From the NCBI GenBank assembly GCA_947456095.1, contig CANGPX010000010.1, positions 1 to 35,023 of the forward strand: a stretch of 35,023 nucleotides of DNA, given 5' to 3'. This document shows positions 1 through 35,023 of this stretch, one piece after another. How positions within the stretch are numbered: position 1 is the first letter of the stretch; every line of letters begins with the position of its first letter. The notes under the pieces were generated by a model, which was not told where the DNA came from, did not search any database, and worked only from the letters and a program-made list of their open reading frames with translations. The translations under genes were made by a program, and so were the position numbers. The stretch is from Acidimicrobiaceae bacterium (GTDB lineage Bacteria > Actinomycetota > Acidimicrobiia > Acidimicrobiales > RAAP-2).

Positions 1-159
1 GGCATCACGGGTATGCGAGTTGGTGGTCGCCGGGCTATCACTATTCCTTCTGACCTTGGCTACGGAGCAACCGGCCAACCTCCTGCAATTGCGCCCAATG
101 AGCCGTTGTTTTTCATTGTTGACTTGGTTGCGGTCGACAACGGCACAACTTCTCCATAA
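1..159 (+). CDS. FKBP-type peptidyl-prolyl cis-trans isomerase, C-terminal fragment (5' end outside window)
   Basis: Frame 1 reads GITGMRVGGRRAITIPSDLGYGATGQPPAIAPNEPLFFIVDLVAVDNGTTSP*, the typical FKBP C-terminal motif (GMRVGGRR..IP..LGYG). Confidence 0.9.
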   Translation, partial: GITGMRVGGRRAITIPSDLGYGATGQPPAIAPNEPLFFIVDLVAVDNGTTSP

Positions 160-238
160 AAGGCCTTCCCATGCAGTGGCTCGCTAGGTAGCATTGGGCG
201 CTGCGACGCAATGGCGTTGCGGAGTTCTTGGAGCTCTT

Positions 239-529
239 ATGACCACCCCGCTTGAGACGTTCCCCGAGGGCAGCACCCTCACCGCTGTCGCACTCGATCT
301 GCCCTTTGATGTCGTGGTGTGGGACGACCCGGTGACCTTGATGAGCGTGGTCACCCGAATATTGATGAAAGTCTTTGGCTACCAGAAGCAAAAGGCGTAT
401 CGCCTCATGATGATCATCCATGAAGAAGGTCGAGCAGTCGTGTGGACCGGTGAACTCAATCGAGCTGAGGCCTACTGTGTTCGACTTCATGCGTCAGGTC
501 TCCTCGCCTCGGTGGAGCCATCAGCATGA
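239..529 (+). CDS. clpS: ATP-dependent Clp protease adaptor ClpS
   Basis: MTTPLETFPEG...VVVWDDPVTLMSVVTRILMKVFGYQKQKAYRLMMIIHEEGRAVVWTGELNRAEAYCVRLHASGL matches the ClpS core (V.WDD..T...V...L...FG....A..LM...H..G.AVV..G....AE......L). Start taken at ATG 239. Confidence 0.93.
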   Translation: MTTPLETFPEGSTLTAVALDLPFDVVVWDDPVTLMSVVTRILMKVFGYQKQKAYRLMMIIHEEGRAVVWTGELNRAEAYCVRLHASGLLASVEPSA

Positions 530-975
530 GCGCCCCTTTCACTCGCACCGAAACTGGCATTGCCCTCGATCTTGAACGAGACACCCGTCGCTTTATTGCT
601 GGACTTGCTTCATCAGTGCTGCTTGGGAGCCGTGACGGCACTCACCCCTTCGCCAGCCGTCTTGCTCCCCCGATTACGGTGACGAAAGATCAAGATGACC
701 CGTTCTTGGTGCTTGCTCGTCTTGACGTGATTGCAACCGCCGCCCAAGTCGTTGAAGAAACCGCTTTTTTGCCCTCACTGACCTTTGAGCAAGCAGAATC
801 ATGGTTTGACACGATCCAGGTAGGAAGTCAGGCCTTGGCTGGATCTCTCCACGTCACGATTCCCCAAGATCTTGACCGGCTTGACCCTGATGATCGAACC
901 CGACTCCAGATTTCGCAATGGCTCTTAGAGCTTCTCTGTGAGGTACTCGACGAGCCAGAAGTCACCGAGGAATAA
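526..975 (+). CDS. DUF2017 family protein
   Basis: 149 aa ORF overlapping clpS by ATGA (526-529); DUF2017 genes characteristically follow clpS in Actinobacteria; LTFEQAESWFDTIQ...LRLQISQWLLELLCEVLDE-like sequence. Confidence 0.75.
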   Translation: MSAPFTRTETGIALDLERDTRRFIAGLASSVLLGSRDGTHPFASRLAPPITVTKDQDDPFLVLARLDVIATAAQVVEETAFLPSLTFEQAESWFDTIQVGSQALAGSLHVTIPQDLDRLDPDDRTRLQISQWLLELLCEVLDEPEVTEE

Positions 976-978
976 GAC

Positions 979-1203
979 TCACTTCTCGAAGGTATCTGGC
1001 GGGAGCCCGGGGCCATTGACGAGAAATGCCATGCGCGGCCGCTCCCATTCACGGTGGAGTTCTGCTGCAACAATGAGTGCTTCATCTGCGTCAAAGGCCG
1101 TGACGTCGACCCGACGAACACGACCACGATGGGGATTGCCCCAAATCACCGCCCACGTCCATGGTCCACTGTTTGCTGTTGCTGACACGTTTCCACCTTG
1201 CAT
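979..1203 (-). CDS. hypothetical protein (74 aa)
   Basis: MQGGNVSATANSGPWTWAVIWGNPHRGRVRRVDVTAFDADEALIVAAELHREWERPRMAFLVNGPGLPPDTFEK; fills the gap between DUF2017 and divergent pepP with protein-like composition. Confidence 0.5.
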   Translation of the reverse strand: MQGGNVSATANSGPWTWAVIWGNPHRGRVRRVDVTAFDADEALIVAAELHREWERPRMAFLVNGPGLPPDTFEK

Positions 1204-1241
1204 CTCGCACGTGATCGTGATGTGAACCGTAGTCTTGGAGC

Positions 1242-2732
1242 GTGATGAATTCGAACGAACACGCGAATGACCAGGTGGACGTCCCCGACGTCTCAGCGGA
1301 AAACCCCATCAGTGAAAAATGGGTCTTCGTTGGAGCCCACCGCCCGCCAGTCCCTCGCGCCCTTGTTGATTACATGACCAGTCAATGGGAGCAAATCACC
1401 ATCGATACTGGCGTCCATCAAGCGGCAGCTCACTGCGCTCGGCGCAGGGCTCGGCTCAGCGAAGCCCTTGAGGGCCGAACCCTTGTTGTGCCAACGGGAA
1501 GCTTCAAAGTTCGCTCAAACGATACCGATTTCCGATTTCGTCCAGGAAGTGACTTTTTCTGGCTGACGTCAAGCCACGAGCCAGATGGCGTCCTCATTGT
1601 TCAACCAAACGGGCAGGCAACCCTTTACATTGAACTTGGTGGCGACCCTTCGACCCATCGGTTCTTTACTGATTCGCAGTATGGCGAACTGTGGACGGGC
1701 CGACGACCAACACTTGACGAGACACAGCAGCACCTCTCGCTGTCGACTCGCCCACGCAGCGAACTCGCCGACGTTCTGAAAAGCCTCAGCGGCCAAGTGG
1801 CGGTCCTGCGTGGATACGACCGCCTCGTTGACCAGACCATTGGCAAAAACGATGACGACGAGGCACTCGCCAATACCCTGGCGCATCTTCGCTTGACCAA
1901 AGATGACTATGAGATTGCCCGACTTCAAGAAGCAGTCGACGCAACGGTGCTCGGGTTTGAAGATGTTGTGCGTTCACTGCCGAGTGCGATTGGCCGTGGC
2001 GAGCGAGTCATTGAAGGCATCTTTAATCTGCGCGCTCGAGTTGAAGGCAACGATGTTGGCTACTCAACCATTGCCGCTTCTGGGAGTCACGCAACGGTGT
2101 TGCACTGGACGAAGAACGATGGCGCGGTCATCCCCGGTGAACTCTTGCTCTTAGACGCTGGAGTTGAATGTCACGATCTCTACACCGCTGACGTCACGAG
2201 AACCCTTCCAATTAGCGGGGCCTTTACCGACGCACAGCGCACGCTGTACAACCTTGTCCTGAAAGCCCAAGAGGCGGGCATCGCAGCAGTGAAGCCCGGA
2301 GCGAAGTTCATGGATGCTCATGAAGCGGCAATGGCGGTCTTGGCACAGGGCCTGGTTGAACTTGGGATTCTTTCCAATGACGAAGATGGAGCCTTGCCCC
2401 TCGCACAACTCCACCGGCGCTACACCTTGCATGGCACGAGTCACATGCTCGGCATTGACGTGCACGACTGTGCAGCAGCCCGAAACGAGCGCTACCTAGG
2501 CGAATTAGAACCCGGTTACGTGCTCACGGTCGAACCTGGCCTCTACTTCCAAGCCAATGACCTGACCGTTCCTCAGCACTTCCGCGGCATCGGCATTCGC
2601 ATTGAAGACGACGTCTTGGTCACAAAAGACGGCAATGTCGTGCTCTCGGCAGCACTACCACGTGACCCAGAGGCCATTGAGTCGTGGATGGCGAACATCT
2701 GGGCGGCCAGCAACCTCGATCTCCACCTGTAG
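1242..2732 (+). CDS. pepP: Xaa-Pro aminopeptidase (M24B family)
   Basis: N-terminal AMP_N-like region (FRPGSDFFWLTSSHEPDGVLI) and M24 catalytic motifs (LLLDAGVECHDLYTADVTRTLPISG; HGTSHMLGIDVHD; LEPGYVLTVEPGLY; GIGIRIEDDVLVT). Confidence 0.93.
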   Translation: MMNSNEHANDQVDVPDVSAENPISEKWVFVGAHRPPVPRALVDYMTSQWEQITIDTGVHQAAAHCARRRARLSEALEGRTLVVPTGSFKVRSNDTDFRFRPGSDFFWLTSSHEPDGVLIVQPNGQATLYIELGGDPSTHRFFTDSQYGELWTGRRPTLDETQQHLSLSTRPRSELADVLKSLSGQVAVLRGYDRLVDQTIGKNDDDEALANTLAHLRLTKDDYEIARLQEAVDATVLGFEDVVRSLPSAIGRGERVIEGIFNLRARVEGNDVGYSTIAASGSHATVLHWTKNDGAVIPGELLLLDAGVECHDLYTADVTRTLPISGAFTDAQRTLYNLVLKAQEAGIAAVKPGAKFMDAHEAAMAVLAQGLVELGILSNDEDGALPLAQLHRRYTLHGTSHMLGIDVHDCAAARNERYLGELEPGYVLTVEPGLYFQANDLTVPQHFRGIGIRIEDDVLVTKDGNVVLSAALPRDPEAIESWMANIWAASNLDLHL

Positions 2733-2742
2733 CGCTGCTTTG

Positions 2743-2760
2743 ACTGACGGCCACGTCAGT
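2743..2760. terminator. short terminator-like hairpin between convergent pepP and P450 genes
   Basis: actgacg-gcca-cgtcagt, perfect 7-bp stem and 4-nt loop in the convergent gap; weak T-run follows. Confidence 0.4.
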
Positions 2761-2780
2761 TGTTTGAAAAAGCGACCTCG

Positions 2781-3998
2781 TTAGCTGCGTTCCAAAATGC
2801 GAATGGGCAGTGTGCGTGGTCCGCGAACCTGGCCCTGTGAGAACGTCACACCATCGTCATCTGCAATCTCGAACTTCGGGAATGCAGCAATGAACTCTTC
2901 AAGTGCGGTTTGCATCTCGAGGCGAGCAAGGTTTGATCCCAAGCATCGGTGAATGCCAAGACCAAAGGCAGCGTGACGGTTCTGCTCTCGGTCAATGATC
3001 ACTTCGTCAGCCCGGTCAAAGAACTTCGGGTCACGGTTGGCCGCTGGGAAGCCCAGCAAAATCCAGTCGTCTTGCTTCATTGGGCAACCCTTGAATTCGA
3101 AATCCTCCTTCACGAGGCGAGCCATCGTGACCGGGGCATAGGCCCGCAAGAATTCTTCAATGGCGCTGGCAATAAGGCTTGGGTCTTCGACCAAGCGAGC
3201 AAGGTCTTCTGGGTTCTTGGCCAAGTGCCAGATGGAGGATCCAATTGCCGACCAGGTTGTGTCGATTCCAGCGACAACGAGCAGGATCATGCTGCCAAAG
3301 ATGTGAGCATCTTCAAGCTTGTTGCCCATGATTTCAGCTTCGAGCAAGAACGAAGTCAGGTCGTCATTTGGGTTTGCCTGGTGTTCTTCCAGGACCCGGA
3401 TGAAGTATGCCTCAACCGGCTGGAACGCCTCGATCCGCTGCTCTTGCGGGAGATCGACACCTTCCAAGATGATGTGGACAAAACTCCGAAACAGGTCGCC
3501 ATCTTCTTGTGGGAGCCCAAGCATCTTGGCAATGAGTCCAACGGGGATGTGCTGTGCGTAATCAACGGCTGCGTCGATGACCTCACGGTCGGCCATTTCG
3601 GCAATGAGACGACGGCACAGTTCTCGACTGAAGCTCTCGAGGGCATTGATTTTCTTTGGAGCAAAGGCCGGAAGCATGAGCCGACGAGCAATGGCGTGGA
3701 ACGGTGGGTCAGACGAGATTGGTGGGGCAACACCAATTGGTGCTGGTGGTGCATCTTCACCAGGACGCCCCGAACCAACAACGACGGTGCGCGAGGTGAA
3801 GTGCTCTGTGTCATTGGCAATCGCCGACACATCTTCGTGAAGTACGGGAACCCACATGCCGCCGTAGCGGTTCGAATGCGCAATTGGGCAGCGTTCGCGC
3901 AGGTCCTCCATGATTGGGTAGGGGTCAGCCACCCACTGAGGGTCGGTGTGGTCAAAATCAGTTGCGAAGTCGGCAACGGGAAGTTTTTCCATGGTCAT
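2781..3998 (-). CDS. cytochrome P450
   Basis: Heme ligand motif FGLGIHRCLGSNLARLEMQ, I-helix VVAGIDTTWSAIG, ExxR-equivalent EEFLRAYAPVTMARLV. Confidence 0.95.
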   Translation of the reverse strand: MTMEKLPVADFATDFDHTDPQWVADPYPIMEDLRERCPIAHSNRYGGMWVPVLHEDVSAIANDTEHFTSRTVVVGSGRPGEDAPPAPIGVAPPISSDPPFHAIARRLMLPAFAPKKINALESFSRELCRRLIAEMADREVIDAAVDYAQHIPVGLIAKMLGLPQEDGDLFRSFVHIILEGVDLPQEQRIEAFQPVEAYFIRVLEEHQANPNDDLTSFLLEAEIMGNKLEDAHIFGSMILLVVAGIDTTWSAIGSSIWHLAKNPEDLARLVEDPSLIASAIEEFLRAYAPVTMARLVKEDFEFKGCPMKQDDWILLGFPAANRDPKFFDRADEVIIDREQNRHAAFGLGIHRCLGSNLARLEMQTALEEFIAAFPKFEIADDDGVTFSQGQVRGPRTLPIRILERS

Positions 3999-4189
3999 GC
4001 CACAACCTCGATTGCGTACTCAGGGCAGTTGTTGGCCGCCAACGTGGCCTGCACGATTTGGTCGGCGTCAAGTTCACCAGTGACGAGCACTACGGCGTTG
4101 CCAAGGTCATCGCTGTCAAACAACTCAGGTGCAAGTGAGTAGCACCGCCCATGGCCTTGACACTTCTCTAGGTCCAATTTGATCTTCAC
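3995..4189 (-). CDS. single-cluster ferredoxin (P450-associated, CxxHxxC...CP type)
   Basis: VKIKLDLEKCQGHGRCYSLAPELFDSDDLGNAVVL...NNCPEYAIEVVA; GTG start at 4189; stop overlaps P450 ATG (ATGA). Confidence 0.9.
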   Translation of the reverse strand: MKIKLDLEKCQGHGRCYSLAPELFDSDDLGNAVVLVTGELDADQIVQATLAANNCPEYAIEVVA

Positions 4190-4260
4190 GTTACGCCCTC
4201 GCTTGAGTGAGACTCTTAGACACATCTTGTCTCACTTCATCACCGGTGGCAAGTCATTGC

Positions 4261-4695
4261 TCAACGAACGTAAATCATGCCCTTAGAGACGGTGACCTTG
4301 AACGCAGGAAGTGGCAACTGCGCAACACCACTGACCACCGCACCGGTGGCTGAAAAGACCGAACCGTGGCAAGGGCAGAGGAACTGCTTGGACTTCTTCG
4401 CATATGACACAGGGCATCCTTGGTGCGTGCAGGCTGATGAATATGCCTTGAACACACCCTTGCTTGGCTGCAAAACAATGCCACCGACCGGCGTCGAGAT
4501 GCCCTTTGAAGGCATTGGGGCAGAAAAGGTTGCTGACCCGCCAACCGGCACGGTCGTGGTCTTGCCAATTGCTTTGCCAAGCGAACTCGTGTGACCAAGC
4601 AGCTGGCGATCACGAATCAAGGGAGCAATCACTGCACCACCAAAGAGCGCAGTCATGCCAGATCCAAGTTGCGAAAGGAATTTTCGTCGTTGCAT
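4261..4695 (-). CDS. Rieske (2Fe-2S) domain protein with Tat-like signal
   Basis: MQRRKFLSQLGSGMTALFGG N-terminus; CTHQGCPV...CPCHGSVF Rieske ligands. Confidence 0.9.
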   Translation of the reverse strand: MQRRKFLSQLGSGMTALFGGAVIAPLIRDRQLLGHTSSLGKAIGKTTTVPVGGSATFSAPMPSKGISTPVGGIVLQPSKGVFKAYSSACTHQGCPVSYAKKSKQFLCPCHGSVFSATGAVVSGVAQLPLPAFKVTVSKGMIYVR

Positions 4696-4799
4696 GCCTC
4701 AATCCTACCGATGAAAGAGTCCCTCACTTCGGCACGAGTGACCCTTTGGTGCGCTACCGTTCGCTTGCGCTCGCGTGAGCGCACGTTGAGGAGGACTCC

Positions 4800-5369
4800 A
4801 TGGGCGACGACCTACTACTTGATTCACTACGACGTCGGATGCGAGCGATGCACTCGCTCTACGAAGACGCGACCGCAACCATGGATCTCTCCCATGTCAA
4901 TCACTTTGAGCGCGAAGGGGTGCTGCCCATTGCCTTCAGCCTCTTCCACTACATCAACATGGAAGACAGCTCGTATTTTCTCATTACCGGCGAGTTGCCA
5001 ATTTTTAATGACGAGTGGGCGCAACGGATTGACCCAACCATTCCTGACCACGGCAAGCACAAGACCGTTGACGAGATGATCCACCAGCGCATTGGCAATC
5101 TCGAGGAATTCATTGCCTACATGGGAACCGTCTTTGCTCGAACAGAAACTTGGCTGCAGGGTCTCGTGCGAAGCGACCTCGACCGAGTGGTCATTGCTCG
5201 CCCACTGCCCCCGCAGGTGGCGTCGACGTACAGCGCTCGAGTTGCTGGCGAAGCCGGCATCACCGTCCTCGACGCGACCGAATGTTGGATGTATCAACAT
5301 GGGCTGCGCCACATGGGTGAAATCGAACTCGGTCGTGGACTCGTTGGCCTGCAAGGGATGACCTCATGA
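4800..5369 (+). CDS. DinB-like superfamily protein
   Basis: MGDDLLLDSLRRRMRAMHSLYEDATATMDLSHVNHFEREGVLPIAFSLFHYINMED...; four-helix/His pattern resembling DinB-like proteins; ATGA overlap with downstream SDR. Confidence 0.55.
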   Translation: MGDDLLLDSLRRRMRAMHSLYEDATATMDLSHVNHFEREGVLPIAFSLFHYINMEDSSYFLITGELPIFNDEWAQRIDPTIPDHGKHKTVDEMIHQRIGNLEEFIAYMGTVFARTETWLQGLVRSDLDRVVIARPLPPQVASTYSARVAGEAGITVLDATECWMYQHGLRHMGEIELGRGLVGLQGMTS

Positions 5370-6106
5370 CCAGTGAACGTCCGGTTGCCATTGTCGCCAA
5401 TGGCTCGTTCTACGTTGGCCCCGCCCTTGCTCGCCAACTTGCTGTGCGTGGTTATGACCTCGTCATTGGCAGCCCAAAACCTCAACTTGTCTCAGAACTT
5501 GAACAACTCGGCGCAGCTGTTGAACCAGTCGACGGCATCTTCACCTTGGAAGAAGAAGCTGCCTCCGAGCGCCTCGTTGACGCAGCAATGAGCCGCTTTG
5601 GTCGCCTTGATTCGGCCTGTGCCTTCAGTGGCCTCATTGTCACGGGGCGCTTCATGAAATCAACCGAGGCCGACCTCGAAAAGGTTGTGGCAGGGTGCCT
5701 CACGACGCCCTACCGGTTCTTACAGGCAGTGCTCGCCCCCATGATTGAAGCCAAGTCGGGACAGATTTTGATCTTGACTTCAGCTGCTGGAACGCGACCG
5801 ACTCCTGGTGCGCCGCTGTATTCGGCCGTTCGCGCCGGTGCCAGCATGCTCGTGCGCAACGTCGCTGACGAAATGGCACACCTTGGGATTCAAGTGAATG
5901 CGCTTGGGACCAACTTCATGGATTTCCCAGAATTTTTGCGAGCCAACCGCATCACCGATGCAGAAAGTCGCGCCAAGGTGGAAGCACAAACCCCTATGAA
6001 ACGCCTCGGCACCATGGAAGAGTGTGCGGCGATGTGCGCGGCGTTCTTAGATGGCTCAAGTCGCTTTCAAACTGGCCAGTTCTTGTCCTACACCGGCGGC
6101 TGGTAG
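5366..6106 (+). CDS. SDR family oxidoreductase
   Basis: Rossmann-like N-terminus, ILILTSAAGTRPTPGAPLYSAVRAGASMLVRNVADEMAHLGIQVNALGTNF (S..YxxxR region), C-terminal GQFLSYTGGW. Confidence 0.85.
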   Translation: MTSERPVAIVANGSFYVGPALARQLAVRGYDLVIGSPKPQLVSELEQLGAAVEPVDGIFTLEEEAASERLVDAAMSRFGRLDSACAFSGLIVTGRFMKSTEADLEKVVAGCLTTPYRFLQAVLAPMIEAKSGQILILTSAAGTRPTPGAPLYSAVRAGASMLVRNVADEMAHLGIQVNALGTNFMDFPEFLRANRITDAESRAKVEAQTPMKRLGTMEECAAMCAAFLDGSSRFQTGQFLSYTGGW

Positions 6107-8365
6107 TTACTGGCGAGCAAGCGCCTCAGTCGATTCGGCTTCAGCTTGTGCCAGTTCTCGCTTTGATGGGGCGACAATGACTTCGACCAAACTCAGCGAG
6201 CCCCGATAGGGATTTGGAGCTTTGTAGCGCTCAGACACTGCGGAACCCGCGTCTTCAGCAATTGATGATCCAACAGATGAGATCACCCGCATGACCAGGT
6301 CAACCGGTGCCTCGGCGACCGCTACCCCATCGACGAGCACCGAGGCAATACCTGCCATGCCGGTGGTCCTCGTAATGCGAGCGCCAACGAGGTGGGAGCC
6401 CTCAGCTAACACCTCAGACTCGACAATGGTGTGGTTGCCAAACGCGTTGTAGTCAAAGACCACTCGCCCGGAATCAACAAATACCGACAGGCCAGCATTT
6501 TGCGTCCCGGTTGCGTAGATCACGCCACCGTCGCCTTGCTTGAAGTCAACATGCCCAACAACATCGAAGTTCCGTCCGCCGAGTGCTGCGCCAACTTGTG
6601 AAGGCATGGGAGACACCGGTGGGTAGTACCGGTAAATACGATCGAGCGGATGCGGACTCCGGTCGGCAAATCGAACACCAAAGAGCTCAATACCTCGGTC
6701 ATCGAGCGGCAGTACCCCATAGCGATCAGCTTCGGCAAACCACAAATCAATCAGCTCTTGCAACTTCTCTGGGTGAGACTTGGCCAAGTCATGGACCTCT
6801 GAGAAATCTTCATCGACGTGGTAGAGCTCCCAAGTGTCTTCGCTGAATGGCTGGTACTGATTGTGACGAGTCACAGCCTTCCAGCCATCAGCCCACAGGC
6901 CACGGTGGCCAAACATTTCGAAGTACTGGACCGAACGTGCTGGCGGAGCGTCAGCTTTGTCAAAGGTCGAGGCAAATGATTCACCAGCAACGGGCAACTG
7001 CTCAATACCGCGGTACACCTCTGGTGCTTTGACGCCAAGCAGGTCGTACACGGTGGCGGCAACGTCAACGGCGTGGGTGAATTGGTGGCGAACTTCGCCA
7101 GCAGCTGAGATCCCAGTAGGCCAGTGGACAATGAGCGGGACGTGCACTCCGCCTTCGTGGGTGTTTTGCTTGTACCACTTAAACGGCGTATTTCCAGCCT
7201 GTGCCCAACCCCAGGGGTAGTTGGTGTGACTGTTTGGTCCGCCAATGTCAGCAACATTGGCAATTGCTTCATCGGGAGTTTCCAAGATGCCGTTGAAGAA
7301 CTTCATTTCATGCATCACGCCGAAGGGGCCGCCTTCTTGGCTGGCGCCATTGTCGGCCATGACCATGATGATCGTGTTGTCAAGGCGACCAAGCGTTGCC
7401 AAGTCATCGAGCAAGCGGCCAAGTTGCGCATCGGTGTGATCCAAGAACGCGGCAAAGGCTTCTTGCATGGCGAGGCTGAGCCGCTTTTGATTGTCGGACA
7501 GCTCATCCCATGGCTCAACGCCAGGATTTCTTGGTGCGAGTTCTGTTCCTTGCGGCACGAGACCAAGGTCGAGCTGTCGAGCAAAGATGCGCGCTCGAGC
7601 CTCATCCCAACCAGCATCGAATCGGCCACGGTACTTGGCCAGATAGTCAGCTGGTGCTTGATGCGGGGCATGGGTTGCGCCGAAGGCCAAGTAGCAAAAG
7701 AACGGTCGGTCAGGTCGAATGGACACGGCGTCGTGGATGAACGAAATCGTGTGATCAATCAGGTCTTCTGAAAGGTGATAGCCCTCTTCGGCAGTTTTCG
7801 GTGGCTCAACACGGTGGTTGTCGTAAGTGATCTCAGGGTTGAATTGGTCTGTTTCGCCATCCATGAAGCCATAAAAGCGGTCAAAACCTCGGCTCAGCGG
7901 CCACTGATCAAAGGGGCCAGCCTGGGAAGCATCGCTCATCTGGCACAAGTGCCACTTGCCAATGGCGAACGTGGCGTAGCCCTCTTCTCGAAGAACTTCG
8001 GCCATGGTTGCCGCGGCACTCGTGATGTGGCCACGCATGTGCGGGAAACCAGTGTTGAAGTTTGAAATTCCTCGCATCCCAACGGTGTGGTGATTGCGTC
8101 CGGTGAGAATCGCTGCTCTTGTTGGGGAGCACAGCGGGGTGACGTGGAAGTTCGCATAACGGAGGCCACCGTTCGCGAGTCGGTCAAAATTGGGCGTATC
8201 AATATCAGACCCGTAACTTCCAAAGTGAGCAAAGCCCAAATCGTCAAGCACAACGACGATGACGTTTGGCGCCTCTTCTCCCGGGTGAGCAACAACCTCA
8301 AAGCTCGGGTTGGACTCAGCAACGGTGGTGCCAATCGTTCCGGTAAAGGTTTCGTTTCGAAGCAC
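6107..8365 (-). CDS. arylsulfatase (type I sulfatase, formylglycine-dependent)
   Basis: VVVLDDLGFAHFGSYGSDIDTPNFDRLANGG; CSPTRAAILTGRNHHTVGM is the CxPxR sulfatase signature; GTG start preceded by GAGGAGAA. Confidence 0.95.
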   Translation of the reverse strand: MLRNETFTGTIGTTVAESNPSFEVVAHPGEEAPNVIVVVLDDLGFAHFGSYGSDIDTPNFDRLANGGLRYANFHVTPLCSPTRAAILTGRNHHTVGMRGISNFNTGFPHMRGHITSAAATMAEVLREEGYATFAIGKWHLCQMSDASQAGPFDQWPLSRGFDRFYGFMDGETDQFNPEITYDNHRVEPPKTAEEGYHLSEDLIDHTISFIHDAVSIRPDRPFFCYLAFGATHAPHQAPADYLAKYRGRFDAGWDEARARIFARQLDLGLVPQGTELAPRNPGVEPWDELSDNQKRLSLAMQEAFAAFLDHTDAQLGRLLDDLATLGRLDNTIIMVMADNGASQEGGPFGVMHEMKFFNGILETPDEAIANVADIGGPNSHTNYPWGWAQAGNTPFKWYKQNTHEGGVHVPLIVHWPTGISAAGEVRHQFTHAVDVAATVYDLLGVKAPEVYRGIEQLPVAGESFASTFDKADAPPARSVQYFEMFGHRGLWADGWKAVTRHNQYQPFSEDTWELYHVDEDFSEVHDLAKSHPEKLQELIDLWFAEADRYGVLPLDDRGIELFGVRFADRSPHPLDRIYRYYPPVSPMPSQVGAALGGRNFDVVGHVDFKQGDGGVIYATGTQNAGLSVFVDSGRVVFDYNAFGNHTIVESEVLAEGSHLVGARITRTTGMAGIASVLVDGVAVAEAPVDLVMRVISSVGSSIAEDAGSAVSERYKAPNPYRGSLSLVEVIVAPSKRELAQAEAESTEALARQ

Positions 8366-8643
8366 AGGTTCTCCTCAACTCGCTCATCGAGCTTTCGCCA
8401 CTTGAGCATAGGCAACGCCGAAGACCTTCTTGATCTGCAACGAGACCTCGGCAAAATATCCCCTCGAGGTGTTAGCCAATTCGCGGCTGTGCTCTTCGTT
8501 CGCTGCCAGAGAAGGAAGCCTTGACCGTGACTTGACCGCAGTGCCCTGAACAATGGCAGGGCCGGAGTCAGCAAAGTTGCTATTTCGTCACGAACTTGCC
8601 ACTCAACGGTTACTCGACTTTGCCAGAATGCGACTGCTTGCGA

Positions 8644-8671
8644 AAGTGTGCAGGTCACTGTGTTCACACTT
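8644..8671. promoter_or_regulatory. operator-like inverted repeat upstream of SulP
   Basis: aagtgtg-N14-cacactt, perfect 7-bp arms, ending 29 nt before ATG 8701. Confidence 0.35.
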
Positions 8672-8700
8672 CTTCCAGCCTTGATAACCGCGTCAGTGAG

Positions 8701-10344
8701 ATGATTCCAATGAAGTTCTTCGAAGCCGTTCGGATTCCGGGAATTCAGCCAAGGCGGGAACTTGCTGCGGGATTGACGCTCGGCGCTGTGTCGATCCCCA
8801 TCTCCATGGGCTATTCAACAATTGCCCATATGCCCCTCGCCACCGGCCTCTATGCAATGGTTCTGCCCGCAATTGTCTACGCCGCCCTTGGGAGTTCACG
8901 CCATCTGGTTCTCTCCGCCGATAGTGCGACCGCAGCGATCTTGGCAGCAGGATTGACCGGCCTTGCCCCATTCGAATCGCAAAACTATGTTGCCCTTGCT
9001 GGACTTGTTGCCGGCCTCACGGGTCTGTTTCTCCTCATCGCGCGCATTTTGAAACTCGGCTTCATCGCCAACTTCTTGTCAAAGACTTTGCTTATTGGGT
9101 TTCTCTTTGGAGTGGGAGTGACCGTTGCGATGAGTCAACTCCCAAAGATGCTTGGCATTTCCACAACGTCCAGCACTCCGGTGGCTGTCATTCGAGAACT
9201 CTCAGCACACGTGGAGTCGCTCTCGCTCCCAACTGTCGTGGTGAGTGCTTTGACCCTTGCCATCTTGCTGATAGGACGCAAACTGCAGCGGGGGCCAATT
9301 GAAGTCTTGGTTGTCGTGACGGGAATCGCAATCGCTGGACTCGGCTGGCTCCGACCATGGTCCATTGCCAGTGTTGGCACCTTGACGGGAGGACTTCCCC
9401 ATTTGGCCTGGCCGACCGTGCCACATGGCAAGTGGCCGCATCTGTTCATTGTTGCCCTCTCGCTTTCGATCGTTATTCTTGCCCAGAGCACCACCGTTGC
9501 TCGCTCGTATGCCATGCGCCATGGAGAGCGCATTGACCATGATCACGACCTTGTTGGGCTTGGTTTCTCAAATCTCGCCGCTATGGCCACTGGTGCGTTC
9601 GTCGTCAACAGCAGCGTGACCAAGACCGAACTTGGAGACCGGCTCGAGAGCCAGTCGCAGTGGCCATCGTTGATCAGTGCTGCACTTGCAGTATTTGTTT
9701 TGCTCCTCGCTCCTGGGCTGTTGTCGCAGCTACCGGCCTGCATTTTGGCAACGGTCGTGTTCTACATCGCTGTCTCGATGACCCATGTCTCCTCTCTCTT
9801 CGACATCTACCGTCGTCGCCCTGACGAGTTCGTCGTTGCCGTCATCACTGCCATTGCGGTGATCGCAATCGGTATTGAAGAGGGCATCTTGATTTCTGTC
9901 GTCTTGTGCTTGCTCAACCACATTCGCCACGGGTATCACCCAAAGACGGGTCTCGTTGCTCGTGATCACACTGGACACCTCGTCATGTTCCCGCTCAGCG
10001 AGCGAATGCAGGTTGAACCCGAGGTGTTTCTCTACCGGTTCCAATCCGCTCTCTACTATGCAAATGTCGAGCGGATGTTTGAAGAGGTTCGCCTTCTCTG
10101 CGACACCACTCCAGAGATTCGTTGCCTAGCGGTTGACCTTTCTGCCACGACAGACATCGACTACACGACTGGTCAAGTTCTTGGAGTACTTGCCAACTTC
10201 GTCGCAGACAGGCAGATTCATTTCGCCCTTCTCCATGCCGAACCTGAAGTCCAGAGTCAATTGGGCACTTCAGGGCTCACAGAAAGTGACTTCATTGAAT
10301 TTGACGCCGATCTCAGCGAATTGCTTTCGAAGTACTCGACCTAA
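8701..10344 (+). CDS. SulP family inorganic anion transporter with C-terminal STAS domain
   Basis: AGLTLGAVSIPISMGYSTIAHMPLATGLYAMVLPAIVYAALGSSRHLVLSADSATAAI...; STAS-like CLAVDLSATTDIDYTTGQVLGVLANFV; ATG at 8701. Confidence 0.93.
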   Translation: MIPMKFFEAVRIPGIQPRRELAAGLTLGAVSIPISMGYSTIAHMPLATGLYAMVLPAIVYAALGSSRHLVLSADSATAAILAAGLTGLAPFESQNYVALAGLVAGLTGLFLLIARILKLGFIANFLSKTLLIGFLFGVGVTVAMSQLPKMLGISTTSSTPVAVIRELSAHVESLSLPTVVVSALTLAILLIGRKLQRGPIEVLVVVTGIAIAGLGWLRPWSIASVGTLTGGLPHLAWPTVPHGKWPHLFIVALSLSIVILAQSTTVARSYAMRHGERIDHDHDLVGLGFSNLAAMATGAFVVNSSVTKTELGDRLESQSQWPSLISAALAVFVLLLAPGLLSQLPACILATVVFYIAVSMTHVSSLFDIYRRRPDEFVVAVITAIAVIAIGIEEGILISVVLCLLNHIRHGYHPKTGLVARDHTGHLVMFPLSERMQVEPEVFLYRFQSALYYANVERMFEEVRLLCDTTPEIRCLAVDLSATTDIDYTTGQVLGVLANFVADRQIHFALLHAEPEVQSQLGTSGLTESDFIEFDADLSELLSKYST

Positions 10345-10437
10345 TCGACTCGAAGGTTCATCGCTGGCATCTTGACCTCAAGACTTTTGCCCGAGTGAGG
10401 AGTAGGTTGAAGGCAGTTCAAACCCGGGGGGGGCTTC

Positions 10438-12489
10438 ATGAGAAGAATTCGAACTTTTGCCATGGTTGGCGCGATGGCGAGCCTTTCGCTCATTTCGACT
10501 CCACTTGCTTTGAGTGGAGCGTCGGTGGCAGCTGACCCAGCGGTCAAGGGCTGCGATGTCTTAGTCACTGCCCCTGCGGGCCACGCCTGCATGCTGCCCT
10601 GGCCAAATGATGCGTTCACCGTTGCGGCAAAGACCCCAACTGGCCGCCGCATCAATATCTCGGCCACCCTTGATCCAGCGAACAAATCTGGCGTTCACGT
10701 CAATCCAAAGGCCCAGAACTTAAATGACGGCTTCTCGGCCGGCTCAGTCATCTTGGTGAAAGTTCCAGGACTTGATCTCTCCCGGAGCGGAATTGCTCCG
10801 TCAACCGACATTGGCGCATCACTTGCCAGTGATTCGCCGATTGTGCTGTTCGACACCGTGTCGCACACACGAGTTGCCTACTTTGCCGAACTCGATGCGC
10901 AGGCCGCAGCAACGCCTGATGAGCAGCTTCTCCTCATCCACCCAGCAGCAGCGCTGACTGAAGCGCATCGCTACGCAGTCGTCCTTCGAAATCTCAAAGA
11001 CGCCGAAGGTGCGGTCCTTCAGCCTCTGTCTTCGACGACGGCTGCATGGAATGCAACGGGAAGCAGTTCTGCCCGACTCCGCCACATCCAGTCCGTACTG
11101 CGAACTGATCTGAAGCCCATTCTTGGAAGTGCCATTCCTTATCTCGCTTGGGACTTCACCGTGATCTCGGCTCAGAGTTCATCGACGCCTGCACTCACCA
11201 TGCGCAACCTTGCCTACAAGTGGCTTGGCACGCATCACCTTGCTTATCAAGGCACGATGAAGACTTCTGCTGCGAACTTTGCACCTGCGTTCACGGTGAC
11301 CTCTTCAGTTGAGAACGGGGGAACCCGAGACATTCATGGCACCTTCCAAGTGCCCTTGTTCTTGAAGGACACCTCTGTATTTTCAGCAATGACGCTCGAC
11401 GGCAAGGGGCTCCCCGCCGTCAACGGATCAAAAACTTGGACGGCAAACTTCATCTGCGTCCTCCCGTCCACCCTCAATGCCGCAGGGCCAGCGATGCCAA
11501 CGGTGTACGGCCATGGGCTCCTCGGAAGTGCCGGTGAAGTCGAAGGAGGGTCGTTTCGGGCCGGCGTCGCTGCAAACATGATGGGCTGTGCAACGGACTG
11601 GGTTGGCATGTCGCAAAACGACATTTTGAATGTGGCTCGAAATCTCGCAAACATGTCGACGTTCTCAACGCAGACCGACCACATGCTGCAAGGACTCGTC
11701 AACATGCAGTTCTTAGGACGCCTCATCAATTCCCCAGCTGGCTTTGCCTCTGACACCCACTTCAAAGATGCCTCCAATCACCAATTGTTTAAATCCAACG
11801 ATTGTCACTTCATGGGCTACAGCCAAGGCGGCATCATGGGTGGTGCTGCATCGGCAATCTCAACCGAGTGGAGTCGAGTGATTTTGGGCGTCCCGGGCAT
11901 GAACTACGGAGGCTTGCTCCTCAATCGTTCAGTTGACTGGAATGCATTCTCCTCAGTCTTCAACCCTGCGTATCCGAATCCTGTCGACCAGCAGTTAGTG
12001 CTCCAATTTGCTCAAATGCTCTGGGACCGCGGCGAGAATGAGGGCTACGTCGCCCACTTGACTAGCCACCCCTACGCCGGGATGAAGGCCAAGCAGGTCT
12101 TTCTCATTGAGAACTATGGCGACCACCAAGTTTCCAACCAAGCAGGCGACATGTTGGCGAGAAGCATTGGGGCTAAGAATCACCAACCAGCCTATGACCC
12201 AAGTTTCCAAGGCGGCGCCCCAAGAGCTGACGTTCCCGTCACTGCTCAGTGGGGACTTTCGAAACTCGATCAGACGAAACCTGCACCAGCAGGTGTGGTG
12301 CTGTGGGACTACGGCACCCCAACTCCCCCAACGGTCAACCATGCTCCTGATGGTGCGCAGTATGGACAAGATCCGCACGGATTTGGACGAGGCAATACCT
12401 ACCTCATGACCCAGATCACGACGTTCATGGCCACTGGCATCATCCCGAACTTGTGTGGAAATGCCGCATGTCAGTCAACGACGCCGTAA
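10438..12489 (+). CDS. large secreted alpha/beta-hydrolase-like protein
   Basis: Sec signal MRRIRTFAMVGAMASLSLISTPLALSGASVAA; nucleophile-elbow-like GYSQGGIMGG; 683 aa. Confidence 0.7.
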   Translation: MRRIRTFAMVGAMASLSLISTPLALSGASVAADPAVKGCDVLVTAPAGHACMLPWPNDAFTVAAKTPTGRRINISATLDPANKSGVHVNPKAQNLNDGFSAGSVILVKVPGLDLSRSGIAPSTDIGASLASDSPIVLFDTVSHTRVAYFAELDAQAAATPDEQLLLIHPAAALTEAHRYAVVLRNLKDAEGAVLQPLSSTTAAWNATGSSSARLRHIQSVLRTDLKPILGSAIPYLAWDFTVISAQSSSTPALTMRNLAYKWLGTHHLAYQGTMKTSAANFAPAFTVTSSVENGGTRDIHGTFQVPLFLKDTSVFSAMTLDGKGLPAVNGSKTWTANFICVLPSTLNAAGPAMPTVYGHGLLGSAGEVEGGSFRAGVAANMMGCATDWVGMSQNDILNVARNLANMSTFSTQTDHMLQGLVNMQFLGRLINSPAGFASDTHFKDASNHQLFKSNDCHFMGYSQGGIMGGAASAISTEWSRVILGVPGMNYGGLLLNRSVDWNAFSSVFNPAYPNPVDQQLVLQFAQMLWDRGENEGYVAHLTSHPYAGMKAKQVFLIENYGDHQVSNQAGDMLARSIGAKNHQPAYDPSFQGGAPRADVPVTAQWGLSKLDQTKPAPAGVVLWDYGTPTPPTVNHAPDGAQYGQDPHGFGRGNTYLMTQITTFMATGIIPNLCGNAACQSTTP

Positions 12490-12530
12490 GCATTCACCGA
12501 ACCTTTCTCATCCTCGCCTAACTTCAAGGT

Positions 12531-12899
12531 ATGGAAAAGCCCTTCGTAGACCCACCAGCCAGCGATGCTCCAACCGAGCTCGTCATGATCGACCTCGTTG
12601 AAGGAAACGGACCAGTTGCGACCAAAGGCAACCAGGTCGAAGTGCACTACGTCGGCGTTTCATGGTCAACAGGCGAGCAGTTTGACGCCAGTTGGGACCG
12701 CGGGGAAACGTTCCGCTTTCCCCTTGGCGCAGGTCATGTGATCCAGGGCTGGGACCAAGGTGTTCAAGGCATGAAGGTCGGTGGACAACGACGACTCGAA
12801 ATCCCCGCTCACCTCGGCTACGGCGACCGTGGAGCACCACCGGTGATCCGTGGAGGCGAGACCTTGATCTTCATCGTCGACCTCATCAGCGTTCGCTGA
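12531..12899 (+). CDS. FKBP-type peptidyl-prolyl cis-trans isomerase
   Basis: VEVHYVGVSWSTGEQFDASWDRGETFRFPLGAGHVIQGWDQGVQGMKVGGQRRLEIPAHLGYGDRG is canonical FKBP. Confidence 0.96.
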   Translation: MEKPFVDPPASDAPTELVMIDLVEGNGPVATKGNQVEVHYVGVSWSTGEQFDASWDRGETFRFPLGAGHVIQGWDQGVQGMKVGGQRRLEIPAHLGYGDRGAPPVIRGGETLIFIVDLISVR

Positions 12900-13924
12900 A
12901 CCTCGAACGGGTAGTCCTCGCCCCGGACAAGTTCCGCGGGACCATCACTGCACCGAAGTTGGCCAGTGGAATTGCCGCGCATCTCGAGCGTCATGGCATC
13001 ACTTCGAAAAGTTTTCCCATGAGTGATGGCGGCGAAGGCTTTCTCGATGCCTTTTCCGGCGAGGAGTTCCTCGTTGAACTCAACGGACCACTTGGGGCAC
13101 CCATCAAAGCTCGGGCACTGTTGTGCGAAGCGAAGACTGGCGTGCTTGGCATTGTTGAATCAGCAGAAGCCATTGGACGGCAACTCGTTGTTCATCCAAC
13201 GAGTTCAATGGCGTTGCAAGCGAGTTCTCGCCCACTTGGTGACCTCCTTGCAGCGCTTCAACACGCTGGCGCCACTCAACTCCTCGTCGGTCTCGGTGGC
13301 TCGGCCACCACCGATGGTGGACAAGGAGTGTTCCAAGCCTTGGCCGAACACGGTGGGCTCACCGTTCCACTGACTGTTGCCTGTGACGTTGAGGTTCCCT
13401 ACCTCGGCGCCTTGGCATTTGCCCAACAAAAAGGCATTGCCGAGCGCGATCTTGCTCAAGTTGAACAGATGCTGCTTCACACAGCAGACCGCTTCGCGTT
13501 GGCCACAGGAATTGATCCAACCCCTCTCAGCGGAGCAGGTGCTGCCGGCGGAGTCGGCGGAGCGCTGTTGTGCCTTGGGGGCATTGCTGTGCCAGGTGCA
13601 GCACTCGTGGCTGAACAGTCAGGGCTCGGAGAAGCCCTGAAAGACGCCACCGTACTCATCACCGGAGAAGGCGCTCTCGACGCTACGAGTTTGCAGGGAA
13701 AAGTTGTTGGCCACTTACTGCGAACAGCACCACCATCGTGCGCAGTGATTGTTCTTGCTGGCAGCGCCAAGGGGTCAATCCTTTGCGACCTTGAGGCCCT
13801 GCGACCGGGTACGCGCGTGGTGGTGTTTGACCAAGCCGTCGAGACTGCTCACGCCCTCAACAGTCCGTTAACGGTCGCCACTGCACTCCTTGACGACATC
13901 TTTTGGCCAAGCAATTCTGATTGA
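12896..13924 (+). CDS. glxK: glycerate kinase (GlxK/GarK-type); start codon uncertain, probable CTG
   Basis: VVLAPDKFRGTITAPKLASGIAAHLERHG..SFPMSDGGEGFLDAF; GGSATTDGGQGVFQALA; GAGAAGGVGGALL; ITGEGALDATSLQGKVVGHL. No ATG/GTG/TTG at the homologous N-terminus; in-frame CTG at 12896 overlaps the FKBP stop (CTGA). Confidence 0.88.
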   Translation: MNLERVVLAPDKFRGTITAPKLASGIAAHLERHGITSKSFPMSDGGEGFLDAFSGEEFLVELNGPLGAPIKARALLCEAKTGVLGIVESAEAIGRQLVVHPTSSMALQASSRPLGDLLAALQHAGATQLLVGLGGSATTDGGQGVFQALAEHGGLTVPLTVACDVEVPYLGALAFAQQKGIAERDLAQVEQMLLHTADRFALATGIDPTPLSGAGAAGGVGGALLCLGGIAVPGAALVAEQSGLGEALKDATVLITGEGALDATSLQGKVVGHLLRTAPPSCAVIVLAGSAKGSILCDLEALRPGTRVVVFDQAVETAHALNSPLTVATALLDDIFWPSNSD

Positions 13925-14010
13925 GGTTGCCGAAAGGCTCCTTTGTCGGCAATGCTGTTCAGTCGTGCGCCTACTCGAGGCGACGCAGAACGAAAAGAAG
14001 GAGTTGGGCC

Positions 14011-14913
14011 ATGGGCTTGCTCGACGGCAAAGTTGCAATCGTCACAGGTGCTGGACGCGGCATTGGACGCGAAGAGGCCATTCAGTTGGCCAAGAACGGT
14101 GCGAAGGTCGTCGTCAACGACGTTGGCGCTTCACTCCACGGTGGCGAAGGCGACATCACCCCCGCCCAAGAAGTTGTTGACACCATCATCGCCGCTGGTG
14201 GCGAAGCTGTGGTCAACGGCGACGACATCTCAACCTGGGCCGGTGGCAAGGGCGTCATTGAACAAGCGATTGACACCTACGGCTCCATGGACATCCTTGT
14301 CAACAACGCTGGTATCTTGCGCGACAAGATGAGCTTCAACATGGAAGAGTCTGACTGGGACGACGTCATTCGTGTCCACTTGAAAGGCCACTTCACCACC
14401 TCGCAGCACGCCGCCGTCTACTGGCGTGGCCGGGCCAAGGCCGGCGAAGCCGTCACTGGTCGCATTATTAACACCTCGTCTGAAGCTGGCCTCTTCGGCA
14501 GCGCCGGCCAAGCCAACTACGCAGCAGCCAAAGGTGGCATTGTTTCGCTCACCTGGGTGCTTGCCCGTGAACTTGAGCGTTTTGGCGTCACCGTCAACGC
14601 CATTGCCCCAAGGGCACGCACCCGCATGACCGAGACCGTCTTCACCGAGATGGCCAAGGGCGAAGAGGGCTTTGACAAGTTCGACCCTTCCCACATTGCC
14701 CAGCTCATCTGCTTCCTCGCCAGCCCAGAAGCTCACGACGTTTCCGGACAGGTCTTCGTGGTCTTCGGTGGCGACATCTGGGCCATGTCGGGCTTTCGTC
14801 CCGTTGGCGAGCTGCACCGTGACGCTGCATGGACCCCAGAAGAGCTCATTGCTGCCAAGGGTGATCTGTTCAAGACCCACGACTCCGGCATTGCGCCGTT
14901 TGCGTTCTTCTAA
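14011..14913 (+). CDS. SDR family oxidoreductase, HSD17B4/MFE-2-like 3-hydroxyacyl-CoA dehydrogenase type
   Basis: MGLLDGKVAIVTGAGRGIGREEAIQLAKNGAKVVVNDVGASLHGGEGDITPAQEVVDTIIAAGGEAVVNGDDIS...NNAGILRDKMSFNM...YAAAKGGIVSLT; RBS aaggag upstream of ATG 14011. Confidence 0.9.
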   Translation: MGLLDGKVAIVTGAGRGIGREEAIQLAKNGAKVVVNDVGASLHGGEGDITPAQEVVDTIIAAGGEAVVNGDDISTWAGGKGVIEQAIDTYGSMDILVNNAGILRDKMSFNMEESDWDDVIRVHLKGHFTTSQHAAVYWRGRAKAGEAVTGRIINTSSEAGLFGSAGQANYAAAKGGIVSLTWVLARELERFGVTVNAIAPRARTRMTETVFTEMAKGEEGFDKFDPSHIAQLICFLASPEAHDVSGQVFVVFGGDIWAMSGFRPVGELHRDAAWTPEELIAAKGDLFKTHDSGIAPFAFF

Positions 14914-14934
14914 GCAACGTCGAAGCATTTCCAA

Positions 14935-14966
14935 CAAGACCCGGCCCCATCAGGGGCCGGGTCTTG
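14935..14966 (+). terminator. strong stem-loop terminator
   Basis: caagacccggcccc-atca-ggggccgggtcttg, perfect 14-bp stem just after the SDR stop. Confidence 0.85.
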
Positions 14967-15052
14967 TGCATTGATGGTTGCATCCCTGATAGCCAACTCA
15001 ATCCTGCGTAAAATAGAACAGCCTCACTGGGAGGCAAGTTGAAAGGTTTCAC

Positions 15053-15433
15053 ATGACTGGTGCTGATTTCCCCATTTTGAACATCTTCCTTGAGATTTTG
15101 TTCTTCGCTCTGTTCTTCATTTGGATCATGATCTTGTTCCACGTGATTGTGGACTTGTTCCGCAGCAAGGACCTGGGCGGCGGCGCCAAGGCGCTGTGGC
15201 TGATCTTTTTGATCGTGCTCCCCTACCTCGGCGTGTTCATCTACCTCATTGCTCGTGGCTCGTCGATGCACGACCGTGACGTGAAGGCAGCCGAAGACTC
15301 AGAGCAGGCCTTCCGTCAGTATGTTGCCCAAGCTTCGCCTGCCGAAGAATTGGCCAAGTTGCACGACCTGAAGGAAAAAGGCGCCATCACTGACGCTGAG
15401 TACAACACCGCCAAGGCCAAGATCATTGGCTAG
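15053..15433 (+). CDS. membrane protein with PLDc_N-like region and C-terminal SHOCT domain
   Basis: Two TM segments (FLEILFFALFFIWIMILFHVIVDLF; ALWLIFLIVLPYLGVFIYLIARG) and SHOCT-like EELAKLHDLKEKGAITDAEYNTAKAKIIG. Confidence 0.85.
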   Translation: MTGADFPILNIFLEILFFALFFIWIMILFHVIVDLFRSKDLGGGAKALWLIFLIVLPYLGVFIYLIARGSSMHDRDVKAAEDSEQAFRQYVAQASPAEELAKLHDLKEKGAITDAEYNTAKAKIIG

Positions 15434-15454
15434 TTGTTCGTAACACTGTTTGTT

Positions 15455-15487
15455 GAAAGAGCCCCGGCCTCTGGCCGGGGCTCTTTC
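15455..15487. terminator. bidirectional stem-loop terminator between convergent genes
   Basis: gaaagagccccggcc-tct-ggccggggctctttc, perfect 15-bp stem, 3-nt loop. Confidence 0.88.
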
Positions 15488-15491
15488 GCGT

Positions 15492-16133
15492 TCATTCGAA
15501 GGTTGCGTCGCCGCTTTCGAGCAGCGCAATCGCCATCTGTGAGATTGCCTCGCAGACGTCTCGCAGCTGCGCTAAGCGATGCTCAGGGTCAGAGGTCTCA
15601 AGTAGTCGCTGGGCGTCATAGAGCGAGAGCGGCGCAAGCGAACACAACTGCCATGCCGCCTCATCAACACCCCAAGATTCCTCTAAGTCATGGCACAGTG
15701 CCGGGGTGTCGCCAACTTCAGAGAGCAGCGCCCTCGTTCGGCGAACAACCGACATGGTCTGCTTCAAGAGCTCTTGATCGCTCGTGAACTCGTGCGAGGG
15801 AATACGCTGCACCATGGCTTTTGGATAGGGGGCACCGTCGAGCCACGAGAAGACTTCAAGACGCTCAATGGCGCGCACCACCATCATGGAGCGACCGTCA
15901 GCGGACGTTGAAAGATACTCCACTTCGACTTCAACGCCAATGGTGCTGCGCACGTCACCGCCACCAACTTCGGAGCCCCGAGTAATGAGGACAATGCCAA
16001 AGTGGCCACTCGTCTCGTCTAAGTCCTCAACCAGCTGGCGATAGCGGGGCTCAAAGACGTGCAGGGGCAGTCGAGTACCAGGGAACACCACCGCAGAAAG
16101 CGGGAACATCGGCAAGATCACGACGTCTTCCAC
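15492..16133 (-). CDS. LON peptidase substrate-binding (LonSB) domain protein
   Basis: ILPMFPLSAVVFPGTRLPLHVFEPRYRQLVEDL..FGIVLI motif of the LON N-terminal domain family; no ATPase or protease domain. Confidence 0.9.
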   Translation of the reverse strand: MEDVVILPMFPLSAVVFPGTRLPLHVFEPRYRQLVEDLDETSGHFGIVLITRGSEVGGGDVRSTIGVEVEVEYLSTSADGRSMMVVRAIERLEVFSWLDGAPYPKAMVQRIPSHEFTSDQELLKQTMSVVRRTRALLSEVGDTPALCHDLEESWGVDEAAWQLCSLAPLSLYDAQRLLETSDPEHRLAQLRDVCEAISQMAIALLESGDATFE

Positions 16134-16174
16134 CGCGGTGAGCCTAGGAGCGTCGTCACCTCATTGGAGCATTC

Positions 16175-17092
16175 CTAGACGAGAAGTTCTGGGCGTCGCG
16201 CCTCGACCATTCGACGAAAACCGTCTTTCCATGACACGGTCGTTTCCCCAACCAAGGCATGGAGCCTGTCCAAATTCACTTGCACTGAATCAATGGTTGC
16301 CTCAGTTGGTGCGAAAGTTGGGCTGAGGCCCGTCAGTTCGCCAAGATAACCGCACCACTGTTCAATACTGACCGCATCATTGCCGCCCCAGTTGACCGTC
16401 GTGGCGCCAATTTCTGCTGCACGCAACAACCCCGGCAACATTGCCGCGATGTCGTCATCGTGGATGGGGTGATAGATGCTTGGCTGATTGCTATGGACGG
16501 GGATGGGTGAGCCGTTCTTCATCATCTCTAAGTGAATTGCTGGCCAGCCGCCAAAGGACCCATAGGGAACTGAGAGCCTGGCAATGGTGGTCTTGAGCGA
16601 AAACCGACGAGAGCCGTAGCGAGCTGCTGCTTCTGCGGCGATTTTGGCGGTCGAATAGGTCGCCAAGAATGGCCACACCCCATGATTGTCACCAAGCGGG
16701 CTGTCTTCATGAAAGATTTCATGCCCCATTGGCTTGTAGACGGCGGTTGATGAGCAGTGCAAGAACGCTTGCGCTCTTTGCATGTGCTCCATCAGGGCAA
16801 TGGTTCCGCCAACGCCAGCATCAAGGTCACGGGTCCAATCATTGGACTTGGCCACGGCAAAATTGAGCACATAGTCCGGTGCTTCAGGTAGCCCTGCAAC
16901 ATCCCCCGTTGCCAGATCAATGGCAACACAGGTGACTCCAGCAGCCTCAAGCGCTGACCGTTTGCCTTCGTCATGAAACCGAGCAGCGCCAATAACAGTG
17001 TTGTTTGCCGCCAAAGCTTCGGCAATGGGTTGGGCCACTTGGCCAGTTGCGCCAACCACCACAATGGTCTTGCCTTCGAATGCACTCGACAT
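16175..17092 (-). CDS. NAD-dependent epimerase/dehydratase family protein
   Basis: MSSAFEGKTIVVVGATGQVAQPIAEALAANN; YSTAKIAAEAAARYG (YxxxK); start assigned at ATG 17092. Confidence 0.85.
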   Translation of the reverse strand: MSSAFEGKTIVVVGATGQVAQPIAEALAANNTVIGAARFHDEGKRSALEAAGVTCVAIDLATGDVAGLPEAPDYVLNFAVAKSNDWTRDLDAGVGGTIALMEHMQRAQAFLHCSSTAVYKPMGHEIFHEDSPLGDNHGVWPFLATYSTAKIAAEAAARYGSRRFSLKTTIARLSVPYGSFGGWPAIHLEMMKNGSPIPVHSNQPSIYHPIHDDDIAAMLPGLLRAAEIGATTVNWGGNDAVSIEQWCGYLGELTGLSPTFAPTEATIDSVQVNLDRLHALVGETTVSWKDGFRRMVEARRPELLV

Positions 17093-17112
17093 GTCTGCCT
17101 CCTGACGCGTTT

Positions 17113-18018
17113 TTACGCGTTCGTTGTTGTTCGACTTGCTACGACATCGCCAATTGCACGAAGACATCCCAAATCCCAGGTGCCAGGCACAACAATGAAT
17201 TCTTCGCAGCAAGCTTCTTCGGCCTCTTGCAGCACGTCGAGCAACGCTTCTTCGGTGCTCACTCGACAACCTTGAGCAAGCGCACTCGCAAGTGCGTCAT
17301 CAAAGAACCCGAGATAGGTCTTGGCGAACTTCTCCAAGACCTGTTGTGGCTCGTCAACCCCAAGCACGCAGAACGTGCCGTTAATGAGGCGAGGCGACGT
17401 TATGCGACCAGCATTTTCCCAAGCCTTCGTGGCCAGGGCATTCATGGTCGCTGACTCTTTTCCAACGTCACCGAGCGAGAAGCCAGAAATTCCATCAGCC
17501 CACACTGCTGCTCTGGCGATTGCCTTCGGTCCCATTGCCCCAGACAAGATTGGTGGGCCACCTGGCAGGGAAGTTGCCGGACCCACTGGATCAGCGCCAG
17601 GAAAGGGCGGAACACCTGACCACAGTGCTCGAAGCTCATGGACAATTTCATCAAGGCGCTCATGGCGTCGGGCGAACTTCATCCCGGCTGCGGTGTAGTC
17701 ATGAGGCCGGCCACCAACGCCGAGGGCGACAACGACTCGGCCGTCACTGACGAGGTCCAAGGTGGCAATCTGCTTTGCCAGCATTGCCGGCTCGTGCAGC
17801 ATGGGCACCCAAAGGTTCCCAAAGATGCTCACGCGCTCAGTCCTCGCCGCGGCAACAGCCAAGGTGACGGTCATTTCCGGGTTGAGAAACGTGACGCGTT
17901 CACCAGTTGAGATGGACGAAAAAGGCCCTTGGTCAATGTAATCGCACCACTCACGCAGCAGCGCTCCCGTTGCTCCAACTGCCATGGTTGGCAGCGAGAG
18001 GCCAACCGTCATTGCCAT
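17113..18018 (-). CDS. LLM class (likely F420-dependent) oxidoreductase
   Basis: MAMTVGLSLPTMA...TLAVAAARTERVSIFGNLWVPMLHEPAMLAKQIATLDLVSDGRVVVALGVGGRPHDYTAAGMKFARRHERLDE typical LLM family. Confidence 0.88.
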   Translation of the reverse strand: MAMTVGLSLPTMAVGATGALLREWCDYIDQGPFSSISTGERVTFLNPEMTVTLAVAAARTERVSIFGNLWVPMLHEPAMLAKQIATLDLVSDGRVVVALGVGGRPHDYTAAGMKFARRHERLDEIVHELRALWSGVPPFPGADPVGPATSLPGGPPILSGAMGPKAIARAAVWADGISGFSLGDVGKESATMNALATKAWENAGRITSPRLINGTFCVLGVDEPQQVLEKFAKTYLGFFDDALASALAQGCRVSTEEALLDVLQEAEEACCEEFIVVPGTWDLGCLRAIGDVVASRTTTNA

Positions 18019-18019
18019 C

Positions 18020-18430
18020 TCAGGCGTCCAGTCGTGCGGTGGCTTGACCAACCACCTTCTCTTCACCTGCATCATTCACGAGACGCACGTCAAGGCTGAC
18101 GAGTCCGCCTTCAATCGCGCTCACCACAATCTTGGTCGACAAGGTCTCCCCCGGCCAGGTCTGACGGGCAAAACGAACGGAAAACGTCTCTAAGGTGCCC
18201 ACGCCAATGAAGTGGGTCAGCGCCGTTGCGACAATACCCATGGACAACATGCCGTGGCCAAAGACACTTGGTTGCTTGGCAGCCAAAGCCTTGGGCTCAT
18301 CGTGGTGCATGGGGTTGTAGTCCCCTGATGCTCCGGCGTAGCGAACAAGATCAGTCCGGGTCAAGGTGTGGGTCAGCACAGGTGCTTCACTGCCAACACT
18401 CAAGGTTGCAAGGTTCCAAGGTTCAGACAC
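18020..18430 (-). CDS. MaoC-like hotdog dehydratase (C-terminal-type subunit)
   Basis: TRTDLVRYAGASGDYNPMHHDEPKALAAKQPSVFGHGMLSMG is the R-hydratase (D....H...G) signature. Confidence 0.88.
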   Translation of the reverse strand: MSEPWNLATLSVGSEAPVLTHTLTRTDLVRYAGASGDYNPMHHDEPKALAAKQPSVFGHGMLSMGIVATALTHFIGVGTLETFSVRFARQTWPGETLSTKIVVSAIEGGLVSLDVRLVNDAGEEKVVGQATARLDA

Positions 18431-18439
18431 GGTGCCTCC

Positions 18440-20656
18440 TCAGGCGGGTTTGTTGGTCGGTTCTGGGTCACGGGGAAGGCCAAGAAGGCGCTCACCAATG
18501 ACATTTCGCTGGACTTCACTCGTGCCACCGGCAATGGTGAGACACAAGGTGTGGAGCACATTTCTCGCGGCACCTGCCGCTACACCATCGGCGTAGACCG
18601 ACTCACCTTGGAGCACTGAAAGCGCCAAGTCAGCAACACGCTGTTCGTGTTCTGCGCCAAGCAACTTCGCCAGCGAGGCTTCGCCACCAGGGGCCAAGCC
18701 ACTCAGGCTACGAATGGTCTGTCGTTGACGCATGAGCGCCAAGGTCTGGGCCTCAACGAGGAGCGCGCCAACATCGCTTGAACGATCAAGCACCATTCCC
18801 TGTTGTTGTGCCGCAGCAGCAATGGAGACCACTTGTTCAAGCAGCCCCGAAAACGCCGATGATGAGGCAAGCGCCACACGCTCGTTGGCAAGAGTGGTTC
18901 GAGCGAGGCTCCACCCGCCATCTACTTCGCCAACAACACAGTCGTCAGGAATAAACACGCCATCGAGGAACACTTCGTTGAACAATGCATCACCGGTGAT
19001 TTCGCGAAGTGGGCGAATGTCAACGTTTTCTGCCTTCATATCCAAGATGAAGTAGGTGATGCCTTGGTGCTTCGGCACCTCTGGGTTCGACCGTGCGAGC
19101 AAGATGCCATACTGCGCCCACTTCGCAATTGAGGTCCAGACCTTTTGGCCGTCAATGCGCCAACCACCCTCGACTTTTGTTGCCTTGGTTGACAGCGCAG
19201 CCAAGTCAGAACCAGCTCCAGGTTCTGAGAACAATTGACACCACATGATTTCACCACGAAGCGTCGGGGTGACAAAACGCTCCTGTTGTTCAACTGAGCC
19301 ATGAGCAATAATGGTCGGCAGCGCCCATGAAGCAACGTGTGCTGGTGGGCGTCGAACGCCAAACTCGGCGAAGAGTTCTTCAATGACGAGCTGTTCAACC
19401 GCAGAGGCCTCGCGGCCATAGGGCTTCGGGAAATGCGGGAACATGAGACCCGATTCACCGAGCACCACTCGACGAGTGGCGTCATCTTCGGCATTGGCAA
19501 CCGCTTGCACGATCGGAAGGAGTTCCTCTCTGATCGCACCAGCGTTCGCGGGAAGTTCAACACCGAGCTTTCGGCGAACACCAGCAATTGAGGCGTTCGT
19601 GACCGCACGAGACATCTTCTGCTCGCCGCCCAAAATCTGGCGGTTGGTGAGGGCCCGACGCAGATACATGTGTGCATCGTGTTCATAGGTGAATCCCATG
19701 CCACCCAAGACTTGAATGCAGTCGCGAGCAGCTTTTGGACCCACGCTTGCGGCCAAGGCGCCAGCGACCGCTGCACTGAGCGACCGCTCCGCGTCTGTTG
19801 CAACCGACAGCGCCAAACTGGCGTCCCACACAGCAGCGGTCAGCTGTTCAACAGCGACAAGCAAACTGGCGAGGCGGTGTTTGACCCCTTGGAACTGGCC
19901 AATTGGTCGACCAAACTGCACCCGGCTTTTGGCGTAGTCCGTTGCTAACTCAAGGCTTGCTCGAGCCATGCCACAGCTTTCGGCGGCGAAGTACACCGTC
20001 GTGACATCATCAACAAAACTCCGGCTGACCTCACTCAAGACCCGGTTTGCAGGCACGCGCTGAGCGGTGACGACAACCGCAATTGGTCGGCGCATGACAT
20101 CAAGTGCAGGGCGTGACGTGTCGCGCTCGACGCTGTCATGGCTGAGATCAATCACCACAGTGACGAGTTCTCCCCCATCAATTAAACAAGGGCTGAGGAG
20201 AAAGTTCGCCGTTGTTGCTCCAACAACTGGGTCAAGTGTTCCAGAGCAGATGAGGTCTTCTCCGTCACGAGTCGCTCGCAACTCGCCAATGGTTCCAACC
20301 ACCACCGAGGCATCGCCGTCACAAATTTCCTTCAAGAGTTCTTTGTCGCTCGAGCTGTCGGCATTGAGCACGGTTGCGGCAATGAGCGTCGACACAGCTG
20401 GTCCAGGAAAGACACTCAGCCCAAGTTCTTCGGCCAAGATCACCACATCAGCTGGAGAACCGCCTTGGCCACCTCGGGCTTCATCAACACCAAGTCCAAG
20501 CCATCCTTCGGCGGCAAAGTCAGCAAAGGCTGTCGTTGGTTGCTCAACTTCGAGATCACACAGTTCGCGACCCGCACTCGTTCCACCGAGACGGTCGAGG
20601 GTTCCTCGCACTGAGCGTTGCAGCTCATCGTGCTCTTCAGTCAGGCCAATACCCAT
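18440..20656 (-). CDS. acyl-CoA dehydrogenase, tandem two-domain fusion (738 aa)
   Basis: First ACAD-like half ends near GGMGFTYEHDAHMYLRRALTNRQILGG; second half contains CQLFSEPGAGSDLAALSTKATKVEGGWRIDGQKVWTSIAKWAQYGILLARS and IAGGTSEVQRNVIGERLLGLPRDP. Confidence 0.92.
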   Translation of the reverse strand: MGIGLTEEHDELQRSVRGTLDRLGGTSAGRELCDLEVEQPTTAFADFAAEGWLGLGVDEARGGQGGSPADVVILAEELGLSVFPGPAVSTLIAATVLNADSSSDKELLKEICDGDASVVVGTIGELRATRDGEDLICSGTLDPVVGATTANFLLSPCLIDGGELVTVVIDLSHDSVERDTSRPALDVMRRPIAVVVTAQRVPANRVLSEVSRSFVDDVTTVYFAAESCGMARASLELATDYAKSRVQFGRPIGQFQGVKHRLASLLVAVEQLTAAVWDASLALSVATDAERSLSAAVAGALAASVGPKAARDCIQVLGGMGFTYEHDAHMYLRRALTNRQILGGEQKMSRAVTNASIAGVRRKLGVELPANAGAIREELLPIVQAVANAEDDATRRVVLGESGLMFPHFPKPYGREASAVEQLVIEELFAEFGVRRPPAHVASWALPTIIAHGSVEQQERFVTPTLRGEIMWCQLFSEPGAGSDLAALSTKATKVEGGWRIDGQKVWTSIAKWAQYGILLARSNPEVPKHQGITYFILDMKAENVDIRPLREITGDALFNEVFLDGVFIPDDCVVGEVDGGWSLARTTLANERVALASSSAFSGLLEQVVSIAAAAQQQGMVLDRSSDVGALLVEAQTLALMRQRQTIRSLSGLAPGGEASLAKLLGAEHEQRVADLALSVLQGESVYADGVAAGAARNVLHTLCLTIAGGTSEVQRNVIGERLLGLPRDPEPTNKPA

Positions 20657-20659
20657 GGG

Positions 20660-21151
20660 TCAGATCCGGTGAATGATATTGAACGTGGCGGTTGCCATTG
20701 GCGTGCCGGCTTCGTCGCTCCAGGTTGTCTCTGAGACAACGAAGGTCATCGTCGCTGCCTTGGACTCTTTGACGTAGATGTCTCGCAGAACCGTGACGCC
20801 GGTCAAGGTCTGGCCCGTAACGATTGGCTGGTGGTAGGTAAAAGCCTGTTCGCCATGGAGAATCAAACCACCTCCTGCCATCAGCGTTCCGAGAACTTGG
20901 GCCAAGCCTGAGCCATTTCCTTCGGCAGGTTGGAGTTCGCCGTAAGCGCCCCAGTTCTGCATGACAAAGGGAAACGTTGGAGGAACCGGAATTCCGGCAA
21001 AGCCCTTTGCTTCAGCCTCGCGCTGGTCGCGGTAGATCGGGTCGTCATCGAGGACCGCCTGAGCGAAGAACGAAACTGCACTTCGCTCTACGACGACGGT
21101 CGTGCGACCAATCTCTGTTCCAATGAATGCTGTTCGTGTCGCTTCGTCCAC
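20660..21151 (-). CDS. MaoC-N-like (FAS1-like) dehydratase domain protein
   Basis: VVERSAVSFFAQAVLDDDPIYRD..EAKGFAGIPVPPTFPFVMQNWG...LHGEQAFTYHQPIVTGQTLTGVTVLRDIYVKES. Confidence 0.85.
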   Translation of the reverse strand: MDEATRTAFIGTEIGRTTVVVERSAVSFFAQAVLDDDPIYRDQREAEAKGFAGIPVPPTFPFVMQNWGAYGELQPAEGNGSGLAQVLGTLMAGGGLILHGEQAFTYHQPIVTGQTLTGVTVLRDIYVKESKAATMTFVVSETTWSDEAGTPMATATFNIIHRI

Positions 21152-21229
21152 GACGTCCCCTCACCGTTCGGTCAACTCAGGGCAATCTACTGCCGTTGAC
21201 CCCTCGAGCGCACTTTTGCTTTTCTCAGA

Positions 21230-22033
21230 TCACGCTGCGAAGGACAGTTGCTTCGCACTCGTGGTGTCAGGGTGACCCTGGAGATACCAGGCAATGCCAA
21301 CCACCAAGGCGTGAGCCGTTGATTTTCGCCAAGAAGCCGAAGTCGACATGGACGCATCGCTCCGATTTCTCATGTTGAGGAGCTCAATCATGACCTTTGG
21401 CACCCGAGACCAATTGAGTCCACCCAAGTCGGAGCGTTGACCCACTCCATTTCGACCGAGGTAGGTCGAGGGCTGCAGGTGTCCAACATCGACGAGGGCT
21501 TGACGAAGTTCTGACCCAAAAAGTGCTGACTGATGAAGATTGGGCCGAAGTGAGTTGTCGCGACGCGGTGGCATGCCTGGTTCAATGACTTCAAATCCCC
21601 GCCCGGAATCTGGCCCGCCGTCACCATGGATTGAAATGGCAACCGTTGCATGGAGGCGATCAGCAAACAAACCTCGCTCATCAATGCACGGGCCAACGCC
21701 TTGGTCGTTTGGTCTTGACAGGTAGACCTTGGCTCCATTGGCTTTCAGTTGTGCTTGCAGTTCAGCGACAAACGCCCAAGTGAAGGCGTGTTCTGGATAC
21801 CCAGATTTCGTTGAGGTCCCATCAGTGTCGCAGGCCTTCCAAAATCCACCGGCGTCGACCAAGCGACTGATAGAGGAGGAAGCACCATTTTTGCCGTTGT
21901 GACCAGGATCAAGGGCAACCGAGATTCCATGGAGGGGCAAGTCACTTGCTGTTGCGTGACCGGCCGGCAACGCGCCGAGCAAAGCACCGAGCATCGCCAG
22001 AACTCCAAGACCGAGGAGAGAACGCTGCTTCAC
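21230..22033 (-). CDS. N-acetylmuramoyl-L-alanine amidase (Amidase_3), secreted
   Basis: Signal peptide; ISVALDPGHNGKNG, YPEHAFTWAFVAELQAQLKANGAKVYLSRPND, DRLHATVAISIHGDGGPDSGRGFEV. GTG start overlaps rdgB stop (GTGA). Confidence 0.9.
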   Translation of the reverse strand: MKQRSLLGLGVLAMLGALLGALPAGHATASDLPLHGISVALDPGHNGKNGASSSISRLVDAGGFWKACDTDGTSTKSGYPEHAFTWAFVAELQAQLKANGAKVYLSRPNDQGVGPCIDERGLFADRLHATVAISIHGDGGPDSGRGFEVIEPGMPPRRDNSLRPNLHQSALFGSELRQALVDVGHLQPSTYLGRNGVGQRSDLGGLNWSRVPKVMIELLNMRNRSDASMSTSASWRKSTAHALVVGIAWYLQGHPDTTSAKQLSFAA

Positions 22034-22623
22034 TGCCTGCCTGCATGGCTCAAGGCGGCGACGAGTGATTCAAGCGCTCGACGACGATGACTGAGTTCAT
22101 GCTTTTGCGTAGCGGTCATCTCGCCAAAACTCCGGCCATCTCCTTCATTGGGCACAAACAGCGGGTCATAACCAAAGCCGTCTTTGCCAGTCGCCCTTGT
22201 CGTGATGGTGCCATGGACTTCGCCTTCAGCCACAATGATCACGCCATCAGGAAACGCCACGGCAATGGCGGCCGTGAACGTTGCTCTTCTGTCAGCAACC
22301 CCTTGCATCTCAGCCAAGAGCTTGTCTCTGTTGTCTGCATCAGTTGCTCCAACACCGCTATAGCGAGCTGAATGCACTCCAGGTCGCCCCTCAAGGGCTG
22401 CGACGAGCAGTCCCGAGTCATCAGCGATCGCCGCTTTCCCCGTAGCGAGACAAATTGCTTCCGCTTTGATAATGGCATTGTCAACAAACGTGTCACCGTC
22501 TTCGTCAATGTCACCCACATTGCTTGGTCGAGGCACCAAGGTAAACGAGCCAAGCACACTCAAGAGCTCACCGAGCTCTTGAGTCTTATGAGGATTGGCC
22601 GTCGCACAAACAAGCGTCAGCAC
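22030..22623 (-). CDS. rdgB: RdgB/HAM1 non-canonical purine NTP pyrophosphatase
   Basis: LVCATANPHKTQELGELL; FVDNAIIKAEAICLATGKAAIADDSGLLVAALEGRPGVHSARYSG; GKDGFGYDPLFVPNEGDGRSFGEM. Confidence 0.96.
   Translation of the reverse strand: MLTLVCATANPHKTQELGELLSVLGSFTLVPRPSNVGDIDEDGDTFVDNAIIKAEAICLATGKAAIADDSGLLVAALEGRPGVHSARYSGVGATDADNRDKLLAEMQGVADRRATFTAAIAVAFPDGVIIVAEGEVHGTITTRATGKDGFGYDPLFVPNEGDGRSFGEMTATQKHELSHRRRALESLVAALSHAGRQ
22558..22584. repeat. perfect inverted repeat (12-bp arms, 3-nt spacer) inside rdgB
   Basis: actcaagagctc-acc-gagctcttgagt. Confidence 0.9.
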
Positions 22624-22631
22624 GTGAAGGC

Positions 22632-23384
22632 CTAGCGCTGAGCTGGAGGCGTAGCAAGGACTGCTTGTTGCGCCTTTGTGATCTCGGCAATGCCGCCTGC
22701 AGCCAAATCAAGAAGGGCATCGAGTTCTTGGCGACTAAATGGCTGCTGTTCGGCCGTTCCTTGCACTTCAACAAATTGGCCACTACCCGTCATCACCACG
22801 TTCATATCAACGTCAGCGCGTGAGTCTTCGCTGTAGGGAAGATCGAGCATGGCCACGCCGTCAATAATGCCAACCGACACTGCAGCAATGGAGTCGGTCA
22901 ATGGGCTTGCGGTCAGTACGCCACGCTCGATGAGGCGAGTACAGGCATCATGCAGCGCAACATACGCACCACAAATCGATGCCGTTCGGGTTCCGCCATC
23001 AGCTTGGAGGGCATCACAGTCAACCGTGATCTGCACTTCACCAAGAGCAACAAGGTCCACCACCGAGCGAAGCGAGCGAGCGATGAGGCGCTGAATTTCT
23101 TGCGTTCGGCCAGATTGCTTCCCCTTGGCCGCTTCTCGGCTCACCCGCTCAGGAGAAGCACCCGGAAGCATGGAGTATTCAGCGGTCACCCAGCCCTTAC
23201 CGCTGCCGCGCATCCAGCCAGGGACCTTCTCTTCAACTGACGCCGTGCACAGTACCCGAGTGCCACCAAAGCTGACGAGAACCGAACCGAGGGCCATTGT
23301 CGTGAAATCACGCTCAAACGTGATGGGCCGAAGTTCATTGAGGGCGCGGCCGTCGCCGCGAGTGTTTGCTGATTCAACCGTCAA
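22632..23384 (-). CDS. rph: ribonuclease PH
   Basis: [103 protein letters not shown]. Confidence 0.97.
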
Positions 23385-23401
23385 GGTGGTCTCCTGATTT
23401 T

Positions 23402-24367
23402 CTAGAAGTAGATGATGCGCTTTGCGCGTTCGACGACTTCGTCCAAGTCATCAGTCCAAGCACCCGTTGAGAGGTACTTCCACCCATCATCGCAGGCAAT
23501 CGTCACAATGGTGGCTGATTCACCTTCTGGGATGAGGCTGGCACAGCGCACAGCCCCGGCCATGATGGCTCCAGAACTAATGCCAACGAAAAGCCCTACT
23601 TCGATCATTTTCCGGGTCCATTCGAGCGACTCACGAGGCCGAACAACCGTTTTTCGATCAAGGAGTTGCTCGCCATGATTGTCGGTGAACACCGGAGGGA
23701 TGTAGCCATCATCTAAGTTCCGAAGACCATCAACCATTTCACCCGATGGTGGCTCGATCGCCCACAGTTGAATGGCAGGGTTCTGTTCTTTTAAGAACTT
23801 GCCGACGCCCATCAACGTGCCTGAGGTGCCGAGTCCAGCAATGAAGTGGGTGAGATCAGGGACGTCACGGAAGATTTCTGGACCCGTTGTGCGGTAGTGC
23901 GCTTCAGGGTTGGCCGGATTTGCGTATTGATAGAGAAAGACCCATTCCGGGTGCTCGGCTGCCAACTGGTGCGCCATGCGAACCGCACCGTTCGAGCCTT
24001 CGCTACCTGGCGACTCAATGATCTCTGCACCCCAAACAAGCAGGAGTTGTCGACGCTCAATCGACACATTTGCCGGCATCACCACTTTCAAGTGGTAGCC
24101 CTTCAACTTGCAAACCATGGCGAGTCCAATGCCGGTATTGCCTGACGATGGCTCAATGAGGATTTGATCTGGAGCGCCGGGAATGAGCAGTCCGTCTCGC
24201 TCAGCTGCCTCAATCAAATTCTTGGCAATACGATCTTTCACACTGCCGGCCGGGTTGCGGCCTTCCAGCTTGGCCAAGATCCGCACGTTGGGGTTTGGGC
24301 TTAACGCCGAGACATCGACGATTGGTGTCTCACCAATGAGATCGAGGACTGACTGGTAAACAGCCAT
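23402..24367 (-). CDS. cysM: cysteine synthase, CysM-like (O-phosphoserine sulfhydrylase type)
   Basis: [76 protein letters not shown]; adjacent to cysO. Confidence 0.94.
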
Positions 24368-24372
24368 CGTCC

Positions 24373-24654
24373 TCAGGCCGCCCCACCGGCAACTGCAGGA
24401 AGGATCGAGACCTCGTCACCACTTGCAACAGGAGTCTCAAGGCCACCGGTGTAGCGGACGTCATCGTCGTTCACGTAGATGTTGACGAATTTGTGGAGTG
24501 AGCCATCAGCGCTAAAGACCTGGCCAGCAAGACCGGGGTGTGCAGCCACCATTTGGTTGAGCACTTCGCCAATGGTCGAGCCTTCAAAAGCAACCAATGC
24601 CGCACCGCCAGTTTGCGGGCGGAGCACCGTAGGGATACGAATCGAAACCGTCAT
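24373..24654 (-). CDS. cysO: MoaD/ThiS-family sulfur carrier protein, CysO-like, ending -GGAA
   Basis: MTVSIRIPTVLRPQTGGAALVAFEGSTIGEVLNQMVAAHPGLAGQVFSADGSLHKFVNIYVNDDDVRYTGGLETPVASGDEVSILPAVAGGAA*; 5 nt upstream of cysM. Confidence 0.95.
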   Translation of the reverse strand: MTVSIRIPTVLRPQTGGAALVAFEGSTIGEVLNQMVAAHPGLAGQVFSADGSLHKFVNIYVNDDDVRYTGGLETPVASGDEVSILPAVAGGAA

Positions 24655-24762
24655 GACACCTCCAAGGTGTTCAGGCCACTTGTACTGACAAGTGAAACCC
24701 GACTGAACTGGTCACCATTCTACCGTGCCAACTCACCCGTAAGGCACACTCGAGCCATGTCG

Positions 24763-25356
24763 TTAGTTGTTGCGACCCAGTCGGTCAATGACGTGCCAAG
24801 CAGCGGGCAACATGAGAGCAGCAATCAGCATCTTCACGAGATCGCCAACAATAAACGGCGAGAACCCGTATTCAACAGCCATCGCCCAGGTCACGTGCAG
24901 GTCAACTTTAAGCCACGTCACGCCAAAGGCATAGATGATCGCTTCAGCCAAGAACATCGCCCAGATGGCTTGTGCGACGTGACGGTCCCGACCAGTTTGA
25001 GCAATGAAACCAAGCACCACAGCGGCCACAATGAAGCCCAGAAGGTAGCCAAACGTTGCTGCTGGGTAGCCCGAGGCGGCGCCAGCAAACCATGGGAGCC
25101 CAGCCATACCAGCGCCGACGTAGAGCACCATGGACAGCCCACCGCGAACCGCACCCAGCGAAGCGCCAGCGAGAAGGACGCCCAAGGTCTGTCCAGTCAT
25201 TGGAACGGGCGAGAAGGGGATTTCCCACTGAGCCAAGAGTCCAGTGAGTGCCGCTCCGGCGAACACCAAGACAATGTCCATCAACAAGCTGTGTGGAAGA
25301 GCGTCGGCAAGCACTCGGCGCTTTGGCGAAGGAAGGGCAATAGCAGTGGAAGACAT
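24763..25356 (-). CDS. bioY: BioY family biotin transporter S-component
   Basis: PFSPVPMTGQTLGVLLAGASLGAVRGGLSMVLYVGAGMAGLPWFAGAASG...GYLLGFIVAA typical BioY. Confidence 0.94.
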   Translation of the reverse strand: MSSTAIALPSPKRRVLADALPHSLLMDIVLVFAGAALTGLLAQWEIPFSPVPMTGQTLGVLLAGASLGAVRGGLSMVLYVGAGMAGLPWFAGAASGYPAATFGYLLGFIVAAVVLGFIAQTGRDRHVAQAIWAMFLAEAIIYAFGVTWLKVDLHVTWAMAVEYGFSPFIVGDLVKMLIAALMLPAAWHVIDRLGRNN

Positions 25357-25414
25357 CGTGGCTCCTATCGAGAATTCAATGACGTGACCGTAGCAGCGCT
25401 ACTCGACCGCGATG

Positions 25415-25816
25415 TTACTGAGTGACGACCAGTTCTTCGGTGACCGTGCCCTCAACAATCGAGTAGCTGCGAAAAACCGGAACAATGTCGCGCAGAGACA
25501 CCAGCACGTAGTGCCAACCTGGGTCGGGAGCTTGGCTCACGTCAGTCGGCGAAGGATACGCCTCAGTGTGCGTATGCGAGTGATAGACCCCAATGACGTC
25601 AAAGCCTTGTTTTGCTGCTGCCCGGTCAGCAGCGAGAAACGCACCTGGGTCCACGGTGTAGACCATGGCCGAATGTGCCACGTTCTCGGTTGGAACCACA
25701 TGGTCCACAACCTCGCTGGCGTAGTCGCCAATGAGAAGCCCACAGGCTTCTTCAGGTACGCAACTGAGACAATGTGCAATGACCTCGAGTTGGGTTGCGT
25801 GAGAAATCGTGAGCAC
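25415..25816 (-). CDS. mec: Mov34/MPN/PAD-1 (JAMM) metallopeptidase, Mec-like; start uncertain
   Basis: VPEEACGLLIGD; IGVYHSHTHTEAYPSPTDVSQAPDPGWHYVLVSLRD..FRSYSIVEGTVTEE; intact JAMM HxH-x7-S-x2-D. GTG 25816 aligns with remembered Mtb Mec N-terminus. Confidence 0.9.
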   Translation of the reverse strand: MLTISHATQLEVIAHCLSCVPEEACGLLIGDYASEVVDHVVPTENVAHSAMVYTVDPGAFLAADRAAAKQGFDVIGVYHSHTHTEAYPSPTDVSQAPDPGWHYVLVSLRDIVPVFRSYSIVEGTVTEELVVTQ

Positions 25817-26054
25817 CTCCTCAGCGTAGTGACTGCCACCTTCACTTGGAAGTTTCTTGATGACTGCGCTGAACTCTCCACTAATCAACTCCCAGATTTC
25901 GATCGATTCTGACGGTTTGAACCGGCAAGCGGCTCTCGCGGGCGTCGTCTTGTTCGCCACGCAAGTGCACCCGTTTACCGCCCGGGATGGGCTTCTCTCC
26001 TTGTCTTTGCAAGCCAAGGAATAAAAGCGCACCTCGCGGTCGTAGCATGACGTT

Positions 26055-26573
26055 GTGGCTAGGGCGAAACAACAACTCGCAAAGCGAGCAGAAAAAGCAG
26101 CGAACGATTCAGGTGACAAGGTCGTTGCGACGAATCGTCGCGCCCGGCACGACTACGACATCTTGGAAACCTATGAATGCGGAATTGTCCTGCAAGGCTC
26201 TGAGGTCAAGTCGCTTCGAGAAGGCCACGCTGTCTTAAGCGATTCGTTTGCTCGAGTTGAAGGTGGCGAACTTTGGCTCATTGGCATCCACATCCCACCG
26301 TGGCGTTTTTCCCATGGATTTGGCAGCCATGACCCTGATCGCCGACGAAAGCTCCTGGCGCATCGATCAGAGATCAAAGACATGAAGCTTGAACTTGAGC
26401 GCCAGCCAGTCACCCTTATCCCGCTGAAGCTCTACTTCAAAGAAGGTCGTGCCAAAGTGGAACTCGGTCTCGCCAAGGGCCGAAAGACCCACGACAAACG
26501 CCACGCACTTGCTGAGCGCGATGCAAAACGCGACATGGACCGAGCCCGCAAGTCAACGAGTCGGTTCTTGTAG
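26055..26573 (+). CDS. smpB: SsrA-binding protein SmpB
   Basis: ATNRRARHDYDILETYECGIVLQGSEVKSLREGHAVLSDSFARVEGGELWLIGIHIPPW...RKLLAHRSEI...GRAKVELGLAKGRKTHDKR; GTG start. Confidence 0.97.
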   Translation: MARAKQQLAKRAEKAANDSGDKVVATNRRARHDYDILETYECGIVLQGSEVKSLREGHAVLSDSFARVEGGELWLIGIHIPPWRFSHGFGSHDPDRRRKLLAHRSEIKDMKLELERQPVTLIPLKLYFKEGRAKVELGLAKGRKTHDKRHALAERDAKRDMDRARKSTSRFL

Positions 26574-26646
26574 AACCTTCAGGCGGCCCGGTGGCCTATG
26601 ACACCGAGGAGGTACAGTGAGGGTCTGAGCAAAGTGCTTGGAGCAA

Positions 26647-26995
26647 GGGGATGATTGGTCTCGACTTTGGCTGTCGAGGTGAGAGAAGCGAGCCGTGGTC
26701 TCCGAATCCACGTTAAAGAGTCGGGAAAAACAATAAATGCCAAGCCTACGCTTGCGCTCGCCGCTTAAATAACGGCGACGTCCACCTGCTCCCAGTTCCC
26801 CGGGGTAGATCTTGGGCGTCATCCAGGGGAACTTACCGCCGAGAAGTGCCTACGGTCTCAGCGGGAAATTGAAGTGAGCTACGGGTTCACCACGATGCCG
26901 ACGGCACGGTAAACCCCGACAATCTTTCGTCGGCTGCGCTCGGAGAAGGCTCACTGAGGTACCGAAGGACCCGGGTTCGATTCCCGGCATCTCCA
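26647..26995 (+). ncRNA. ssrA: transfer-messenger RNA (tmRNA)
   Basis: 5' GGGGATGATTGGTCTCGAC; 3' CCGGGTTCGATTCCCGGCATCTCCA; acceptor GGGGATG pairs with CATCTCC (one G-U); tag ORF 26739-26768 GCC AAG CCT ACG CTT GCG CTC GCC GCT TAA = AKPTLALAA*; immediately downstream of smpB. CCA not encoded (sequence continues ACAAAT). Confidence 0.95.
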
Positions 26996-27071
26996 CAAAT
27001 TGGGCTGATTCCTCCAGTGAATCTCGCTCGAAACGACAAGTGAACGGTTTGCCCTCGGGCTTCTGCCACGT

Positions 27072-27105
27072 ACAAGGGAGTGAGCCAAAAGGCTCACTCC
27101 CTTGT
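27072..27105 (+). terminator. stem-loop terminator downstream of ssrA
   Basis: acaagggagtgagcc-aaaa-ggctcactcccttgt followed by gtttt; perfect 15-bp stem. Confidence 0.88.
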
Positions 27106-27242
27106 GTTTTGCCAAGACTTCCTCGATCGCTCGTCACTCAGTCGCCTCTTCCATCAGTGACTCTGCGAGGAAGAGCGCAGAGTATTTCAGCGATACATTT
27201 GCCGAGTCAAAGCTGAACTACTCGACAATCTTGGAGAAAAAA

Positions 27243-28187
27243 GTGGCTGAACTCGTTGATCCAGCATCAATTGTCGAACCAAAGCGCGTGAAGCTTCATC
27301 CGTTCCCCATCATGGTGGGTCCAGTCACCCATTTGGCTGACGAGCGTGAACGGCTCGGACTGCTCTCCTATGAGGGTTTTTCGGTTCGCCAACTCGGAGC
27401 AACCATTGGTGGCCTCGTGAGCGGGGTTGATCTCACTGGTGAACTCTCTCAAGAACTCGTGGCTGAGCTCCGCCGGTGCTTGCTCGACTTCAAAGTGTTG
27501 TTCTTTCGAAACCAACCGTTCACTCCAGAACAACATGTCGCTTTTGCCCGTCGATTTGGCGAACTCGAGGTGCATCCATTTATTCCTTCGAATACCAGTC
27601 AGCCCGAACTCGTTCGCTTCGAAAAAGAAGCCCAAGTTGGCGGCTTCGAAAATGTCTGGCACTCAGACGTTCCCTGGAGGGCGTTCCCGTCTGCGGCTGC
27701 GGTCCTGCATGCCATTGAACTGCCCCCCATCGGTGGAGACACCGTGTTCTGCGACATGTATGCGGCCTATGAAGGACTCGACCAAAAGACGAAGGATCGC
27801 ATTGCCACGCTCTTTGCCGTCAACGACTTCACGAAAGCCTTTGGACACACCTTGGATGAGGCGGGACGCAAGGCAATGCATGAGCAGTATCCACCAACAA
27901 CACACCCAGTTGTTCGCACCCATGGCGAGACCGGACGCAAGCTCATCTATGTCAACCGGGCCTTCACCGAATCAATCGTTGGGCTCTCTGAGACCGAAGG
28001 GAACGCGCTGATTGACTTCCTTAGTTCACAGACCAACACCATTGAGTATCAGTGTCGCTTTGTTTGGGAAGAACACTCTGTTGCCATGTGGGACAACCGA
28101 GCAGTCCAGCACTTTGCTCTGAGCGACTACTGGCCTCGGCGCAGGGTGATGGAGCGGGCCAGCATCATTGGCGAAGTGCCAAGCTAA
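27243..28187 (+). CDS. TauD/TfdA family Fe(II)/2-oxoglutarate dioxygenase
   Basis: LGATIGGLVSGVDLTGELSQELVAELRRCLLDFKVLFFRNQPFTPEQHVAFARRFGELEVHPF; WHSDVPW; EHSVAMWDNRAVQHFALSDYWPRRRVMERASI. GTG 27243 has ggaga upstream; longer ORF start at 27102 overlaps the terminator. Confidence 0.9.
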   Translation: MAELVDPASIVEPKRVKLHPFPIMVGPVTHLADERERLGLLSYEGFSVRQLGATIGGLVSGVDLTGELSQELVAELRRCLLDFKVLFFRNQPFTPEQHVAFARRFGELEVHPFIPSNTSQPELVRFEKEAQVGGFENVWHSDVPWRAFPSAAAVLHAIELPPIGGDTVFCDMYAAYEGLDQKTKDRIATLFAVNDFTKAFGHTLDEAGRKAMHEQYPPTTHPVVRTHGETGRKLIYVNRAFTESIVGLSETEGNALIDFLSSQTNTIEYQCRFVWEEHSVAMWDNRAVQHFALSDYWPRRRVMERASIIGEVPS

Positions 28188-28203
28188 GTCCCTCATCTCG
28201 TCG

Positions 28204-28224
28204 TACTCGAGAGGTGCTCGAGTA
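28204..28224. repeat. inverted repeat downstream of tauD-like gene
   Basis: tactcgag-aggtg-ctcgagta, perfect 8-bp arms. Confidence 0.6.
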
Positions 28225-28313
28225 GTTGATGTGGACTTGGCTAAGCGCGATGTGGAGTTGTTCACCCTCCTGTGAATCCAAAGCCTTTACCAAGTTGCAA
28301 TCGCTCTGAGTTG

Positions 28314-28487
28314 TCAGTAGGGGCAGTGTCGACACTGGTTCGCACAACATGAGCCACGGCGGCGGTGACCAAGTTCAGTAGTGACAGTCAATCCCGTACT
28401 CGGATCGCAATAGGTCGACCGTCCTTCTGCCACTGCCACGTCATGGGACTTCATCCACGGTGGATCAATTCCGTCCGTCTTGTTCAT
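28314..28487 (-). CDS. DUF5522-like small Cys-rich protein
   Basis: MNKTDGIDPPWMKSHDVAVAEGRSTYCDPSTGLTVTTELGHRRRGSCCANQCRHCPY*; YxDPxTGxxVxT...RGxCCxxxCRHCPY pattern; ATGA overlap with upstream ORF. Confidence 0.75.
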   Translation of the reverse strand: MNKTDGIDPPWMKSHDVAVAEGRSTYCDPSTGLTVTTELGHRRRGSCCANQCRHCPY

Positions 28488-28687
28488 CGCCACTGGACGA
28501 AGGCAGGAGAAGTTGAAAGCATTCGGCTCGTCAACGAGCAATGTCCACCTCTTCGATGCCGTGAGGATCTTTGGCCGATGACCTCGCGCTCGTCGACGAC
28601 AACTGCATGGTTGCCATCTGTGTCGAGATTGCTGGTCACGTTCTCATCCAAAGGTCCCATGTGAACTGACTCACCGGTACTGCTCAA
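28484..28687 (-). CDS. hypothetical 67-aa protein, probably translationally coupled on both sides
   Basis: MSSTGESVHMGPLDENVTSNLDTDGNHAVVVDEREVIGQRSSRHRRGGHCSLTSRMLSTSPAFVQWR; TTG start overlaps ADH stop (TTGA); stop overlaps DUF5522 ATG (ATGA). Confidence 0.55.
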   Translation of the reverse strand: MSSTGESVHMGPLDENVTSNLDTDGNHAVVVDEREVIGQRSSRHRRGGHCSLTSRMLSTSPAFVQWR

Positions 28688-29721
28688 AATGTCGAGACGT
28701 CAATCACAAACCGGTATCGCACATCGCTTGCGACTACTCGGTCGTAGGCAGCGTCGATATCACTGGCCGAAATCGTCTCGATCGTGGAACCAACCCCATG
28801 TGCAGCGCAAAAGTCGAGCATTTCCTGAGTTTCATTGATGCCCCCAATACCACTGGCCGCGAGCACTCGGTTGTTCTGGGCCAACGGGCTAAAGCGGGTC
28901 GACAACGGTTCGGGCGAGACACCAACATTGGCCAAGACGCCATTGAAGCGCAACAGCGACAAGGTGGACTCGACGTTGATGGTGGCTGACACGGTATTGA
29001 CAATGAGATCAAACGAACTGCGCAGCTTCTTGAGTGAGTCTCCGTCAGTCAAGGAGAAGTTGGTCGCGCCAAGGGCTGCGGCATCAGCTTGTTTGGCGGC
29101 AGTGCGACTGAGGATCGTGACTTCAGCCCCCATTGCTGAAGCAATCTTCACGCCCATGTGTCCAAGTCCTCCAAGACCCAAGATTGCGACTTTCTTGCCA
29201 GTTTCGGTGCCCCAACGCTTGAGCGGTGAGTACATCGTGATCCCAGCACACAGAAGCGGTGCAGCCACGTCCAAAGAGATGCCAGCCGGAATCTTGAGCA
29301 CGAAGTGTGCGTTGACTACCACTCTGGTGGAATAGCCACCTTGGGTGATTGTTTCATCGAAATCCTTGGAGTTGTAGGTGCCGACATTGCCCTTGGCGCA
29401 GTACTGCTCATGGCCAGCCAAGCAGTTCTCGCAGCTGCGACAAGAATTCACCATGCAGCCGACGCCTACTCGGTCGCCCACTGCGTGACTCGTTACTGCT
29501 GATCCAACAGCTTCAACAATGCCAGCGATTTCATGGCCAGGAACAAGGGGGAAGGTGACCTTGCCCCACTCTTGTCGAGCGGTGTGGATGTCTGAATGAC
29601 AAATACCGGCAAACAAGATCGTGATCGCGACATCATTTGGCCCAAGTTCTCTTCGAACAATCTCGGTTGGCTCGAAGCGACCTGTTGGGCGGTGCAGTGC
29701 ATAGGCAAGAGCAGTTGTCAT
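28684..29721 (-). CDS. zinc-dependent alcohol dehydrogenase (CAD/AdhC-like)
   Basis: GICHSDIHTARQEWGKVTFPLVPGHEIAGIVEAVGSAV; GVGCMVNSCRSCENCLAGHEQYC; ILGLGGLGHMGVKIASAMGAEVTIL; ATG 29721. Confidence 0.94.
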   Translation of the reverse strand: MTTALAYALHRPTGRFEPTEIVRRELGPNDVAITILFAGICHSDIHTARQEWGKVTFPLVPGHEIAGIVEAVGSAVTSHAVGDRVGVGCMVNSCRSCENCLAGHEQYCAKGNVGTYNSKDFDETITQGGYSTRVVVNAHFVLKIPAGISLDVAAPLLCAGITMYSPLKRWGTETGKKVAILGLGGLGHMGVKIASAMGAEVTILSRTAAKQADAAALGATNFSLTDGDSLKKLRSSFDLIVNTVSATINVESTLSLLRFNGVLANVGVSPEPLSTRFSPLAQNNRVLAASGIGGINETQEMLDFCAAHGVGSTIETISASDIDAAYDRVVASDVRYRFVIDVSTF

Positions 29722-30363
29722 TGCTTCAGCCTGACAGGTGAACGGTCGAACTGCGAACATTGGCATCACGTTCAGCACTCACAGCCTGCCTCGGCGACCT
29801 TGGTGAGTGGCTACACCCATCAGTTACTCTCAGTCGAAGCCGGCTTTGCCAACGAGTCCCGCTTGCAGCGCCACCTCTCTTCAAGCAACCAAGAACTCGC
29901 TCTTTGCTTTGAGGACACCGAGTACCCGTCCCCAAGCTCGTGGACGAGTCAAACCCTCTAAAGAGTTTTAACCAGCGGTTCTCCGTTCCTTCTTGGGCCA
30001 AGACCTCGCCCAACTCCAAGTCGACGGTGAAGTACTCCGGCTTGGACTTTAAGAATGCTGATTCGGCCGGGGCCATGGCGAAACTGGTCACGTGGCACCT
30101 ACCCCATCAATATGCAGCGCCCGGTTTCGCACTTCATTGGCAATATTGCTGCAATTACTGATTGTTCTGGCTCCGTCGATTCCGACAGTCTCTTACCGGC
30201 CAACCACGAGATCACCCCACTCGCCCTTATTCGTTCGAGTCTCGTGACCCTCATCTTCTTGAAATCGTCGTCTTCAACCGACCTTTCGCCCTCTGCCCCA
30301 CTCGCGTTACTCGACAAGGTCTCCGTCGTTGGCTACGTCTGAGTCCTCGCCGCTATTCTCCAC

Positions 30364-30612
30364 ATGGAGCTCGACACCTTGGAAGTTTCGAAGATCAATC
30401 GCGAGGCTGACCGGCTCCAAGCAATTGACCACACAGGCGCCATGAGTCTTGGCTTCTTCGTTGCACTTTGCCTTTCCACATTGTGCATCTTGGGGTCAGC
30501 GATTCGGCTCTATCGCCCGACAGTCCCCCATTCGCTCACGAAAACTCGCTACGTTGAGGTGAGGTCAGATGTTGATGGCCTATCAACGCACCAAGGAGAG
30601 GGGTACGCGTGA
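30364..30612 (+). CDS. small single-TM membrane protein (82 aa), coupled to permease
   Basis: MELDTLEVSKINREADRLQAIDHTGAMSLGFFVALCLSTLCILGSAIRLYRPTVPHSLTKTRYVEVRSDVDGLSTHQGEGYA; one TM helix; stop overlaps permease GTG (GTGA) with aaggagagggg upstream. Confidence 0.6.
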   Translation: MELDTLEVSKINREADRLQAIDHTGAMSLGFFVALCLSTLCILGSAIRLYRPTVPHSLTKTRYVEVRSDVDGLSTHQGEGYA

Positions 30613-32006
30613 CTAATAACGAACCGGACATGGAATTCCGAGAAGGTGAATATGGCGAGAAGGTTCTTGCTGTTGAGCCCGGAGGCATTGAAGCGATTCC
30701 TGATGGCGATCGCCACGGCAAAGCCCGTGACATGTTTGCCGTATGGGTGAGCCCGAACCTTGAGTTCGCCACCATTTATGTTGGTGCCCTCGGCGTGCTG
30801 TTCGGTTTGAGTTTCGTTCAAGCCGTCCTCGGCATTCTTCTTGGAAACGCTCTCGGCGCAACCGCCCACTACTTCTTGACCCAAGACGGCCCCCGCTACG
30901 GCGTGCCGCAGATGGTCGTTGGACGAGCTGCATTTGGCAAGTTCGGCAACATCCCACCGGCACTGGCGAACTGGTTCGCCGCCGGTATTGGTTGGTTTGC
31001 CGTGAACAGTGCGTCTGGTGCTTTTGCGTTGTCGACCTTGGCACACATGAGTGGCGTCTGGGCATTGTTGATTGTCGTGATTGTGCAGATCACAGTGGCC
31101 TTCATTGGACACAACTTGGTGCAAAAGGTCGAGCGCTACCTCATGCCGTATCTCGTCATTGTCTTCGGTGCCGCTGCGGTCATTGCCTTGAGCAAGAGTC
31201 ACCCAAGTGCGCCGAGCCACTGGTACTTCCCTGGCGCGTTCTTGGTGTTTCTCGGTGCCGTTTACGGCTACGCCGCTGGCTGGAACCCTTTTGCTTCGGA
31301 CTACTCGCGCTACCTGCCAAAGACTGAAAATCGCAAGGTTGCCGGTCTTTCTGCCGGACTTGGGTTGTTTGGATCCGCTGCGATTCTCGAGATCGTTGGC
31401 GCTGGTGCGGCAACTGCAGGCCTCAAGGCTTACGGACCAGGCACGAACCCCGTTGGTGACTTCACCAACTTGCTGCCTGGCTGGCTCGGCAAACTCGTGC
31501 TGCTTGGCATTGTGCTCGGCTCAATCTGCGCCAACGCACTCAATATCTATTCGGGTTCAATGTCATTTTTGACCCTTGGTATTCGTGCCCACAAGTTGCC
31601 ACTTCGAGGAATCTTTGCCATCGTCTTCGGCATTGCTGGCTTCTTTGTGGCCCACTGGTCCATGAGTAGCCCAGGCAACAACTTCGAGAACTTCCTGCTC
31701 ATCATGTCGTACTGGATTGGACCATGGCTCGGCGTCATCTTCGCTGACAAGATCCTGCGCAGGGGTGCCTCAGTTGAGCACTACCTTTTCCGAAACCATG
31801 AGAACTACGTTGGCCCCATTGCCTTCATTGTCGCAACGGCGACGTCGATCTACTTCTTCGCCAATAACCCATGGTTCTCGGGTTACGCACCGAAGCACAA
31901 TGGCGACCTCGGTGACTTGGCCTTCCCGGTTGGCTTCGCGATCTCCTTTGTGATCTACATGATTGGATCCGCTGGCAGGGTGAAGAAGGAAGTTGCTGCG
32001 CAGTAA
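30609..32006 (+). CDS. NCS1 family nucleobase/cation symporter (cytosine/purine permease-like)
   Basis: ARDMFAVWVSPNLEFATIYVGALGVLFGLSFVQAVLGILLGNALGATAHYFLTQDGPRYGVPQMVVGRAAFGKFGN; YGYAAGWNPFASDYSRYLPK. Confidence 0.93.
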   Translation: MTNNEPDMEFREGEYGEKVLAVEPGGIEAIPDGDRHGKARDMFAVWVSPNLEFATIYVGALGVLFGLSFVQAVLGILLGNALGATAHYFLTQDGPRYGVPQMVVGRAAFGKFGNIPPALANWFAAGIGWFAVNSASGAFALSTLAHMSGVWALLIVVIVQITVAFIGHNLVQKVERYLMPYLVIVFGAAAVIALSKSHPSAPSHWYFPGAFLVFLGAVYGYAAGWNPFASDYSRYLPKTENRKVAGLSAGLGLFGSAAILEIVGAGAATAGLKAYGPGTNPVGDFTNLLPGWLGKLVLLGIVLGSICANALNIYSGSMSFLTLGIRAHKLPLRGIFAIVFGIAGFFVAHWSMSSPGNNFENFLLIMSYWIGPWLGVIFADKILRRGASVEHYLFRNHENYVGPIAFIVATATSIYFFANNPWFSGYAPKHNGDLGDLAFPVGFAISFVIYMIGSAGRVKKEVAAQ

Positions 32007-32030
32007 CTCAGAAGTTCTCACGCTTGGAGA

Positions 32031-32064
32031 AACAATGCCCCGAGACTCGTCTCGGGGCATTGTT
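32031..32064 (+). terminator. stem-loop terminator after NCS1 permease
   Basis: aacaatgccccgaga-ctcg-tctcggggcattgtt, perfect 15-bp stem. Confidence 0.88.
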
Positions 32065-32121
32065 GCATTCAACTGCGAAAACTCATGTGGCCACACCAAT
32101 GTGGGCACTACAGTTCGTGCC

Positions 32122-32841
32122 ATGGCAACCACGTTTGAGGACGCTTGGCAAGCAGCGAGTGGCGTAGAAGGATGGCTGCTTCCCGCCCAGGGCAAAGCAC
32201 TGTTTGAAGCTGGTCGTCGGCTCTTGCCGGGAACCGTTGCCGTTGAAATTGGGAGCCACCGGGGCAAGTCGGCGATTCTGATTGCCAGTGGCCTCCAAGG
32301 AGATTCCCGCCTGACAGCGGTTGACCCCTTTGATGATCCTCGCTGGGGTGGCGGTCCCGAATCGCTCGAGAAGTTCACCGCCAATATTGAGGCGGCTGGG
32401 GTGGCAAGCCGGATTGATCTGTTCCGGGGAATCTCCAGTGAAGCCTCAGCGCAGTGGGACGGCACGCCAGTAGGTCTGCTTTGGGTTGATGGCGCTCACG
32501 ATTTGGAGAGCACCTTGGCTGACTTTGATGGCTGGCTGCCCTACATGGCTCCCGGTTCAGAGATCTACGTCCACGATGCATTCTCAGCTATTGGGACAAC
32601 AAAGGCCATCATGCAGCGCTTCTTTTGGTCGAGCCACGTTCACTACACCGGCTGCGAGCGCACCTTGGTGAAATTCCAAGTTCGTCCAACGACATTTTCT
32701 GAGCGAGTGGTGTCCGCACTTGGCGTCTGTTCGCGACTGCCCTTTTTTGCCCGCATGCTTGCGATCAAACTCGCTCGCCGAAAGGGCATGAAGTCGCTTG
32801 AGCGCAAGCTCATGCGAGAGGACAACGAGCCGCTCATCTAG
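32122..32841 (+). CDS. class I SAM-dependent methyltransferase (Methyltransf_24-like)
   Basis: GTVAVEIGSHRGKSAILIASGLQGDSRLTAVDPFDDP; VGLLWVDGAHDLESTLADFDGWLPYMAPGSEIYVHDAF; ATG 32122. Confidence 0.85.
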   Translation: MATTFEDAWQAASGVEGWLLPAQGKALFEAGRRLLPGTVAVEIGSHRGKSAILIASGLQGDSRLTAVDPFDDPRWGGGPESLEKFTANIEAAGVASRIDLFRGISSEASAQWDGTPVGLLWVDGAHDLESTLADFDGWLPYMAPGSEIYVHDAFSAIGTTKAIMQRFFWSSHVHYTGCERTLVKFQVRPTTFSERVVSALGVCSRLPFFARMLAIKLARRKGMKSLERKLMREDNEPLI

Positions 32842-32854
32842 GCAGCTCGGTCTC

Positions 32855-33586
32855 CTACGGCGCAACCACCACAATCTGGTTGTTGCGCACCACACTCTTC
32901 CAGCCTCGCCAATTGAACCGACGGGCTCCATCGAGACCGGCATCAAGCAGCGTTCTCGCCATCATGCCCTTCACGGCTTTTGCCGCGTGGCCGGCTGTGC
33001 CGTGTCCGTCTCTGCGGACAAAGTCGACGGAGACGTAATTCTCAAGGCGCATCAGTGCGCGGCCATCAAAAGCACTTCGGTGTTCGGCTGGCAAGAGATC
33101 AAAGACCACGCCATCTTCAACAGTGTCAATGAGCACTTGCGTCAAACTCCGGCGCCAGTACTTGGCCAAAGTTCCAACCGCTGGCAGCGATGCGGCCATC
33201 GTGAGGCGAAAGTCGACAATTGGATCATTGCCCGAAGACATCCCATAGAGCCCTGACGGCACGATGAGACAATCGAGCTGCACCGGGTTCAGCGTGGCTG
33301 GATCGAGATGCTCCCAGACCACTCCGGTGTAGCGCTGCCAAGCTGGAAGGGTTGGGGCATCTTCTTGGCCAGTTGCCTTTGCACATTCAAGAGCACGCTC
33401 GAGCAGAAAGCCAGTTGCCCCAAACAACTTCTTGGCACCGGCCTCATCAATGTCGCGAACGGCTCGATGGAGCGATTTGATGACTGCTGATCTCGGGCGA
33501 TCGAGTTCTTCATCGAAGCGACCCGCTTTGGTGGCTTTTTTCCCTCCTCCTGCCTTTCCTTCGGAGGGCGGGAGGAGAATTGTCAT
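32855..33586 (-). CDS. yaaA: YaaA/UPF0246 (DUF328) family peroxide stress protein
   Basis: MTILLPPSEGKAGGG; RYTGVVWEHLDPATLNP; IVPSGLYGMSSGNDPIVDFRLTM; DLLPAEHRSAF. Confidence 0.88.
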   Translation of the reverse strand: MTILLPPSEGKAGGGKKATKAGRFDEELDRPRSAVIKSLHRAVRDIDEAGAKKLFGATGFLLERALECAKATGQEDAPTLPAWQRYTGVVWEHLDPATLNPVQLDCLIVPSGLYGMSSGNDPIVDFRLTMAASLPAVGTLAKYWRRSLTQVLIDTVEDGVVFDLLPAEHRSAFDGRALMRLENYVSVDFVRRDGHGTAGHAAKAVKGMMARTLLDAGLDGARRFNWRGWKSVVRNNQIVVVAP

Positions 33587-33674
33587 TGGCTGGGCCACGG
33601 GTTAACCGTATCGGAAAGGTGGATGGGGTTGAAACGACAGAACACGAGCATCTCTTGCCAACTACGTTTGGTTC

Positions 33675-34703
33675 GTGCGCAAATTTTTCGCAGCTCTGCT
33701 CGGTGTAGTCGCTTTCACAACAACTGGCTGCACGTCATCAACCACTGCCATCTCAAGCGGAAATTTCGACGTCATCTCAGCGTCCCTTGGCTGTCGAGGA
33801 ATTGTTCACCACAGCGATGGATCAACCTCGATCCCGATGCGAGTCAGCCGAGCTGGTGCCCAAGCAGTTGAAACCGTCAATGTGTGCTTTGGCGACAAAG
33901 GCCCTTACGCGTTCATTGTTGACACTGGTGCAGCCACCACCACCATTGACGCGTCTTTGCAAAAACAGTTGCACCTTTCGTGGTCGGGACCTCAAACAGG
34001 ATCTTCTGGAGCAGGCTGCACCTCAACGGCTCGGCCAGCCAAGGTCGCAACGTGGGCAGCAGGCGGCTTGTGGTTGGCTCCACAATCTGTTCAAGTCCAA
34101 GACATGCCTGGTTTTGGCGGCAAGGACAATGCTTGGGGGCTCCTTGGGTCTGATGTGTGGAGTCGCTTTGGTGCAATTCGCCTGGACTTTTTGCACCAAC
34201 AACTCGTTGTTGCAAATCGTCAAGGACCAAAGCCGGACCACGATTCCTACTTGGAAGGAAACAGTGGGCCCAAAACACCTCCACAGCTTGTTCACGGGCA
34301 CGTGACGGTCTCAGCTCCAATGGTTGTCCAAAGCGGTCGCAACTACACCGAGATGCAGGTCTCCGTCTCCCTCGGATCAGGAACTCGCATTGCCCTCGCA
34401 CCAGATACCGGATCTTCTGGGACGCTTCTTGACGACAAGACCGCTGCTCACTTAGGGCTCACGCCGACGAAGTTCGTTGAAAAAGGTTCAACGGTGTGCT
34501 CCACCATCACCACTCCCTACGTGCTCTCAGGATCTTGGTCAATGGGGGGCCAACGACTTCCCCCCATGCTCTTTTCCACCCTCAGCCTTGGACCATTGCT
34601 TCAAGTGGGATTCAGTGGCTTGCTCGGCTCAGATGTCTTCAGCCGTTATCCATCAGTGGTCTTTGATTATGCCGGCGGTCGACTGCTGCTTGGCGCAGGC
34701 TGA
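33675..34703 (+). CDS. lipoprotein-like, two-lobed retropepsin-like aspartic protease
   Basis: Signal/lipobox-like MRKFFAALLGVVAFTTTGC; lobe 1 AFIVDTGAATTTID..GLLGSDVWSRFGAIRLDF; lobe 2 ALAPDTGSSGTLLD..GLLGSDVFSRYPSVVFDY. Confidence 0.82.
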   Translation: MRKFFAALLGVVAFTTTGCTSSTTAISSGNFDVISASLGCRGIVHHSDGSTSIPMRVSRAGAQAVETVNVCFGDKGPYAFIVDTGAATTTIDASLQKQLHLSWSGPQTGSSGAGCTSTARPAKVATWAAGGLWLAPQSVQVQDMPGFGGKDNAWGLLGSDVWSRFGAIRLDFLHQQLVVANRQGPKPDHDSYLEGNSGPKTPPQLVHGHVTVSAPMVVQSGRNYTEMQVSVSLGSGTRIALAPDTGSSGTLLDDKTAAHLGLTPTKFVEKGSTVCSTITTPYVLSGSWSMGGQRLPPMLFSTLSLGPLLQVGFSGLLGSDVFSRYPSVVFDYAGGRLLLGAG

Positions 34704-34704
34704 T

Positions 34705-35022
34705 CTAGCGAGAAAAGCGCTGCAAGCGCTCAACGGTTTCGTAGAAGCCTTCCATCGTTGATGCCAAAATCTCCGCCACTGGCTCGACTGAGCCAATGCG
34801 TCCCATCACTTGTCCAACAAGGGCAATGGCAGCTTCCATGTCGCCGCCGAAATACAGATCAGCCACTCGGCCAAATTCCGCCATTGAGACATTGTCGTCA
34901 TGTTCAAGTCGACTGGTGCGTTCTGTGCGCAGTGCCCGAAGCCCTGGCCTCGAGAACCGGTTGAGAAATACCGTGTCAGTTTCGGCAACTTCGACAATGG
35001 CTTGCTTCCAGTTGTTGTGCAC
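34705..35022 (-). CDS. nitronate monooxygenase-like protein, C-terminal fragment (continues beyond window)
   Basis: ETDTVFLNRFSRPGLRALRTERTSRLE...DMEAAIALVGQVMGRIGSVEPVAEIL resembles NMO family C-terminus; open at window edge. Confidence 0.65.
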   Translation of the reverse strand: MHNNWKQAIVEVAETDTVFLNRFSRPGLRALRTERTSRLEHDDNVSMAEFGRVADLYFGGDMEAAIALVGQVMGRIGSVEPVAEILASTMEGFYETVERLQRFSR

Positions 35023-35023
35023 C

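Follow-up and report, generated by a model that had tools for sequence, protein, structure and literature searches.

The sulfur carrier CysO of the actinobacterial genome considered here is encoded with two alanines beyond the Gly-Gly at its functional end. The 35,023-nucleotide stretch of DNA that was analysed (the window) holds cysO together with cysM and mec, and we think it probable that these genes specify a CysO-CysM-Mec cysteine pathway in which a CysO-GG-AA precursor is trimmed, most likely by Mec, and then used. Mature CysO almost certainly ends at Gly-Gly, the tail being clipped off, because among tailed homologues the residues PAVAGG are unchanged while the second tail position drifts freely. 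Such tails are common in Actinomycetota.

The cysO product is a ThiS/MoaD beta-grasp sequence with Gly-Gly at its functional end: it matches Pfam ThiS (1.4e-16), scores above the NCBIfam SAMP1 cut-off and aligns from end to end with the 93-residue M. tuberculosis CysO (3dwg_C; E 3.7e-27), the alignment covering residues 1-91 of the window protein and placing Gly-Gly on Gly-Gly. The last residue of 3dwg_C is the second of these glycines, just as a preliminary description of this DNA had stated; the window gene, whose final codons are GGT GGG GCG GCC TGA, reads on to the ending ILPAVAGGAA that the same description had given. Since the window protein ends in GGAA, whereas the M. tuberculosis protein ends in GG, we file it as a tailed variant. 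The features discussed are collected in Table 1.

Table 1. Features of the window, with positions counted from its first nucleotide
Feature	Position	Strand	Basis or remark
cysM, PLP cysteine synthase of the M. tuberculosis CysM (O-phosphoserine/CysO-dependent) type	23402..24367	(-)	best PDB match 3dki
cysO, ThiS/MoaD/SAMP1-fold sulfur carrier precursor (putative), 93 aa	24373..24654	(-)	Pfam, NCBIfam, 3dwg_C match
tail codons GCG GCC (Ala-Ala)	24376..24381	(-)	adjoin Gly-Gly codons GGT GGG (24382-24387)
bioY, biotin transporter S component	24763..25356	(-)	Pfam BioY 9.7e-37
mec, JAMM (Prok-JAB) metalloprotease, 133 aa, GTG start	25415..25816	(-)	Pfam, motif, AlphaFold2 model
smpB	26055..26573		adjoins tmRNA gene
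tmRNA gene	26647..26998	(+)	

The three genes, the JAMM partner and an E1-rhodanese protein in the genome are common to the window organism and to the CysO-CysM-Mec system of M. tuberculosis. As previously described, a CysM-like gene follows cysO directly, its start lying 5 nt past the cysO stop. Its product is nearer to M. tuberculosis CysM than to the O-acetylserine enzymes (3dki, E 3.4e-90, against 2.6e-66 for cysteine synthase B, 2bht), and an arginine in its LRN motif aligns, by hand count on the alignment, with Arg220 of the M. tuberculosis enzyme, a residue that serves O-phosphoserine. The JAMM motif reported for mec is indeed intact: the protein (Prok-JAB, 4.1e-22) has HSH-x7-S-x2-D together with a catalytic Glu in PEEACG, giving a metal site of Glu24, His80, His82, Ser90 and Asp93, and these E, H, H, S and D residues are kept in 90/90 aligned Mec sequences, from tailed and untailed species alike. 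An AlphaFold2 model (pLDDT 91) predicts an MPN fold, and a Foldseek search with this model found 2kks and P. furiosus JAMM1 (TM 0.84) as the closest folds, the JAMM1-SAMP2 complex 5lda included. Against the haloarchaeal desampylase profile window Mec scores 70.7 bits, well below the cut-off of 130.

The mec gene lies 0.76 kb upstream of cysO. The earlier characterization of it as nearby was right, but omitted bioY, which stands between the two – a further difference from M. tuberculosis. The same placement of bioY is seen elsewhere in this genus (L004, L006, L007 and L009), and bioY was not detected between mec and cysO in other relatives; we do not think it part of the cysteine pathway. An Rfam search of the window returned no riboswitch, the tmRNA gene being its sole match, and a promoter scan gave nothing above chance. 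The tmRNA gene and the adjoining smpB form an ordinary arrangement.

How widely tails are spread was gauged from 97 distinct cysO + cysM loci, counted after duplicates of the window, and a single locus whose cysM is broken, had been taken out. CysO ends at GG in 29 of these, and in the other 68 it carries 1-14 extra residues, usually two, a ratio that reflects a sample chosen by similarity to the window and is not a phylum frequency. The comparison of homologues that the preliminary description had proposed thus reveals C-terminal extensions in most of the loci sampled. The nearest relatives, from separate MAGs, end in GGAA, GGAN and GGAR, and tails as unlike as AA, SL, AW and stretches of 10-14 residues occur. 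Tails in independent MAGs, both from this genus and from its neighbours, rule out chance and sequencing or assembly error as the source of the tail.

A phylum-wide search extended this picture, stop positions revealing both tailed and untailed states in many families. Nineteen of 20 further loci from that search are tailed, most having been picked because they looked so; examples are GGMA beside cysM in family f76, in the large, Streptomyces-like genomes G269, G380 and G386, and GGC, GGCCRPRDL and GGR in family f70. In one cysM-linked CysO (L180 1778-2392, G381:C1) the tail consists of some 40 repetitive residues (SEHAPRHLSAGGA) and has the look of a read-through repeat element. Tails in relatives and in other families rule out a peculiarity of one genome, and the oddity that the preliminary description implied for the window organism disappears. 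We found no statement in the open literature that CysO is tailed in many actinobacteria; subscription papers lay mostly outside that search, and we make no claim of priority.

A critical issue is where, along this C-terminus, selection ceases to act. Codon changes were counted as the fewest changes (parsimony) on one tree, a quick IQ-TREE reconstruction from the CysO core plus CysM (97 rows, tail columns left out, near-identical MAGs included). Over the 68 tailed loci the six codons for PAVAGG (P6 to P1) show 0 amino-acid changes against 14, 21, 23, 25, 25 and 27 silent ones, and Gly-Gly is invariant in 68/68. At P2', the second residue of the tail, changes at codon positions 1/2/3 number 18/24/14, as in an unselected codon; at P1' they number 12/8/22, indicating mild constraint. 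The contrast between P1 and P2' is large (p=6e-10), though it is one of parsimony counts on a tree that contains near-identical MAGs. Ala, Ser or Thr occupies P1' in 61/68 tailed loci and P2' in 17/63. The tail as a conserved signal is thus ruled out for P2', which evolves neutrally, and P1' keeps a bias toward small residues. Residues past Gly-Gly accordingly lie outside the functional protein in these loci, and the need for tail removal that was proposed from the window alone is strongly supported. A border of selection at the bond after the second glycine is what would be expected if a protease with a preference for small P1' residues makes the finished end there.

Mec is a plausible candidate for that protease, and the likeliest. 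In the CysO-Cys adduct an acyl shift produces a peptide bond, and it is on this shift that the likeness of the tail to Mec's substrate rests: since CysO-Cys is CysO-GG plus one residue, a tailed CysO would resemble Mec's own known substrate. The candidacy draws further on the finding that no A-type (cysM-linked) cysO occurred in the JAMM-less genomes considered below. Mec of M. tuberculosis hydrolyses the CysO-cysteine adduct (PMC3227635), and comparable cuts are made by related enzymes: CsRpn11 cleaves the precursor of CsUb at precisely the bond that follows Gly-Gly, CsJAMM processes the precursors of SAMP (PMC6043591), and the cleavage of MoaD-MoaE by DRJAMM yields a C-terminal Gly (PMC8832034).

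The distribution of JAMM genes fits Mec as the processor. A JAMM gene was found in 52/61 relatives and in 178/197 genomes of the class; mec lies within about 1 kb upstream in most tailed loci, and in eight genomes where mec is out of view at the tailed locus a genome search recovered a JAMM gene. Twelve JAMM-less genomes were followed up, three of them 70-88% complete, such that the JAMM gene may be missing from the assembly, and none (0/12) has an A-type cysO. Of the 12 carriers read in these genomes 11 end at GG, eight of them adjoining thrC, and one genome is without a carrier. The exception is a carrier ending GGSTA (L141, G046:C298) in a genome that is 70% complete and in which no JAMM was found. 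Taken by themselves, the thrC-linked carriers of JAMM-less genomes are without tails by hand count, a pattern that is only suggestive. In a further genome mec lies beside cysM and no intervening cysO was found (L139 1739-3175, G048:C206), and the genome's carrier, which lies elsewhere (L127), ends GGC.

Co-occurrence is insufficient as proof of processing: untailed A-type cysO also has mec, and with Mec accompanying both forms co-occurrence alone cannot distinguish trimming of the tail from the reaction on CysO-Cys. The point bears on an alternative, that the tail is removed by a general or different peptidase and that Mec acts on CysO-Cys only, as in M. tuberculosis. Mec would be needed for CysO-Cys in any case, so on that account its presence says nothing about the tail; tails are diverse (from AA, SL and AW to stretches of 10-14 residues); another peptidase might trim two alanines; and mycobacteria offer a parallel in MoaX, for whose Gly82-Ser83 cut in M. 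tuberculosis the protease had not been identified as of 2015 (PMC4326299). What makes us regard this alternative as unlikely, if deserving of serious attention, is that the small P1' residue in 61/68 loci and the invariant Gly-Gly suggest one site-specific enzyme, that archaeal JAMM enzymes do exactly such cutting of carrier precursors (PMC6043591), and that the window's Mec-like protein is the single JAMM protein found in the genome, the assembly of which is 80% complete. By eye, no Mec position was found to divide tailed and untailed species cleanly, which is to be expected of one activity that acts in the two alike.

The same genome has one ThiF-domain E1 protein, encoded on contig C98 (L115 1111-2277), in which rhodanese and ThiF domains are fused in a chain of 388 residues. 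Its rhodanese domain is N-terminal, the reverse of M. tuberculosis MoeZR, where that domain is C-terminal (PMC3227635). ThiS-family proteins number three: window CysO, one on contig C39 and one on contig C1, the last ending AAAGG-stop. The C39 carrier (L003 1498-1776) lies directly after thrC, is 44% identical to window CysO and ends VPAVAGG-stop; some relatives have a tail on this thrC-linked protein (GGC, GGCA, GGCC, GGSV, GGQ). A second close carrier that ends exactly at GG raises the thought that it, and not tailed CysO, serves cysteine synthesis, the tailed protein having some role other than that of a thiocarboxylated carrier. We judge this highly improbable: the Gly-Gly of tailed CysO is under absolute purifying selection, cysM and usually mec are linked to the tailed gene and not to the GG-ending one, and window CysM keeps an M. 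tuberculosis-type sequence including the equivalent of Arg220.

If the tail is removed, there is the further question of whether its removal is put to use. The preliminary description held that Mec, by processing the precursor, adds a proteolytic gate to cysteine synthesis. On such a reading pro-CysO would be inactive until Mec acts, and proteolysis would control the pathway. Control over a precursor that has to be cut is conceivable in principle, and residual uncut MoaX has been seen in mycobacteria (PMC4326299). If the tail served as a regulatory gate it should be conserved, whereas beyond P1' both the length and the sequence of the tail vary without constraint. Tailed and untailed states alternate, moreover, with about four changes on the tree, and no separate control point would be gained from a gate, Mec being already required downstream. 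Tails also accompany overlap with the next gene: the stop of cysO and the start of cysM share nucleotides, as TAGTG or over 4 nt, in 44/68 tailed loci against 0/29 untailed ones. For these reasons we set the gate aside as improbable.

The association between tail and overlap calls for some caution. On the tree, overlap and tail each change state only some four times. A test of independent pairs yields 1 to 4 pairs, too few for significance; because such pairs are so few, the contrast of 44/68 with 0/29 partly reflects shared ancestry. In the window itself cysO and cysM do not overlap. Gains or losses of the tail have occurred several times. Being free in sequence and length, coming and going in this way and accompanying overlap, the tail accords better with a side effect of overlapping genes that is tolerated than with a device for regulation. 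We suggest that the tail represents relief of a constraint: once trimming after Gly-Gly exists, the stop codon can move.

The mechanism that we favour can be set out as follows. CysO would be made as a precursor, CysO-GG-AA, and a protease, most likely Mec, would cut after the second Gly and free Ala-Ala. The exposed Gly-Gly would then probably be adenylated and thiocarboxylated by the genome's single E1-rhodanese, after which CysM would join thiocarboxylated CysO to aminoacrylate derived from O-phosphoserine, and the CysO-Cys product would be hydrolysed by Mec. One GG|X cut would thereby serve both maturation and product release, and trimming of the tail would need no new chemistry, because CysO-Cys is itself Gly-Gly plus one residue. 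The cysO stop codon would thus be free to drift past Gly-Gly towards, or onto, the cysM start.

Carriers with residues past Gly-Gly that are removed by an adjoining JAMM protease are found in the QbsE/QbsD (thioquinolobactin) and HcyS/HcyD (Wolinella) systems. These belong to other pathways and have other tails, and the protease there is for maturation, whereas Mec would add product release. Tailed CysO would be an addition to the JAMM-matured sulfur-carrier precursors already known in other pathways. The archaeal SAMP/CsJAMM and CsUb/CsRpn11 systems (PMC6043591) are alike in the cutting of GG-tailed precursors by JAMM enzymes, and window CysO scores above the SAMP1 cut-off and the model of Mec is similar to P. 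furiosus JAMM1 in its complex with SAMP2; they differ in acting in protein conjugation too. In MoaX of M. tuberculosis (PMC4326299) and MoaD-MoaE of Deinococcus (PMC8832034) the carrier is likewise cut after its terminal Gly, by a JAMM enzyme in Deinococcus, but what follows the carrier there is an entire enzyme domain and not a dispensable tail. The operon, JAB peptidase included, has been on record since 2006, in a paper that also suggested release at the terminal glycine for fused forms (PMC1779556).

A broader reading, which we offer tentatively and with some doubt, is that CysO is a precursor across a large part of the Actinomycetota, the textbook M. tuberculosis form being one state, untailed, among many; that Mec-type JAMM proteins do double duty; and that the tail in effect imitates the product, the stop codon having moved onto the cysM start for translational coupling. 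On the account given here the well-studied CysO of M. tuberculosis, for which maturation is unnecessary, would be unrepresentative of the pathway in many actinobacteria, and deletion of mec would be predicted to stop cysteine synthesis at two points, ahead of thiocarboxylation and at CysO-Cys. If true, the account would also explain the origin of the tail in a simple way: a protease that frees the product by cutting after Gly-Gly, whatever follows, would untie the stop codon from Gly-Gly.
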